A stretch of DNA of 64,000 bases. It comes from Comamonadaceae bacterium. Its GTDB lineage: Bacteria > Pseudomonadota > Gammaproteobacteria > Burkholderiales > Burkholderiaceae_C. The stretch covers positions 1 through 64,000 of the forward strand of contig CANJPU010000007.1 of NCBI GenBank assembly GCA_947476285.1, read 5' to 3'. The first letter of the stretch is position 1; the number at the start of each line of letters is the position of its first letter. Shown in pieces: positions 1 through 64,000 of the stretch. The position numbers were made by a program, and so were the translations under genes. The notes below the pieces were generated by a model, which saw only the letters and a list, made by a program, of their open reading frames with translations, made no database searches and was not told where the DNA came from.

Positions 1-39
1 AGGGATCGCCCGCAGTGCGGACTTTGTGAGAGACTTCAT
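1..39 (-). CDS. N-terminal fragment of a leftward gene
   Basis: Thirteen codons of a leftward reading frame begin with ATG at 39-37 and run off the left edge of the window. The visible peptide is MKSLTKSALRAIP, whose Lys/Thr/Ser-rich start could be the beginning of a signal peptide, but too little is present to assign a product. A purine-rich AAAGGAA lies about 7 bases upstream of the ATG on the minus strand, which is good support for a real start. It follows the tRNA-Pro gene in the same direction. Confidence 0.5.
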   Translation of the reverse strand, partial: MKSLTKSALRAIP

Positions 40-70
40 TTCGGTGGTTCCTTTCTTTGCTTGCTAGGCA

Positions 71-90
71 CCCGCATGTTCACATGCGGG
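71..90. repeat. Perfect hairpin in leader of the left-edge gene
   Basis: CCCGCATG (71-78) and CATGCGGG (83-90) are perfect inverted copies around a TTCA loop. The hairpin lies between tRNA-Pro and the left-edge gene, about 30 bases upstream of that gene's ribosome-binding site. No T-run follows on either strand, so it may be a leader structure or a weak processing/termination site after the tRNA. The remaining bases from 91 to 225 show nothing else recognisable. Confidence 0.45.
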
Positions 91-225
91 CGAAAGGAGC
101 CGCCACCCTCAGCTCATCTGTTCAACAAGTTCTGGGACATCGCCGGGGGACGCCGGCCGATACGTTGTTTGCGCGAATCTGGAAGTGCCCTCATTGTTTT
201 GCCCAAGGGCAGCCGTTTGGGTCTG

Positions 226-302
226 TGGTCGGGGTGAGAGGATTCGAACCTCCGGCCTCTACGTCCCGAACGTAGCGCTCTACCAGGCTAAGCTACACCC
301 CG
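226..302 (-). tRNA. tRNA-Pro(CGG)
   Basis: The minus strand reads CGGGGTGTAGC at the 5' end and CACCCCGACCA at the 3' end, giving a 7-bp acceptor stem with an encoded CCA. The anticodon stem CTACG/CGTAG encloses the seven-base loop TTCGGGA, so the anticodon is CGG, which reads the proline codon CCG. The T-arm contains GGTTCGAATCC. It lies between ispB and the left-edge gene, all leftward, so it may be co-transcribed with ispB. Confidence 0.97.
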
Positions 303-321
303 CATGCTCTCGATCGCCGCT

Positions 322-1305
322 TCACGAGCGGCGTTGCAGCAGTTGAGCGGCCAATTGTAGCAAACCCCTGCTGTAGCTATTGTCTGGAAGCAGCCTCGCG
401 GCGTCGATCGCACGCTGTGCTTCCGCCGCGGCGGCATCGCGCGCCACCTCTAGCGCGCCGGTCTGCTTGACGATGCTGACAATTTGATCCAATTGGGCGG
501 CGCCGCCGGTTTCAATGGCGTTGCGAATGATGTCGCTTTGTGGGGTCGTCGCGCGCTGCATCGCAGCGATCAGGGGCAGAGTGGCCTTGCCTTCGCGCAG
601 GTCATCACCCAGGTTCTTGCCCATCTCGCCGGCGTCGCCGTCGTAGTCCAGCACATCGTCAATCACCTGGAAAGCAGTGCCCAGCGCCTGGCCATAGGAC
701 GCACAGGCTTGCTCGACGCTGCTGTCCGCGCCCGCGAGCACCGCGCCCAGGCGGGCGCTGGCCTCAAACAGTTTGGCGGTCTTGGATCGGATCACTCTCA
801 GGTAGCCAGACTCGTCCAGAGAAGCGTCGTGCATATTCATCAGTTGCAGCACTTCGCCTTCGGCGATCACGTTGGTTGCGTCCGCCAGGATTTCCATGAT
901 GCGCATCTGCCCAGCGTCCAGCATCATCTGGAACGCCCGGGAGTAGAGAAAATCGCCCACCAGTACGCTGGCAGGATTGCCAAAACTCTCATTGGCGGTG
1001 GCGCGGCCGCGCCGCAAGGTTGACTCATCGACTACGTCGTCATGCAGCAGCGTGGCCGTGTGTATGAATTCGACCACTGCAGCCAAGTTGAATCGCTGCG
1101 TGCCCTGGTAGCCCAGCGCGCCGCACACCAGCAGCAGCAGAGCAGGGCGCAGGCGCTTGCCGCCGGCAGAGATGATGTAGCGGGATACTTCGCCCACCAG
1201 CGGCACGCCCGAATCGAGCCTGCGGGCTATCACGGCATCGACCTCGCGCATGTCGCTGGCTACGAGCGAGAGCACGTTGGCGGTACTAGAGGAGGAGGCG
1301 GTCAA
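322..1305 (-). CDS. ispB: Octaprenyl diphosphate synthase
   Basis: Trans-isoprenyl diphosphate synthase that elongates farnesyl diphosphate with isopentenyl diphosphate to make the ubiquinone side chain. The first aspartate-rich motif is LLHDDVVD and the second is VIDDVLDYDGD; the substrate-binding GGKRLRP is also present. From the proposed TTG start (1305-1303) the protein is 327 residues, usual for the family, and begins with the Ser/Thr-rich leader typical of relatives. A longer frame reaches back to 1392, but a TATAAT -10 element at 1335-1330 would lie inside that extension, so the shorter start is preferred. No strong ribosome-binding site precedes the TTG, so the exact start is uncertain. 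It is divergent from rplU, the conserved arrangement in Burkholderiales. Confidence 0.93.
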   Translation of the reverse strand: MTASSSSTANVLSLVASDMREVDAVIARRLDSGVPLVGEVSRYIISAGGKRLRPALLLLVCGALGYQGTQRFNLAAVVEFIHTATLLHDDVVDESTLRRGRATANESFGNPASVLVGDFLYSRAFQMMLDAGQMRIMEILADATNVIAEGEVLQLMNMHDASLDESGYLRVIRSKTAKLFEASARLGAVLAGADSSVEQACASYGQALGTAFQVIDDVLDYDGDAGEMGKNLGDDLREGKATLPLIAAMQRATTPQSDIIRNAIETGGAAQLDQIVSIVKQTGALEVARDAAAAEAQRAIDAARLLPDNSYSRGLLQLAAQLLQRRS

Positions 1306-1329
1306 GGCGCGAGAATGTGGTTTGACCCG

Positions 1330-1335
1330 ATTATA
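1330..1335 (-). promoter_or_regulatory. Candidate -10 element for ispB
   Basis: On the minus strand this is a perfect TATAAT, about 25 bases upstream of the proposed TTG start of ispB. No convincing -35 hexamer is seen at 16-18 bases. It lies back to back with the rplU promoter. Confidence 0.5.
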
Positions 1336-1396
1336 GGAAACGCCGCCGCAGTGACGCTTGACCCATAGTTGCCAGATCGAGAGTATGTACAAACCA

Positions 1397-1405
1397 TGTT
1401 ATAGT
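1397..1405 (+). promoter_or_regulatory. Extended -10 promoter for rplU-rpmA
   Basis: TGTTATAGT is an extended -10 (TGn plus TATAGT). No good -35 is visible at the expected spacing, which fits extended -10 promoters. It would start transcription near 1412, about 70 bases before the rplU ATG. Confidence 0.55.
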
Positions 1406-1484
1406 GTTGGGCTCTGCGGAAATCCGTCCGCGGAGTGGTTATCAAAGAGGCATGCAAGTGCTTCTCAAACCCCAAGAGGTCAAC

Positions 1485-1796
1485 ATGTACGCGGTCATAA
1501 AAACCGGTGGCAAGCAGTATCGCGTTGCTTCCGGCGAAAAAATTAAAGTAGAACAGATTGCTGCGGACGTAGGCCAGGAAATCGTGATCGATCAGGTTCT
1601 AGCAGTCGGAAACGGCAGCGAGATCAAGGTTGGAACACCCCTGGTGTCCGGCGCAACTGTGATTGCCACCGTAGTGGCTCACGGCAAGCACGACAAGGTT
1701 CGCATCTTCAAGATGCGTCGTCGCAAGCACTATCAAAAGCGCCAAGGCCATCGCCAGCAGTTCACTGAACTGCAAATCGGTGCGATCGCCGCTTAA
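1485..1796 (+). CDS. rplU: 50S ribosomal protein L21
   Basis: Large-subunit ribosomal protein that binds 23S rRNA. The 103-residue product begins [14 protein letters not shown], the hallmark L21 start, and contains the basic [19 protein letters not shown] segment of the C-terminal RNA-binding loop. The ATG at 1485 is preceded by AAGAGGT and matches the family N-terminus, so longer frames upstream are not used. rpmA follows after 14 bases and obgE after that, the near-universal rplU-rpmA-obgE order. Confidence 0.98.
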
Positions 1797-1810
1797 GCAG
1801 GAGCTTTGAA

Positions 1811-2068
1811 ATGGCACAGAAAAAAGGCGGCGGCTCTACGCGAAACGGGCGGGATTCCCAGCCCAAGATGCTCGGCGTGAAGGCTTTCGGCGGTGAACTC
1901 ATCAGCGCCGGCTCCATCATCGTGCGCCAGCGTGGCACCAAGTTCCACCCCGGCACCAATGTCGGTTTGGGCAAGGACCACACATTGTTTGCCTTGGTCA
2001 ATGGCCATGTGGCATTTGCCGTCAAAGGCTCATTGAACAAGCAGACCGTGAGCGTGGTCCCGGCGTAA
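1811..2068 (+). CDS. rpmA: 50S ribosomal protein L27
   Basis: Large-subunit protein whose N-terminal arm reaches the peptidyl transferase centre. The 85-residue product starts [16 protein letters not shown] and contains [11 protein letters not shown], both diagnostic of L27. It has the short proteobacterial N-terminus directly, without the cleaved extension seen in Firmicutes. AGGAG precedes the ATG by 8 bases. A rho-independent terminator follows 22 bases after the stop, so L21-L27 probably forms its own transcript with obgE expressed separately. Confidence 0.98.
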
Positions 2069-2090
2069 ACGCCACTTCGCTCACCCGCGA

Positions 2091-2119
2091 AGCCCCGACT
2101 CGTCGGGGCTTTGTCTTTT
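2091..2119 (+). terminator. Rho-independent terminator after rpmA
   Basis: AGCCCCGAC (2091-2099) pairs with GTCGGGGCT (2102-2110), effectively a 7-8 bp GC stem with a small loop. It is followed by TTGTCTTTT. It lies between rpmA and obgE. Confidence 0.85.
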
Positions 2120-2157
2120 CGGCGTACCGGATCAATTCCCGCCAACTTCTATACTGA

Positions 2158-3231
<1,074 letters not shown>

Positions 3232-3238
3232 GCTTGCT

Positions 3239-4393
3239 ATGAGCCACCAGCCCGAGATCAGCCAATCCGCGCAGCCGGACATCCTGCGCCAGGCACGTCG
3301 TATCGTCGTCAAGGTGGGCTCAAGCCTTGTCACCAATGACGGGCGTGGCCTGGACGAAGTGGCCATAGGTGAATGGTGCCGCCAACTGGCCGCACTGACC
3401 GCTGACGGCCGAGAGGTGATCATGGTCTCCAGCGGAGCCATCGCCGAAGGCATGAAGCGTCTGGGCTGGACAAATCGCCCACACGCGATCAACGAATTGC
3501 AGGCTGCCGCCGCCGTTGGCCAGATGGGTCTGGCCCAGATGTACGAGACCAAGCTTCGCGAAAACGGTATTGGCTCGGCGCAGGTGCTGCTTACCCACGC
3601 GGACCTGGCTGACCGCGAACGCTACCTGAATGCCCGCTCCACCTTGCTCACGCTGCTGCAACTCAAAGTCGTGCCGGTGATCAATGAGAACGACACGGTG
3701 GTCAACGACGAGATCAAGTTCGGCGACAACGACACATTGGGTGCTTTGGTTGCCAATCTGGTCGAAGCCGACGCCCTGGTCATTCTGACCGATCAGAAGG
3801 GGCTGTACAGCGCTGACCCGCGCAAGAACCCCGATGCGGTGTTCGTGCACGAAGGCCGCGCCGGCGATGCGGCGCTGGAGGCGATGGCCGGCGGTGCAGG
3901 GTCCAGCCTGGGCCGCGGTGGGATGATCACCAAGATCCTCGCGGCCAAGCGGGCAGCCGGTTCCGGTGCATCCACGGTGATTGCATGGGGCCGAGAGCCC
4001 GATTGTCTGCTGCGGCTGGTTCGGGGTGAATCCATAGGCACCTTGCTGGTTGCGCCCACTCAGAAGAATCAGGCACGCAAACGCTGGATTGCCGACCATC
4101 TGCAATTGCGCGGTGCCATCACAGTTGACGAAGGCGCTGTGGCCAAGGTCAGAGACGAAGGCAAGAGCCTGCTGCCCATCGGCATGACGGCGGTGGATGG
4201 CGAGTTCTCACGCGGTGATGTCATTGCGGTACGCGACTCCTCGGGGATTGAAATCGCCCGAGGCCTGGCCAACTACGCAAGTGCGGAGGCCAGACTGCTA
4301 TGCCGCAAGCCCTCGGGCGAGATCGAGCGACTGTTGGGCTATGCAGCCGAGCCGGAGATGATTCATCGCACCAATCTGGTGGTTACACGCTGA
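3239..4393 (+). CDS. proB: Glutamate 5-kinase
   Basis: Catalyses the ATP-dependent first step of proline synthesis, forming gamma-glutamyl phosphate. The 384-residue protein has an amino-acid-kinase domain ([15 protein letters not shown] near residue 20, [26 protein letters not shown]) and a C-terminal PUA domain from about residue 290, the full-length bacterial arrangement. The start chosen is the ATG at 3239 just after obgE; a longer frame overlaps the obgE 3' end and is not needed. The gene converges on the CNP1-like gene with a 34-base gap. Confidence 0.96.
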
Positions 4394-4427
4394 TCGACAC
4401 TGCGCCAGCGTGAAGCTGTGGCGGCTG

Positions 4428-4919
4428 CTAGCGTCCTGAATACCCAGATTTGAGCGACTGGACAATCTCGTTGGCCGAGCCTTTGGGTACCCGGCCTGTA
4501 CAGGCGCCCTCTCTTGCAATGAGCAAGCTGTGCCGGCCTCGGGGTAGTTCGTGCAGAGAGCGCCAGGGCTCGTCCATCGTGGGTGACCATCCTTTTGTTG
4601 GGACATGACGGGCATACAGCTTGACTTCGGCCGTGGCGCAACGGATGCCTTCGTACATGGCATTGATTGTTCCGCTGCTGCTGGTGGCAGTCACCACATA
4701 GCGCACGACGCCGTCCGAGCCCACGGTGATTGAGGTCGGATCCACTGCGAATCGCAAATCCGTTACCGGCATGGCCAACGCAATCAGCCCTTCGAGTCGC
4801 AGAGCCGCAGGCGCAGGAATCTGATTCTCCTGCCAGGTCGGATCAACGGGGAAGTTCTGGGCCAGACAAGCGCAGGACGCCATGGAGATCGCAGCTGCGA
4901 TCAGCTTAAGTCGGAGCAT
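4428..4919 (-). CDS. CNP1-like family secreted protein
   Basis: A 163-residue protein with an N-terminal export signal ([21 protein letters not shown]), likely cleaved near residue 21, so the mature protein is probably periplasmic or outer-membrane associated. The body ([35 protein letters not shown]) fits the CNP1-like family, named for a Neisseria protein of unknown role; the molecular function is not known. The ATG at 4919 lies inside the end of rppH (14-base overlap), so the two genes are translationally coupled. Context suggests only co-expression with rppH. Confidence 0.8.
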
Positions 4920-5562
4920 GTTCGTCGTCTTGTGAGGTAGACAGGCTCGCCTGCGGATCGGGCTCGAATGTGGCTCCGGGTGGAAGTTCGAAGCCGTCTC
5001 CGGGCGCCGACATCCCGTTTTGCAGTCCATCGAAACTCTCGGAGTCCCGCAACCGCATCCCACCGCGAAGGTAGCGATTGCGGTGATCGTGACGCGGCAG
5101 AAAGCGCGCCAACTCGGTCAGCGCCATTTCATACACGCCGCGCTTGAACTCCACCACCACGTCAAGCGGCACCCAGTACTCGTTCCAGCGCCAAGCGTCG
5201 AACTCGGGATGGCTGGTGGCACGTAGATTCAGATGCCAGTCATGGCCCATCAACTGCAGCAGGTACCAGATTTGCTTCTGGCCCTTGTAGTGGCCGCGCG
5301 CATCGCGGCGGATGTATCTGTCGGGCACCTCATAGCGCAACCAGTCGCGGGTACGGGCAACAATGCGCACATGCTCTGGCATGAGACCCACTTCTTCATG
5401 CAGTTCCCTGAACATCGCCTGCTCGGGCGTTTCGCCCCTGTCGATGCCGCCTTGCGGAAACTGCCAGCTATGGGTGCGTATGCGCTTGCCCCAGAACACC
5501 TGGTTCTTCTGATTGAGCAGGATGATGCCGACGTTCGGCCGAAAGCCGTCCCGGTCAAGCAT
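4906..5562 (-). CDS. rppH: RNA pyrophosphohydrolase RppH
   Basis: Nudix hydrolase that removes pyrophosphate from the 5' end of triphosphorylated RNAs and so starts their decay by RNase E. The start [15 protein letters not shown] matches the family, and the Nudix box runs [20 protein letters not shown] near residues 38-57. At 218 residues it is longer than E. coli RppH (176) because of a Ser/Pro/Asp-rich C-terminal tail common in Burkholderiales. The ATG at 5562 is preferred over a further upstream frame because family homology begins there. It is divergent from proS. Confidence 0.94.
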
Positions 5563-5654
5563 AATCAAACCCCAAATTTTTAAACTGAGTTCATTATGCA
5601 CGGGGCTGCGCACCTAGGCAAAAGTTCAGTATCACGTGTCTGGTTACTCACCCA

Positions 5655-7400
5655 ATGAAAGCTTCCCAGTTCTTCATATCCACCCTCAAGGAAGCCCCCG
5701 CCGATGCCGAGGTGGTCAGCCACCGGCTGATGACTCGGGCCGGCATGATCAAGAAACTCGGCGCTGGCATCTACAGCTACATGCCGCTGGGGCTGCGTGT
5801 CATTCGCAAGATTGAGGCCATCGTGCGCGAGGAAATGAACCGCGCCGGCGCGGTTGAATTACTGATGCCGGTGGTTCAGCCCGCCGAATACTGGCAGGAG
5901 ACGGGCCGCTGGAGCAAGATGGGCCCCGAGCTGATGCGGGTGAAAGACCGGCACGACCGTGACTTCATCATTCAGCCCACCAGCGAAGAAGTTGTCACCG
6001 ACATCGCTCGCCAGGAGTTGCGTAGCTACAAGCAGCTGCCCAAGAACTTCTACCATATCCAGACCAAGTTCCGGGACGAGCGGCGGCCGCGCTTTGGCGT
6101 CATGCGCAGCCGCGAGTTCATCATGAAGGACGCCTACAGTTTCGACCGCGATCCCGTGTCAGCCAAGGCCAGCTACCAGGGGATGTCGCGAGCTTACCGC
6201 GCCATCTTTGACCGCTTCGGGCTGCGATACCGCGCCGTCGCGGCTGACAGTGGGGCCATCGGCGGAGACCTGAGCGAAGAATTCCAGGTGATCGCCGCCA
6301 CCGGCGAAGACGCCATCGTCTATTGCCCGGCGAGCGATTACGCGGCCAACATGGAAAAGGCTGAGGCGCTGGCGCCCCAATCGCCTCGTGCGGCAGCGAG
6401 CCAGACCTTGACCAAGACACCCACCCCTGGCAAGAGTACTTGCGCCGATGTGGCTGCTTTGTTGAATGTGCCACTGACCACCACGGTGAAGTCGCTGGTG
6501 CTGGCCACCGACCAGCTCAATGAGCGCGGCGAGTTGGTCAAGACCGAAGTTTGGCTGCTATTGGTGCGCGGCGACCATGACATGAACGAGATCAAGGTTG
6601 GCAAGGTGCCTGGGCTGGATGCGAGTTTTCGCTTCGCCACCGTGTCCGAGATCGAAGCGCATTTCGGCGCCAAGCCCGGCTACCTCGGCCCCATTGGTTT
6701 GAAGCAGCCGGTGAAAGTGGTTGCCGACCGCGAAGTGGCGGTGATGGCCGACTGGATATGCGGCGCGAACGAAGAAGACTTCCACTTCACCGGCGCCAAC
6801 TGGGGCCGCGACCTGCCCGAGCCCCATATGGTGGCTGACCTGCGCAACGTGGTCGAGGGTGATCTTTCCCCCGACGGTGCAGGCGTGCTGGCCATTGAAC
6901 GAGGCATCGAAGTAGGGCATGTGTTCTATCTGGGCACCAAGTACAGTGCACCCATGAACGCCAGCTTCCTGGACGAAAACGGAAAACCGCAGTTGATGGA
7001 GATGGGTTGCTACGGCATCGGCATCACTCGTTTGCCCGCCGCAGCCATCGAACAAAACCATGATGAGCGCGGCATCATCTGGCCGGACGCCATTGCGCCG
7101 TTCACTGTGGTTATCTGCCCCATCGGCATGGACCGCAGTGCCCAAGTGCAGGAAGCAGCGCAAAAGCTGCACGATGATCTTCAGGCTGCAGGGGTGGACG
7201 TGATGCTCGATGATCGCGGCGAGCGGCCAGGCGCCATGTTCGCCGATTGGGAACTCATCGGCGTGCCCCATCGCGTGGTCATCTCCGATCGAGGTCTCAA
7301 GGAAGGCCAGGTCGAGTACCAGCACCGGCGCGACCCGGCGGCAAGCAAGGTGGCGGCAGCGGAAGTCTGCGGCTTCGTCAAAGCCCGTCTCGCAGTGTGA
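5655..7400 (+). CDS. proS: Prolyl-tRNA synthetase
   Basis: Class II aminoacyl-tRNA synthetase charging tRNA-Pro. The 581-residue protein starts [20 protein letters not shown] and carries motif 2 ([17 protein letters not shown]) and motif 3 ([13 protein letters not shown]). Between motifs 2 and 3, about residues 225-405, is the YbaK/INS editing domain that clears mischarged Ala, typical of bacterial-type ProS. The C-terminal anticodon-binding domain covers about 470-575. The stop overlaps the GTG start of the following lytic transglycosylase (GTGA). Confidence 0.97.
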
Positions 7401-8020
7401 TCAGCCGGCGCCACTGTCTCATGGCAGCCCCTTTCGGGCTGGGCTTGCTGTCCCTGCCCGAGGTGTCACGGGCTGGTGGCCAGCTCGAGGAACCCTTGGC
7501 CGATTCGGTGCGCGGCGCGCTGAGTTCAGCCATTGCGGCTGCCGCGCCGCCAGTGCCAGAATTTCCCGACACTCAGGCCCGGTTGACCTTTCTCAGATGG
7601 TTGGGGGAGATGAGCCGACAGCTCTCCAGGAAGAAGACCGAATGGCAGGAGCGCAAGGAGTTTCTCCAGACAGTCTGGTATGAAAGCAAGCGTGCCGGTC
7701 TGGATCCGGGTCTGGTTCTGGGCTTGATTCAGGTTGAGAGTAATTTCCGCAAGTTCGCGGTGAGCTCCGTGGGCGCGCGTGGCTACATGCAGGTGATGCC
7801 CTTCTGGACGCGCGTGATCGGCGATGGCGATGCCAGCAAGCTGTTCCACATGCAGACCAACCTGCGTTTCGGCTGCGTGATTCTGCGCCATTACATTGAC
7901 CGAGAGCGCGGCGATTTGTTCATGGCACTGGGCCGCTACAACGGCAGCCGAGGCAAGCCCCAATATCCCAACGCGGTGATGGCAGCCGGCAAGAGCTGGA
8001 TCTTCCAAGATTCCAGGTAG
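7397..8020 (+). CDS. Lytic transglycosylase, SLT family
   Basis: Peptidoglycan-cleaving enzyme expected in the periplasm. From the GTG at 7397 (overlapping the proS stop as GTGA) the 207-residue product begins with the signal-like [19 protein letters not shown]. The SLT domain has the catalytic glutamate in GLIQVESNF (E114), then [13 protein letters not shown] and ALGRYNGS, the core motifs of family 1 transglycosylases. An alternative ATG at 7421 would cut into the signal sequence. Coupling to proS recurs in Comamonadaceae; a functional link is not obvious. Confidence 0.85.
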
Positions 8021-8024
8021 ATTG

Positions 8025-9020
8025 CTATTGAATAAACCCCATCTTGGACTTGTTCGTCCCGGACCGGGGCAGGTCTTCTACGGTGATCTCAGTGCGATTG
8101 TCCAGCCGCGCATTGCCAAAGCCGGTCATCAAGGCTCTGCGCATCTCGCGCGGCGCCAACTCAGCCAACTGGTCCAGCACATCGTCCAGCGGCTCGTCGT
8201 CAAAGCGCGCGCCCCAGCCGTGTTCCATGCGGATGGACACGTACAGATTGCGGGCAATGCGCCGGGCCGCCTCGGGCGAGGGGGGTTCGATTTCGAAAAC
8301 ATTCATGCGATTGAGGATGGGCTCGGGAATGCTGCGCTCGTCGTTGGCGGTCATGATCCAGATGACTTGGCTGGCATCGATTGCCACCTCAGCGAATTCA
8401 TCCATGAAGGCGCCGGCTGTGTCGTGCTCCAGCAGGCTGTACATCGCGCCTAGCGGGTCGTACTGGGCGTCGGTGCTGGCCTTGTCGATCTCGTCCACCA
8501 CGATCACCGGGTTGGCGTACTGGCCATCTACCAGGGCTTCGAAGACTTTGCCGGGCTTGGCCCCTTTCCATTGCGAGGAGGAGCCCGACAACAACCATCC
8601 GGCTGTCATGGAGCTCATGGGCAGCAGGCTCATGCCCGTGCCCAGCAGTTCGGCCAGCTTGCGGGCGAAATGGGTCTTGCCGATGCCAGGTGGCCCAAGA
8701 AGGAGCATGGGGGTGACTTCCAATCCGTCGCGGCTGTCCTGTGACAGCGCCACATGGCGCTTCACGTCGTCCAGTGCATTGGTGAAATTGGGCAACTGGT
8801 CATAAAGGGCCGCCATGTCTGGAACGCCGCTGGGCTTGACCTGAAAGCGATCAGGTCCGCGCTCGAGCATGCGCTCGTAAGTGGTGCGCAGATTCTCGTG
8901 CTCGCGCTCAGGCAGCTTGGCAAGCTTGCGTTCGACATCGTGCGTTCGGAACACGCTGCGCAGGTTGGCGATGGGCAGTTTGAACGAAGACGAGTGGGCG
9001 ACGAGGCTGCGTGATTCCAT
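8025..9020 (-). CDS. Lon-like AAA+ ATPase without protease domain
   Basis: A 331-residue AAA+ protein with Walker A GPPGIGKT (109-116), Walker B VIVVDEID (172-179) and a sensor-type MTAND segment. The G-SS-W-GAKPGK stretch and PVIVVDEIDK resemble the Lon ATPase module, but there is no Lon N-terminal domain and no serine/lysine protease domain: the protein ends after the AAA lid. It may work as a chaperone or unfoldase with a separate partner; its substrate is unknown. A ribosome-binding site (AGGAG) precedes the ATG and a sigma54-like promoter lies just upstream. It is flanked by grxD but separated by about 150 bases. Confidence 0.8.
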   Translation of the reverse strand: MESRSLVAHSSSFKLPIANLRSVFRTHDVERKLAKLPEREHENLRTTYERMLERGPDRFQVKPSGVPDMAALYDQLPNFTNALDDVKRHVALSQDSRDGLEVTPMLLLGPPGIGKTHFARKLAELLGTGMSLLPMSSMTAGWLLSGSSSQWKGAKPGKVFEALVDGQYANPVIVVDEIDKASTDAQYDPLGAMYSLLEHDTAGAFMDEFAEVAIDASQVIWIMTANDERSIPEPILNRMNVFEIEPPSPEAARRIARNLYVSIRMEHGWGARFDDEPLDDVLDQLAELAPREMRRALMTGFGNARLDNRTEITVEDLPRSGTNKSKMGFIQ

Positions 9021-9057
9021 GTGGACGCTCCTGATGCAAGAATGACGTCTTCATTCC

Positions 9058-9073
9058 AGCATAAGCCGTGCCA
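9058..9073 (-). promoter_or_regulatory. Sigma54-type promoter candidate for AAA+ gene
   Basis: The minus strand reads TGGCACGGCTTATGCT. This matches TGGCACG-N4-TTGCW with one mismatch and keeps the exact GG-N10-GC spacing. Transcription would start about 25 bases before the AAA+ ATG. No activator gene is adjacent. Confidence 0.45.
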
Positions 9074-9137
9074 CAGTTCAATCGCTTGGAACGAACTGCA
9101 GTTTTTACTGTCGGGATTAGTTCACAACGAGGCACGA

Positions 9138-9171
9138 AGCGCGCCTGGCGACCTACAAGGCCCGGCGCGCT
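9138..9171 (-). terminator. Stem-loop at the end of grxD
   Basis: AGCGCGCC (9138-9145) and GGCGCGCT (9164-9171) form an 8-bp GC stem that overlaps the grxD stop codon. There is no U-run, so termination is possible but not certain. Confidence 0.35.
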
Positions 9172-9497
9172 CAGTTCGGCGAGTTGCCCAGCACCTGCTG
9201 CAATTCGCCGCTCTGGTACATCTCCATCATGATGTCCGAGCCGCCGACGAATTCACCCTTGACGTAGAGCTGTGGAATTGTGGGCCAGTTGCTGTATTCC
9301 TTGATGCCCTGGCGAATTCCCTCGTCTTCCAACACGTTCACCGTGGTCACCGACTTTGGGTCGACGCCGCAGGCCTTGAGGATCTGGATGGCACGGCCGG
9401 AAAATCCGCACTGCGGAAAGCTGGCGTTGCCTTTCATGAAGAGCAGCACCTGGCTGTTCTTGACGAGTTGGTCTATGCGTTGCTGTGCGTCGCTCAT
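9171..9497 (-). CDS. grxD: Monothiol glutaredoxin (CGFS type)
   Basis: Carries and transfers Fe-S clusters, usually with BolA-type partners. The 108-residue protein has the active-site motif PQCGFSGRA, the glutathione-binding [17 protein letters not shown] and the [14 protein letters not shown] helix, all diagnostic of GrxD. The ATG at 9497 has GGAGA 7-9 bases upstream and matches the family start ([13 protein letters not shown]), so a slightly longer frame is rejected. prmC lies 47 bases upstream in the same direction, so grxD may be the last gene of a hemA-prfA-prmC-grxD series. Confidence 0.96.
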
Positions 9498-9544
9498 TTG
9501 ATGATCTCCATATGGGCTGCTCACCCGCTCAATATTGGGCAGGA

Positions 9545-10378
9545 TTATCCCAGTTCAAGCCATTTCCCGCCGCTGCAACGTTCAATACCCGCAAGGTCGC
9601 AACGGCTGCTGACGTTCTGGAAGCCGGCGGCTGCCAGCAAGTTGCGAACCGAATCGGCCTGGCTGTAGCCATGCTCCAGCAGCAGCCATCCGCCCGGTTT
9701 CAGGCGGGCCGGGGCCTGCGCGATGATGGTGCGAATATCGTGTAGACCGTCAGGCCCGGCTGTCAGAGCCTGCAAAGGTTCATCAGTCAGATCGGCCAGG
9801 TGCGGATCAGCCGATCCCACGTAGGGCGGGTTGCTCACGATAAGCTCATAGCGGTCAGCAGTGCCCGCAAGCCAGGATGCCTGTCGGAAAGTCACATCCA
9901 GTTTCAGCGCACTGGCGTTTGCGCGAGCGACGTCCAGTGCCTGCGCGCTGGCGTCCAGAGCCTCGACCGTTGCACCGGGTCGGTGTTGCTTGATCGCCAG
10001 GGCAATGGCGCCGCTGCCGGTTCCCAGGTCGATCACTTTTGGGGTTTGGCTTTCATGGCAGTCAAGAACATCAAGCGCCCATTGCACCAGCGTCTCGGTG
10101 TCGGGCCGGGGCACCAGCACGCGCTTGTCCACCATCAAATCCAGGCCGAAGAACTCCTTGTGTCCCACAATGTAGCCCAGTGGCTCGCCAGCGGCACGGC
10201 GCCGACACAGTTGGGCAAACAGCGTATGCGCTGCGGTCGCCAGAGGGTCGGTGTCGTGGGCCAGCAACCACGCTCGCTCGTGCGAGGCCCTGCCCAGTGC
10301 ATGCAACAGCAACAACTGCGCGTCGAGCCGCGCCAGCCCCAGAACTGCGGCCTGTGCCAGCGCCTCTGCCAGGTTCAT
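9545..10378 (-). CDS. prmC: Release factor glutamine methyltransferase
   Basis: Methylates the glutamine of the GGQ motif in release factors RF1 and RF2 using SAM. The 277-residue protein has an N-terminal helical domain, the SAM-binding [14 protein letters not shown] and the catalytic NPPY (in [10 protein letters not shown]). It overlaps the upstream prfA by four bases (ATGA), placing the enzyme and its RF1 substrate in one translationally coupled unit. Confidence 0.96.
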
Positions 10379-11469
10379 CGCCCGGCTCCCTGGCTGAACT
10401 CCAGTTCTTCAAGCTGTTCGGCCTTGCGTGCCAGCAGCAGCGCATCAATGACCTCGTCAAGCTCACCTTCCATCACGAACTGCAGTTTGTAAAGCGTGAG
10501 GTTGATGCGGTGGTCGGTCAGGCGGCCTTGCGGAAAGTTGTAGGTGCGGATGCGGTCGCTGCGGTCGCCGCTGCCGATCAGGCCTTTGCGCGTGGCGGCT
10601 TCCTTGGCGGCGCGTTCGGAGCGGTCCTTTTCCTTGATCCGGGCGGCCAGCACCTGCATGGCCTTGGCTTTGTTGCGGTGCTGCGAGCGGTCGTCCTGGC
10701 ATTCGGCCACGATGCCGGTGGGAAGGTGTGTGATGCGAACAGCCGAGTCGGTCTTGTTGATGTGCTGGCCGCCGGCGCCGCTGGCACGGTAGGTGTCGAT
10801 GCGCAGATCGGCCGGATTGATCTGCACCGCTTGTGCTTCATCCGGCTCAGGCAGGGCCGCGACCGTGCATGCGCTGGTATGAATGCGGCCTTGGATTTCA
10901 GTGCTTGGCACTCTTTGGACGCGATGACCGCCCGATTCGAACTTGAGCTTGCCATAGCTGCCCTCACCCACGATGCGCAGCACTACTTCCTTGTAGCCGC
11001 CCACTTCACCCAGGCTTTCGCTCACGAGTTCGACGCGCCAATTCTGGCGCTCCGCGTAGCGGGTGTACATGCGAAGCAGGTCACCGGCAAAGAGTGCCGA
11101 TTCGTCCCCGCCGGTGCCGGCACGAATTTCCAGAAAGGTGTTGCGCACATCGTCCGGGTGGCGCGGCAAGAGCAGGCGTTGCAACTGATCCTCCAGCTGC
11201 TGCAATTCGGTTTCAACGGCGGCAATCTCGTCGCGCGCCATGTCGGCCATTTCAGGGTCGTCCAGCATTTCTCGGGCCTGGGCCAAGGCACTCTCGTGTT
11301 GGGTGAATCGGCCGTACAGGCCAGCCACTTCGCTCACTTCGGCATGCTCGCGGGTGAGGGCGCGGTAGCGCTCCATGTTCTGCGCCACCTCGGGCTGCTG
11401 GAGGAAGAAATTGAGCTCGTTCAGGCGAACCGGATAGCGTTCGAGTTGCTGGCGCAGAAACTGTTTCAT
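10375..11469 (-). CDS. prfA: Peptide chain release factor 1
   Basis: Recognises UAA and UAG stop codons and triggers peptide release. The 364-residue protein contains the GGQ catalytic motif ([15 protein letters not shown]) and the PAT-type recognition region expected for RF1, and ends in the conserved [11 protein letters not shown] segment. The ATG at 11469 ([12 protein letters not shown]) matches the family start; the extra upstream frame does not. The genes run hemA-prfA-prmC leftward, the same order as in E. coli. Confidence 0.97.
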
Positions 11470-11593
11470 GGAAAACGTAAAGTCTGAAAGAGGGGTGGTT
11501 GCTCGGCTCTGGCTCAAGCGGGCAGGTGACGCAGGTCAAGGGCAGGGCCCGCTGCCTCTGACAAGATGGCGGCAGCGCCCGGCGCAAGCGGCG

Positions 11594-12853
11594 CTAACGT
11601 TCTTTGCGCAGGAAGAAATGCTGAATGGCCGAGCTGGCGCGCTCGCGGGCTGATGCGTCGCCGGCATGCAACTCGGCCATCGCGCCGTGCAGCATCTTCT
11701 GAGTCAGTCCCTTGGAGAGGGCTTCCAGCACCGCGTCCAGGTCCTCGCCGCGGGCCAGCATCTTGCGGGCGCGGGCCAGCTCCAGTGCGCGCCATTGATC
11801 GGCCTGCGCATTGAGTTGAAGAATCAGCGGCACGTTGCCGCGCTGGTCCACCCAGTGAAGGAAGCTCTGTACACCGGCATCGATGATTGCTTCGGCTTGT
11901 TCAACAGCGGCTTGCCGGTTGGCCTGGCCGGTTTGCACCACGCTGGCCAGATCGTCCACCGTGTACAGGAAAACGTCCTCCAGTGCCTTGACCTCGGGTT
12001 CGATGTCGCGCGGCACGGCCAGGTCCACCATGAACATCGGCCTGTGCCTGCGGGCCTTGAGGGCGCGTTCAACGGCGCCCAGGCCAATGATGGGCAAGGT
12101 GCTGGCGGTGCAACTGATCACCACGTCGAATTCATGCAGGCGAGACGGCAGGTCTGCCAGGCGCATCACCTCGGCGCCAAAGCGCGCTGCCAGGTGCTCC
12201 CCCCGCTCCAGCGTGCGGTTGGCGATGGTGATGCCCTTGGGCTTGCGGGCCGCGAAATGAGTGGCCGCCAACTCGACCATTTCACCAGCACCCACGAACA
12301 GAACCTTAATACGGCCCAAGTCTTCAAAGAGCTGGCCAGCCAGCCTGACAGCAGCAGCGGCCATGCTGATGGAGTGAGCGCCGATCTCGGTGGAGCTGCG
12401 CACCTCTTTGGCCACGGCAAAAGAGCGCTGGAACAATTGGTTCAAGGTGCTGCCCAGCGCGCCGGCCTGGTCGGCTACACGTACCGCATCCTTCATCTGG
12501 CCCAGGATCTGCGGTTCGCCCAACACCATGGAGTCCAGTCCGCTTGCGACCCGGAAGGCATGCCTTGCGGCCGAGCCGTCATGCAGGGTGTAGGCATGCG
12601 ATCGCAGCAGGGTGGGCGAGACGCCGCCAGAATGCGCCAGCCAGTCCAGCGTGTGGTCGACGTCGCCACGCTCGCCTGCGCAGTAGATCTCGGTGCGGTT
12701 GCAGGTGGAGAGAATGGCAGCTTCCGGCTGGCGCGAAAGCGACTCGCGCAAAGACCGCAGAGTCGGCTCCACCTGGTCGATGGCATACGCGAAGCGCCCG
12801 CGTAAATCCAGCGGTGCGGTCGTGTGATTAATGCCCAATGCCCAGACTGCCAT
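11594..12853 (-). CDS. hemA: Glutamyl-tRNA reductase
   Basis: First committed enzyme of the C5 heme pathway, reducing glutamyl-tRNA to glutamate-1-semialdehyde. The 419-residue protein has the N-terminal [12 protein letters not shown], the catalytic cysteine in [10 protein letters not shown] (C51), the [12 protein letters not shown] substrate-site motif and the NADPH-binding [14 protein letters not shown]. The start is the ATG at 12853. A perfect TATAAT lies only 7 bases upstream of it, so the mRNA may have almost no leader. The gene is divergent from a small membrane protein gene. Confidence 0.96.
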
Positions 12854-12860
12854 GGCCCGC

Positions 12861-12866
12861 ATTATA
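12861..12866 (-). promoter_or_regulatory. -10 element adjacent to hemA start
   Basis: Perfect TATAAT on the minus strand ending 7 bases before the hemA ATG. A TTGATA hexamer sits only 13 bases upstream, too close for a standard -35. The position implies a leaderless or near-leaderless message. Confidence 0.5.
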
Positions 12867-12912
12867 AAATTTGTCAGCGTATCAAGCACTTGCGTTTAAT
12901 CAAGTCCTCCGA

Positions 12913-13191
12913 ATGGGCCTCTTGGACCTTCTCAATCACCTGCTGGGTTTCGTGGCGCCGGCGCTAGGCCTTTCCGTCTTGGTGGCCCTGGCAGCCCGCT
13001 TTGTGCTGCCTGGTGCACGCTCAGGCCTTTCCTGGTGGGGCCAGGTAGCTATCAATTCCGTAGCAGGCGTAGCCATGTTGCTGGTCGGCCTGTGGTATTT
13101 CGGGGTGGACGGCAAGATGGCGACTTACGCTGCCCTGGTGGTGGCGGTGGCAAGCAGCCAATGGTTTTGTGCCAGAGCCTGGCGCGGTTGA
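12913..13191 (+). CDS. Small hydrophobic membrane protein, unknown function
   Basis: A 92-residue protein dominated by hydrophobic segments at about residues 10-35 (FVAPALGLSVLVALAARFVL), 45-63 and 70-85, so two or three membrane helices are likely. I do not recognise a family. The start is the ATG at 12913 (MGLLDLLNHLLGF); an upstream frame reaching into the hemA promoter is less likely. It stands between divergent hemA and yaaA, 18 bases before yaaA, and may be co-transcribed with it. Confidence 0.65.
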   Translation: MGLLDLLNHLLGFVAPALGLSVLVALAARFVLPGARSGLSWWGQVAINSVAGVAMLLVGLWYFGVDGKMATYAALVVAVASSQWFCARAWRG

Positions 13192-13209
13192 GGTCGGATA
13201 ATAGGCTCC

Positions 13210-13986
13210 ATGCTCTTTCTGCTGTCACCCGCCAAAACACTGGATTACCTCACTCCAGCTGCCGATTTGCCCCACACTCGGCCGGTTTTTGCCGCCCAAT
13301 CAGCCCGGTTGATCCAGGAATTGCGTGAGAAATCACCGCAGGAGATTGCGGGCCTGATGGATCTGAGCGACGTGCTTGCTGCGTTGAACGTGGCTCGCTA
13401 CCAGGCTTGGTCGACCCGTTTCACCGCGAAGAATTCCAAGCAGGCAGTGCTGGCATTCGACGGCGATGTGTACGACGGCCTGCAGGCAAGGTCACTCGCG
13501 CCTGAGGACTTGCAGTGGGCACAAGACCATCTGTGCATCCTGAGCGGTCTTTACGGCGTGCTCAGGCCGCTGGACTGGATGCAGCCCTACCGGCTGGAGA
13601 TGGGCACCTCGCTGGCAGTGGGCGAGACGGGCAACCTCTATCAATTCTGGGGGTCGCAGTTGGCTCGCTATCTCAACCAGCGGCTGGCAGCCGACAAGAC
13701 CCCCGTGGTGATCAACCTGGCGTCGGTCGAGTATGCCAAGGCGGTAGACCGCAAGACGCTCAAGGCCCGCGTCATAGACTGCGCATTTGAGGACTGGAAG
13801 AGTGGAAGCTACAAGATCATCAGCTTTTCGGCAAAGAAAGCCAGGGGCATGATGGCGCGCTACGCCGTCACCCACAGAGTCGACACCCCCAGTAAACTGG
13901 AGGGGTTCGACTCCGGGGGTTACGCATTTGCCCCCGCCAGTTCCGAGCCGCACAGATTGGTGTTCAGACGGAAAATCGACACATGA
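13210..13986 (+). CDS. yaaA: Peroxide stress protein YaaA
   Basis: DNA-binding UPF0246 protein that in E. coli limits intracellular iron and protects DNA during hydrogen peroxide stress. The 258-residue protein starts MLFLLSPAKTLDY and contains FDGDVYDGLQARS, ILSGLYGVLRPLD, PYRLEMGT and NLASVEYAK, all characteristic of the family, and is of normal length. GATAAT at 13198-13203 might act as a close -10. The dioxygenase gene follows after 49 bases. Confidence 0.93.
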   Translation: MLFLLSPAKTLDYLTPAADLPHTRPVFAAQSARLIQELREKSPQEIAGLMDLSDVLAALNVARYQAWSTRFTAKNSKQAVLAFDGDVYDGLQARSLAPEDLQWAQDHLCILSGLYGVLRPLDWMQPYRLEMGTSLAVGETGNLYQFWGSQLARYLNQRLAADKTPVVINLASVEYAKAVDRKTLKARVIDCAFEDWKSGSYKIISFSAKKARGMMARYAVTHRVDTPSKLEGFDSGGYAFAPASSEPHRLVFRRKIDT

Positions 13987-14035
13987 AGCGCAATCTCCAT
14001 TCAATGTTGCCGTGCAAGATGGGTAGGCAGGCACC

Positions 14036-14914
14036 ATGAGTTCGCAACAGGCCACGCCAGAGTTAAAGAAGTGGATCGTCGAGCAGGCGCAGGCGGGCCA
14101 TAAGCCCGAGGTCGTGCTCAAGACCATGCTGGATTCAGGATGGCACAAAGAAGTGGCCATCGCGGCCATGGAAAGCACATTGCAGGTCCATCTGGATCAG
14201 CAGGTAGCCTCAGCGGCAGCAGCAGTACCGGAGGTGGCGGCCGAGATGCCTGCGGCCCTGGCTGTGCCGGACCCCATCCTGGACGGATCACCACTGTACC
14301 TGGACGCGGGCGATCGTCAGGTCTGCGTGCTTCAAACCATGCTCAGCCCCCGGGTCGTGGTCTTTGGCAACGTCCTGTCCGATGAGGAGTGCGACCAACT
14401 GATCGAGTTGGCCCGGCCGCGTCTGGCCCGGTCACTCACCGTGGAGACCAAGACGGGCGGCGAAGAAATCCATGCCGATCGCACCAGCAGCGGCATGTTC
14501 TTCCAGCGCGGCGAGAACGATCTCGTCAAACTCATCGAGGCGCGCCTGGCGCGCTTGGTCAACTGGCCTCTTGAAAACGGTGAAGGCTTGCAGATACTGT
14601 GCTACCAGCCCGGCGCGCAGTACAAACCGCATTACGACTACTTCGATCCCAAGGAGCCTGGCACGCCCACTATTCTCAAGCGGGGCGGGCAGCGGGTGGG
14701 CACCGTGGTGATGTACCTGGGTGAGCCCGAGCAGGGCGGGGCGACCACCTTTCCAGATGTCAGCCTGGAGGTCGCACCCAAGCGGGGCAACGCGGTCTTC
14801 TTCAGCTACGACCGGCCGCATCCGACCACCAAGACGCTGCACGGCGGTGCGCCAGTGATCGCTGGAGAGAAATGGATCGCCACCAAATGGATGCGCGAGC
14901 GGCGTTTCGACTGA
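14036..14914 (+). CDS. Prolyl-4-hydroxylase-like 2OG-Fe(II) dioxygenase
   Basis: Oxygen- and 2-oxoglutarate-dependent hydroxylase. The C-terminal catalytic domain (about residues 105-290) shows the iron ligands H199 and D201 in QYKPHYDYF and H269 in TLHGGAPV, with the 2OG-binding lysine K279 in GEKW, and FFSYD nearby, as in collagen-type prolyl 4-hydroxylases. The first 50 residues form a separate helical module (LKKWIVEQAQAGHKPEVVL) whose role is unknown. No peptide substrate can be named; bacterial relatives hydroxylate proline-rich proteins such as EF-Tu in Pseudomonas. No strong coupling to yaaA or queF is visible. Confidence 0.85.
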   Translation: MSSQQATPELKKWIVEQAQAGHKPEVVLKTMLDSGWHKEVAIAAMESTLQVHLDQQVASAAAAVPEVAAEMPAALAVPDPILDGSPLYLDAGDRQVCVLQTMLSPRVVVFGNVLSDEECDQLIELARPRLARSLTVETKTGGEEIHADRTSSGMFFQRGENDLVKLIEARLARLVNWPLENGEGLQILCYQPGAQYKPHYDYFDPKEPGTPTILKRGGQRVGTVVMYLGEPEQGGATTFPDVSLEVAPKRGNAVFFSYDRPHPTTKTLHGGAPVIAGEKWIATKWMRERRFD

Positions 14915-14967
14915 AGTTGCCCTAGGCAGTTGCACGGTTGCATGCTGCCTTTCCACACGAAGCTAAA

Positions 14968-15813
14968 TTGAGCACACCTGAACAATCGCTGCTGGGCAAG
15001 CCCGCCCCCTACGTCGACCAGTACGACGCGTCACTGCTTTTCCCCATGTCTCGCGATCCCAAGCGGGTTGAGCTGGGCTTGAATGGAGGCTTGCCATTCT
15101 TCGGAGCTGATTTCTGGACTGCGTTCGAGCTCAGTTGGCTCACGCCGCGTGGCAAGCCGCAAGTGGCCCTGGCCCATATCACGGTTCCCTGCGAGACACC
15201 CAACATCGTCGAGAGCAAGTCCTTCAAGCTATACCTCAACAGTTTTTCCAACACTCAGTTTGCCTCGACCGAGGCAGTGCGCGAGCGCATGCGCGTCGAC
15301 CTGAGCGAGGCGGTGTGGCGCGGCTCGACCGGCCAGTCCATGGTGGGCGTGCGGCTGATCATGCCCGAGCATTTCGATCATGAGTCGGTGCAGGAGCTCG
15401 ACGGTCTCAGCCTGGACAGGCTGGACATCGAATGCACCCACTACACGCCTGCCCCGCAGTTGCTGTCCGCGGCATTCACCGAGCAACCCGTGCAGGAAGT
15501 TCTCACCAGCAATCTGCTCAAAAGCAACTGCCTGGTCACTGGTCAGCCTGACTGGGGTAGCGTGCAGATTCGTTACAGTGGACCGCAGATCGATCAAGGC
15601 GGGCTGCTACGCTACCTGGTGAGCTTTCGCAATCACAACGAATTCCACGAGCAATGCGTGGAGCGCATCTTTGTGGACATCTGGACGCGCTGCAAACCGG
15701 TCAAGCTCGCGGTGTATGCGCGCTACACCCGGCGCGGCGGACTGGACATCAACCCGATCCGCACCAGTCATCCGATGGCCTTGCCGCCCAACATCCGCAC
15801 TGCGCGCCAGTAA
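14968..15813 (+). CDS. queF: NADPH-dependent preQ0 reductase
   Basis: Reduces 7-cyano-7-deazaguanine (preQ0) to preQ1 in queuosine tRNA modification. Counted from the TTG at 14968 the protein has 281 residues with the QueF motif [12 protein letters not shown] at 82-93 and catalytic C188, D195 and H227, each two less than the E. coli residues C190, D197 and H229. This supports the TTG at 14968 over a TTG 30 bases upstream; no ATG is available. It is the long, two-lobed QueF form. No other queuosine gene is present here. Confidence 0.93.
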
Positions 15814-15829
15814 AACTGGGCGCTCGGCT

Positions 15830-16663
15830 TCAAGACTCGTCGCGAAAAGAACCCAGGCGCGCCAGATCGTCAAAGCTGGGCGCGCGCTTTTCCTTCATTG
15901 CGGTGATTGCTTCGCGGACATTGTCATTGCTCCAGATCGCGCCCTGCATCCAGCCGATCTGCTTGAGGGCATCGTCCACCGCATGGTCACGGGCATAGTT
16001 GATGGCTTGCTTGGTGCCCCAGATCGCAACCGGCGGCTTGGTGGCGATCTCCTGCGCGCACCGCAAAGCGTGCGCGAGCATGAGCTCCTGCGAATCAAAG
16101 ACTTCATTGACCAGGCCCCAAGCGCAGGCCTGCTGTGCAGACATGCGCCGGCCTGTGTAGGCAAACTCCCTGGCCACACCGAGCGGAATCAGCTTTGGCA
16201 GACGTTGTAGTGTTCCCACGTCCGCGACCATGCCGATGTTGATTTCCTGCACGCAGAAGAATGCGTCAGCGCTGGCATAGCGAATGCAGCAAGCCGTCAC
16301 CATGTCCACTGCCCCGCCTATGCAGCCGCCCTGGATCGCAGCGATCACCGGCATGCGCAGGGTCTCCAGTCGGGTGAAAGTCGATTGCAGGTCAACCAAC
16401 AGGTCGAAAATCGCGGCCCGTGAGTTGGCGCTCTTGTCGTCCAGTGTGACCTCTGCGCCAAAAGCCTCCAGCGACATACCGGCGCAAAAATGCTTGCCGG
16501 TCGAGGAGATGACCAGGGCTCGGGCGCTGCCCTCGCGATGAAGCTGCGCGAGCACCTGATCGAGCTCGCGCCAAAATCCCATGTGCATGGTGTTGAACGC
16601 CTCGGGCCGGTTCAGTACAAGATGGGCAACGTGGTTTTCTTCGGTCAGTGAAAAGCAATTCAT
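15830..16663 (-). CDS. Crotonase family, dienoyl-CoA isomerase-like
   Basis: A 277-residue enoyl-CoA hydratase/isomerase superfamily protein. The stretches QGGCIGGAVDMVTACCIRYA and INIGMVADVGTLQRLPKL closely resemble delta3,5-delta2,4-dienoyl-CoA isomerase. Acidic residues D120, E140 and D148 keep exactly the spacing of D176, E196 and D204 of the rat enzyme, so isomerase activity on dienoyl-CoA from unsaturated fatty acids is more likely than plain hydration. The oxyanion-hole HFCAGMSLEAF is present. It is convergent with queF and no other beta-oxidation gene is adjacent. Confidence 0.85.
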   Translation of the reverse strand: MNCFSLTEENHVAHLVLNRPEAFNTMHMGFWRELDQVLAQLHREGSARALVISSTGKHFCAGMSLEAFGAEVTLDDKSANSRAAIFDLLVDLQSTFTRLETLRMPVIAAIQGGCIGGAVDMVTACCIRYASADAFFCVQEINIGMVADVGTLQRLPKLIPLGVAREFAYTGRRMSAQQACAWGLVNEVFDSQELMLAHALRCAQEIATKPPVAIWGTKQAINYARDHAVDDALKQIGWMQGAIWSNDNVREAITAMKEKRAPSFDDLARLGSFRDES

Positions 16664-16765
16664 GCCAATGCTCCTGGGGATACTTGTGCCCCCACTGTAG
16701 CGCGCGCCGTCAGTGAATTGGATGAGGCGGTCCTTGGAGCCCGATGGCAGGTTCGAGACGGGGCG

Positions 16766-17032
16766 TCAGGGCGATGTACCTATCCAGTCGCAGCGCAAAC
16801 GCTGTGCACGGTGCGCCCTCGTGCGCCATGAGACGTAAAGCTTGGGAGCGGCCATCGTGGCTGCACAAAGCGGCATGGCCCAGTATTGATCCAATGCAAT
16901 CGCCGGTAGCCAGCCCACCCAGCCTGTCAGCCACAAGGCAAGCATGGTGTCCCACAGGTGGTATTCGAGTGGGTTTTCGTCACGGTGAGTGACGTGCCAC
17001 TGCTTGATGCGCTGGAGTTCGTTGAGCGACAT
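16766..17032 (-). CDS. Small conserved membrane protein
   Basis: An 88-residue protein with a charged N-terminus (MSLNELQRIKQWHVTHRDEN), a Trp-rich hydrophobic region around residues 27-70 likely to make two membrane helices, and a basic C-terminus. Similar short proteins recur in Comamonadaceae, but I know no function. The ATG at 17032 is supported by the conserved-looking N-terminus. It is followed leftward by the crotonase gene after about 100 bases. Confidence 0.65.
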   Translation of the reverse strand: MSLNELQRIKQWHVTHRDENPLEYHLWDTMLALWLTGWVGWLPAIALDQYWAMPLCAATMAAPKLYVSWRTRAHRAQRLRCDWIGTSP

Positions 17033-17094
17033 GGCTGGTACCTCGACGCTTTGTCCATGTTTCGGGATTGTTCAGCCAATGTAAGTTATGCGTA

Positions 17095-17138
17095 AGGGTG
17101 CGTCAACCTGTGCCGCCTCGCAGGTTGACCCTCACCCC
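17095..17138 (-). terminator. Inverted repeat after the hybrid kinase gene
   Basis: GTCAACCTG (17102-17110) and CAGGTTGAC (17121-17129) are perfect inverted copies. The stem extends on both sides through a GGGTG/CTCACCC pairing with a mismatch. It lies about 45 bases after the kinase stop codon. No U-run follows, so it is a probable 3' stem-loop rather than a classic terminator. Confidence 0.45.
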
Positions 17139-17179
17139 TTGTCCAACCCTGACCGCGCCTTGGAGCGGCCGGCCGCCGC

Positions 17180-19687
17180 TCACACTTGCGCCAGATAAGT
17201 CGCATCCACCTCTGCCACGCTGCGTGCGTACAAGTCTTTGGCGGTCTGGAGCCATTGCTCCTGCGTGGGCCATTGATGATCATTGGCCACCTGGGGGTAG
17301 ATCTGGAGGCGCAGAAACTGGTGCAGGGCATGAAAGCCCCCATCGCCCGCATTGCCCAGCAGCTCGTGCAGGGCGGCGTGAAAGGCTTTGAAGTTGCGCG
17401 TGGCCATGTGCGATTCGATCTGCTCCAGCTTCTGGCCCATCTGCGACTGGTAAACCGTGAGGCACTCGTGCAGGAACTCATCGCTGATGCGGCGCAGGCC
17501 CTCCAGACGCTCGACATTGAGCAGGGGCGTGCCCATGTCGGCCGCACTGGCGCCGGCTGGCAGCGCAGCCGACGCCTTTACGGCCGCCTGACGCGTGAGG
17601 GCGGCAGTGAGCTTGTCGCGCAAGGTGTCGGGCTCGATCGGTTTGCTCAGAAAATCGTTCATGCCTGCGGCAAAGGCCTCCTGCACGTGTTGTTCGCTGA
17701 AGTTGGCGGTCAGGGCGATGATGGGAATGGACGCGAGAGCGGCATCGGCGCGGATGATGCGCGAGGCCTGCAAGCCGCCCATGCCGGGCATCTCCATGTC
17801 CATCAGGATTGCGTCCACTGGCGTGCCCGCCTGCAAGAGCGTGACCACGGCCTGGCCGTGCTCGGCTTCGACGCAGTGGGCCTGCCACAGTGAGAGATAG
17901 GTCTTGACGATCTTGCGGTTGAACGCGCCGTCATCGGCCACCAAAATGGTCTTGCCGGCCAGCACGTGGGCGGCTGAGTCCTTGGCGCGGGCCTGGCCGG
18001 CCGCGCTGCGCATGGCCGCTTGCAAGGCGCTGACCAGTTCGGCCCGCGAGCAGGGCTTGCTCACGTAGCCATTCATGCCCACCTTTTGCGTCTTCACATG
18101 CGCCATGTAGGCTGGCTCTGAGGTGTAGGCGACGATGGGCACATCGCTCTGGCCGGCTGCCGCGCCGTGGCGGATCTGCTCGGCGGTGGCGTAGCCGTCG
18201 AGTGGCGGCATGTTCAAATCCATCAGGATCAGGTCGTAACGGGTATGCGCCATCATGGCGATGGCCTCGGTGCCGTTCGCGGCTTCGTCCAGCTGCGCGC
18301 CCAGACCGGCGAGCATGCCACGGCTGGACTTGCGCATCATGGCCTGGTCGTCCACCACCAGAATGCGCTTGCCCTGAAACGCCGCCATGGCCCCTTGCAG
18401 CACGGCGCCCTCATGCGCCTGCATCTCATCTTGCGAGACCACCGGAAAGCGCAGCGTGAACTCGGTGAACTCGCCCAGCACCGACGTGCAACCGATTTCG
18501 CCGCCAAAGGCGCGCATCGCGCGCTGGCAGTAGGCAAGGCCCAGGCCTGTGCCCTCGGCCTTGCCCGAGGTGGCGAAGGCGCCAAAGAGCTTTTCCAGCG
18601 CCTCGGGAGTGATGCCCGGGCCGGTGTCGCGCACGCGCACGGTGGGCATGTCTACCGTGATGGTGAGGCTGGCATGCGGATGCAGCTTGAAATAGTAGAG
18701 CGCGTTCTTGATGAGGTTAAACAGGATGAAGATGTAGACCGTCTCGTTGGCCTTGAAGGTGAAGTCGCGCGTGACCTGCAGGCTCACCTTGGCGCGCTCT
18801 CCCTGGGTGTCGAAGCTGTATTCGTCCACCGCCTTTTGCGTGACCTTGGCCACCTCCAGGTATTCGAAGCGGGCCGGGTCGATGGGCTTGCCGCTGACTT
18901 CGTCCAGCGTCATCTGGATGATCTGCAGGCCGCGCTTGATGGCCGTCTGGCCCTGGGCAAGCTGCTGGTAGAGCGAGTCAAGATCACGCGCCCCCAGCGC
19001 TTGCTGCTCCGCGTGCGTGGTGGGCCGAGGCAGGGTGTGTTCGATGTTGTCCAGGCTGAACTTGATCTGCCCCAGCGGGTTGCGCATTTCGTGCGCGATG
19101 GAGCCGGCCAGGCCGGCGTAGCCGCGGCGCATGCGCTTGAACTCCGCCTGCTTTTCTGCGTGGTGCGACAGCGCTCCCGTCAGCACCACCAGCACAGAGC
19201 CTGCCGCTGAGATAACGAACTCCGGCGGGACGCTGGGGTTCGCGCTCACCAAGAAATAGACCCCCATGCTCAGCGCATAACCTGCCAGCAACATCACCAT
19301 GGTGTTGCGCCAGTCTGACAGCAGCGTGATGAGGATGGCGCCCATGACCATGTTCACGACGGATGCGGTCCCCCCCTGGTTCTGCAGCATCGTGTAACTG
19401 AGCAAGAAGGACAGGCAGTAGAAGACGGTGAAGTACGAGTAAGCGAAGTAATACGGCTTGAAACGAGCGGGCCACCACGCTCGCAACCCAAGCACAAGAC
19501 AAAGCGCGGACGCTACCAGCCTGAGGGCTAGATCGTCATACAGCGCGGCGAGGGGCGAACTGGCAAGACGAAGCAGGTAAAACAAGGGAAATGCGATGAA
19601 GCCCACCACGCCCACCCACTGCAGAAACGGCCTCTCCATGTCATGATGCATGCAGTAGTTTTGATACAAGTTTCGTATTGAATGCAT
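17180..19687 (-). CDS. Hybrid sensor kinase, CqsS/LqsS-like
   Basis: An 835-residue membrane signal-transduction protein. Residues 25-170 hold about six hydrophobic helices and no large periplasmic domain, as in small-hydrophobic-signal receptors CqsS and LqsS. Then come HisKA with phospho-His H199 (GSIAHEMRNPLGQ), HATPase (NLIKNALYYF, DTGPGI, GTGLGL), a receiver with D490 (LMDLNMP), a second receiver with D630 (LMDMEMP) and a C-terminal HPt with H774 (HELLGNAGDGG). All phospho-relay residues are intact. The start is taken as the ATG at 19687; a TTG nine bases upstream is possible and neither has a clear ribosome-binding site. A strong sigma70 promoter lies upstream. The adjacent LuxI/FeeM-like acyltransferase suggests a cell-cell signalling pair. 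No output regulator is encoded nearby. Confidence 0.85.
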   Translation of the reverse strand: MHSIRNLYQNYCMHHDMERPFLQWVGVVGFIAFPLFYLLRLASSPLAALYDDLALRLVASALCLVLGLRAWWPARFKPYYFAYSYFTVFYCLSFLLSYTMLQNQGGTASVVNMVMGAILITLLSDWRNTMVMLLAGYALSMGVYFLVSANPSVPPEFVISAAGSVLVVLTGALSHHAEKQAEFKRMRRGYAGLAGSIAHEMRNPLGQIKFSLDNIEHTLPRPTTHAEQQALGARDLDSLYQQLAQGQTAIKRGLQIIQMTLDEVSGKPIDPARFEYLEVAKVTQKAVDEYSFDTQGERAKVSLQVTRDFTFKANETVYIFILFNLIKNALYYFKLHPHASLTITVDMPTVRVRDTGPGITPEALEKLFGAFATSGKAEGTGLGLAYCQRAMRAFGGEIGCTSVLGEFTEFTLRFPVVSQDEMQAHEGAVLQGAMAAFQGKRILVVDDQAMMRKSSRGMLAGLGAQLDEAANGTEAIAMMAHTRYDLILMDLNMPPLDGYATAEQIRHGAAAGQSDVPIVAYTSEPAYMAHVKTQKVGMNGYVSKPCSRAELVSALQAAMRSAAGQARAKDSAAHVLAGKTILVADDGAFNRKIVKTYLSLWQAHCVEAEHGQAVVTLLQAGTPVDAILMDMEMPGMGGLQASRIIRADAALASIPIIALTANFSEQHVQEAFAAGMNDFLSKPIEPDTLRDKLTAALTRQAAVKASAALPAGASAADMGTPLLNVERLEGLRRISDEFLHECLTVYQSQMGQKLEQIESHMATRNFKAFHAALHELLGNAGDGGFHALHQFLRLQIYPQVANDHQWPTQEQWLQTAKDLYARSVAEVDATYLAQV

Positions 19688-19719
19688 GTTATTCAAGAGT
19701 TCTTTATACCTATTTTCTC

Positions 19720-19748
19720 ATCATAGACTGAGGTATTGGGTATTGCAA
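19720..19748 (-). promoter_or_regulatory. Sigma70 promoter of the hybrid kinase
   Basis: Minus-strand TTGCAA (19748-19743), a 17-base spacer, then TATGAT (19725-19720). Transcription would begin near 19713, about 26 bases before the ATG. The promoter lies between the acyltransferase stop and the kinase start, so the kinase can be expressed independently of the upstream gene. Confidence 0.7.
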
Positions 19749-19795
19749 CGCTTGAACGCAATGCGGCCCCCTTGCGAGCCGGCTTGAGTCGGCGC

Positions 19796-20596
19796 TCAGT
19801 GCCAGAAGCGCGCGCGTGAGCCTTGGGCGCTGGTCAGCAGCGCACCATGCGAGACGGCGCCGGGTGCGTGCACTGGATGCGAGAGAGGGTCTGCCTGGGC
19901 ACGCAGCGATTTGCCAATGGCAAAACTGAAACCGAAGTCAGAACACGCGCGAAGCTCTGTTGGCATCTTGAATGCCGATGCAACTTGGGCAATGCTGCCG
20001 TGGATGAGTGCGCACTCCTTGCCGCTCTTGGTTTGCAGCGTCGCCAGCGTGGCAAACCCCATGCGCCGATACAGTCGCGTCATTCCCTTGAGGCAGGAGG
20101 CATGCAGATGTTCGACATAGCCCAGATGGATCAATTCCCTCAGGGCCAGACCCATGCACTTGAACAGGGTGTCGGGATTGCGATGTTCAGGTGCCAAGAC
20201 CAAACGCCCGACCTCCAGGCTGTGCGGGCCAAACAGTTCTGGGTCGAGTACCTCGTCGCGCCAAAGGCGCTCTGTCAGCGTCACACCTCTGTCTGTGGGG
20301 ACGAAGCGAATCGTGGCGATGGGCTTCGATTCGAAGTAGATGGCATACACGAGTCCGATCTCATCCTTCAGGGCCTCTACCTCCGCGAGGCCAGGGTCGA
20401 GTTCGTACTCAGAGGCGCAGGCGCAGTGTTTGCGCAAGTCCATGATCTCGGCCCGGTCGGCCTCAGTTCTCAGGCGGCGAACCTTGAAACTCCGATCCGT
20501 ATCGTCCGCAGGCCGGGCGCGCTTGCCCATGTCCAATAGCGTGAAACTGGGTGGCGGAAGTTGTCGAGCAAAGCTGAGTTGACCATGAGAAAACAT
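19796..20596 (-). CDS. LuxI/FeeM-like acyl synthase, GNAT fold
   Basis: A 266-residue protein whose residues 40-200 look like the acyl-homoserine-lactone synthase / N-acyl amino acid synthase branch of GNAT enzymes. DEIGLVYAIYF (78-88) with an arginine-containing strand (IATIRFVP, R97) is followed by EVGRLVLAPEHRN (128-140), the E-x-x-R-L strand typical of LuxI and FeeM, and by LYRRMGF (175-181). Such enzymes join an acyl-ACP-derived fatty acyl group to an amino-acid-type acceptor; the product here cannot be predicted. The C-terminal 60 residues are unassigned. The ATG at 20596 lacks a clear ribosome-binding site; M23 (20530) is an alternative start. It sits 108 bases upstream of the hybrid kinase in the same direction. 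An ordinary acetyltransferase remains possible. Confidence 0.65.
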   Translation of the reverse strand: MFSHGQLSFARQLPPPSFTLLDMGKRARPADDTDRSFKVRRLRTEADRAEIMDLRKHCACASEYELDPGLAEVEALKDEIGLVYAIYFESKPIATIRFVPTDRGVTLTERLWRDEVLDPELFGPHSLEVGRLVLAPEHRNPDTLFKCMGLALRELIHLGYVEHLHASCLKGMTRLYRRMGFATLATLQTKSGKECALIHGSIAQVASAFKMPTELRACSDFGFSFAIGKSLRAQADPLSHPVHAPGAVSHGALLTSAQGSRARFWH

Positions 20597-20811
20597 GATG
20601 TGTGAACGCCTTTTCGAATGTGGAAGGTGAAGGGGTGTCGCAGGCTCGTGTATTTGGCAGTGTTTGGACTCGTACCGATGCCACTTCCGTGGAATCGGCC
20701 AAAAGAACTCACTTACGTGACAATTTCGCGATTCTAGTAGTCAATTCATTTGCAAGGAATAGCCTGCGCTGCCTTTCTGCAAGAAGTAACCAGCCTTGCT
20801 ACCATTGCCCA

Positions 20812-21324
20812 ATGCATCGCCGCGAGTTCCTCAGTCTTAGCCTGGCCGGCGTCAGCGCGTCGGCCATGGCCGATCATCGGCGAGTGCATTCCATCGACGA
20901 GGGCTTGCGCTGGCTGGATCAATTGGAGGCAGCCCCCGGGGTGCATACCACCGGCAAGTGGCCTCTGGCCGTTGTGCTGTCGCACCTCTCACAGTGCATC
21001 GAGATGAGCATGGACGGCTATCCCCAGCCAAAGCATGGCTTGTATCAGTCAACTGCTGGCACCGCCTTGTTCACCTATCTGATGTTGAAGGGGCGAATGG
21101 ATCACAACCTGGATGAGCCCATACCAGGCGCTTCGCCTGCGGACCCGAGCCAGGACTGGCGGAAAGTGGCCGAACGTTTGCGTCGGGCAATGGGCCGATT
21201 CATCTCCTTCAATGGCACGCTGATGCCACATTTCCAGTTCGGACCGCTGTCCAAGGCGGAATTCACGACGCTGCACCACTTGCACCTTGCCAACCACAGG
21301 CAAGAGATCGCGTTGGTGGGGTAA
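20812..21324 (+). CDS. DUF1569 family protein with export signal
   Basis: A 170-residue protein with a Tat-like N-terminus (MHRREFLSLSLAGVSASAMA, paired arginines followed by a hydrophobic stretch), so it is probably exported. The body (GKWPLAVVLSHLSQCIEMSM, and the C-terminal LHHLHLANHRQEIAL with several histidines) fits the DUF1569 group of DinB-like four-helix proteins, which usually bind a metal through histidines. Function is unknown. The start is the ATG at 20812; earlier codons in the same frame show no family similarity. The 215 bases between it and the acyl synthase are relatively AT-rich and must hold both divergent promoters, though none is clear. Confidence 0.75.
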   Translation: MHRREFLSLSLAGVSASAMADHRRVHSIDEGLRWLDQLEAAPGVHTTGKWPLAVVLSHLSQCIEMSMDGYPQPKHGLYQSTAGTALFTYLMLKGRMDHNLDEPIPGASPADPSQDWRKVAERLRRAMGRFISFNGTLMPHFQFGPLSKAEFTTLHHLHLANHRQEIALVG

Positions 21325-21345
21325 GCGCCCCACCTGTCGGTGCCA

Positions 21346-22587
21346 TCAGAACAAATCCAGCGTTGCTTCGTCAGATGACTGTCTGACGTCTGCATGGGTG
21401 ACCTTTGAGCTGGGCCCGAGCGATTGGGCGTTCGCCTCGGGCGAACCCGCCTTGGCAAGTTTGCTGACCCGGACTCCCAGTAGCCGAAGACGCTGGCCAA
21501 GGTCCACCCGCTTGAGGCATTGACCCGCCGCCTTGCGAATAGTGGGGCCGTCTGCGGTGTAGTGGTTCAGGGTCAGGTCGCGCGTGGCGATTCTGAAATC
21601 GTCGTAGCGCAGCTTGACGCCTATTGTCTTGCCGACATAGCCTTTGCGCTGGAGGTCTGCGGCCACTTGCTGGCACAGCCGGGTGAAGATGGTACCGAGT
21701 TCGGCCTTGTCGCGCACCGCGTGAAGATCGTGCTCAAAGGTGGTTTCGCGGCTCATGGAGACTGGCTCGCTTTCAGTGACCACGGGCCTGTCGTCACGGC
21801 CCCAGGCTGCCTCGTGCATCCACGCGCCGTAAGACTTTCCGAAATGTTCAATCATCCACTGCAGCTCCTGCGCCGCGATGTCGCCTATGGTGTGCAGGTT
21901 GAGCTTGGCGAGCTTGATCTCGGCTTTGGGGCCAATGCCATTGATCTTGCGCGCGGCCAGCGGCCAGATCTTCAGTTGCAGGTCCTCAGGGTAAAGCACC
22001 GTGATGCCGTTGGGCTTGTTGAACTCGCTGGCCATCTTTGCGATGAGCTTGTTGGGCGCAACGCCGATCGAGCAGGTCAGTGCGGTTCTTTCGAAAACCG
22101 TGCGTTGGATCAGGCGCGCCAGGGAGCGGCCGCCGTCGCGCTGTCCGCCTGGCACATCGGTGAAATCGATGTACACCTCGTCCACACCACGGTCTTCCAC
22201 GAGCGGGGCGATTTCTCGGATGGTGCTCTTGAACAAGCGCGAATACCTGCGCACCTCCTCAAAGTCCACCGGCAACACGATGGCCTGCGGGCACAGTTTG
22301 GCTGCCTTCATCATGCCCATGGCCGACCCCACGCCGAACTGCCGTGCCGCGTAGGTGGCGGTGGTGATCACGCCGCGGCCGACATAGTCCTTGAGCAAGG
22401 GAAAGGCCGACGCCGGGATCTGCGACGCAGGAACATCTGAATATTGCTCGCGCAGCCAGTCATCCACCTTGCGCCGGCCGCCCCCGATGACCACCGGCAG
22501 GCCCTTGAGCTGTGGGTAGCGCAGCAACTCGACCGACGCGAAGAACGCGTCCATGTCAAGGTGAGCGATGCGGCGCAGGGTGCTCAT
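21346..22587 (-). CDS. dinB: DNA polymerase IV (Y family)
   Basis: Translesion DNA polymerase. The 413-residue protein has the catalytic IAHLDMDAFFASVE (D11, D13) near the N-terminus, GVDEVYIDFTDV with the third acidic residue, CSIGVAPNKLIAKMASEFNK, and helix-hairpin-helix KINGIGPKAEIKL. The C-terminal ATLDLF is a good sliding-clamp-binding motif. It starts 21 bases after the lldD stop, so it is probably the last gene of an argH-lldD-dinB transcript. No CTGT-N8-ACAG LexA box is present immediately upstream. Confidence 0.95.
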   Translation of the reverse strand: MSTLRRIAHLDMDAFFASVELLRYPQLKGLPVVIGGGRRKVDDWLREQYSDVPASQIPASAFPLLKDYVGRGVITTATYAARQFGVGSAMGMMKAAKLCPQAIVLPVDFEEVRRYSRLFKSTIREIAPLVEDRGVDEVYIDFTDVPGGQRDGGRSLARLIQRTVFERTALTCSIGVAPNKLIAKMASEFNKPNGITVLYPEDLQLKIWPLAARKINGIGPKAEIKLAKLNLHTIGDIAAQELQWMIEHFGKSYGAWMHEAAWGRDDRPVVTESEPVSMSRETTFEHDLHAVRDKAELGTIFTRLCQQVAADLQRKGYVGKTIGVKLRYDDFRIATRDLTLNHYTADGPTIRKAAGQCLKRVDLGQRLRLLGVRVSKLAKAGSPEANAQSLGPSSKVTHADVRQSSDEATLDLF

Positions 22588-22608
22588 GGCCCTGATTTTG
22601 AGGCACGC

Positions 22609-23757
22609 TCAGTAAGTGCCGGGTAGCAGGATGGACTTGTCGACTTTATTGATGTCGGTGTGGCCGCAAAAGGCCATGGAAAGATCCAGCTCGTTGCGGA
22701 TGATCCGCAGCGCGTGTTCAACGCCTTCTTGTCCCATTGCGCCCAGGCCATAGAGCATGGCCCGGCCGATGTAAGTGCCGCGCGCGCCCAGGGCCATGGC
22801 CTTGAGCACGTCCTGGCCGGATCGGATGCCTCCATCCATATGGACTTCGATCTTGCTGCCCACGGCATCCACTACCTTGGGCAGCGCGCGGATGGAAGAC
22901 TCGGCGCCATCTAGCTGGCGGCCGCCATGGTTGGACACGATCAGTGCGTCCGCGCCGCTGTCAACCGCCATCTGTGCGTCCTGTGGGTCCTGAATGCCTT
23001 TGAGAATCAGCTTGCCGCCCCAGCACTTCTTGATCCACTCCACATCCTTCCATGACAGTGCGGGGTCGAACTGCTTGGATGTCCATTCGGACAGCGATCC
23101 GAGGTTGGTCACACCTTTGACATGGCCCACTATGTTGCCGAAACCATGGCGCTGTGTGCCCAACATACCCAGGCACCAGCGCGGCTTGGTCATCAGGTTC
23201 AGCAGGTTGGGTATGGTGAACTTGGGCGGTGCTGTCATGCCGTTCTTCAAATCCTTGTGGCGCTGGCCCAGGATTTGAAGATCCAGAGTCAGCATCAGCG
23301 CAGAGCAGCCCGCCGCCTTGGCGCGTTCGATCAGGCTCTCTATGAAGGCGCGATCTTTCATCACATAGAGCTGGAACCAGAATGGATGCCCACCCGTCTC
23401 CTTGGCCACGTCCTCGATGGAGCAGATGCTCATGGTGGACAAGGTGTAGGGAACGCCCAGCTTCTTTGCCGCCCGCGCCACGAGAATCTCTCCGTCGGCA
23501 TACTGCATGCCGGTCAACCCAGTGGGCGCGATCGCCACTGGCATGGCCACTTCTTGGCCGATCATGTGGGTGCGAAGGCTGCGGTTTTCCAGGTTTACAG
23601 CTACTCGCTGGCGAAACAACATGCTTTGGAAGTCGGCTTCGTTGGCGCGATAAGTGCTCTCGGTCCAGGAGCCGGCGTCGGCGTATTCGTAGAACATGCG
23701 CGGCACCCGCCGCTTGGCCATGATGCGTAAATCTTCGATATGGGTGATCACGGTCAT
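22609..23757 (-). CDS. lldD: FMN-dependent L-lactate dehydrogenase-like
   Basis: A 382-residue TIM-barrel alpha-hydroxy-acid oxidising flavoprotein. It has the FMN-binding PVAIAPTGLTGMQYADGE, the catalytic histidine in SNHGGRQLDG, and VHMDGGIRSGQDVLKAMALG for phosphate binding. Length and order match LldD, which oxidises L-lactate to pyruvate and feeds electrons to quinones. Mandelate or glycolate oxidation by relatives cannot be excluded from sequence alone. It lies 23 bases after argH and 21 before dinB on the same strand, and a GAAAGAGA ribosome-binding site precedes its ATG. Confidence 0.85.
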   Translation of the reverse strand: MTVITHIEDLRIMAKRRVPRMFYEYADAGSWTESTYRANEADFQSMLFRQRVAVNLENRSLRTHMIGQEVAMPVAIAPTGLTGMQYADGEILVARAAKKLGVPYTLSTMSICSIEDVAKETGGHPFWFQLYVMKDRAFIESLIERAKAAGCSALMLTLDLQILGQRHKDLKNGMTAPPKFTIPNLLNLMTKPRWCLGMLGTQRHGFGNIVGHVKGVTNLGSLSEWTSKQFDPALSWKDVEWIKKCWGGKLILKGIQDPQDAQMAVDSGADALIVSNHGGRQLDGAESSIRALPKVVDAVGSKIEVHMDGGIRSGQDVLKAMALGARGTYIGRAMLYGLGAMGQEGVEHALRIIRNELDLSMAFCGHTDINKVDKSILLPGTY

Positions 23758-23780
23758 GGCTTGTCTCTTTCTTCTTTGGT

Positions 23781-25187
23781 TTAACCTAGGTTTAACCCAG
23801 CCAGTCGCGCGCGATGCCTGGCAATCTGCGCGCGCACCTGCGACGGCGCAGTGCCACCCAACACATTGCGTGCGTTGAGTGAGCCGCGCAGAGACAACAG
23901 GTCATACACGTCTTTTTCAATTGCCGGGTTGAACTGCTGCAGCACGGCAAGGGGAAGTTCCGACAGGTCGACCTTATGCGAAATCGCTGCCTTCACCGCA
24001 CGGGCTACGGTTTCGTGTGCATCGCGAAACGGCAGTCCCTTCTTCACCAGGTAGTCGGCCAGGTCGGTGGCGGTGGCGTAGCCTCTGAGCGCCGCCTGCT
24101 CCATTGCCTCTGGCATGACCGTGATGCCGCTCATCATGTCCGCGAAGATGCGCAGTGTGTCCTTCAAGGTGTCCACCGTGTCGAACAGTGGCTCCTTGTC
24201 TTCCTGATTGTCTTTGTTGTAGGCCAGGGGTTGGCCTTTCATCAAAGTGAGCAAGCCCATGAGGTGGCCGACCACGCGGCCGGTCTTGCCGCGTGCGAGT
24301 TCGGGTACATCCGGGTTCTTCTTCTGCGGCATGATGGAAGAGCCGGTGGTGAAGCGGTCGGCGATCTGGATGAAGCCAAAATTCTGGTTTGTCCACAGCA
24401 CCAGCTCCTCGGACAGGCGGCTGATGTGAACCATTGCCAGCGAAGCGGCTGCGGTGAATTCGATGGCGAAATCGCGGTCACTCACCGCATCGAGCGAGTT
24501 CTGGCAAACCCCGTCCATGCGCAGCTTGCGCGCCACCCGTTCGCGGTCGAGCCGATAGCTGGTGCCGGCCAGGGCCGCCGCGCCCAGCGGAAGCTGATTG
24601 ACCCGCACGCGCACCTCGCCCATTCGCTCGGCGTCACGGCTGAACATCTCCACGTAGGCGAGCATGTGGTGGCCAAAGCTTACCGGCTGCGCGACCTGCA
24701 TGTGGGTAAAGCCCGGCATGATCGTCTCGGTGTGTTTCTGGGCGATCTCCAGCATGGCTCTTTGCAGGTCGCACAGCAGCGCGGACACCAAGTCGATCTC
24801 ATCGCGCAGCCACAGCCGGATGTCTGTGGTCACCTGGTCGTTGCGGCTGCGCCCGGTGTGCAGGCGCTTGCCGGCATCGCCCGCCAGTTGCGTCAGGCGC
24901 GCCTCGATGTTGAGGTGCACGTCTTCCAGGTCGAGTTTCCAGTCGAACAGGCCTGATTCAATTTCCTGGGTGATCTGCGCCATGCCCTTTTCAATGGCTG
25001 CCAAGTCCTGTGAGCTGATGATGCCTTGCGCGGACAACATTTCGGCATGGGCCAGCGATCCTTGTATATCAGCCTGCCACAGGCGTTTGTCGAAGGAAAT
25101 ACTGGCTGTGTAACGCTTGACCAGCTCGCTCACTGGCTCGGAGAACAGTGCGGACCATGCCTGGGATTTCTTGTCGAGTTGGTTCAT
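23781..25187 (-). CDS. argH: Argininosuccinate lyase
   Basis: Last enzyme of arginine synthesis, splitting argininosuccinate to arginine and fumarate. The 468-residue protein contains the superfamily signature [25 protein letters not shown] and AGTSYRLDR, and is of standard length. An 11-bp tandem repeat (GGTTTAACCTA/GGTTTAACCCA) at 23778-23799 spans the last codons and the stop. It is divergent from algZ; argH next to algZ/algR is also seen in Pseudomonas. Confidence 0.97.
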
Positions 25188-25276
25188 AAAAAAGCAGTGA
25201 GGGCGTGCATACTGGTTCGCCCAAGTGTGAAGGGTTCAAGGATCACCAATAATCGGGCCCAAGGCAACCGTTCTTG

Positions 25277-26290
25277 ATGAAAGATTCCCAAATTTTATCG
25301 GCCTTCCAGGATGCGACCGTGCCAGCCCCTCGCTTGGCCCGGGCGCTGCTGTTCGACGCCTGCCATGTGGGCGTGATCCTTCGCGCTGTGCTTTTCGTCG
25401 AAATCGTCATGGCAGTGGGCGCCATGTTCGGCGCCGTCAACCCGGCCGGCTGGCTGATTCAAACTTCCTTGCTCAGTGCTGCAGCCTTGCCCGCCACCTT
25501 GGGCTGGCTGATTGTGGCTTGCAGCCTCAAGAAGCTGCTGGCGCGCCTGGCGCCGCTGCTGCAGCAGGTATGCGGCGTTGCGCTGGGGGCCCTGGCCGGT
25601 GTCTATGGTTGTGCCTTGCTGGCATGGATTGGGCTCGCCGGGCCCACTCCCTGGGTGGCCTCGGCCTTTGCCGGCGCGCTGCTGTCGGCGGCGCTGGTCG
25701 CCGCGCTGGTGCTGCGCGCCAAGGGACGCATGCCCGCTGATACTGCGGCCCGCCTGTCCGAGCTGCAGGCGCGCATTCGACCGCACTTTCTATTCAACAC
25801 TCTGAACAGCGCGATCGCGCTGGTACGCGAGGATCCGGCGCGTGCCGAAGCCCTTCTCGAAGACTTGAGCGACCTGTTTCGCCATGCGCTGGTCGATCAG
25901 GGTGAATCGGTAACGCTGGCGCGCCGGTATCTGGACATCGAGCAAGTGCGCTTTGGCGATCGGCTGCGTGTGGAGTGGGCGCTGGATGAGGCCGCGGGAA
26001 GCGCGCGCGTGCCGCCGCTGGTGTTGCAGCCACTGGTGGAAAACGCGGTCAAGCACGGCGTGGAGCCCAGCAGTGCAGGTGCGCAAGTGAGAATCAGCAC
26101 CCAGCGGCGCAGCAGCACGGTCGTCATTCGGGTTACCAATACTGTGCCGGCGGGCCAGGGTCAGCGCGGTCTGGGCGTGGCGCAGGACAATGTGCGCGAG
26201 CGATTACGCCTCTTGCATGATGTGAGCGGTCAGTTCCAGGCGCAGCTCAAAGATGGTGTGTACCAAGTGCGGCTGGAGGTGCCCGTATGA
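25277..26290 (+). CDS. algZ: LytS/AlgZ-type sensor histidine kinase
   Basis: A 337-residue membrane kinase. Residues 20-150 hold about four hydrophobic helices (AVLFVEIVMAVGAMFGA, SAFAGALLSAALVAALVL). The kinase half is the His_kinase/LytS type: the phospho-accepting histidine lies in RIRPHFLFNTLNSA, followed by LQPLVENAVKHG (N box) and GLGVAQDNVRERL (G box). ATG 25277 is chosen over an adjacent TTG. The stop overlaps the algR start as ATGA. With argH upstream and hemCD downstream this is the argH-fimS-algR-hemCD order of Pseudomonas, so AlgZ/FimS is the best name. Confidence 0.9.
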   Translation: MKDSQILSAFQDATVPAPRLARALLFDACHVGVILRAVLFVEIVMAVGAMFGAVNPAGWLIQTSLLSAAALPATLGWLIVACSLKKLLARLAPLLQQVCGVALGALAGVYGCALLAWIGLAGPTPWVASAFAGALLSAALVAALVLRAKGRMPADTAARLSELQARIRPHFLFNTLNSAIALVREDPARAEALLEDLSDLFRHALVDQGESVTLARRYLDIEQVRFGDRLRVEWALDEAAGSARVPPLVLQPLVENAVKHGVEPSSAGAQVRISTQRRSSTVVIRVTNTVPAGQGQRGLGVAQDNVRERLRLLHDVSGQFQAQLKDGVYQVRLEVPV

Positions 26291-27030
26291 GTTTGCTGCA
26301 GCTTATGGTGGTGGACGACGAAGCGCTCGCGCGTTCTCGGCTTCGCACGCTGTTGGCTCAGTGCGTCCATCCGGCTGCGGCGGTGGGCGGTGAAGCGGCC
26401 AATGCGGTGCAGGCCATGGAGTTGCTGCGCCGCCAGCACTTCGACGCCATCTTGCTGGACGTCCACATGCCCGGCGCCGATGGATTGGCGCTGGCCGGTG
26501 CCATGCGAAGTCTGCCCGAGCCCCCTGTGATTGTCTTTGTCACCGCGCATGCGGAGCATGCGGTCAAGGCCTTTGAGCTGGAAGCGGTGGATTACCTGAC
26601 CAAGCCGGTGCGACTGGAGCGGCTGCAGACGGCATTGCAGAAGGTCGAGCGCATTGCGCGGGCCGCACAAGCTGAGCAGTCGCACAGCACCGACGACATC
26701 CTGCTAATTCAGGACCGCGGTCGCACCGAGCGCGTGCCCTTATCGGAGGTGCTGTACTTCAAGGCTGAACTCAAGTACATCACCGTGCGCACCGCCGCCC
26801 GAAGCTACATTCTTGAAGCGTCGCTGAGCGATCTGGAAGAGCGCCATGCCGCGCATTTCTTGCGTGTTCACCGCAATGCGCTGGTGGCGCGGCGCGCACT
26901 GCGTGCACTTGAAAAACACATCGATCCGATCGAAGGCGAAGGCTGGGCGGTGCGACTCAATGGGCTGGACGAGTTGCTGGCCGTCTCGCGCAGGCAGCTC
27001 ACAGCGGTGCGTGACGCCCTGGCTGGTTGA
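26287..27030 (+). CDS. algR: LytTR response regulator AlgR
   Basis: A 247-residue DNA-binding response regulator. The receiver domain has VVDDE near the N-terminus, phospho-acceptor D58 in ILLDVHMPG and the lysine of DYLTKPV. A LytTR DNA-binding domain fills about residues 140-245 (VLYFKAELKYITVRT, FLRVHRNALVA). In Pseudomonas AlgR controls alginate, type IV pili and virulence genes; targets here are unknown. It is translationally coupled to the kinase by a four-base overlap and is convergent with ppc. Confidence 0.92.
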   Translation: MSLLQLMVVDDEALARSRLRTLLAQCVHPAAAVGGEAANAVQAMELLRRQHFDAILLDVHMPGADGLALAGAMRSLPEPPVIVFVTAHAEHAVKAFELEAVDYLTKPVRLERLQTALQKVERIARAAQAEQSHSTDDILLIQDRGRTERVPLSEVLYFKAELKYITVRTAARSYILEASLSDLEERHAAHFLRVHRNALVARRALRALEKHIDPIEGEGWAVRLNGLDELLAVSRRQLTAVRDALAG

Positions 27031-27058
27031 AGCCCACCGCCGGCCTGCCTGCTGAGCA

Positions 27059-29887
27059 TCAGCCTGTATTGCGCAGCGCCGCCGCGATGCCGTTGATGGA
27101 GATGTGAATGCCGCGCCGCGCCCGGTCGTCGAGCTTGCCCTCACGGTGGCGCCGAACCAACTCCACCTGAAGGTGATGCAGCGGATCGATGTAGGGAAAG
27201 CGGTGGCGAATCGATCTCTGCAAGGCGGGGTTGGCCGCCAGTCGGCTGCGCTCGCCTGTGATCAGGTGCAGGGCTTCGGCAGTGCGGTGCCATTCGGCCT
27301 CGATGATTGCAAAGATGCGCTTGCGCAGCCGCGCGTCGCTCACGAGTTCCGCATAGCGCGATGCCAGTGCCAGGTCGCTCTTGGCCAACACCATGTCCAT
27401 GTTGGACAACAGGGCGCGAAAAAATGGCCATTGCCGGTACATCTTCTGCAGCAGCGCCGTGGCCTCGCGTTTGTTGCGAGCCCCGCCCGCATGAACAAAG
27501 CTGTCCACCGCGCTGCCAAATCCGTACCAGCCCGGCAATGTCAGGCGGCACTGGCCCCAACTGAAACTCCAGGGGATGGCTCGCAGGTCTTCGATGCGTT
27601 GGGTCGCCTTGCGCGATGCCGGGTGCGAACCGATGTTGAGCTCGGTGATCTCGCGAATCGGCGTGGAGCCGTAAAAATATTCGGTGAAACCGGCGGTCTC
27701 GTAAATCAGCGCGCGGTAGGCAGCCTTGCTTGCCTGAGACAGCGTCTCGGCTGCCGCGAGGAAGGCTTTGGCTGCGGGCTTGGTGGGCTGCAGCAGCGTG
27801 GCCTCCAGCGTCGCGGCGACCAGGGTCTCCAGATTGCGCCGGCCGATTTCAGGGTTGGCGTATTTCGAACCGATGACTTCACCTTGCTCAGTCAGTCTGA
27901 TCTGGCCTCGCACCGTGCCCGGCGGCTGCGCCAGGATGGCTTGGTAGCTCGGTCCGCCGCCGCGGCCCACGGTACCGCCCCGGCCGTGAAAGAGGCGCAA
28001 CTGGATGTTGTGCGAATTGGCCAGCCGGTCGAACAGATCCACCATCGCGATCTCGGCCCGGTACAACTCCCAGTTGCTGGTAAATATGCCGCCGTCCTTG
28101 TTGCTGTCGCTGTAGCCGAGCATGATTTCCTGCTCGCCGTATTGCCCGGCACCGCCACGCTGCACCATGCTGGCGATGCCAGGCAGGGCGTAGAACTCGC
28201 GCATGATCGGCGCGGCATTGCGAAGGTCTTCTATGGTTTCAAAGAGCGGCACCACGATCAGGTCTGCACTGGCCTTGTCGTCCAGCGTGCCCATCATCAG
28301 GCCGGCCTCCTTTTGGAGTAGCAGCACCTCCAGCAAGTCGCTGGCCGCTTGCGCGTGGCTGATGATGTAGTGGCGAATCGCCTGCGCGCCGAAGCGTTCG
28401 CGCAGTTGCCTTGCCGTCTGGAAGATGGCCAGCTCGGAGCGAGTGTGTTCGCTGTACTGCGCACCCGTCACTCTCAGCGGCCGTGCATCGCAGAGCAGCC
28501 TGACCAGCAGGGCTGTGCGTGCCGCTTCCGGCAGGCGCGCGTAGTGCGGCTCAATGCGCGCGCTTGCCAGCAGCTCGGCGATCACTGATTCGTGCTTGTC
28601 TGAGCTTTGTCGCAGGTCCACCGTTGCCAGGTGAAATCCGAACACTTCCACTGCCCTGATGAGCGGGTGCAGCCGCTGCATGACCAGCGCCGCGCCATGG
28701 TGCGATAGCAATGAGTCGCGGATGGTTTGCAGATCGGCCAGAAATTGCTCAGCCTGCAGGTAGGCGTTCTGAGGCGGCAGCGCGTGCCGCGCGGCGTCGC
28801 CGCCGGTGAATTCCTTGAGTGTGCCCGCAAGGCGCGCATACATGCCTGCGAGCGCCCTGCGATACGGTTCATCCAGGCGATGTTCGCTGGCGTCGGGCGA
28901 GCTGTCGGCCAGTGCCTGCATGGATGGCGTGAGATCGACCAGAAGCGCAGACAGAGACAGCTCACCACCCAGAAAATGCACCTCGGTCAGATAGTGGCGC
29001 AGCACCACCTCGCATTGGCGGCGCAAGGCGTATTCCAGCGTCTGCGCGTTGACATTCGGGTTGCCATCGCGGTCGCCGCCTATCCATTGGCCCATGCGCA
29101 GAAAGCTGGCCACCGGATGCGTCCCCAGATCTCTCTCCAGGTCGGCGTAGATCTTGGGAATTTCGCGCAGGAATGTCGCTTCGTAATAGCTCAAGGCGTT
29201 TTCGATCTCGTCTGCCACGGTCAATGTCGTAAAGCGCAGCAGGCGGGTCTGCCAAAGCTGCAGCACCCGGGCGCGGATCTGTGCCTCGTTGCCAGACAGC
29301 TCGCGCGGGGCCAGTGCATCCTTTGGCAGTGCGCGGGCTTTGATCTCGTCGCGCTCGGTCAACAACCTGGCGATGTCCCGCTCGGCGTCCAGAATGCTCT
29401 TGCGCTGCACTTCCGTGGGGTGGGCGGTGAGCACCGGAGATACATGGCTGTACGCCAGCGTCTGCGACACGGTCTTGGCCGAGATGCCGGCCCAGCGAAG
29501 CCGTGCCAGCGCCACCTCGATGCTGCCCTCCTGTGTGTCGCCGGCGCGCTCGTGAATGGCGCGCCGACGGATGTGGTGGCGGTCTTCCGCCAGATTGGCC
29601 AGGTGACTGAAGTAGGTGAAGGCGCGGATCACGCTGACGGTTTGGTCGCCTGAAAGCGACTTGAGCAAGCTCTTGAGGGCCTTGTCGGCCTCATGGTCTG
29701 CATCACGCCGAAACGCCACCGATAGTTTGCGGATGCGCTCCACCAGCTCGAAGGCATCCACGCCTTCTTGTTCGCGTATCACATCCCCCAGAATGCGGCC
29801 CAGCAGCCGGATGTCTTCGACCAGGGGGCGTTCATTGTCGCGAGCCCTGCGCGTGGGCGATGCGGGCGCGGGCGAATTGGCTGGCAT
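27059..29887 (-). CDS. ppc: Phosphoenolpyruvate carboxylase
   Basis: Carboxylates phosphoenolpyruvate to oxaloacetate to refill the TCA cycle. The 942-residue protein contains [13 protein letters not shown] with the catalytic histidine, [30 protein letters not shown] and the terminal ALRNTG, all expected of full-length bacterial enzymes. The ATG at 29887 ([18 protein letters not shown]) has GAGGA upstream; an ATG 30 bases earlier is less supported. The gene runs opposite to algR and hemC and separates them, whereas in Pseudomonas algR and hemC are neighbours. Confidence 0.97.
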
Positions 29888-29978
29888 GGTGGAATCCTCA
29901 CTGAGCTTTGGCCTCATGAATGGCAGCGTGCATGCTAGCATCGAGAATTCGTCTGCGCATTGGGAACAGGGTGAGACT

Positions 29979-30884
29979 TTGAGCAAGCTAGTGATTGCAA
30001 CCCGCGAAAGCCGGCTCGCCCTGTGGCAGGCCGAGCATGTCAAATCGCTGCTCACGCAGCTGGGTCATGAGGTGTCCTTGCTGGGCATGACCACCCGTGG
30101 TGACCAAATTCTTGATCGCTCGCTGAGCAAGGTGGGCGGCAAGGGCTTGTTCGTCAAAGAGCTGGAGCTCGCACTGGAGCAAGGCCAGGCCGACTTGGCC
30201 GTCCACTCCCTCAAAGACGTGCCCATGGACCTGCCCGAGGGCTTCGCGCTGGCCTGCGTCATGCAGCGCGAGGACCCACGCGACGCTTTCGTGTCCAATC
30301 ATTTCGATAGCCTGGACCACCTGCCGCAAGGCGCGGTGGTGGGCACATCCAGCCTGCGCCGGGTGGTTCTGTTGCGGGCCCTTCGGCCGGACCTGAAGAT
30401 CGAGCCCTTGCGTGGCAACCTGGATACTCGCCTGCGCAAGCTGGACGAAGGTGGCTACGACGCCATCGTGCTGGCCGCCGCCGGTCTCAAACGCCTGGGC
30501 CTTGCGCAGCGCATCCGCCAGACCTTCGAACCCGAATTGATGTTGCCTGCGGCAGGCCAGGGCGCACTTGGCATTGAGGTACGGTCCGATCGCACCGATG
30601 TGCTGGAAATTTTGGCGCCACTGGCCCATCAGCCCACATGGCGTGCGGTGTCGGCTGAACGCGCAGTCAGCCGGGCGATGGGGGGGAGCTGTTCCATGCC
30701 CCTGGCCGCGTTCGCGACCGTCTCCGGAGATCAGATTCAGTTGAGCGCTGCCTGGGGTGATCCAGAGGGTGTCCATCGACTGGTACGCGCCCAATTGACG
30801 GCCAGTGCGCAAGGTTTGGAGCAAGCTGCCAGCATGGGCACATCGGTGGCAACCCAGCTTCGCGACGCAGGCGCGCACGGGTAA
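29979..30884 (+). CDS. hemC: Hydroxymethylbilane synthase
   Basis: Joins four porphobilinogens into hydroxymethylbilane, using a covalently bound dipyrromethane cofactor. The protein starts [20 protein letters not shown] and carries [18 protein letters not shown], the GTSSLRR motif and the cofactor-binding cysteine in [11 protein letters not shown]. The TTG at 29979, preceded by AGGGTGAG, gives 301 residues and places the family N-terminus correctly; an in-frame ATG at 29916 would add 21 unrelated residues. It is divergent from ppc and followed by hemD after 6 bases. Confidence 0.95.
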
Positions 30885-30890
30885 GTCAAA

Positions 30891-31673
30891 ATGCGGGTGT
30901 TCCTGACCCGTCCCCAGGATGAAGCCGCTGCCTGGGCGCAACACCTCAGTAGCAGGCAGCATGAGGTCATTGGCTTGCCGCTCATTGCCATTGCGTCGAT
31001 CACCGATCTCGCGCCCGTTCGATTGGCTTGGGCGCATCTCGCCAATCTGCGCGCGGTGATGTTTGTCAGCGCCAATGCGGTGCGTCACTTCTTCGCATGC
31101 AAGCCCTCAGGCGACTCCTGGCCCAGGCAGCTTCGGGCTTGGGCGCCCGGTAGCGGCACGGGTGCTGCCTTGTGCGAGGCCGGATTGCCCGACGCCTTGA
31201 TCGATGCGCCGCCAGAGCATGCACATCGCATGGACTCCGAGGCGCTGTGGGAGCGGGTTGCCGGCCAGGTTTGCGCTGGTGAGTGTGTGCTGATCGTGCG
31301 TGGCAGCGATGCCGATGCATCGGGCGCGGACAATTCGCAAGGCAATGGGCGGGACTGGTTGGGCCAGCAACTCACCCGTGCCGCAGTGCTGGTGACCTAC
31401 CTCGCCGTTTATGAGCGGCGCCTGCCCGACTGGACCCCCGAGCAGATGCGCGCCGCCGCGCAAGGAGCGCACGAGGGCGTGTGGCTATTTAGCAGCTCGC
31501 AGGCAATTGGTAATTTGTTGGCATTGCTGCCAGGCCAAAGCTGGGCGCAGGCCCGGGCGCTTGCTACTCATCCACGCATCGCACAGGCTGCGCGCGACGC
31601 CGGTTTTGGTGTTGTTTGCGAGTCACGTGCATCCCGGGCTGATGTCTGTGCAGCCCTAGAATCGATGCAATGA
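30891..31673 (+). CDS. hemD: Uroporphyrinogen-III synthase
   Basis: Closes hydroxymethylbilane into uroporphyrinogen III with inversion of ring D. The 260-residue protein starts MRVFLTRPQDEAAAWAQHL and has the loosely conserved features of the family: VMFVSANAVRHFF, VLIVRGSDADASG, and the SSSQAIGNLLALLP segment near the C-terminus. Sequence conservation in this family is low, and the identity rests largely on its place between hemC and hemX. The stop overlaps the hemX start as ATGA. Confidence 0.92.
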   Translation: MRVFLTRPQDEAAAWAQHLSSRQHEVIGLPLIAIASITDLAPVRLAWAHLANLRAVMFVSANAVRHFFACKPSGDSWPRQLRAWAPGSGTGAALCEAGLPDALIDAPPEHAHRMDSEALWERVAGQVCAGECVLIVRGSDADASGADNSQGNGRDWLGQQLTRAAVLVTYLAVYERRLPDWTPEQMRAAAQGAHEGVWLFSSSQAIGNLLALLPGQSWAQARALATHPRIAQAARDAGFGVVCESRASRADVCAALESMQ

Positions 31674-32764
31674 GTTCCCAGCCTGCGAGCGCCCCTTCCG
31701 AACAAAGCCAGATTCCACCGACGGACGGTGCGGCGGCGGCCCACGCGGGTGCGCCACAGGCGCTGACGTCGGCCGCGCCGCGTGCCCTGACCGTCAGCCG
31801 TGCTCTGGCCTACATCATCCTGGGCGTTGCCGCTGCGGCGCTGATTGCCAGCGGCATGCTGTGGCAGAAGCTGTCGAACATCCAGGAACAATTGGCACGG
31901 CAAAGCGCTGATGCCGGCACCAGCGCGATTGAGGCTCGGACCTTGGCACGACAGGCGCACGAACTTGCACGAGAGAACGCTGCGCGCCAGGCGCTCGCCG
32001 AGACCCGCCTGGCCGAAGTGGCATTGCAGCGTTCGCAGGTCGAAGAGTTGGTGCAGAGCATGTCGCGATCACGTGATGAAAACATGCTGGTTGACATTGA
32101 ATCTGCCCTGCGGCTGGCTCAGCAGCAGGCCCAGGCCACCGGCAGTGTCGAACCCTTGCTGGGGGCGCTGCGCAGCGCCGATCAGCGGCTTGAGCGTGCC
32201 GGGCAACCTCGCCTGTCGCGCGTACGCGCTGCCGTGCTGCGCGATACCGAGCGCATCAAGACATCCAACCTCACCGACGTACCGGGCCTGTTGGCGCGGC
32301 TGGACGAAGCGGCACGTCAGGTGGACGAGTTGCCCCTGGCCAATGCGGTGCCTGTCGCAAGCGCCAGCACTGGGGCGAAGAAGGCTGTGGCCGCGCCCCC
32401 CGTGTGGTGGCAGCGCTTGCTGAGTGACATTCGCGAGGAAGTGCGCGCGCTGGTCCGCATCAATCGAATCGACCAACCCGAAGCCGTGTTGCTGGCGCCC
32501 GATCAGGCATTCTTCCTGAAAGAAAACCTCAAGCTTCGTTTGCTCAATGCACGGCTGTCCTTGCTGTCGCGCCAGAGCGGCATGGCACGAGACGACGTAC
32601 TGATCGCAGGCGCAGCCCTGCGAAAGTATTTTGACCCTTCGGCGCGAAAGACGCAGATCCTCGCGGGTCACCTTGAGCAGGTTCAGAGTCAGCTTCGCTC
32701 CATCGAGCTGCCACGCATTGATGAGTCCTTGGCGGTGTTGGTCACTGCGGCGGCAGGGCGATAA
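31670..32764 (+). CDS. hemX: HemX-like membrane protein
   Basis: A 364-residue inner-membrane protein often annotated as uroporphyrinogen-III C-methyltransferase, although it lacks any SAM-methylase domain. It has a Pro/Ala-rich cytoplasmic leader (1-42), one transmembrane helix (ALAYIILGVAAAALIASGML, 45-64), then a long helical and probably coiled-coil region (RQSADAGTSAIEARTLARQ, residues 75-150) and a mainly helical domain to the end. Its role is thought to be structural or regulatory in heme synthesis, which is inference. It overlaps hemD by four bases and precedes hemY by 77 bases that hold no other gene. Confidence 0.85.
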   Translation: MSSQPASAPSEQSQIPPTDGAAAAHAGAPQALTSAAPRALTVSRALAYIILGVAAAALIASGMLWQKLSNIQEQLARQSADAGTSAIEARTLARQAHELARENAARQALAETRLAEVALQRSQVEELVQSMSRSRDENMLVDIESALRLAQQQAQATGSVEPLLGALRSADQRLERAGQPRLSRVRAAVLRDTERIKTSNLTDVPGLLARLDEAARQVDELPLANAVPVASASTGAKKAVAAPPVWWQRLLSDIREEVRALVRINRIDQPEAVLLAPDQAFFLKENLKLRLLNARLSLLSRQSGMARDDVLIAGAALRKYFDPSARKTQILAGHLEQVQSQLRSIELPRIDESLAVLVTAAAGR

Positions 32765-32841
32765 ATATGCATTCGCCCGGCATGCCCAGTCTTTCCCGGC
32801 CCGCGCGGCAGCGTGGGCCTGTCTTGCGAGGCGGACACTGA

Positions 32842-34095
32842 ATGCGCGCCGCTCTTTGGCTACTGGCATTGTTTGGCGTGGCCGTTGCCATTGCCCTGTT
32901 CGCCGGCAACAACCAAGGCACTGTCACCTTGTTCTGGCCACCTTATCGGGTGGATCTTTCGCTCAATCTGGTGCTGTTGCTGCTGCTTGGCGCCTTCGTG
33001 TTTCTGCAGGCCGCAATTGGCGCCATCTCTGCTCTGTTGGACATGCCGCGTCAGGCCTTGCGCTGGCGGGCGCAGCAAAAGGAACGCGTGATGCATGGTG
33101 CGCTCCTGGATGGCGCCTCGCACATGTTGGCTGGGCGATTCCTGCGCGCTCGCAAGTCAGCCGAGCTTGCACTTGCCCATGAGAAGGGACTTGTCACGAA
33201 CGGACAGCACCCAGGCAATGCGGCACAGGTTCGCACGCTGGCGCATTTGCTCGCCGCCGAAAGTGCGCAGGCTTTGCAGGACAGGGCCGCCCGTGATGAA
33301 CATCTCAAGCAGGCGCTGGAGCAGACCACGGCGCGTGATGCTCAGGAAACCCACGAAGGCGCGCTGATGCGGGCCGCGCGATGGTCGCTTGCTGATGGCG
33401 ATGCCGATTCGGCCATCAACTGGCTCAAGGGGCTGTCGCAGGGGGCCGGCCGACGCACTTTGGCCCTGCGCATGAAACTTAAAGCCACACGAATGGCGCA
33501 TCAACCAGCGCAGGCGCTGGAGACAGCGCGTCTGCTCGCCAAGCATCGGGCGTTCTCGGTGCCGGCTGGTCAGAGCATCGTGCGTGGCCTGGCGATCGAA
33601 TTGCTCAACGGCGCCCATGATGTGCCGCAGCTTCAACGCGCCTGGAGAGACCTGGAGTCTGCTGAACGACTGATGCCCGAACTGGCCATTCATGCGGCCA
33701 AGCGCTTGACTGCATTTGGCGGTGATGCACACCTCGCACGCGATTGGCTGCTACCGGCCTGGGAGCGGCAGGCGGACCTGGCCGACAGTCAGAAGGTCAA
33801 GCTGGTGAATGCGCTTGAAGCTGGATTGGATAGTCTCGATGGCGCATGGCTGGCGCGCATAGAGGCGGCACAAAAGGCCAGCCCGCGTGACGCCACCCTG
33901 CAATACCTTGCTGGCATGGCCTGCATGAGGCGCCAGCTCTGGGGCAAGGCGCAGCAGTTGATAGCTCAGGCGGCCATGGGCCTGCAGGATGTTGATCTGC
34001 ATCGCAAAGCCTGGCGTTGCCTGGCTTTGCTTGCCGAAAACCGCGCAGACACACAGTCTGCTGCGCAAGCATGGAAGCGCGCTGCCGGCGAGTAG
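32842..34095 (+). CDS. hemY: HemY-like TPR membrane protein
   Basis: A 417-residue protein of the proteobacterial HemY family, not the protoporphyrinogen oxidase that shares the name. It starts MRAALWLLALFGVAVAIALF, with two membrane helices in the first 65 residues (NLVLLLLLGAFVFLQAAIGA) around the conserved NNQGTVTLFWPPYRVDLSLN-type loop. The remainder is helical and TPR-like (ARKSAELAL, GMACMRRQLWGKAQQL). It is thought to act late in heme synthesis or as a scaffold. It ends the hemC-hemD-hemX-hemY run and converges on rne. Confidence 0.88.
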   Translation: MRAALWLLALFGVAVAIALFAGNNQGTVTLFWPPYRVDLSLNLVLLLLLGAFVFLQAAIGAISALLDMPRQALRWRAQQKERVMHGALLDGASHMLAGRFLRARKSAELALAHEKGLVTNGQHPGNAAQVRTLAHLLAAESAQALQDRAARDEHLKQALEQTTARDAQETHEGALMRAARWSLADGDADSAINWLKGLSQGAGRRTLALRMKLKATRMAHQPAQALETARLLAKHRAFSVPAGQSIVRGLAIELLNGAHDVPQLQRAWRDLESAERLMPELAIHAAKRLTAFGGDAHLARDWLLPAWERQADLADSQKVKLVNALEAGLDSLDGAWLARIEAAQKASPRDATLQYLAGMACMRRQLWGKAQQLIAQAAMGLQDVDLHRKAWRCLALLAENRADTQSAAQAWKRAAGE

Positions 34096-34164
34096 TGCGG
34101 CATCACGCTGGGTTAGCACGCGCCCGTGATGGGTTGTGTGCGCGAGTTTGCGCGCGAGTCAAAG

Positions 34165-34210
34165 GCGTCACCATGCCGGGCCTCACCCGGCATGGCAGCT
34201 CTCATGACGC
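34165..34210. terminator. Nested inverted repeat between hemY and rne
   Basis: CCATGCCGGG (34171-34180) and CCCGGCATGG (34186-34195) form a perfect 10-bp stem with a CCTCA loop. This lies within an outer GCGTCA (34165-34170)/TGACGC (34205-34210) pairing. The genes converge here, so it could act on both strands, but neither side has a T-run. Confidence 0.5.
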
Positions 34211-34227
34211 GCCAGCCCCGACTGCCA

Positions 34228-37200
34228 CTAGCTAGGCAGAGTCTCTTGCTCGAATGGCAGCTTCAATTCGCGCAAGTCGCGCTTGGTCTCTACCAGCACC
34301 AGGGGACCTTCGTGGATGATGATGGGGGTAGGTCTCTCGCGCGCAATGCGCGCGGGGCGTGGCTCGGCAGCGATGGCGGCCTGTACGGCGGCGATCTTCT
34401 CGGCATCAGAGTTGACCCACTGCAGACCTGAACTCTCGGCAATTTGCGCGAGTTCACCCAGTGGCAATTCAAACCGCTGGACTTTTGGCAGTCCACTGCT
34501 CGCAACTGGCGCAACTGGAGCAACTGAAGCAACCGGGGCCTGAGCGGCAACTGAACGTGCGGGTGCGATTGGCTCCGGAGCGAGCGGACTGGGTAGCTCG
34601 GCTTGTGCCACATGCTGCGGCTCTTCCGTGACAAATCCGGTCGGATAGCGCGGACGCGGTGCAGCTTCGTCAGCCGCCGGGTTCGGAACGGCCATTGCGC
34701 CTGCATCGGTGGCCTGGGGTGCAACTGCCTCCTGGTTTGCCGGTGCGAAGTCTTCGTGCGGCTGGCGATCGCCTCGCTCGCGCCGGTCACGTCCGTAGCG
34801 GTCACGCGATCTGCGCTCACGCCGCTCTTCGCCGACTTGCTCGGGTCCGTTCGCGTCCTGATGGGTGTGCGACTCCAGCACAGCGTCCGCTGCGGGCGGC
34901 TGCTGGTCTCCGGTGTCGGGCACCATGCCAACCGATGTGGCTGCTCCTGCGAGCGCAGACACTTCAGTGCCTTCGCCCTGGGGTGCCTGATCGCGCGGGC
35001 CGCGCTCGCCACGCCGATCGCCGCGTCCACGACGGCCTTCGCCGCGTTCGGAGCGCTCACCGCGCGGGGGTCTGTCCTGGCGCTGTTCCGCTACGGCGCC
35101 TTCGCCGCCAGACGATGTGCCAGCAACTGCGGGTTCAGACTGACGCGCGTCGCCATCCCTGCGCTCGCGCTGACGGTCGCCACGGCCTTCGCCGCGGTCC
35201 TGTCGCTCGCCACGGCGCTGGTCACCGTCGCGGCTGCGGGTGCCTTCGCCATTGCGGGCGGCTTGGTCCTCGGCGCTACGTGCCGATTGCCCATCCGCGC
35301 TACGTGCCGATTGTCCATCCGCGCCTTCACTCGCAGCCCGATCGCGGCCGCGTCCTTCGCCACGGCCACCACGGCGGCCATCGCCACGGCCACCTCGGCG
35401 TCCATCGCCACGGCCTTCGCTGCGACCGTCACGGCGCTCTTCCTTGCGCGGCTCGGCAATGGCCGGAGCAGGTGTCGGTGCCGGTGGCGCTGAGATGCCG
35501 AACAGACTCTTTACCCATGCGGTAAAACCGGACTCGGCGGGTGCAGTAGCAGGTGTGGGTGCCGGCGCTTTGGCAACCGGAGCCGCTTGAGGCGTGGGCT
35601 GCACTCGCACGGGTTCGGGCCTGACAGGAGCGATCGGAGCGGGGGCATCGGGCAAGACGCCCTTGATGATTGGCTCTTGCTTATTGGCGCGTTCGTGGGT
35701 GCGCCGCGTGACGGTGGTCGGATCTTCGAATTCCTCGGCCATGTGATAGCTGGCCTGCAGGTTGTCCAGTCGCGGATCGTCGTGCTTCAGGCGCTCTAGC
35801 CGATAGTTGGGCGTCTCCAGCGTCTTGTTTGGCACCATGATGACCGACAGGCGCTGTTTGAGTTCGATCTTGGCGATCTCGGTGCGCTTCTCGTTGAGCA
35901 GGAAAGAGGCGACTTCCACCGGCACCTGCACATGAACCGCGGCCGTGCCGTCTTTCATGGACTCTTCCTGGATGATGCGCAGAATTTGCAGGGCCGAGCT
36001 TTCCGTGTCGCGAATGTGGCCGTGACCGCCGCAGCGTGGGCAGGGAATGGATGCGCCCTCGGACAGTGCCGGACGCAGACGCTGGCGACTCATCTCCATC
36101 AAGCCGAATTTGCTGATGGTGCCAAACTGCACGCGCGCGCGGTCCTGGCGCAGCGCATCGCGCAGGCGGTTCTCGACTTCGCGGCGGTTGCGTGACTCTT
36201 CCATGTCAATGAAGTCGATGACGATCAGGCCGCCCAGGTCGCGCAGGCGCATCTGGCGCGCCACTTCGTCGGCCGCTTCCAGGTTGGTGCGGGTGGCGGT
36301 CTCCTCGATGTCGCCGCCCTTGATGGCGCGAGCCGAGTTGACGTCGATGGAAACCAGCGCTTCAGTGTGGTCGATGACAACAACACCGCCCGAGGGCAGC
36401 TTGACCTCGCGGGCATAGGCCGACTCGATCTGGTGCTCGATCTGGAAGCGACTGAACAGCGGTGCGTCGTCGCGGTAGCGCTTGACGCGGGCAGCATGCT
36501 CGGGCATCACGTGGGCCATGAACTGCTGGGCCTGGTCGTAGATGTCGTCGGTGTCGATCAGGATGTCGCCGATGTCGTGATTGAAGTAATCACGAATGGC
36601 GCGGATGACCAGGGATGATTCCTGGTAGATCAGGAAGGCGCCCTTGCCGCCCTTGGCTGCGCCGTCGATGGCGTTCCACAGTTTGAGCAGGTAGTTCAGG
36701 TCCCACTGCAGTTCAGGCGCAGTGCGACCGATGCCGGCAGTGCGCGCGATGATGGACATGCCGTTGGGGTATTCCAACTGGTCCATGGCCTCCTTGAGAT
36801 CGGCCCGGTCGTCGCCCTCGATGCGGCGGCTGACGCCTCCTCCGCGCGGGTTGTTGGGCATCAGCACCACGTAGCGTCCAGCCAGCGACACAAAGGTGGT
36901 GAGGGCAGCACCCTTGTTGCCGCGCTCTTCTTTCTCGACCTGGACCAGCAGTTCCTGGCCTTCCTTGATCACCTCGCTGATGCGGGCCTGAGAGACCGGA
37001 GCGCCTTGTGCGAAATAGGTCTTGGAGATTTCCTTGAAAGGCAGGAAGCCGTGGCGGTCTTCGCCGTAGTCGACGAAACAGGCCTCAAGAGAGGGCTCAA
37101 CCCGTGTGACCACGGCCTTGTAGATGTTGCCCTTGCGCTGCTCGCGCCCTTCGATTTCGATTTCATAGTCGAGGAGTTTCTGTCCATCGACGATTGCCAG

Positions 37201-37245
37201 CCGGCGTTCTTCGGCCTGCGTGGCGTTGATCAGCATCCGCTTCAT
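34228..37245 (-). CDS. rne: Ribonuclease E
   Basis: Endoribonuclease that begins mRNA decay and processes rRNA and tRNA, and scaffolds the degradosome at the inner membrane. The 1005-residue protein has an N-terminal S1/RNase-H-like region ([40 protein letters not shown]), the DNase-I-like domain with the catalytic aspartate in IDFIDM, and the zinc-link [10 protein letters not shown] near residue 405. The C-terminal half is low-complexity, first very Arg/Gly/Asp-rich (about residues 590-740, likely RNA-binding), then Pro/Ala-rich. The ATG at 37245 follows AAGAAGGTAA and fits the family start. A long, gene-free leader lies upstream. The DNA encoding the tail contains tandem repeats. Confidence 0.97.
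35275..35322. repeat. 24-bp tandem repeat inside rne
   Basis: Two adjacent 24-base copies (35275-35298 and 35299-35322) differ at one base. They encode the repeated peptide DGQSARSA in the disordered RNase E tail. A second, less regular run of CACGGCCAC/CATCGCCACGGCC units lies at about 35335-35435 and encodes the RGDGRRGG-type repeats. Confidence 0.9.
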
Positions 37246-37811
37246 CGCGTTACCTTCTTCTTTCTTCTGGTCAGCCGCAGGACGAAACGGACTGCCGTGC
37301 AGCCACATCCTCCCACGAGCTCAACAAACCCGTGACGGGTCAACGATGCCTGCAAACGCCTTGAAACGAATGGAACAGCCGAAGTTGCGACGCTGGTCTG
37401 CCGAGAGCTATCTCAGCAGGCGAGGCAATGGCGCGTGGATGGGGGCGAGGGGTGGAGCGCCTCTTGGGCTGCTCCGGGGTGCCACAGGTGATGTGGTGTG
37501 CGAAGCCCGCGTGACGCGGGCCGGTGGCCAAGCCAAGCCGCGGGCGGAGGCTGTGAGCCATCGCCAGCAGACCAGGAGGATTGCCATCAACACAAAAATT
37601 CTCGCTTTGATCCGCCCGCCAGCTATTGGCGGACCGGTATTCCGTATCAGTGTTTCAAAGTGCCGCTTGACCGCAGCCTGGACGGGCCATCGCCGGCATC
37701 TGACCGGCAATCTGCGCGAAAAGGGTACGGTGGCATCGACCTTCTAGCATGGCTTGTGGCAGCGCGTGGACTAAACTCCAAGGCAAATCAACCACTTACA
37801 GCATCACGCTA
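37246..37811 (-). promoter_or_regulatory. Long rne leader / rne-rluC intergenic region
   Basis: These 566 bases carry no convincing gene. They contain two clear hairpins: GCCCGCG-TGA-CGCGGGC at 37505-37521 and CCGCCA-GCTAT-TGGCGG at 37616-37632. E. coli rne has a 361-base structured leader through which RNase E regulates its own mRNA; this region may do the same, which is inference. A TAAACT near 37772-37777 could be part of the rluC promoter. No strong -35/-10 pair for rne was found. Confidence 0.45.
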
Positions 37812-38801
37812 GTGAAACACATTATAGAGGGAGCTGCGAGCGCTGCAAGCGCGCAGGTGAAATTAGTCGAGGTGGACGAAGAATCTGCCGGGCAGAGGCT
37901 CGACAATTTCCTCATGCGCATGCTCAAGGGCGTGCCCAAGACCCATCTCTACCGCGTCATTCGCAGCGGGGAGGTGCGGGTCAATAAGGCGCGCGCTGCG
38001 GCTGATACGCGCATCGCCGCGGGCGATGTGATTCGCTTGCCGCCGATTCGCACGGCGCAGCCGCAGGACGCCGCGCAGGCCAAGGCTGTGCCGGCGCGCG
38101 AGTTTCCGATCTTGTTGGAAGATGAGTACTTGCTTGCGCTGGACAAGCCGGCCGGAGTGGCGGTGCATGGCGGCAGCGGTTTGAGCTTCGGCGTGATCGA
38201 GCAATTGAGGCGGGCGCGCCCTCAAGCAAAATTGCTGGAGTTGGTGCACCGGCTCGACAGGGAGACGTCGGGCGTCCTGCTGGTGGCCAAGAAGCGCAGC
38301 GCTTTGCTCGCGTTGCAAGATCAGTTTCGCGGCAGGGAAACTGGCAAGACCTACATGGCGCTTGTGGTGGGCGACTGGCCCGTTCGCAAGAAGGTGATCG
38401 ACCTGCCGTTGCACAAATATCTTCAGCCGGGGGTGCCTGGAAGCCCTGGGGTCGGCGAGCGAAGGGTCAAGGTGGTCGCCGCAGACGATCCCGATGGCAT
38501 GCGCTCAATCACACTCGTGAAAGTCGCCCGCAGGCTCACCGGTTTTACCTTACTGGAAGTGACAATCAAGACCGGACGCACCCACCAGATCAGGGTGCAT
38601 CTGGCTTCCCAGGGGCACCCCATAGCCGGGGACGACAAATACGGGGATTTCGATTTGAACAAAACCCTGACAAAATTGGGGCTTAAGCGGATGTTCCTGC
38701 ACGCTTGGCGCTTAGTGTTCAATCATCCTTCCACCAAAGAGCGGATCGAGCTGGTTTCACCGCTGCCCACAGATTTAAGCAAGTTTGTCGACCATGCCTA
38801 A
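37812..38801 (+). CDS. rluC: 23S rRNA pseudouridine synthase C
   Basis: Makes pseudouridines 955, 2504 and 2580 of 23S rRNA in E. coli. The protein is 329 residues from a GTG start at 37812, with an N-terminal S4 RNA-binding domain (AGQRLDNFLMRMLKGVPKTH), the catalytic aspartate in VHRLDRETSGVLLVAKK and GRTHQIRVHLASQGHPIAGD. The GTG gives the expected N-terminus (KHIIEGA...VKLVEVDEESAGQRL); earlier in-frame codons are rejected. It is divergent from rne, the usual neighbour in proteobacteria, and overlaps the next gene by 8 bases. Confidence 0.94.
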   Translation: MKHIIEGAASAASAQVKLVEVDEESAGQRLDNFLMRMLKGVPKTHLYRVIRSGEVRVNKARAAADTRIAAGDVIRLPPIRTAQPQDAAQAKAVPAREFPILLEDEYLLALDKPAGVAVHGGSGLSFGVIEQLRRARPQAKLLELVHRLDRETSGVLLVAKKRSALLALQDQFRGRETGKTYMALVVGDWPVRKKVIDLPLHKYLQPGVPGSPGVGERRVKVVAADDPDGMRSITLVKVARRLTGFTLLEVTIKTGRTHQIRVHLASQGHPIAGDDKYGDFDLNKTLTKLGLKRMFLHAWRLVFNHPSTKERIELVSPLPTDLSKFVDHA

Positions 38802-39459
38802 GAGTGACCGAAAATTTGATCTGATTGCCTTCGACTGGGACGGCACTCTCTATGACTCCACCGCCATCATCACGCGCAGTATTCAGCGTGCCGTTGTCGA
38901 TGTGGGCGGGGCATTGCCCACGCAGCAAGCGGCATCCTACGTGATCGGCTTGGGTCTGCGTGACGCGCTGGCCTATGCGGCTCCGGACGTGCCGCAGGAA
39001 AAGTACCCCGAGCTCGCACGGCAATATCATTTCCACTACACATCGCAGCAGCGCGAGCTTGGTTTGTTCGAAGGCGTGCTGCCGATGCTGGCCGAGCTCA
39101 GGGCTCGCAATCACTACCTGACGGTGGCCACCGGTAAATCGCGGCGCGGGCTGGATGATGTCTTGCGAGACGAGAAACTCAAGGGCGTGTTCGACGGATC
39201 ACGCACCGCGGATGAAACCGCCAGCAAGCCGCACCCGATGATGCTCAACCAACTCATGCAGAAGTTCGGTATTGAACCCAAACGCACGCTGATGATTGGC
39301 GACACCACGCACGACCTGGAGATGGCGAGCAACGCAGGTTGCGCCCGACTGGGCGTGAGTTACGGCGCCCATGCGCGGAGCAACTTCAAGGCCTACAAAC
39401 CGATTTTCATCGCTGATTCGGTGCACGGCTTGCACGACTGGCTACTCAAGCACGCATGA
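38794..39459 (+). CDS. HAD-superfamily phosphatase (Gph-like)
   Basis: A 221-residue haloacid-dehalogenase-type hydrolase. Motif I is FDWDGTLYDS (nucleophile and acid/base aspartates), motif II lies in TVATGKSRRGL, the lysine in TASKPHPMML, and motif IV in MIGDTTHDLEMASNAGC. It is close to phosphoglycolate phosphatases and the protein encoded beside rluC in many betaproteobacteria. The exact substrate cannot be read from sequence. The ATG at 38794 lies inside the end of rluC and the stop overlaps the Rieske gene, so the genes are translationally coupled. Confidence 0.88.
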   Translation: MPKSDRKFDLIAFDWDGTLYDSTAIITRSIQRAVVDVGGALPTQQAASYVIGLGLRDALAYAAPDVPQEKYPELARQYHFHYTSQQRELGLFEGVLPMLAELRARNHYLTVATGKSRRGLDDVLRDEKLKGVFDGSRTADETASKPHPMMLNQLMQKFGIEPKRTLMIGDTTHDLEMASNAGCARLGVSYGAHARSNFKAYKPIFIADSVHGLHDWLLKHA

Positions 39460-39830
39460 CGCCCAAGAATGAGGTGCTGCCCTTGTGCAATTCGGCTGAT
39501 CTGGCCGATGGTGGACTGGCGGTGCCTTTCGACGTGATGTTTGGCGGGCAGACCTGCCGCGCCTTTGCCATCCGGTACCTAGGCCAGGCGCATGCCTTCT
39601 TGAACCGGTGCACCCATGTGGCGATGGAGCTGGATTGGCAGGCCAACCGTTTTTTCGACGACACCGGCCGCTGGCTCTTGTGCAGCACGCATGGTGCGGC
39701 TTACCAGCCAGATACCGGCGAATGCGCGGGAGGGCCTTGCAGGGGAGGCCTGATAAAAATTCAGCTCAGCGAACAGGACGGGGTGGTGCACTGGCATACT
39801 GACTACCGACTCAAGCCCATCGATTTTTAG
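39456..39830 (+). CDS. Rieske [2Fe-2S] ferredoxin-like protein
   Basis: A 124-residue soluble Rieske protein. The cluster ligands are C52 and H54 in NRCTHVAMELDW and C76 and H79 in LLCSTHGAAYQPDTGEC, so both ligand pairs are present. There is no membrane anchor or catalytic partner domain, so it is probably an electron carrier, of unknown partner. It overlaps the phosphatase gene by four bases (ATGA) and precedes sppA by 11 bases in one rightward unit. Confidence 0.9.
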   Translation: MTPKNEVLPLCNSADLADGGLAVPFDVMFGGQTCRAFAIRYLGQAHAFLNRCTHVAMELDWQANRFFDDTGRWLLCSTHGAAYQPDTGECAGGPCRGGLIKIQLSEQDGVVHWHTDYRLKPIDF

Positions 39831-39841
39831 TTTTCAGTTAA

Positions 39842-40804
39842 ATGAACGACACCCAGCCACCAGAACCCGAACCCGCACCCCCCGGTTGGGAGCGCGCGTC
39901 TTTTGAAAAGCTCATGTTCGCCACGCTGGAGGAGCAGCGCACCGCGCGCCGCTGGCGCAGCTTTACCCGGCTGGCCTGGTTGGCATTCTTTGTGGTGCTG
40001 CTTTGGGCATTCGCTTTCAGGGGCGGGCCCAGCACCGACAAGTCGCTGCCGCACACGGCCGTGGTCGAGATCAAGGGAGAAATCGCCGCTGGAGGCGATG
40101 TCAGCGCGGAATCCGTGGTCGCGGCGATGCGCAACGCCTTCGAAGACAGTGGCGCACAGGCCGTGGTGTTGCTGATCAATTCGCCTGGCGGCAGCCCTGT
40201 GCAGGCCGGCATCATCAATGACGAAATCAAGCGCCTGCGCGCCAAGCACAAGAAGCCCGTCTACGCAGTGGTCGAGGAGTCATGCGCATCTGCGGCCTAT
40301 TACATCGCCGCAGCCTCCGATCGAATCTTCGTCGACAAAGCCAGTATCGTGGGCAGCATCGGCGTGCTGATGGACGGCTTTGGCTTTACCGGACTGATGG
40401 ACAAGCTGGGCGTGGAGCGCCGGCTGATGACTGCGGGCGAGAACAAGGGGTTTCTTGATCCGTTCAGCCCGCAGACTGAAAAACACAAACTGTTTGCTCA
40501 GTCGATGCTGGACCAGGTGCACAAGCAGTTTATTGACGTGGTGAGGGCGGGCCGCGGCAAGCGGCTGAAGGAAACGCCTGAGCTCTTTAGCGGTTTGTTC
40601 TGGACGGGCCAGCAAGCCATCGAGATGGGCTTGGCCGATCAACTGGGCAGCCTGGACTTTGTCGCCAGGGAAATCGTCAAGGCGGAAGATCTGATCGACT
40701 ACACCCGGCGTGACAACGTGGCTGAACGTCTGGCAAAAAAGTTCGGCGCGGCCATAGGCACAGGCGCAGTCCGGGCCCTCAAGGCCATCCCCGAGTTGCG
40801 ATAG
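39842..40804 (+). CDS. sppA: Signal peptide peptidase SppA (S49)
   Basis: Membrane serine protease that degrades cleaved signal peptides. The 320-residue protein has a cytoplasmic leader, one transmembrane helix (FTRLAWLAFFVVLLWAFAF, 41-59) and one S49 domain. The catalytic serine is S150 (EESCASAAYYIAAA) and the lysine K202 (AGENKGFLDPF); the 52-residue spacing equals that of B. subtilis SppA (S147, K199). This is the short, single-domain form rather than the 67-kDa E. coli form. It converges on the methylase gene with 20 bases between. Confidence 0.93.
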   Translation: MNDTQPPEPEPAPPGWERASFEKLMFATLEEQRTARRWRSFTRLAWLAFFVVLLWAFAFRGGPSTDKSLPHTAVVEIKGEIAAGGDVSAESVVAAMRNAFEDSGAQAVVLLINSPGGSPVQAGIINDEIKRLRAKHKKPVYAVVEESCASAAYYIAAASDRIFVDKASIVGSIGVLMDGFGFTGLMDKLGVERRLMTAGENKGFLDPFSPQTEKHKLFAQSMLDQVHKQFIDVVRAGRGKRLKETPELFSGLFWTGQQAIEMGLADQLGSLDFVAREIVKAEDLIDYTRRDNVAERLAKKFGAAIGTGAVRALKAIPELR

Positions 40805-40824
40805 GCGGCGCTTGCAGCGGCCGG

Positions 40825-41592
40825 TCAGCGGCCGATGGCGAAAACCGCCGGCGTGTCGTTTGTGATCGGTGCGGGCAGCGCCCGCCAATCTTTGACAGAT
40901 TTGCTGCGTGTAAGGCCACCTGCCAGCGTCAAGCCACTTGAAACAGCCAACCTGGTGGGGCCGGCCAGTGCCTTCAGCAGGGCATCCCACAAAACCGCAT
41001 TTCGGTAGGGCGTTTCGATGAAAAGCTGAGATTGCCCCTGCTTGACCGCCAGTGACTCCAGTGCCTGGATGCGCTGCATTCGCTGGGCCGCGTCTTGCGG
41101 CAAGTAGCCCACGAAGGCAAAGTTCTGGCCGTTTAGGCCGCTCGCTGCCAGCGCAAGCAGCAGCGAAACCGGTCCCACCAGTGGTCGTACTTCAATTCCC
41201 AGATCATGCGCGGCTCGCACCACCGATGAGCCCGGGTCGGCCACCGCCGGCATCCCCGCTTCACTGAGCAGACCGACATCGTGCCCCAGCAGAGCCGATG
41301 CCAGCAGCGCGCGGGCATCGAAGCTCCCATCATGGTCACCATGTTTGTGAACTGCGCGGGGCAACTCCACGATGTGCTGCTCGCGCACGGGGAGAGCCAG
41401 GGGGCTCAGGTCGTTGATTCGCTTGAGGTAGGCGCGTGCCGACTTGGCGTTTTCGCAGATCCAGTGCGTGATCTGCGAGGCGGCCTGCAGCGTGCCGGCG
41501 GGCATCACTTCAGGCAGCGGCACTTGAGAGGCGCAGCCATGGTCCAGCGGCGCGGGCACAAGCCAAAGCCTGCCCTTGATGGCCCCCGTCAT
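40825..41592 (-). CDS. Tetrapyrrole-methylase-family protein (RsmI-like)
   Basis: A 255-residue SAM-dependent methyltransferase of the RsmI/tetrapyrrole methylase fold. LLSEAGMPAVADPGSSVV corresponds to the RsmI SDAGTPGISDPG region, followed by VGPVSLLLALAASGLNG, FAFVGYLPQDAAQR and FIETPYRN. It is shorter than RsmI and starts with a longer N-terminal segment (LPEVMPAGTLQAASQITHWI), so it is probably the second RsmI-like paralogue common in Burkholderiales rather than RsmI itself. The target is unknown. Its ATG immediately follows the maf stop (TAGATG, no gap). Confidence 0.8.
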   Translation of the reverse strand: MTGAIKGRLWLVPAPLDHGCASQVPLPEVMPAGTLQAASQITHWICENAKSARAYLKRINDLSPLALPVREQHIVELPRAVHKHGDHDGSFDARALLASALLGHDVGLLSEAGMPAVADPGSSVVRAAHDLGIEVRPLVGPVSLLLALAASGLNGQNFAFVGYLPQDAAQRMQRIQALESLAVKQGQSQLFIETPYRNAVLWDALLKALAGPTRLAVSSGLTLAGGLTRSKSVKDWRALPAPITNDTPAVFAIGR

Positions 41593-42198
41593 CTAAAGCA
41601 CCTCCAAGCCGGCAGCTCTGAGCATGCGGCAGGTGCGTATCAGGGGCAGCCCCACCAGCGCCGTTGGGTCGTCATTCTCGATGGCGTCGAGCAAGGCAAT
41701 GCCCAGGCCTTCGCTGCGCGCGCTGCCGGCACAGTCGTAGGGTTGCTCTCTGCGCAGATAGGTTTCGATTTCGGCGTCGCTCAAGTCCCGGAACGTCACT
41801 TTCACTGGCGCCAAGTCGAGAGCTTCAAAGCCGCTGGCCGCGCAGACCACGGCCACCGCCGTCTGGAACACGACAGTGCGCCCTCGCATGCGGCGCAACT
41901 GAGTTACCGCGTTGTCATGCGTGCCGGGCTTGCCCAGTGGCTCGCCTGAAAGATCGGCCACTTGGTCCGACCCAATGACCACCGCCAGTGGAAACTGGGC
42001 GGCAACCGCGCGAGCCTTGGCCAGCGCCAGGCGCAAAGCCAGGTCACGTGGCGACTCGGCAGGATGCGGTGTTTCGTCCACATCGGGGCTTGCCACTTCG
42101 AATTCCAGGCCCAGACGGCTCAAAAGCTCACGCCGGTAGCGAGAGCTCGAGCCCAGGACCAGTTTGCGCGCTTGGGTCGAGTCGGGGATCAGGGACAT
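41593..42198 (-). CDS. yceF: Maf-family nucleotide pyrophosphatase (YceF type)
   Basis: A 201-residue Maf/HAM1-type nucleotide pyrophosphatase. It starts with the usual KLVLGSSSRYRRELL, has VDETPHPAESPRDLALRLALAKA, the general-base region VVIGSDQVADL and GSARSEGLGIALLDAIENDD. The GS-AR-EG-G pattern and the location beside yceD-rpmF-plsX match YceF, which hydrolyses 7-methyl-GTP. It is divergent from yceD with only 25 bases between start codons, so its promoter must overlap that of yceD. Confidence 0.92.
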   Translation of the reverse strand: MSLIPDSTQARKLVLGSSSRYRRELLSRLGLEFEVASPDVDETPHPAESPRDLALRLALAKARAVAAQFPLAVVIGSDQVADLSGEPLGKPGTHDNAVTQLRRMRGRTVVFQTAVAVVCAASGFEALDLAPVKVTFRDLSDAEIETYLRREQPYDCAGSARSEGLGIALLDAIENDDPTALVGLPLIRTCRMLRAAGLEVL

Positions 42199-42223
42199 GG
42201 TGCGATTCTCTTACACTCTGTGC

Positions 42224-42769
42224 ATGAGCAAGCATCAAGACTCCCGCCGGCTCGATGTCAAGGGCTTCGCACAGGCGGGTGAGCAACTGCATGCAAGCAT
42301 GGCCCTTGCGGGCATTGCGCGCCTGATGGCTGAGACCCAGGGTAGGGGAGGTGATGCCATCATGACTTGGTCGGCGCGTGGTGAGTTGCGAAATGCCCGC
42401 CATGTCAATCCCCAGATCTGGTTGCACCTGCAGGCCAGCGCAACGCTGTCCCTGACCTGCCAACGCTGCCTTGCACCTGTGGCGGTACCCGTCGCGGTGG
42501 ACCGATCGTTCAGATTCGCGTCGGATGAAGACACGGCTGCGGCGCAAGACGATGAATCCGAGGAGGACGTCCTGGCATTGAGCCGAAGCTTCGACTTGCA
42601 GGAACTGGTCGAAGACGAAATCTTGCTGGAGATGCCCATGGCACCTCGGCACGAGGTCTGCCCTTCGCAGCTACCCATGTCCGTGGCCGACGAAGAGTTC
42701 GAGCAGGCACTTGCCAGCCGCGAAAGCCCGTTCGCCATGCTGGACAAACTCAAGAAGACCCCGTCCTGA
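42224..42769 (+). CDS. yceD: YceD/DUF177 family, 23S rRNA accumulation protein
   Basis: A 181-residue protein of the DUF177 family, in other species linked to 23S rRNA accumulation and placed before rpmF. The central TCQRCLAPVAVPVAV with paired cysteines and a second cysteine (HEVCPSQLP) near the C-terminus suggest metal binding. The acidic stretch DESEEDVLALSRSFDLQELVEDEILLEMPM is cut across two typical family blocks. The ATG at 42224 (MSKHQDSRRLDVKGF) is chosen because similarity begins there. rpmF follows after a 148-base gap with its own promoter. Confidence 0.88.
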   Translation: MSKHQDSRRLDVKGFAQAGEQLHASMALAGIARLMAETQGRGGDAIMTWSARGELRNARHVNPQIWLHLQASATLSLTCQRCLAPVAVPVAVDRSFRFASDEDTAAAQDDESEEDVLALSRSFDLQELVEDEILLEMPMAPRHEVCPSQLPMSVADEEFEQALASRESPFAMLDKLKKTPS

Positions 42770-42776
42770 CCGGACT

Positions 42777-42807
42777 TTGGAGAATAAAAAATGAGTTGGG
42801 CTATAAT
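42777..42807 (+). promoter_or_regulatory. Promoter of rpmF
   Basis: TTGGAG (42777-42782), a 19-base spacer, and a perfect TATAAT (42802-42807). The spacer is slightly long. It lies between yceD and rpmF, about 110 bases before the rpmF ATG, so rpmF and probably downstream genes can be expressed separately. Confidence 0.55.
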
Positions 42808-42917
42808 TGCGGGCTTCGCGCCTGCAGGCCAGTGCCTTTCGGGCGTACCCCAACAGATCAACCACCTTGTGCGGCGTGCACCGCGTGTACAAGGCCTTTT
42901 GAATCCAGGAGCCCATC

Positions 42918-43100
42918 ATGGCAGTCCAGCAGAACAAGAAGTCGCCCTCCAAGCGGGGCATGCATCGCTCACACAACGCCCTGGTCGTCCCGGGCATTGC
43001 GGTGGAGCCTACCACCGGCGAAACCCACCTGCGTCACCACATCAGCCCCACCGGCTTTTATCGTGGCCGCAAGGTTCTCAAGACCAAGAACGAAGCCTGA
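42918..43100 (+). CDS. rpmF: 50S ribosomal protein L32
   Basis: A 60-residue large-subunit ribosomal protein. It starts [20 protein letters not shown] and ends [15 protein letters not shown], both diagnostic for proteobacterial L32. The zinc-binding cysteines found in some L32 forms are absent ([10 protein letters not shown] instead), so this is the zinc-independent version. A good terminator follows, partly separating it from plsX, although yceD-rpmF-plsX synteny is conserved. Confidence 0.98.
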
Positions 43101-43118
43101 TTCAGGCTGTGAACGTTC

Positions 43119-43158
43119 GGGCCCGGCTGCGCAAACGCAGCGCGGGCCTTATTTTTTT
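43119..43158 (+). terminator. Rho-independent terminator after rpmF
   Basis: GGCCCGGCTGCG pairs with CGCAGCGCGGGCC around a CAAA loop with one bulged base. It is followed by TTATTTTTTT (43149-43158). Confidence 0.92.
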
Positions 43159-43170
43159 GTGTCGCCATAC

Positions 43171-43194
43171 CATCTACAGTTCCATCTACAGTTG
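43171..43194. repeat. 12-bp tandem duplication before plsX
   Basis: CATCTACAGTTC (43171-43182) is followed directly by CATCTACAGTTG (43183-43194). It lies in the 5' leader of plsX, 5 bases before its ATG, and could affect its translation start region. Confidence 0.8.
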
Positions 43195-43199
43195 AGCCC

Positions 43200-44252
43200 A
43201 TGACCACCCTGGCTGTCGATTGCATGGGAGGGGACCACGGTCCACGAGTGACTCTTGTCGCCTGTGGGCAGTTTCTCCAGCGCCATCCGGATGCTCAACT
43301 GCTGCTGGTGGGTGCGCCCGCAAGTCTTGCGGCGCTCAAGCATCCCCGTGCCCGCATCGTGTCGGCTTCCGAGGTCGTAGCCATGGACGATTCCGTGGAA
43401 ACTGCGCTGCGCAAGAAAAAAGATTCTTCCATGCGGGTTGCGCTGCAGCAGGTCAAGGATGGTGCGGCCCAGGCTGCGGTGTCGGCCGGCAACACCGGCG
43501 CCTTGATGGCCCTGGCTCGCTATCTGCTAAAGACGCAAGAGGGCATAGATCGCCCCGCCATTGCCTACCCTCTGCCCAATGCCAAGGGCGGTGCCACTAC
43601 AGTCCTGGACTTGGGTGCCAACGTTGACTGCACCGCTCAGCACTTGCTGCAGTTCGCGGTCATGGGGTCCGCTCTGGTTTCCGCGCAAAAGCATGTGGAG
43701 GCGCCAAGCGTGGGCTTGCTCAATATCGGGGAAGAAGCCATCAAAGGCAGCGAAGTGATAAAAAAAGCTGGTGAATTGTTGCGATCAGCGGGTAACTCTG
43801 GCGATTTGAATTTTTACGGCAACGTCGAAGGCAATGATATTTTCAAGGGCACGACCGACATCGTGGTGTGCGACGGCTTTGTCGGCAATGTCGCCCTCAA
43901 GACCAGCGAAGGCCTAGCGTCAATGATCGGCGGTTTCCTGAAAGAGGAGTTTTCTCGCAATGTTTTCACCAAAATGATGGCTCTGGTCGCGTATCCTGTT
44001 CTATCGGCATTTAAAAAACGCGTTGACTATCGACGCTACAACGGGGCGGCCCTGCTGGGTTTACGCGGTCTTGTCTTCAAGAGTCACGGGTCGGCAGACG
44101 ACGTTGCCTTCGAGCAAGCCCTCAACCGGGCGTATGATGCGGCCCAAAACAACCTGCTTGATCGCGTCCAGACTCGCATAGCGCGAGCCAGGCCCTTGTT
44201 GGCTGGGGTGCTTGCAAGCGATGTGCAAGCGCTGGACTCCATCGCAATTTGA
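43200..44252 (+). CDS. plsX: Phosphate acyltransferase PlsX
   Basis: Converts acyl-ACP to acyl-phosphate for phospholipid synthesis. The 350-residue protein starts [19 protein letters not shown] and has [53 protein letters not shown] and [17 protein letters not shown], all PlsX landmarks at family length. It is the first gene of plsX-fabH-fabD-fabG-acpP-fabF. The ATG at 43200 is the first good start after the rpmF terminator; a short tandem duplication lies just before it. Confidence 0.97.
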
Positions 44253-44255
44253 TCC

Positions 44256-45233
44256 ATGAAACGATATAGCCGAATCACGGGCACCGGAAGTTTCCTGCCT
44301 CCCAGGCGAGTGACCAATGCCGAGATGGCCGCCGACCTGGTGGCCAGGGGGCATGAAACGTCCGATCAGTGGATCGTCGAGCGCACCGGCATCCGGGCTC
44401 GCCATTTCGCTGACGTCGGCGTCAACGCCAGCGATCTGGCTGAGCGCGCGGCCCGCCAGGCGATGGAAGCCGCTGGTGCAAAGCCCCAGGACATTGACCT
44501 CATCATCGTCGCTACGTCCACGCCTGACATGGTGTTTCCCTCTACGGCCTGCATACTGCAGAACAAGCTGGGCATCGCAGGTTGTCCCGCTTTTGATGTG
44601 CAGGCGGTTTGCAGTGGCTTTGTCTATGCGCTGACAGTTGCCGATTCGCTGATCAAGACCGGCACCGCCAGCAAGGCGCTGGTTATCGGTTCCGAGATTT
44701 TTTCACGCATCCTTGATTTCAACGACCGCACCACCAGTGTGCTGTTTGGCGACGGGGCCGGCGCGGTGGTTCTTGAGGCCAGCGACACGCCCGGTATTCT
44801 GGCCACAGACCTGCATGCCGATGGCAAGCATGTCGGCATCCTGTGCGTGCCCGGCTCGGTGTCCGGCGGCAAGGTGCTGGGCGAGCCCCTGCTCAGAATG
44901 GACGGACAGGCAGTGTTCAAGTTGGCCATAGGCGTGCTGGAAGACGCCGCGCGCGCCACACTGGCCAAGGCTGAAAAGACCGAAGCCGACATCGACTGGC
45001 TTATCCCTCACCAAGCCAATATCCGCATCATGCAAGGCACTGCCAAGAAGCTCAAGCTGTCTATGGACAAGCTGATCGTGACCGTGGATCAGCACGGCAA
45101 CACCTCGGCCGCCTCGATTCCCTTGGCGCTGGACACCGCTGTGCGCAGCGGCAAGATCAAGAAGGGCGACACGCTCATGCTCGAAGGCGTTGGCGGCGGG
45201 TTCACCTGGGGCGCAGTGCTGCTCGATTTCTAG
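44256..45233 (+). CDS. fabH: 3-oxoacyl-ACP synthase III
   Basis: Starts fatty acid synthesis by condensing acetyl-CoA with malonyl-ACP. The 325-residue protein carries catalytic C119 ([13 protein letters not shown]), H252 ([10 protein letters not shown]) and N282 ([11 protein letters not shown]), the complete thiolase-fold triad. It starts 3 bases after the plsX stop, so the genes are probably coupled. Confidence 0.97.
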
Positions 45234-45273
45234 CGCGCCGAGTCTCCCTCAAGTTCAATAGTTGGAAACGAGC

Positions 45274-46224
45274 ATGAAACCGTTTGCATTCGTCTTTCCC
45301 GGCCAGGGCTCCCAGTCGGTGGGCATGCTCGACGCATGGAAAGACCACCCGGTTGTGGCCCAGACGCTGCAGGAAGCGGGGCAGGCCCTGGGCGAAGATA
45401 TTGGCCAGCTCATCGCGCAAGGCCCAAAGGAAGCTCTGGCGCTGACCACCAATACCCAGCCCGTCATGCTGGTGGCTGGCGTTGCCGCTTATCGTGTCTG
45501 GCGGGCTGAAGGCGGCGCGGCACCGGCAGTCGTGGCGGGCCACTCTCTGGGTGAGTATTCGGCGCTGGTTGCGTCTGGTGTTCTCACATTGGCCCAGGCC
45601 GCGCCACTGGTGCGCTTTCGCGCGCAAGCCATGCAGGATGCGGTGCCCGTGGGCGCCGGCGCAATGGCCGCTGTCCTGGGCATGGAAGCCCAAATGGTGA
45701 TCCAGGGCTGTGCGCAGGCCACGAGCAGCTTTGCTCCCAGCACCGGCGAAGTAGTCGAGGCCGTGAATTTCAATGACCCGGCCCAGACAGTTATCGCCGG
45801 CAGCAAGGCCGCGGTCGAGAAGGCTTGCGAAATCCTCAAGGCCAATGGTGCGAAGCGAACCTTGCCGCTCCCGGTGTCGGCGCCTTTTCATTCAAGCCTG
45901 ATGAAACCCGCAGCCGAAAAGCTCAAGGACAAGCTGGCCGCCACCGTGTTCGCACCTGCTGCGATCCCGGTGATCAACAACATCGACGCCACGGTCGAGT
46001 CAGACCCAGATCGCATTCGCGACGCGCTGTATCGTCAGGCATTCGGTCCGGTCCGCTGGGTGGAATGTGTGCGGGCCATCCATGCGCGCGGCATCTCGAC
46101 CATCGTTGAGTGCGGCCCAGGAAAAGTCTTGGCCGGCATGTGCAAGCGCATCGACCCCGGGCTGACTGGCGCTGCTCTGTTTGATCCTGCAACGCTGGCG
46201 GATGTGAAAGGCCTGCTCGCATGA
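45274..46224 (+). CDS. fabD: Malonyl-CoA:ACP transacylase
   Basis: Transfers malonyl groups from CoA to ACP. The 316-residue protein starts MKPFAFVFPGQGSQSVGML, with nucleophile S91 in AGHSLGEYSALVA and the conserved VSAPFHSSLM and ECGPGKVL. The ATG at 45274 is chosen; a TTG 12 bases upstream is also open. Its stop overlaps the fabG start as ATGA. Confidence 0.97.
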   Translation: MKPFAFVFPGQGSQSVGMLDAWKDHPVVAQTLQEAGQALGEDIGQLIAQGPKEALALTTNTQPVMLVAGVAAYRVWRAEGGAAPAVVAGHSLGEYSALVASGVLTLAQAAPLVRFRAQAMQDAVPVGAGAMAAVLGMEAQMVIQGCAQATSSFAPSTGEVVEAVNFNDPAQTVIAGSKAAVEKACEILKANGAKRTLPLPVSAPFHSSLMKPAAEKLKDKLAATVFAPAAIPVINNIDATVESDPDRIRDALYRQAFGPVRWVECVRAIHARGISTIVECGPGKVLAGMCKRIDPGLTGAALFDPATLADVKGLLA

Positions 46225-46967
46225 ACACTTCATTCGAAGGACAGGTGGCGCTGGTCACTGGCGCCTCGCGCGGCATCGGCGCGGCCATCGCCCTGGAACT
46301 CGCTCAAAGAGGCCTCAAGGTCATCGGTACCGCCACCTCCGAGGAAGGCGCGACCAGGATCACCGGCGTGCTGTCGGCCTACCCCGGCTGCAAGGGCGTT
46401 GTGCTCGACGTCACCGACGGCGTGAGGGGTCAGGAAATGGTTGACACAATCGTGCGCGAGCAAGGCGCGCTGCATGTACTGGTCAACAACGCAGGCATTA
46501 CCCGCGACATGCTGGCCATGCGGCTCAAGGATGAAGACTGGGACGCAGTGCTGGACACCAATCTTAAAGCGGTGTTCCGTATGAGCCGGGCTGTCATGCG
46601 GGCCATGATGAAGCAGCGTTACGGGCGCATCGTCAACATCACCTCGGTGGTCGGCGCCTCTGGCAATCCGGGGCAGGCCAACTATGCGGCTGCCAAGGCG
46701 GGCGTGGCAGGCATGACCCGCGCACTGGCGCGCGAGCTGGGCAGCCGGGGCATCACCGTCAATTGCGTGGCACCTGGCTTCATTGAGACAGACATGACTG
46801 CCAACTTGCCGCCAGAGCAGCAAAAGGCATTACTGGGCCAGATACCGATGGGCCACCTGGGCAAACCGGCTGACATTGCCCATGCGGTCGCATTTCTGGG
46901 TTCGCCGCAAGCCGCTTACATCACGGGGCAGGAAATCCACGTCAACGGTGGAATGTTCATGTCCTGA
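46221..46967 (+). CDS. fabG: 3-oxoacyl-ACP reductase FabG
   Basis: NADPH-dependent short-chain dehydrogenase of fatty acid elongation. The 248-residue protein has the cofactor motif TGASRGIGAAIALEL near the N-terminus, NNAGITRD, the catalytic serine in VNITSVVGASGNPGQ and YAAAKAG with the active Tyr/Lys. The end GQEIHVNGGMFMS fits FabG. It is coupled to fabD and followed by acpP after about 105 bases. Confidence 0.97.
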   Translation: MNTSFEGQVALVTGASRGIGAAIALELAQRGLKVIGTATSEEGATRITGVLSAYPGCKGVVLDVTDGVRGQEMVDTIVREQGALHVLVNNAGITRDMLAMRLKDEDWDAVLDTNLKAVFRMSRAVMRAMMKQRYGRIVNITSVVGASGNPGQANYAAAKAGVAGMTRALARELGSRGITVNCVAPGFIETDMTANLPPEQQKALLGQIPMGHLGKPADIAHAVAFLGSPQAAYITGQEIHVNGGMFMS

Positions 46968-47312
<345 letters not shown>

Positions 47313-47401
47313 GAGCGCATGAGCGGCAAGCAGTACCCTCACTGGCAAACCCGCACTTGCTTCGGGAGCGTGGTCGTCATGTCAACCACCAGGGGAGGCG
47401 C

Positions 47402-48649
47402 ATGAGCCGTCGCCGAGTCGTCGTGACAGGTCTGGGCTGCATCAGCCCGGTGGGTAACACCGTGAGTCAGTCGTGGACCAACCTGCTTGCTGGCCAGTCT
47501 GGCATCGATCTCATCACCCATTTCGATGCTACTAATTTTGCCTGTAAGTTCGCCGGTGAGGTCAAGGGTTTCAACATCGGGGACTACATCCCCGAGAAGG
47601 AAGCCCGCCACATGGACCGCTTTATCCATCTTGGTTTGGCTGCGGCCTGCCAGGCGGTAGCCGACAGCGGACTGCCCACGGGCGAAGCCCTCGATGATGA
47701 ATTGGCAACTCGCATAGGCTGCAACATCGGTGCCGGCATCGGTGGCTTGCCCATGATCGAGCAGACCCATGCTGATCTGACCAGCCGTGGGCCGCGCCGC
47801 ATTTCGCCGTTCTTCGTGCCAGCGTCCATCATCAACATGATCTCGGGCCACCTGTCCATCAAGTACGGCTTCAAGGGCCCAAATATCGCCGTGGTCACAG
47901 CCTGCACCACCGGCCTGCATGCCATCGGCTTGTCAGCCCGTCTGATCGAGGCCGGCGATGCAGACGTCATGGTCGCTGGCGGGGCGGAAGCAGCTATATC
48001 TCCCTTGGGTATCGGCGGCTTTGCTTCAGCCCGTGCCCTGTCCACCCGCAACGATGATCCCAAGACAGCTTCGCGGCCCTGGGACAAGGACCGCGATGGT
48101 TTCGTGCTGGGTGAAGGCGGCGGCGTGATGGTGCTGGAAGAATACGAGCACGCCAAGGCGCGCGGTGCCCGCATCTATGCTGAGCTTGCCGGCTTTGGCA
48201 TGAGTGCCGATGCCTTCCACATGACAGCACCGGATGTGGACGGCCCGCGCCGGTCCATGATCCTCGCGCTGCGCAATGCTGGTGTGAACACGGACCAGGT
48301 GGACTACCTCAACGCGCATGGCACATCCACTCCGTTGGGCGACCTGAACGAAACCAACGCGATCAAGGCGGCGCTCGGTGAAGGCGCCCGCAAGGTCGTT
48401 GTCAATTCAACCAAATCCATGACGGGTCACCTGCTGGGGGGCGCTGGCGGAATCGAGTCGGTGTTCACTGTGTTGGCGATCTATCAGCAAAAGAGCCCGC
48501 CCACTATCAATATCTTCAATCAGGATCCCGAGTGCGACCTGGATTACTGCGCCAATAGCGCGCGTGACATGAAGATTGATGTGGCCCTGAAGAACAACTT
48601 CGGCTTCGGTGGTACCAATGGCTCCTTGGTGTTCAAACGACTCCAGTAG
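47402..48649 (+). CDS. fabF: 3-oxoacyl-ACP synthase II
   Basis: Elongating beta-ketoacyl-ACP synthase. The 415-residue protein begins [18 protein letters not shown] and has nucleophile C168 in [13 protein letters not shown] and the catalytic histidines in [10 protein letters not shown] and [13 protein letters not shown]. The ATG at 47402 has an excellent GGGGAGG ribosome-binding site; the earlier in-frame start has none. A 12-base tandem duplication at its end includes the stop codon. Confidence 0.97.
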
Positions 48650-48661
48650 GCACTCCAGTAG
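48640..48661. repeat. Tandem duplication over the fabF stop codon
   Basis: ACTCCAGTAG occurs at 48640-48649, ending with the fabF TAG, and again at 48652-48661. The second copy is not translated. Confidence 0.8.
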
Positions 48662-48694
48662 ACCTGCCTCGCCAAGCTGCGGTCAAAGTCATCC

Positions 48695-49153
48695 ATGCAC
48701 AGCGCCCCGTCGGTAAGCTATCCGGCGGGGCGCTCAGGTCTGGCGGCAGCGCTGTACCTGTGCACTTGGCTGCTGGGCGGGGCGGCTGTCGGCTTGTGGG
48801 GGCTCAGAGAGCCGACATCCGGCTGGCTGTTTGGCGGCGCATCGGCCCTGTTGCTGTTGGTCGGGTTGTTCGCATCCTGGGGCTGGTGGCAATGTCCTAT
48901 CGGCCAGTTGGCATGGGATGGAGAAAGCTGGGGCTTGTCGCAGCCAGGGAGCCTGATCGAAGAAGGCAAACCCGAGGTCGTGGTTGACATCCAGGGTGCG
49001 CTGTTGCTGCACTGGGTAGGCGCATGCAACCGCTGGCTCTGGCTGGAGCGTCGCAGTCGGTCGTCCGCTTGGGCCGATTTGCGCCGTGCGTTATATTCAC
49101 GCGCCAACCCACGGGTGCCGCCGCAGGGCGGGCCGGCCGAATCGACGCCATGA
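48695..49153 (+). CDS. Two-helix membrane protein upstream of rpoE
   Basis: A 152-residue protein with two closely spaced hydrophobic helices (ALYLCTWLLGGAAVGLWGL at 20-38, GGASALLLLVGLFASWGWWQ at 47-66) and a Trp-rich hydrophilic C-terminus (LLLHWVGACNRWLWLERRSR). This plan resembles YgfX/CptA-type proteins, but I cannot confirm the family. Its stop overlaps the rpoE start (ATGA), so it is probably translated together with the sigma factor, and an rpoE promoter lies within it. Confidence 0.7.
   Translation: MHSAPSVSYPAGRSGLAAALYLCTWLLGGAAVGLWGLREPTSGWLFGGASALLLLVGLFASWGWWQCPIGQLAWDGESWGLSQPGSLIEEGKPEVVVDIQGALLLHWVGACNRWLWLERRSRSSAWADLRRALYSRANPRVPPQGGPAESTP
49069..49097 (+). promoter_or_regulatory. 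Sigma70-type promoter for rpoE
   Basis: TTGGGC (49069-49074), a 17-base spacer, and TATATT (49092-49097). It lies inside the end of the two-helix membrane protein gene and would start transcription about 45 bases before the rpoE ATG. Confidence 0.5.
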
Positions 49154-49779
49154 CCCGACCTTCTGCGCCACTGATCACCGAGACCGACCTGATGCTGGTC
49201 GAGCGCACGGTTGCGGGCGACCAGAAGGCATTTGAACTACTGGTCCTGAAGTATCAAAGCCGGATCCAGAGGCTGATCGGCAGAATGGTCAGGGATGTCG
49301 ATCTGGTCGAAGACATTGCCCAGGAAACCTTCATCCGTGCCTATCGGGCGCTGGCGCAGTTTCGCGGAGAGGCACAGTTTTATACCTGGCTGTATCGTAT
49401 TGCAGTCAATACTGCGAAGAAGGCACTGGTCGATCTCAGGCGCGACCCCCTGGTGTCCGAGAGCGCCTTGCGCGGTGGCACAGACGAAGAAGATGAAACT
49501 TCCGCGCTGGAGAACGAACTAACCTCCTCGGAAACGCCGGAGACGGTGCTGGCGGCCAAGGAAATAGCCGCCTGCGTGAACGCGGCCATGGAAGCGCTGC
49601 CCGCAGAACTGCGCCAAGCCGTGACCCTGCGCGAGATCGAAGGCCTGAGTTATGAAGAGATTGCTGAGTTGATGAATTGCCCGATTGGCACCGTGCGGTC
49701 GCGGATTTTCCGAGCGCGCGAGGCCATCTCGGCCAAGGTCAAGCCTATGCTTGAGAATCAGTCGGGGAAACGCTGGTGA
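49150..49779 (+). CDS. rpoE: ECF sigma factor RpoE (AlgU)
   Basis: Extracytoplasmic sigma factor of the envelope-stress response. The 209-residue protein has sigma region 2 (QKAFELLVLKYQSRIQRL, DLVEDIAQETFIRAYRAL, FYTWLYRIAVNTAKKAL) and region 4 (AVTLREIEGLSYEEIAELM, PIGTVRSRIFRAREAI). The start MTRPSAPLITETD at 49150 overlaps the upstream gene by four bases; a longer frame inside that gene is rejected. rseA, rseB and mucD follow, giving a complete sigmaE circuit. Confidence 0.96.
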   Translation: MTRPSAPLITETDLMLVERTVAGDQKAFELLVLKYQSRIQRLIGRMVRDVDLVEDIAQETFIRAYRALAQFRGEAQFYTWLYRIAVNTAKKALVDLRRDPLVSESALRGGTDEEDETSALENELTSSETPETVLAAKEIAACVNAAMEALPAELRQAVTLREIEGLSYEEIAELMNCPIGTVRSRIFRAREAISAKVKPMLENQSGKRW

Positions 49780-49810
49780 GTGGCCAGACGTAGAACGGAC
49801 AAGGTGTCTT

Positions 49811-50413
49811 ATGAATGATGTTCAGACTCTGGAGATGATCTCCGCCCTGGCGGACGGGCAGTTGCAAGGCGACGACTTTGCGAAGGGGGTTCAGGCGGCC
49901 GTGTCCGATCCAGTTTCTCGCGACGCGTGGCACACCTATCATCTGATCGGCGAGGTGCTGCGTGCTGGCGAAGGTGCCGCCTTCTGCGGCGCCGCGCCTG
50001 AAGCTTTTGTCAGCAAGCTTCAAATGCGTTTGAAGCAAGAACAGCCCTTGTCGGCACTCCAGGCGCAAGCGCAGGTGATTGGGCCGACTCAATGGAAACC
50101 GGCCGCCCAGCCGGCCAATGACAGCAATTTCCGCTGGAAAATGGTGGCCGGATTCGCCTCGCTGGCTGCGGTCGCGGCTGTCGGATGGACGGTTGTGACT
50201 GGCTTGCCTGCACCGTCCGGTAAAGGCCAGTTGGCCAATGCCCAGAGCACAACGGTGCTGGCCGGCAGTGAGCGCGGTGTCATGATTCGCGACCCCAGAT
50301 TGGATGAATTCCTTGCTGCTCATCGTCAACTGGGTGGGCCTTCTGCGGTGCAGATGCCTGCTGGGTTCCTGCGTAATGCGACCTTTGCGACCTTTGAGAG
50401 CGCCAGCCGCTGA
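49811..50413 (+). CDS. rseA: Anti-sigmaE factor RseA (MucA)
   Basis: Inner-membrane protein that holds RpoE inactive until proteolysis. The 200-residue protein begins MNDVQTLEMISALADGQLQG, the anti-sigma N-terminal domain, and has one transmembrane helix at about residues 115-136 (MVAGFASLAAVAAVGWTVV). The C-terminal half is periplasmic and would bind RseB. The start is the ATG at 49811, 31 bases after rpoE. Divergence from E. coli RseA is high, so the name rests on fold and position. Confidence 0.92.
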   Translation: MNDVQTLEMISALADGQLQGDDFAKGVQAAVSDPVSRDAWHTYHLIGEVLRAGEGAAFCGAAPEAFVSKLQMRLKQEQPLSALQAQAQVIGPTQWKPAAQPANDSNFRWKMVAGFASLAAVAAVGWTVVTGLPAPSGKGQLANAQSTTVLAGSERGVMIRDPRLDEFLAAHRQLGGPSAVQMPAGFLRNATFATFESASR

Positions 50414-50429
50414 GCGCCGCAGCAAGCCC

Positions 50430-51464
50430 ATGTTTCAGTTCGCCACTCACAAACTCATATTGCTTAGCCTGTGGGCAGCCGGATCGTTGAGTTCCGTGCA
50501 GGCCAGTCCGCCAGTGTTGCCGGTGCAGTCGGCTGCTTCTGGCGCGCAGGCGCGTCCGGCAGAGCGTGGCGTCAGTCAATGGCTGGTACGCATGCATGAG
50601 GCCTCGCGACTGCGCAGCTATGTGGGCACCTTCGTCGTGACGTCAAGCTCTGGCATGTCCAGCGCGCGCATCTGGCACGCCTGCGATGGCGACCTACAGG
50701 TCGAACGTGTCGAGTCACTCACCGGCGCACCGCGCTCGACCTTCAGACACAATGAACAAGTGGTGACCTTTCTGCCCGAAAGCCGGGTCGCCCGGATCGA
50801 GAAAAGAGAATCGCTCGGTCTCTTTCCCAACTTGCTCAAGTCCAGTGACAGCTCCATTCCTGAGTTCTACGCGGCCAAGCGTGTGGCGGCCGATCGGGTG
50901 GCCGGCTTCGAAGCCGACGTGATCCAACTGGTCCCCAAAGACAATCTGCGATTTGGCTATCGCATCTGGAGCGAGAAGAAGACCGGTCTGATGGTCAAGC
51001 TGCAGACACTTGACACGGATGGCGGTGTGCTGGAGCAGGCGGCGTTCTCTGAGCTTCAACTAGACGCGCCAGTGCGCATCGACAAACTGCGCCAGATGAT
51101 GGCGTCCACCGAAGGGTGGCGGGTTGAAAAGACCGACACCGTCAAAACCAACGCGAGCGCCGAAGGCTGGCATCTCAAAGCCGCAGTGGCTGGGTTCAAG
51201 CCCGTAGGGTGCTACAAGCGGCCGCCGTTCGGCTCGGCAGCGCCCGAAGGCACCATGCACTGGATTTTTTCGGACGGACTGGCGGCTGTATCGCTGTTCG
51301 TCGAGGCCTACGACAAGCAGCGGCATGTCCAGGAAGGCCTGTTCGCCAATGGCGCAACTCAGACACTCACCCGCCAGGTGCAGGATTGGTGGCTAACGGC
51401 CGTGGGCGAAGTGCCCGGCGCCACTCTCAAGGCTTTTGCCTTGAGTCTTGAGCGGCGCAAATAG
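50430..51464 (+). CDS. rseB: Periplasmic regulator RseB (MucB)
   Basis: Periplasmic sensor that binds RseA and protects it from DegS-type cleavage, releasing it on sensing mislocalised lipopolysaccharide or lipoproteins. The 344-residue protein has a signal sequence (HKLILLSLWAAGSLSSVQA) and the MucB/RseB two-domain plan: an N-terminal LolA-like domain (SYVGTFVVTSSSGMSSARIW) and a smaller C-terminal domain. The start is the ATG at 50430, 16 bases after the rseA stop. Confidence 0.93.
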   Translation: MFQFATHKLILLSLWAAGSLSSVQASPPVLPVQSAASGAQARPAERGVSQWLVRMHEASRLRSYVGTFVVTSSSGMSSARIWHACDGDLQVERVESLTGAPRSTFRHNEQVVTFLPESRVARIEKRESLGLFPNLLKSSDSSIPEFYAAKRVAADRVAGFEADVIQLVPKDNLRFGYRIWSEKKTGLMVKLQTLDTDGGVLEQAAFSELQLDAPVRIDKLRQMMASTEGWRVEKTDTVKTNASAEGWHLKAAVAGFKPVGCYKRPPFGSAAPEGTMHWIFSDGLAAVSLFVEAYDKQRHVQEGLFANGATQTLTRQVQDWWLTAVGEVPGATLKAFALSLERRK

Positions 51465-51507
51465 ATCCCCATCTCGTCTCTTGTGCGACGAGGCCATACT
51501 GTCGCGC

Positions 51508-51534
51508 GAACCTTTTCAAGAGTTTGAGTTCTTA
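51508..51534 (+). promoter_or_regulatory. SigmaE-type promoter for degP/mucD
   Basis: GAACCT (51508-51513), 16 bases, then TCTTA (51530-51534). This resembles the RpoE consensus GAACTT-N16-TCTRA with about two mismatches. It lies about 30 bases before the protease gene's ATG, so RpoE could switch on mucD independently of the operon. Confidence 0.5.
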
Positions 51535-51562
51535 CCCATATCCGTTTCATTGAGAGGTCGAC

Positions 51563-53032
51563 ATGTTCAGGTTCGATTTGAAAAAGGCGCGTGCCTACAT
51601 GCTGGTGGCCGCGCTTGCAGTCTTCGCAAGCGCAGCGCTGACACCAGCAAAACAAGCGATGGCCCAAAGCCGTGCCTTACCCGACTTCACCGATCTGGTC
51701 GAGCAGGTAGGGCCCTCAGTGGTCAATATCCGCACCATTGAACGTCGCAGTGGCGCCGCCGCTGCCCCGGGGCAGATGGACGAGGAAATGCAGGAGTTCT
51801 TCCGCCGCTTCTTCGGCCAGCCCATGCCTGGCGCACCCCGCCCGAGCCCCAGGCCGAACCGTCCGCAGGACGAAGAAGCCCGGCCTCGCGGCGTTGGGTC
51901 TGGTTTCATCCTCACGCAAGATGGCTATGTCATGACCAATGCGCATGTGGTCGATGGTGCCGAAGAAGTCCTCGTGACCCTACCGGACAAACGTGAATTC
52001 AAGGCCAAGGTCGTTGGCACGCCCGACAAACGCAGCGATGTGGCGGTCATCAAGATCGAGGCCACTGGGCTTCCAGCAGTCAAGATCGGCGACGTTGCGC
52101 GTCTCAAGGTCGGCGAATGGGTGATGGCCATTGGCTCACCTTTCGGGCTAGAGAACTCGGTGACTGCAGGCATCGTCAGTGCCAAGCAGCGTGACACCGG
52201 CGATTACCTGCCTTTTATTCAGACCGATGTGGCGATCAACCCCGGCAATTCAGGTGGGCCACTGATCAACATGCGCGGCGAAGTTGTGGGTATCAACAGC
52301 CAGATCTACTCGCGCTCTGGCGGCTTCATGGGCATCTCGTTTGCGATACCCATTGATGAGGCAGTCCGCGTGAGCGACCAACTGCGCAGCATTGGCAGGG
52401 TATCGCGCGGGCGCATCGGCGTGCAGATCGACCAGGTGACCAAGGACGTGGCAGAGTCCATCGGGCTGGGCAAGCCCCAGGGCGCACTGGTGCGCAGCGT
52501 CGAAAGCGGCGCGCCGGCTGACAAAGCCGGCGTCGAGGCGGGCGACATCATCACCAAGTTCGATGGCCGCGTCATCGACAAGGCAGCCGACTTGCCCCGC
52601 ATCGTGGGCAACACCAAGCCTGGCAGTCGCGGCACCATCACCGTGTTTCGCCGCGGCGCCAGCAAGGACCTGAGCGTCACCGTTGCCGAGTTCGAACCCG
52701 AGGTGCCTGTGCGCCGCGTTGCCGATCGTGAGGAGCGACCCCGCTCTTCGCCTGCTGCGCAATCGGTAGGTCTGTCAGTGGGCGAGCTGACCGAAGCACA
52801 AAAGAAAGAGATCAAGATCAAAGGCGGCGTGAAGGTCGAAGCTGTCACCGAAGGCGCGGCTCGCGCCGGCATCCGCGAAGGCGACATCATCGTGGCCATC
52901 GGCAACACCGAGGTGAGCAATGTCAAAGAATTCGATGCCGCCATCGGGCGTGCCGACAAAGCCAAGCCCATCCCCGTGTTGTTGCGTCGGGGAGAGCTAG
53001 CGACCTACTTGTTGATCCGTCCGGCCAAGTAG
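51563..53032 (+). CDS. degP: DegP/MucD periplasmic serine protease
   Basis: HtrA-family protease and chaperone of the periplasm. The 489-residue protein has a signal peptide (AYMLVAALAVFASAALTPAK, cleaved near QAMAQS), the catalytic triad H128 (TNAHVV), D159 (RSDVAVIK) and S230 (NPGNSGGPL), and two PDZ domains (about 285-375 and 395-485; GALVRSVESGAPADKAGVEA, GAARAGIREGDIIVAIG). It follows rseB by 98 bases with a sigmaE-like promoter and ends at a strong terminator, closing the rpoE regulon cluster. Confidence 0.96.
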   Translation: MFRFDLKKARAYMLVAALAVFASAALTPAKQAMAQSRALPDFTDLVEQVGPSVVNIRTIERRSGAAAAPGQMDEEMQEFFRRFFGQPMPGAPRPSPRPNRPQDEEARPRGVGSGFILTQDGYVMTNAHVVDGAEEVLVTLPDKREFKAKVVGTPDKRSDVAVIKIEATGLPAVKIGDVARLKVGEWVMAIGSPFGLENSVTAGIVSAKQRDTGDYLPFIQTDVAINPGNSGGPLINMRGEVVGINSQIYSRSGGFMGISFAIPIDEAVRVSDQLRSIGRVSRGRIGVQIDQVTKDVAESIGLGKPQGALVRSVESGAPADKAGVEAGDIITKFDGRVIDKAADLPRIVGNTKPGSRGTITVFRRGASKDLSVTVAEFEPEVPVRRVADREERPRSSPAAQSVGLSVGELTEAQKKEIKIKGGVKVEAVTEGAARAGIREGDIIVAIGNTEVSNVKEFDAAIGRADKAKPIPVLLRRGELATYLLIRPAK

Positions 53033-53056
53033 CACGCATCCGTCTAACCAGTGAGA

Positions 53057-53089
53057 AAGCCCCAGCCCCAGCTAGGGTTTGGGGCTTTT
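53057..53089 (+). terminator. Rho-independent terminator after degP
   Basis: AAGCCCCA (53057-53064) pairs with TGGGGCTT (53080-53087), with an inner CCC/GGG pairing and TTTT following. It is a strong end of the rpoE-rseAB-degP operon. Confidence 0.88.
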
Positions 53090-53335
53090 CTTCGGGCAGG
53101 TGACCAAAAAAATACGGCCATCGGAAAAATATTTTCAGCTCGAATTTGGCCTCTTTATGTTTGTAAACGCTAACATCACTCGATCCTAATTACATTTTTG
53201 GGTAGAATCGGGGCATCCCGCCGGTGATTCGTGCATATCGAAGATCGCCAAAACCACGATACGGGACGATTTGGTCGGCTAAACAGCCGATCCACAGATC
53301 GCCCACAAGTTGTCCCAATGCTTACCCTGTCATCC

Positions 53336-53355
53336 TGTTGATAAGTTGTGAATAA
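53336..53355 (+). promoter_or_regulatory. Two adjacent DnaA-box-like 9-mers
   Basis: TGTTGATAA (53336-53344) and TGTGAATAA (53347-53355) are separated by two bases. The second fits the reverse DnaA box TGTGNATAA exactly; the first differs from TGTGGATAA by one base. AT-rich sequence follows. No dnaA gene is nearby. Role unknown. Confidence 0.4.
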
Positions 53356-53425
53356 TTTTTCTGTTGCTGACCCGCAACGACCATCTCTCAGGTTGGTATT
53401 GGCTGTACGCCCCCCGCTTTTTGCC

Positions 53426-53502
53426 TACAATGAAGCTCCAACTATCGCAGTTGCCATAGATTGTTGGTTCAGGGCGCGTCACCACTCGACGCGCCCTTTT
53501 TT
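53426..53502 (+). ncRNA. Candidate small RNA before lepA
   Basis: TACAAT at 53426-53431 could be a -10, giving a start near 53438. The roughly 65-base product would contain a first hairpin (CCAA and CTAT pairing with ATAG and TTGG, 53438-53467) and end at a textbook terminator. No good -35 is visible. The terminator implies some transcript ends here, because the degP transcript already stops at 53089. An attenuated lepA leader is the main alternative. Confidence 0.35.
53472..53502 (+). terminator. Strong terminator between degP and lepA
   Basis: GGGCGCGTC (53472-53480) pairs perfectly with GACGCGCCC (53488-53496) around ACCACTC, followed by TTTTTT. It stands 46 bases before the lepA ATG. Confidence 0.9.
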
Positions 53503-53547
53503 CTTGGCGCTCGTCTTTTGAATTCAATCACTTAAGCGTTCCCGTTG

Positions 53548-55359
53548 ATGAATCACATCAGAAACTTCTCCATCATTGCGCACATCGATCACGGCAAATC
53601 CACGCTCGCAGATCGATTGATTCAGCGCTGCGGAGGATTGTCAGATCGCGAGATGCAAGAGCAAGTGCTCGACTCCATGGATCTTGAAAAAGAGCGTGGG
53701 ATAACCATCAAGGCGCAGACCGCAGCATTGCAATACAAGGCGCGTGATGGACAGGTCTACAACCTCAATCTGATCGACACGCCAGGGCATGTCGATTTCT
53801 CATACGAAGTGTCGCGATCTTTGTCCGCATGCGAAGGCGCGTTGCTTGTCGTTGATGCGAGTCAGGGCGTGGAGGCGCAGACAGTTGCCAACTGCTACAC
53901 CGCGCTGGACCTCGGTGTGGATGTCGTGCCTGTCCTGAACAAAATGGATTTGCCGCAAGCCGATCCCGAAAACGCGAAGGCCGAAATCGAAGACGTGATC
54001 GGCATCGACGCCACCGATGCGATTCCCTGCTCGGCAAAAACCGGAATGGGCATCGACGAAATTCTGGAGGCGGTGGTCGCGCGCATTCCGGCGCCTCGCG
54101 GCAACCCGCAAGGGCCGCTGCGTGCCATGATCATCGATAGCTGGTTCGACACCTACGTCGGCGTCGTCATGCTGGTGCGGGTGGTCGATGGCCGCCTGGC
54201 ACGCGGTGAGCGCATCAAGCTAATGGCCACTGGCGCGACCTACAACGCCGATAACCTGGGCGTGTTCACCCCGACCAGCGAGCCGCGTGAATCACTCGAA
54301 GCCGGGCAGGTGGGCTTCATCATCGCCGGCATCAAGGAACTGCAGGCCGCCAAGGTGGGTGACACAGTCACGCTGATCAAAGCCGGCACCGGCGGCGCGG
54401 CCTTCACCGCCACCGAGGCGCTTCCAGGCTTCAAGGAAATCCAACCCCAGGTATTCGCCGGCCTGTACCCCACCGAGGCCAACCAATACGACTCCCTGCG
54501 CGACGCGCTTGAGAAGCTCAAGCTCAACGATGCTTCGCTGCACTATGAGCCCGAGGTCAGCCAGGCGCTGGGTTTTGGCTTTCGCTGCGGGTTCCTCGGC
54601 CTGTTGCACATGGAAATCGTGCAGCAGCGGCTTGAGCGCGAGTTCGACCAAGACCTCATCACCACCGCGCCCAGCGTCGTCTACCAAGTGCTCAAAGCCG
54701 ACGGTGAAATGATCATGGTGGAAAATCCATCCAAGATCCCGGACCAGGGCCGTGTCCAGGAAATCCGTGAGCCCATCGTCACGGTGCACCTGTACATGCC
54801 GCAGGAATACGTTGGCCCGGTGATGACCTTGGCTAACCTGAAGCGCGGCCTCCAGTTGAACATGTCCTACCACGGCAAGCAGGTCATGCTGACCTATGAG
54901 CTGCCGCTGGGCGAGATCGTGCTCGATTTTTTCGACAAGCTCAAATCGGTCAGCCGTGGCTACGCCTCGATGGATTACACCTTCAAGGAGTTTCGCACCT
55001 CTGATGTTGTCAAGGTCGATATCCTGCTCAACGGCGAGAAGGTCGATGCCCTTTCCATCATCGTGCACCGCAGCCAGTCGCAGTACCGGGCGCGGGCGGT
55101 GGTTGCCAAAATGCGCGAGATCATCAGTCGCCAGATGTTCGACGTGGCCATTCAGGCGGCCATCGGTGCGAACATCATCGCCCGAGAAACCATCAAGGCG
55201 CTGCGCAAGAACGTGCTGGCAAAATGCTACGGCGGCGACATCTCCCGCAAGCGCAAACTCCTCGAAAAACAAAAAGCAGGCAAGAAACGAATGAAGCAGA
55301 TCGGCTCGGTCGAAGTGCCCCAGGAAGCGTTCCTGGCTATTTTGCAGGTGGAAGAATGA
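53548..55359 (+). CDS. lepA: Elongation factor 4 (LepA)
   Basis: Ribosome-associated translational GTPase that can back-translocate stalled ribosomes and helps 30S assembly. The 603-residue protein has G1 [10 protein letters not shown]3 DTPGHVDF and G4 NKMD in the first 140 residues, and the LepA-specific C-terminal domain to the end ([19 protein letters not shown]). The ATG at 53548 is preceded by an in-frame TTG, but the family starts [14 protein letters not shown]. It leads the lepA-lepB-DUF4845-rnc-era-recO-pdxJ-acpS series. Confidence 0.97.
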
Positions 55360-55384
55360 ACGCCGTCGATCGGTCGGAGGCCTC

Positions 55385-56353
55385 ATGATGCAGACACTCA
55401 CTGCGGTGGTACTGACGGCCTTTGGCACTTATGCGGGCGCCTGGTACCTGGGCATGGTCGAAGGCAACTTCGCGCTGCTTCTGTTCATGGCCACGGTCGT
55501 CACCGGGCTTTACTGGCTGGCCGAGCGGTTTTATTTTCTGCCGCAGCGTCGCAAGGCGGCGGCAGTCCTGGAGCAGCAGGCCGAGCAGCGGCGCGCCACC
55601 TTGGCCACCCAGGGCATCACCCAGGTTGACGGCGAGACAGCACCAGCCCGCCAGCGCTTGCTGATGCAGCCCTGGTGGCTCGACTGGACCGCCGGCCTGT
55701 TCCCGGTGATCCTGGCCGTCTTCCTGCTGCGATCCTTTCTTTTCGAGCCCTTCAAGATTCCCTCGGGCTCCATGATCCCGACCCTGCTGATAGGCGATCT
55801 GATCCTGGTGAACAAATTCACCTATGGTGTTCGCCTGCCAGTCATCAACACCAAATTGACCGAGGGCAACAAACCTCAACGCGGTGACGTGATGGTGTTT
55901 CGCTACCCGCCCAAGCCGAGCCTGGACTACATCAAACGCGTGGTCGGCCTGCCGGGTGATGAAGTCGCCTACCTGAACAAGCAACTCACCATCAATGGCC
56001 AACCCGTTGCCAAGAAGGCCGTTCCGGATTTCTTCGACGAAGACGGCATGCTTTACTTCAAGCAGTTTGAAGAATCGCTGGGCAGCAAGCACCACCGGAT
56101 ACTCAACGACGAAGGCCGACCTGGTTTCATTCCGGGCGTCGAGAACTTTCCCAACAGGGACAATTGCCGTTACAGTGTCGAAGGTGTGACATGCAAGGTG
56201 CCCGAGGGCCACTATTTCATGATGGGCGACAACCGGGACAATTCACTTGACTCGCGCTACTGGGGCTTTGTGCCCGATCGCAATATCGTAGGCAAGGCCT
56301 TCTATATCTGGATGAACTTTGGCAGCCTCAAGCGTGTCGGGTCCTTCGATTAG
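55385..56353 (+). CDS. lepB: Signal peptidase I
   Basis: Inner-membrane peptidase that removes Sec and Tat signal peptides. The 322-residue protein has two N-terminal membrane helices (residues 5-22 and 28-46) and a third near 102-119, then catalytic S129 (KIPSGSMIPTLL) and K184 (LDYIKRVVGLPGD), and the GDNRDNSLDSRYWGFVP box. Two adjacent ATGs (55385, 55388) are possible starts. It follows lepA after 25 bases, the arrangement that gave lepA its name. Confidence 0.96.
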   Translation: MMQTLTAVVLTAFGTYAGAWYLGMVEGNFALLLFMATVVTGLYWLAERFYFLPQRRKAAAVLEQQAEQRRATLATQGITQVDGETAPARQRLLMQPWWLDWTAGLFPVILAVFLLRSFLFEPFKIPSGSMIPTLLIGDLILVNKFTYGVRLPVINTKLTEGNKPQRGDVMVFRYPPKPSLDYIKRVVGLPGDEVAYLNKQLTINGQPVAKKAVPDFFDEDGMLYFKQFEESLGSKHHRILNDEGRPGFIPGVENFPNRDNCRYSVEGVTCKVPEGHYFMMGDNRDNSLDSRYWGFVPDRNIVGKAFYIWMNFGSLKRVGSFD

Positions 56354-56380
56354 ATTCTCTTTTTGTGAGCAGAGGTAAGC

Positions 56381-56734
56381 ATGACGCGTGTATCGAAAGC
56401 AAGGCAATCGGGTATTTCATTCATCGGACTGTTGTTCGTGGCGGGGGTGCTGGCTGCCGCGGGCGTGATGGGTGCCCAGGTCTTTCCCACCGTCATCGAA
56501 TACAACGCAGTGGTCAAGGCGGCCCAGAAGTCAGCCGAGGGCAATTCAGTTCCTGAAGTGCGGCAGATCTTCGACAGGGCGGCTCAGGTTGACGACATCA
56601 AGTCCATCAAGGCCAAAGACCTCGAAGTCTCCAAGAATGGCGACAAAGTCGTGGTGAAATTCGCCTACACCAAGGAAATCCACATGTTCGGCCCGGCCTT
56701 CCTGCTACTCAAGTACGCTGGCGAAACCAAGTAA
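56381..56734 (+). CDS. DUF4845 family pilin-like protein
   Basis: A 117-residue protein with a short basic leader followed by one hydrophobic helix ([20 protein letters not shown], residues 11-30), so it is membrane-anchored or pseudopilin-like. The rest ([40 protein letters not shown]) fits DUF4845, a family usually found between lepB and rnc in betaproteobacteria. Function is unknown. It starts at the ATG 56381, 27 bases after lepB. Confidence 0.85.
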
Positions 56735-56754
56735 GACGGCGGCAAAGACGAAGC

Positions 56755-57441
56755 GTGGATGGCCAACTCATTGCACTGCAAGCTCGCTTGCAGCATCACT
56801 TCTCCGATCCGCGCTTGCTCGCGCGGGCGCTGACGCACCGCAGCTTCTGCGCCGACCACAACGAGCGCCTCGAATTCCTGGGCGACTCCGTGCTCAATCT
56901 CGCCGTGGCTGCGCTGCTCTATCAGCGCCTGGATACCTTGCCTGAGGGCGACTTGTCCCGCGTGCGCGCCAATCTGGTCAAGCAAGAGACCCTGCACCAA
57001 CTGGCCGTGACACTCGGCCTGCCCGACGTCATCCGCCTGGGCGAGGGCGAAACCCGCTCTGGCGGCAGCAAGCGCCCCTCCATCCTGGCCGATGCACTTG
57101 AGGCGCTGATCGGCGCGGTTCATCTTGACGCCGGGTACTTGGCGGCCGAAGCCCTGGTGCATCGGCTGTTCATCGAAGTCGACATCAAGCCCACCATGGC
57201 CGCCACCGCCAAAGACCCCAAGACCGAGTTGCAGGAATGGCTGCAGGGTCGCAAGATGAAACTACCGATCTACCGGGTAGCCGCCACACTGGGCGCGGCC
57301 CACAAGCAAACCTTTGACGTCGAGTGCGAGATCGTCGAGCTAGGCGCCGTTGAGCGGGGCATAGGCGCATCGCGGCGCGCCGGCGAGCAAGCCGCCGCCG
57401 CCGCCATGCTGCTGGCCCTCAAGTCCAAGGTAAAACAATGA
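56755..57441 (+). CDS. rnc: Ribonuclease III
   Basis: Double-strand-specific endonuclease for rRNA maturation and mRNA control. The 228-residue protein has the signature [17 protein letters not shown] near residue 37, the second catalytic block [16 protein letters not shown] and a C-terminal dsRNA-binding domain (residues 152-226, ending [16 protein letters not shown]). The start is GTG at 56755; no ATG fits. Its stop overlaps the era start as ATGA, the classic rnc-era coupling. Confidence 0.96.
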
Positions 57442-58343
57442 CAGAACCCGTTCAACGCTGCGGCGTCATCGCCATCATCGGCAAGCCCAACGTTGGCAAG
57501 TCCACCTTGCTCAATGCGCTGGTCGGCCAGAAGATCAGCATCACCTCGCGCAAAGCCCAGACTACCCGCCACCGCATCACCGGCATTCGCACCGTGGGCA
57601 TGGCGCAATTCGTCTTTGTCGACACGCCGGGTTTTCAGACACGGCACTCCACAGCCCTGAATCGTTCGCTCAACAAGACAGTGCTCGGCGCCGTCGGCGA
57701 TGTGGATCTGGTGCTGTTCGTGGTTGAGGCTGGAAAATTCACGCTGGCCGACGCCAAAGTGCTGTCATTGCTCAAGCCCGGCATACCTGCTTTGCTCATT
57801 GCCAATAAGATCGACGAAGTGCATCGCCGTGGCGACCTTGCGCCCTGGCTAAAGGACATGCAGCAGCGCCACGATTTCACAGAGTTCGTGCCCATGTCGG
57901 CGCGCAACGCCAAAGATGTAGAGCGCCTCTTCGCCATCTGCGAAAAATACCTGCCCGAGCAGCCCTGGTGGTACGGCGCCGACGAGCTCACCGACCGCAG
58001 CGAGAAATTTCTCGCCGGCGAGACCGTGCGCGAAAAACTCTTTCGCCTGACCGGCGATGAGCTGCCCTACACCTCCACGGTGATCATTGACAAATTTGAA
58101 GAAGAGCCCAGCCCCAAGCACAAGCGCATGGTCAAAATCGCAGCCACCATCGTGGTAGAGCGCGACGGCCACAAGGCCATGGTCATCGGCGACAAGGGCG
58201 AGCGCCTCAAACGCATAGGCACCGAAGCCCGGCAAGAGCTTGAGAAACTCATGGACTGCAAAGTATTCCTTGAGATCTGGGTCAAGGTGCGCTCTGGCTG
58301 GGCTGATGATGAGGCACGGGTTCGCAGCTTCGGGTATGAGTAG
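57438..58343 (+). CDS. era: GTPase Era
   Basis: Essential GTPase needed to mature the 3' end of 16S rRNA and assemble the 30S subunit. The 301-residue protein has G1 [10 protein letters not shown]3 DTPGF, G4 NKID and a C-terminal KH domain ([20 protein letters not shown]) that binds the 16S 3' end. It is coupled to rnc by ATGA and followed by recO after 6 bases. Confidence 0.97.
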
Positions 58344-58349
58344 TCGCAA

Positions 58350-59093
58350 ATGCGCATCTCCGACGAGCCCGCCTTCGTCCTTCATCGCTACGACTGGAGC
58401 GAATCCAGCCTGATCCTTGAGATGTTCACCCGCCACCAGGGCCGTGTGGTGCTGGTCGCCAAAGGGGCCAAGAAGCCCAGCTCCAACTTTCGACCGGTCT
58501 TGTTGCCGCTGCAGCCCCTGCACCTGGCCTTCGGTGGCGACGCCGAAATCCGCACCCTCAAGGCCGCCGAGTGGGTGGGCGGGCAGGTCATGCCCACTGG
58601 CGATGCCTTGCTCTCGGGCTATTACCTCAACGAACTCTTGCTGCGCCTGCTGGCCCGCGACGACCCGTACCCCGCACTGTTCGATGCCTATGCCGCTGCG
58701 GTCAGCGTGCTCGCATCGGAACATGGCGACGCACTGGAGCCCGCACTGCGCGCATTTGAGCTGCTCTTGTTGCGAGAGATCGGCCTGCTGCCTTCGCTTG
58801 ACATGCAGACCCTCACGCTCGGCCCGCTCGACCCCCAGGCCCGCTACAGCCTGGTGCCCGAAGCCGGCTTGGTAGCCTCGCGCGAACAAGAAGGGCGCGG
58901 CAGCTTGAGCGGCACGAGATGGCTGGCACTGCAGCGCGCGCTCAATGACAGCGCCCCTTTCAACGCCACCTTGCAGCAGGCCGCGCAATCCATGGCCGAA
59001 CTCAAACCCCAATTGCGCGCGCTGCTGAACTACCATTGCGGTGTGACCACGCTCAAGACCCGCCAGCTCATGATCGACCTGCAGGCCCTATGA
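58350..59093 (+). CDS. recO: DNA repair protein RecO
   Basis: Recombination mediator that loads RecA on single-stranded DNA with RecR. The 247-residue protein has an N-terminal OB fold ([40 protein letters not shown]) and a helical C-terminal domain ([20 protein letters not shown]). The usual zinc cysteine cluster is not present, as in many betaproteobacterial RecO. Its stop overlaps the pdxJ start (ATGA). Confidence 0.94.
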
Positions 59094-59854
59094 CCCATCC
59101 CGCCACCCACACAGCGCTGTCTGTCAACCTTAACAAGGTGGCCCTGGTGCGCAACACCCGCCACCTGGGCATACCCAGCGTGCTGCGCGCCGCCACCCTG
59201 TGTCTGCAGGCGGGCGCGCACGGCATCACCGTGCACCCACGCCCCGATGCAAGACACATCCGTGCCGATGATGTGCGTGAACTGCAGCAGTTGCTCAAAG
59301 CCTGGCCCGGCGCCGAATTCAACATCGAAGGCAACCCCTTCCACAACCTGATGGATTTTGTGCGCGAGCTGCGCCCACACCAGTGCACCCTTGTGCCCGA
59401 CAGCGAAGGCCAGTTCACCAGCGACCACGGTTGGGACCTGGCCACACAGAGCGAGCGCCTGCGGCCGTTGATCGATGAGGCCCGGTCGCTGGGCGTGCGC
59501 GTCAGCCTGTTCATGGACCCTGTGCCCCATGCCATGGCAGCCGCCAAGGCCGTAGGCGCTCAGCGGGTGGAGCTCTACACCGAGAGCTACGCCCGCGCCT
59601 ATGGCACACCCGCCCAGGGCGAAGTGCTGCGCCCCTACACCGACACCGCCCTGGCGGCGCAAGCCGTGGGCTTGGAAGTGAATGCCGGCCACGACCTCAA
59701 TCGCGACAACCTCGCCGCCTTCTTGCGCGCCGTGCCCGGCGTGCGTGAAGTCTCCATCGGCCATGCTCTCATCGCCGACGCGCTGGAGCTGGGTTATACC
59801 GAGACCGTGAAGGCGTACCTCGCCTGCATTGACCGCGCATTTGACGACGCATGA
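59090..59854 (+). CDS. pdxJ: Pyridoxine 5'-phosphate synthase
   Basis: Condenses 1-deoxyxylulose-5-phosphate with 3-amino-2-oxopropyl phosphate to make pyridoxine phosphate. The 254-residue protein has [39 protein letters not shown] and [12 protein letters not shown], standard PdxJ features, and is of normal length. The ATG at 59090 is preferred because the family begins there and it overlaps the recO stop; the frame continues upstream without similarity. Confidence 0.96.
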
Positions 59855-60246
59855 TCTACGGCATAGGCACCGACATATGCGATGTGCGCCGCATCCGCGC
59901 GTCGATGGAGAGACACGGTGAGCGCTTTGCCCGCCGCATCTTGAGTGATGCCGAGCTGATCGTTTGGAAGGCCCGCAGCGCCCGCTGGCCCGAGCGCGGC
60001 CTGCGCTACCTGGCCACGCGCTTTTCAGCCAAAGAAGCCTTCAGCAAGGCCGTCGGCCTGGGCCTGCGCATGCCCATGAGCTGGCGCCTGTGTGAAATCG
60101 CCAACCTGCGCGGCGGCAAACCCGTCATTGTGCTGCACGGCGGGCTCAAGGACTGGTTTGAAGCCCAGGGGCTCAAAGCCCATGTCACCGTCACCGACGA
60201 GAGTGATTACGCGGCGAGTTTTGTGGTCGTTGAAAAGAGCGATTGA
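59851..60246 (+). CDS. acpS: Holo-ACP synthase
   Basis: Transfers 4'-phosphopantetheine from CoA to the serine of ACP (AcpP, encoded at 47073 in this window). The 131-residue protein has [20 protein letters not shown] and [14 protein letters not shown], the two AcpS metal- and CoA-binding motifs. It overlaps pdxJ by four bases (ATGA) and ends the conserved cluster; in relatives nagZ often comes next, but here a large unrelated gene intervenes. Confidence 0.96.
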
Positions 60247-60413
60247 AGCGCGGCGTCCCCTTCAGCAAAAAGTCAGAATAGCATTTGGTGGCAATAAAGA
60301 GCTACTTCGTGGACTAAAAAGAGGATTTTGTTCTTATGCACTAAGGCGTAGGCGCTTGGGTGCTTACGATGTGCTGGCAATCCTTTCGAATGGTTTTTTT
60401 GAAGGTGAGATAG

Positions 60414-63095
60414 ATGTCTGTATACGTCGGTCGCTCTCAGCAAAGGCCTTCCGGCTTTGGCCGCGCCGTCGATTTGAAAGAGCCCGCTGCACTGGCAGGC
60501 ATTGCAGCAGCATACATTCCCCATGGCGCACACCCGCTACCGTTTTCAGAAGTGCTCAGCTTCGGACTCTGGGGCAACGACGGCGTGTGGTTGCATCCAT
60601 ATCGGGATGCCAGCGGGATACGCGCTTACGCTCGGGTGCCAGTGCTCCGGGTGCCACATGCCCCTCCTGCGGGGCCGCTTCGCCAGTCAGGCACGTACAC
60701 GGGCGCGTCAGCCCCACGTGTGCCACCCCCTCCTGCTGTCCCTGCTTACCCTGCTCGATTCGTTGCGAGAGTCGAGAGTCTGCACGAGGCGTCGCGGTTG
60801 GTTGCCATGTTCAACCCATTGCTCCCGTCAGGTGTGTGGCCGCCATCCGCGCAAGCAGTTCAGCACCACGGATATTGGGTCAGCGGCGGATGGATGCATC
60901 CGTTCGCAACGCCAGGTGGCGGGCTCGCCCACATGCGGTTTCCGGCAAACACCCGGCACTTGGAGGCAGCGCTGGCGCAGCAGCTACCCTCGGCTCCGGG
61001 CCTTCCCATCCCATTGGGGGCGCCCCCGCCAATCCAAGAGGCTCATGACGCCCACCGCCAACTGGCGGCTCCTCCTAAGCAACCGACGGTGCCGAACGCC
61101 TCACCTGCGGCGGCACCGCCCGCGCCCGAAGCTGAGCAACCTGAGCACAGAAAGCACCCAAAATACCAAGACCTCATGGCCCACGCCAAGCAGGGCATGG
61201 GCACGGACCGGCAGTTTGCCCTGCTCTACGGGTACATAAACACCAAGACAGGCAAGCAGGTTCGTCAGTTAGAAAGGCAAAAGAAGCGCCTCGAGCGGAA
61301 GAGTCGGCGCCTGGAGCGATCTTCTACTTCCGCGATAAATTCGCCGCACCTGCAGAATGCGCTGACTCGGCTTGATCAAATCGATACCGAACTGAATCGG
61401 ATCCTAGGCGAAGCGCAGCAGCGAAAAGAGAAGCTGGCCGACGACATGGTCAGGCACATCCTGACAGCGGAAATCCCCCAGGTTGAAAAGGACGCAAAGG
61501 GAAAGGACAAGCTGGACGCGGAACGCAAGCCGGTGCAGGTCAAGGACGCGCAAGGCAACCCTGTCCTAGTCAAGCGCTGGCAGAAATTCATCGATCAACC
61601 CGAAAAGTTGTCGGAAATGGCCCGCAAAGCCGTGCGGGTCGATCAGCGCACAGCTCGGCGCATGCTGGCCTGGAGCGCGCTGTTTGCGTTCGGCTCCACC
61701 GGGATGATTAGCGCCGCCGTGGCTGCAGGCGTTGGCCTGACGGTGGGGGCGGCCACTGCTGGCCTGGGGGCGCCCATCGCCGCATTGGCGGCAGGGGCAG
61801 GCACAGCTCTCGCGCTGGCGCCGGTGGCGGCGGCCATGTCTTGCGCGGCCTTGGATGCCACTAGAAAGTTCAATGGCGCCAACGCCTTGGCTGCAGCGGT
61901 ACCCCGCTCGGACAAGGGAGTGCTGCCCCACGTGCTCGCCAATTCTGGGGGCTTTCCAGCGGGTCAGGCGGTGGTCAACGCGCCAGCATGGGGATTTAAC
62001 GGCGCTATTGCCGCAGGCACTATGGCGGGCAGCGCCGGTGGAATCGCCGCAGGCGCCATGGTCTTGAACTTGGCCGGCGTGCTATTGGCCCCGGTGGGCT
62101 CCTTCCTTGGCGGGTACCTCACCAAGACCATCGAGCAAAAGATCTGGCGAGACTTCACTGCCGGGCCTGCCTTGGGTATTGTTGGCAGCAGCCCGACAGA
62201 AGCCAAAGAGCCAACGTTCAAGGCGGATCAATTCGACGAGCGCATGTCGCAGGTCTGCAGTCGCAGTACGCGTGCTCTGGTGAGCAAGCGCACCGGAAGA
62301 TACTTGGGCAAGTTCTTGCTGACAAAGGCAACATGGCAGGCGGCCAAGGATTCGGTGAAGGCCTTTGGCACGGCGGTCAAGCGCGTGGCGCGTGAACCCA
62401 CTCGGGCGAATGTTCGGGCGCTGGCCACAAACCAGTGGTTGCAAAACACGACTGCTCTGGCGGGCGGTGCGATAGTGGGCGGATTAGCCGGGGCGGGTGT
62501 TTCGTTTGGCGGACCTGGAGGCGTCGGTGTGGCTGCCGCGCCTGCGGTGCAGAACAACACAGGCGGCAAGCCCGGATGGGGCCTGGGCAGTCTGATTCTT
62601 TCCACGATACGACTGTTGGCTGTGATTTTGCCGTGGGGCGTTACACGTCCGTTTCATAAGCATCCGAAGTCGTTGGGGGAGGTGATTGCGGCTGAGCGTA
62701 GGGGGCGGGAGGGGCGGGTGGCGACGGAGCCGGTGGTTGCTCCGGGGCCTCCGACTGAGCGTTCCGCGGGCACTGAGGTGCGCGGCCCTCGGCCCGTCGC
62801 AGTCGGCCTAGTGCCAGTGCCAGCGATTTCCAAAGAGATTGTGCGGGCGTCGGGCAGTCACGCGAGCGGATCGGAGCCGGCGAGCCCCGGAGCGGTCGCT
62901 GCGGCTTATCCTCGTCCGCGCAGTGACGCTGGCAGCGGGTCGGATTCGTCTTCAGGTTCATCTGGGCGGCCGCGATCACCCGTCGCGGCCGAGCGGCCGA
63001 TCCTCCGGCCACTGGGCTTGCCGTTGGGCACGGGCCGTCGGCGCACCAGCACTCCACGGGGTGGTGCCCAAACCGCCCGCCCCGCCAGCCCCTGA
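60414..63095 (+). CDS. Unrecognised 893-residue protein with membrane hairpins
   Basis: No family is recognised. In order: an N-terminal region (1-200) with two copies of a module of about 60 residues sharing G-x-W, G-x-W-x-H-P and a late R-x-P (VWLHPYRDASG and GWMHPFATPGG); a Pro/Ala linker (200-245); a charged probable coiled coil (270-345, KRLERKSRRLERSS); hydrophobic Gly/Ala-rich blocks at 418-478, 523-570, 680-710 and 724-742 that could form membrane hairpins; and a disordered Pro/Ser/Gly/Arg-rich tail (765-893). There is no signal peptide. AAGGTGAG precedes the ATG. The 5' flank is AT-rich. It sits alone between acpS and nagZ and looks inserted. The build is compatible with a secreted effector or membrane-active protein, which is speculation. 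Confidence 0.75.
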   Translation: MSVYVGRSQQRPSGFGRAVDLKEPAALAGIAAAYIPHGAHPLPFSEVLSFGLWGNDGVWLHPYRDASGIRAYARVPVLRVPHAPPAGPLRQSGTYTGASAPRVPPPPAVPAYPARFVARVESLHEASRLVAMFNPLLPSGVWPPSAQAVQHHGYWVSGGWMHPFATPGGGLAHMRFPANTRHLEAALAQQLPSAPGLPIPLGAPPPIQEAHDAHRQLAAPPKQPTVPNASPAAAPPAPEAEQPEHRKHPKYQDLMAHAKQGMGTDRQFALLYGYINTKTGKQVRQLERQKKRLERKSRRLERSSTSAINSPHLQNALTRLDQIDTELNRILGEAQQRKEKLADDMVRHILTAEIPQVEKDAKGKDKLDAERKPVQVKDAQGNPVLVKRWQKFIDQPEKLSEMARKAVRVDQRTARRMLAWSALFAFGSTGMISAAVAAGVGLTVGAATAGLGAPIAALAAGAGTALALAPVAAAMSCAALDATRKFNGANALAAAVPRSDKGVLPHVLANSGGFPAGQAVVNAPAWGFNGAIAAGTMAGSAGGIAAGAMVLNLAGVLLAPVGSFLGGYLTKTIEQKIWRDFTAGPALGIVGSSPTEAKEPTFKADQFDERMSQVCSRSTRALVSKRTGRYLGKFLLTKATWQAAKDSVKAFGTAVKRVAREPTRANVRALATNQWLQNTTALAGGAIVGGLAGAGVSFGGPGGVGVAAAPAVQNNTGGKPGWGLGSLILSTIRLLAVILPWGVTRPFHKHPKSLGEVIAAERRGREGRVATEPVVAPGPPTERSAGTEVRGPRPVAVGLVPVPAISKEIVRASGSHASGSEPASPGAVAAAYPRPRSDAGSGSDSSSGSSGRPRSPVAAERPILRPLGLPLGTGRRRTSTPRGGAQTARPASP

Positions 63096-63187
63096 CCCAC
63101 CACGCCACGCGCTACGCCACATTCAGAGCAAGCGCCTCGTAGCTCGACAGCAAGCCAAGCCCCGAGCCCGGTTTTGTAGAATCTCGA

Positions 63188-64000
63188 ATGATTCAACACG
63201 CCCCCCTTATCCTGGACATCGCCGGGCTCGCACTCACCCGGGCAGACCGCCGCCGCCTGGCACACCCCCTCACTGCCGGCCTGATCCTCTTCGCCCGCAA
63301 CTGGCAAGACCGCGCCCAGCTCACCGCCCTGTGCGCCGACATCAAATCAGTGCGCCATGACCTGCTGATTTGCGTGGACCATGAAGGCGGCAGGGTGCAG
63401 CGCTTTCGCAGCGATGGCTTCACTCACTTGCCGCCCATGCGCAAACTGGGTGAGTTGTGGATGCAAGACGCGCTGGCTGCCACCAATGCCGCCACCGCCA
63501 CCGGCTATGTGCTGGGCGCCGAGCTGCGCGCCTGCGGTGTGGATTTGAGCTTCACGCCGGTGCTCGATCTTGATTGGGGCGGCAGCGGCGTCATCGGCGA
63601 CCGCGCCTTTCATGGTGACGCCCGCGTGGTGACCCTGCTGGCCAAGAGCCTGATGCACGGCCTGCTGCTTTCGGGCATGGCCAACTGCGGCAAGCATTTC
63701 CCCGGCCACGGCTTCGTCAAGGCTGACTCGCATACGGACATTCCCATTGACCGGCGCAGCCTCAAGGCCATTTTGGCCGACGACGCCGCGCCCTACCAGT
63801 GGCTCAGCACCAGCTTGAGCAGCGTGATGCCAGCGCATGTGGTCTACCCCAAAGTCGATGCGCGCCCCGCAGGCTTTTCCAGCCGGTGGCTCAATGACAT
63901 CTTGCGCGCCAAGCTGGGCTTTGGCGGCGCCATTTTCAGCGACGATTTGAGCATGGCCGGCGCCCGCCTGATCGACGGCCGCGAGGTGAGCTACACCCAG
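63188..64000 (+). CDS. nagZ: Beta-N-acetylglucosaminidase NagZ (partial)
   Basis: Cytoplasmic family 3 glycosidase that trims GlcNAc from anhydromuropeptides in peptidoglycan recycling. The first 271 residues are visible before the window ends: ILDIAGLALTRADRRRL, ICVDHEGGRVQRF, the family-specific loop KHFPGHGFVKADSHTDIP (with the catalytic histidine-aspartate dyad) and the nucleophile region FSDDLSMAGA. The start is the ATG at 63188. It is the usual downstream neighbour of acpS, here displaced by the 893-residue gene. Confidence 0.95.
   Translation, partial: MIQHAPLILDIAGLALTRADRRRLAHPLTAGLILFARNWQDRAQLTALCADIKSVRHDLLICVDHEGGRVQRFRSDGFTHLPPMRKLGELWMQDALAATNAATATGYVLGAELRACGVDLSFTPVLDLDWGGSGVIGDRAFHGDARVVTLLAKSLMHGLLLSGMANCGKHFPGHGFVKADSHTDIPIDRRSLKAILADDAAPYQWLSTSLSSVMPAHVVYPKVDARPAGFSSRWLNDILRAKLGFGGAIFSDDLSMAGARLIDGREVSYTQ

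Follow-up and report, generated by a model that had tools for sequence, protein, structure and literature searches.

A putative acyl-amide signal synthase beside a CqsS-type hybrid kinase, and sister genes split at a conserved A-run

Introduction

Two reports describe the CqsA/CqsS, LqsA/LqsS and JqsA/JqsS systems of alpha-hydroxyketone quorum sensing, in which a membrane-sensor histidine kinase is encoded beside a small-molecule synthase (PMC3376566, PMC3566124). Here we analyse a gene pair with a similar layout in a 64,000 nucleotide stretch of a Comamonadaceae genome (the window, meaning the whole stretch of DNA analysed). Like CqsS, LqsS and JqsS, its kinase has a homologous membrane sensor and adjoins a putative small-molecule synthase. 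The synthase is however a GNAT protein of the FeeM/LuxI kind and not a PLP enzyme (NF005526) as in the CqsA, LqsA and JqsA systems, and the kinase differs from CqsS, LqsS and JqsS in its two receivers and HPt domain.

The usual partner of LuxI is LuxR, whereas the window synthase is paired with a membrane kinase and a conserved A-run splits its sister genes. A functional precedent for an acyl-amide synthase beside a hybrid kinase exists in Vibrio with LuxM/LuxN and AinS/AinR, and the window pair, a putative acyl-amide synthase and a hybrid kinase, resembles them in this respect. The original prediction regarded the combination as unusual; given this precedent, that does not apply to the general arrangement, but which protein families are paired looks new. 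In DSF signalling, the rpfB-rpfF-rpfC genes likewise cluster a synthase, a hybrid kinase with HPt and an acyl-CoA ligase. Many split sister copies of our family have such a cluster, although with a synthase of another family, and the likeness is one of gene content, not of a sequence comparison with RpfC. Recoding by -1 at A-runs is known from dnaX-type and IS-type genes. Our sister genes share with these sites a slippery A AAA AAA in the zero frame and a -1 offset, but no stem-loop or Shine-Dalgarno stimulator was found at their runs, and their predicted product is a signal synthase.

Results

The synthase and the kinase of the window

Both open reading frames have the coordinates given in the original prediction (Table 1), and the two motifs named there, EVGRLVL and YRRMGF, were both found in the 266 residue protein, in which the family homology begins at about residue 29. 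The protein had been called LuxI/FeeM-like. This description is supported: Pfam FeeM (PF21926) matched with 28.1 bits, a narrow margin over the gathering cut-off of 27. Autoind_synth (PF00765) gave no match to the window protein at E values up to 1. Scores for Acetyltransf_1 (16.3 bits) and Acetyltransf_5 (16.0 bits) were both under the cut-off, and with FeeM outscoring both in this check, which the prediction had proposed, an ordinary acetyltransferase was rejected. A whole-genome search with FeeM gave 29.4 bits for the window copy and 31 for a second copy in the host genome.

Across 36 synthase members, FeeM was matched by 34 and Autoind_synth, at E 0.1 or better, by seven; Pfam searches of the window synthase and these members gave no LuxM-family match, and NCBIfam had no match for the window synthase. 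Residues E128, G130, R131, R174, L175, Y176 and R178 are invariant in the alignment of the 36. The sole PDB match of the family profile was the AHL synthase TofI (E 0.1), whose RDD, ARL and WELSR motifs align with the invariant D, R, E and R of the family. The window synthase is predicted to work like LuxI without being filed as LuxI.

Table 1. Features of the gene pair in the window.
Feature	Position	Strand	Basis
Hybrid sensor kinase, 838 aa: six-peak sensor, HisKA, HATPase_c, two receivers, HPt	17180..19696	-	ORF, Pfam and alignment
Membrane sensor region, kinase residues 1-190, CqsS/JqsS-type	19127..19696	-	hydrophobicity and profile comparison
Phospho-acceptor His202 (HEMRNP)	19091..19093	-	residue position; coordinate by hand
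Receiver 1 Asp493	18218..18220	-	residue position; coordinate by hand
Receiver 2 Asp633	17798..17800	-	residue position; coordinate by hand
HPt His777 (LHELLG)	17366..17368	-	residue position; motif by eye
Sigma-70-like promoter match between synthase and kinase, 9/12	19720..19748	-	consensus match only
Putative FeeM/LuxI-type GNAT acyl synthase, 266 aa	19796..20596	-	ORF list and Pfam FeeM; in-frame (non-A8) clade
Homologous position of the sister-gene A-run; here ordinary in-frame sequence (VEALKDEIG), no A-run	20354..20380	-	no run of at least eight A or T in the window

The kinase frame starts with TTG and has an in-frame ATG three codons further on, so that the gap to the synthase is 99 bases when counted to TTG and the previously given 108 when counted to ATG. 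A 22-sequence average has six peaks of hydrophobicity, near residues 35, 63, 97, 119, 139 and 167, in agreement with the six helices proposed before. Pfam recognised the HATPase and both receivers, while HisKA was under the cut-off (20.2 vs 26.9 bits); no HPt match was obtained with Pfam, and this domain was read by eye from the alignment. The two receivers and the kinase's own HPt are thus retained from the prediction, and the phospho-residues (H202, D493, D633 and H777) are all present, intact as it had claimed. A separate promoter, which had been called strong, is only weakly supported, because a single sigma-70-like 9/12 match was observed where shuffles of 19600..20900 gave 0.4 (sd 0.7). 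The best NCBIfam match of the kinase was LuxN, with 298.8 bits against a cut-off of 1550 and with the best stretch at residues 188-560, outside the sensor; membership in LuxN was rejected on both grounds.

Searches of NCBIfam and the PDB returned nothing named for the sensor. The sensor family is homologous to sensors near alpha-hydroxyketone (AHK) autoinducer synthases (hhalign 99.9%), and for this reason the original naming as CqsS/LqsS-like holds. A profile of 13 distant sensors aligns with the window family over 172 columns, and an NF005526 gene is present at the loci of seven of the 13; the comparison is to this profile and not to Vibrio CqsS itself. The 13 belong to a set of distant sensors collected from 16 further loci, 15 in other genomes of the order and one in the host, and the AHK-type synthase NF005526 was found above the cut-off at seven of the 16 (candidates were chosen by eye, and all seven scanned matched). 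The host genome, which is 94.9% complete, contains no NF005526 match, and the kinase at the window locus is paired with the FeeM-like gene, not with an AHK synthase.

Conservation of the pair

The conserved pairing, the families, the frames and the invariant positions were established by computation. In all 59 synthase copies examined the kinase lies downstream of the synthase, at most one gene away, so that the proposed check on neighbourhood in other genomes came out in favour of the pair. Among 60 genomes of the genus (inferred to be Ramlibacter), the 43 that have the synthase are also those that have the kinase, and four of the 55 sensors in the genus have no synthase beside them. The second synthase copy of the host genome is of the split type described below. 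Plasmid records contained no match to the window synthase or to the N-terminal 174 residues of the second kinase. The host alone had a member among 369 genomes of a class sample (with only two other genomes of its family) and among 299 genomes of a phylum sample (with only seven), and a collection scan with the single window protein as query returned no relative.

Sister genes are split at an A-run

In 46 of the 59 copies, the synthase is split across two frames with a -1 offset at GAAAAAAAA. GAA AAA AAA is present at the frame junction of every split copy, and A AAA AAA reads in the zero frame. The run has eight A in 45 copies and nine in one, which by eye arose by substitution and not by insertion. 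AAA makes up 117 of 979 lysine codons (12%) in a count of gene parts that takes in some truncated or short ORFs, and 60 of 773 in 39 kinases of at least 800 residues; of the runs of at least eight A at split-copy loci, 46 of 52 sit at the junction site. Since the 37 family members among 73 pattern matches were selected through the A8 pattern itself, they do not enter the evidence for A8 conservation.

Two split copies, L100 and L101, carry further breaks and come from genomes that are 63% and 90% complete. Because of these breaks they were excluded from the entropy, start-codon, identity and tree counts, for which 44 of the 46 copies were used; the doubtful L101 is the only copy in frame with the A-run intact. 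All 44 retain the -1 offset. Each of the two parts is conserved in its own frame, with C-terminal identities down to 30%, and the entropy maximum moves from zero-frame third positions before the run (modestly) to -1-frame third positions after it (clearly). The sister copies thus show homologous coding on either side of a conserved slippery run that marks the frame junction, and their sequences fit programmed frameshifting or transcriptional slippage. Since 32 of the 44 copies lack any start codon in the C-terminal frame from its upstream stop up to the run, internal initiation was rejected as a general route to the C-terminal domain; the other 12 have a possible start codon upstream in this frame. 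No stem-loop stood out at the run (mean z of -0.21 and -0.36 for two stretches downstream of it and of -0.84 for the upstream side), and a downstream RNA stimulator was rejected. A Shine-Dalgarno stimulator was likewise not found, the anti-SD energy being -3.7 directly upstream vs -2.7, -3.2 and -3.5 in three other stretches. Not every -1 frameshift site needs a stimulator.

In the tree, 48 A8 members and two in-frame members form one clade of 50, the two being most simply reversions, and the window copy falls in the sister clade, which is in frame; no run of at least eight A or T occurs anywhere in the window. Split copies are usually followed by a receiver-kinase (38 counted with an identity of at least 50%), and 28 of the 46 have an acyl-CoA ligase downstream. 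Both the A-run and the cluster of receiver-kinase, ligase and transporter are absent from the window copy.

Discussion

We consider it likely that the window pair is a signal synthase with its receptor and that the sister enzyme is made whole by a -1 shift. For the chemistry, sensing, relay, recoding efficiency and purpose we propose the following. The GNAT enzyme would acylate an amino acid or an amine derived from one, as in FeeM/LuxI chemistry. The CqsS-type kinase would detect the product within the membrane and may pass phosphate from His202 to a receiver Asp, on to His777 of the HPt and finally to an output regulator. In the sister clade the whole synthase would arise only on the shift, either by the ribosome slipping on A AAA AAA or by RNA polymerase inserting an A, both of which would yield an identical E-K-K-R-D junction. 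Unshifted reading ends 6-87 codons past the run, well before the kinase start, which at split loci is near the synthase stop; therefore the frameshift probably governs the level of the synthase and, via coupling, that of the kinase.

The enzyme might instead make an N-acyl amino acid that serves the membrane as a lipid or surfactant, with the kinase monitoring lipid or membrane state inside the cell and no signal passing between cells. The Pfam name of FeeM-type enzymes, N-acyl amino acid synthases, and the acyl-CoA ligase in the split clusters would agree with this; the sensor is nevertheless of the kind found near autoinducer synthases and the pairing with the kinase is tight, and we regard a purely intracellular role as unlikely. 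That an ordinary acetyltransferase stands beside the kinase by chance is extremely improbable: the GNAT fold and the weak Acetyltransf_1 and Acetyltransf_5 matches would be expected from such a protein, but its best score is for FeeM and the kinase is a neighbour in all 59 copies examined.

For the A-run, a phase-variable on/off switch comes to mind in place of a programmed recoding site, since homopolymer runs in signal genes are classic contingency loci and our sample contains one genome per species. It was rejected, and we hold it to be very unlikely, because run length and offset are constant, the one longer run stemming from a substitution and the only intact run in frame belonging to a doubtful copy. 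Decaying pseudogenes or assembly errors could account for the two copies with further breaks in incomplete genomes, yet hardly for one identical site across many assemblies or for parts conserved in their own frames at such low identity, and as an explanation of the split genes they have next to no probability.

Taken more widely, we lean, by a modest margin, towards a family of quorum-sensing systems in which the ketone synthase beside a CqsS-type receptor has given way to an acyl-amide synthase. In the largest branch of this family a working synthase would be obtained only via programmed recoding at the invariant A-run, and translation of the receptor would be coupled to the shift; such an enzyme would be the first signal synthase known, as far as our searches show, to be made in this way. 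If so, receptor kinases of the CqsS kind would have switched partner chemistry in evolution, from ketones to acyl amides, and the resulting natural series would help to ask how sensors of this type read their ligands. Recoding of a signal-producing gene, as proposed for the conserved A-run, would be a rare occurrence; the two in-frame members of the A8 clade, together with the in-frame clade of the window, may serve as natural controls on why a cell pays for the frameshift.

The synthase-kinase pair and its conservation

Both open reading frames were found at the coordinates of the original prediction (see the table), as was the gap of 108 bases to the kinase ATG; to a TTG start, with the ATG three codons later, it measures 99 bases. 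The window (61.6% G+C) belongs to a 128.5-kb contig of the 4.9-Mb host genome. The proposed pairing of a FeeM/LuxI-like synthase with a CqsS-like kinase was upheld, the receptor type now being defined and the partnership being conserved, and judged from its sequence the pair is not an ordinary one.

Coordinates of the features discussed (G000, host genome; C, contigs; L, fetched loci, with positions counted within the locus)
Feature	Location	Coordinates	Length
Window hybrid sensor kinase	CANJPU010000007.1	17180-19696(-)	838 aa
Window synthase	CANJPU010000007.1	19796-20596(-)	266 aa
Host second synthase-kinase pair, genes	L009 (G000:C17:19000-38900)	6225-9465	
A8 run of this pair	L009	9211-9218	
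Same run on the contig	C17	28210-28217	
Host third, more distant CqsS-type hybrid kinase	L239 (G000:C29:11500-22500)	5390-7948	852 aa
Short sensor kinase of the same family, no synthase	L202	4999-6399	466 aa
Short sensor kinase of the same family, no synthase	L203	4978-6288	436 aa
Synthase remnant	L205	about 5200-5304	

In a first search of 150 genomes of the family, eight matches were obtained in six genomes, with the kinase adjacent or one gene off in all of them. Profile searches detected the synthase in 12 of 399 family genomes and in 43 of 60 genus genomes, the same 43 that carry the sensor. The loci fetched for all copies from these searches (55 loci with 60 matches, two pieces in L101 being merged) contain 59 synthase copies, and every one has a sensor match downstream on the same strand; in four (L013, L034, L081 and L094) one gene lies in between. 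Of the 55 sensors in the genus, 51 are accompanied by a synthase and four are not. The host was the sole carrier in the class and phylum samples (1/369 and 1/299), in which no member was found outside the family.

Each of the two short sensor kinases without a synthase is preceded by two genes. Those in L202 show a weak receiver match and a LuxR-type helix-turn-helix match, and by eye the first of them is like the regulators beside ketone-synthase loci. In L205 the remnant (14 bits) lies directly 5' of a sensor kinase. This genome carries two further sensors of the family, and the arrangement looks like loss of the synthase and retention of the receptor.

The enzyme and its predicted receptor

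The window synthase matched the Pfam model FeeM with 28.1 bits (cut-off 27), two acetyltransferase models scored lower and sub-threshold, and no NCBIfam model matched. The window protein was aligned with 35 C-terminal parts taken from named records; of these 36 members, 34 matched FeeM and seven matched Autoind_synth (E 0.1 or better). The profile of this alignment found TofI, an AHL synthase, as sole match among 177,635 PDB sequences (E up to 10), with an E of 0.1 that is not significant alone. RDD, ARL and WELSR of TofI, which we take to be part of the LuxI active-site core, align with the invariant D78, R97, E128 and R131 of the family. The window enzyme looks like FeeM/LuxI, with a predicted acyl-amine chemistry. 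According to a review, the structure of FeeM is similar to that of AHL synthases, sequence similarity being absent (PMC9654057).

In the window kinase, Pfam identified the HATPase and two receivers, with HisKA below the cut-off; the HPt was identified by eye. His202, Asp493, Asp633 and His777 are all present and there are six hydrophobic peaks. The top NCBIfam match was LuxN (residues 188-560), far below the cut-off. The sensor profile revealed distant relatives in 14 genomes besides the host among 300 genomes of the order, and 16 such loci were fetched, one being the host's own third sensor. Several list PLP-synthase-like genes, and all seven of these picked by eye matched NF005526, the alpha-hydroxyketone-type autoinducer synthase model (564-627 bits, cut-off 428), with the sensor kinase adjoining or about one ORF off. 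The NF005526 gene is thus demonstrated in seven of the 16 loci, and one of the other nine has a partial gene. A profile of 13 of the 16 distant sensors, seven of them from NF005526 loci, matched the window sensor family at 99.9% (E 4.8e-32, 172 columns). This match places the window sensor with CqsS, LqsS and JqsS, the sensor kinases of ketone signalling. The host genome (94.9% complete) contains no match to NF005526, and no synthase of either kind was recognised among the neighbours of its third kinase. In a review, lqsA-lqsS clusters are reported from Polaromonas spp. and Burkholderia xenovorans (PMC3376566).

An A-run in the sister synthases

The N- and C-terminal domains of the synthase are encoded in different frames in 46 of the 59 copies, the second host copy among them. 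In all 46 the frames diverge at GAAAAAAAA, which is A8 in 45 and A9 in one; compared by eye with its sister, the single A9 shows substitutions and no insertion. The zero frame reads GAA AAA AAA GAG and the C-terminal frame AAA AAA AGA GAC, an offset of -1. The run is not explained by codon bias, since AAA is rare among the lysine codons (117/979 in the gene parts counted, 60/773 in 39 kinases of at least 800 aa), only two of the ten KK pairs that the kinases contain are encoded by AAAAAA, and 46 of the 52 runs of A8 or longer on both strands of 572 kb of loci are located at the synthase junction; the copies are related, hence no probability is attached to these numbers.

Two A8 copies have further frame breaks (L100 from genome G452 and L101 from G409, the latter with two bases missing after the run); these may be errors of assembly, the genomes being incomplete ones. 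In the remaining 44 copies, entropy per codon position over the 21 bases that precede the run is 1.07, 1.28 and 1.36, highest at the third position of the zero frame with a modest contrast; it is about 0 within the run, and after it 0.67, 1.45 and 0.93, with a clear maximum at the third position of the -1 frame. Between the upstream stop and the run, the C-terminal frame contains no ATG, GTG or TTG in 32 of the 44 and at least one in 12. C-terminal identities among these copies range from 30% to 88% (median 45%). These data suggest that the sister genes carry an invariant putative recoding site.

In a midpoint-rooted tree of 61 C-terminal parts, the window copy falls into a clade of 11, all of which lack the run. 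A clade of 50 holds 48 A8 members together with L013 and L094, which are in-frame and take separate places, most simply read as two reversions, a direction that hangs on the root of the tree. When named genomes were scanned for the DNA pattern, 73 matches were obtained, of which 37 belong to the synthase family; these come from Ramlibacter, Caenimonas, Polaromonas, Paraburkholderia monticola and oxyphila, Burkholderia sp. H160 and others labelled Burkholderiales or below (one Proteobacteria only); having been selected by the A8 pattern, they indicate spread and not conservation.

Surroundings of the pair

Of the 46 split copies, 38 are followed on the same strand by a receiver-kinase gene and 28 by an acyl-CoA ligase gene. 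Where the locus extends 2.7 kb or more downstream, the receiver-kinase gene is present in 38 of 41 cases, and where it extends 4.7 kb or more, the ligase gene is present in 26 of 38. A Liv-type binding-protein gene accompanies seven of the 46; few loci extend 6.5 kb or more, and six of these 12 show it. The second pair of the host is followed by receiver-kinase, acyl-CoA ligase and Liv transporter genes. The ligase may be likened to RpfB beside RpfF-RpfC in rpfB-rpfF-rpfC. For ten of the 13 in-frame copies, a gene for a Liv ATPase lies downstream and is encoded on the opposite strand. In five genomes (G134, G399, G406, G417 and G449) a split pair and an in-frame pair are convergent within about 16 kb. 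A Haem_oxygenas_2 (iron-containing redox) enzyme is encoded between synthase and kinase in four of the 59 copies (L013, L034, L081 and L094), just 5' of the synthase in eight (L082, L083, L087, L088, L092, L093, L095 and L103) and 3' of it in Paraburkholderia loci; it is a candidate modifier of the acyl chain of the product. Around the window pair, none of these neighbours is present over about 9 kb to one side and 11 kb to the other.

Proposed recoding and its possible consequence for the kinase

Among the papers listed from open-access full text (titles and abstract starts), we found none that describes recoding in an autoinducer or FeeM-type synthase, and none in which a FeeM gene is partnered by a kinase like CqsS. 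The closest works listed include a genome-wide frameshift survey, the main text of which does not name Ramlibacter or Polaromonas (PMC3711429), and an article that cites a work about ribosomal frameshifting and quorum sensing in mobile elements (PMC10470506).

No stem-loop downstream of the run and no SD-like stimulator stands out; upstream there is a slight excess of structure (mean z -0.84). Since no stimulator was seen, we lean towards either slippage by RNA polymerase or a simple ribosomal shift on A AAA AAA, both of which would yield the identical product. Translation without a shift stops 6-87 codons past the run in the 44 copies. Alignment to the window sensor projects the start of the kinase to -21 to +36 bases relative to the C-terminal stop in 40 of these copies; the other four have it at +102, +106, +656 and +659. 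Because the kinase starts so close to this stop in most copies, its translation may be coupled to the putative frame shift in the synthase.
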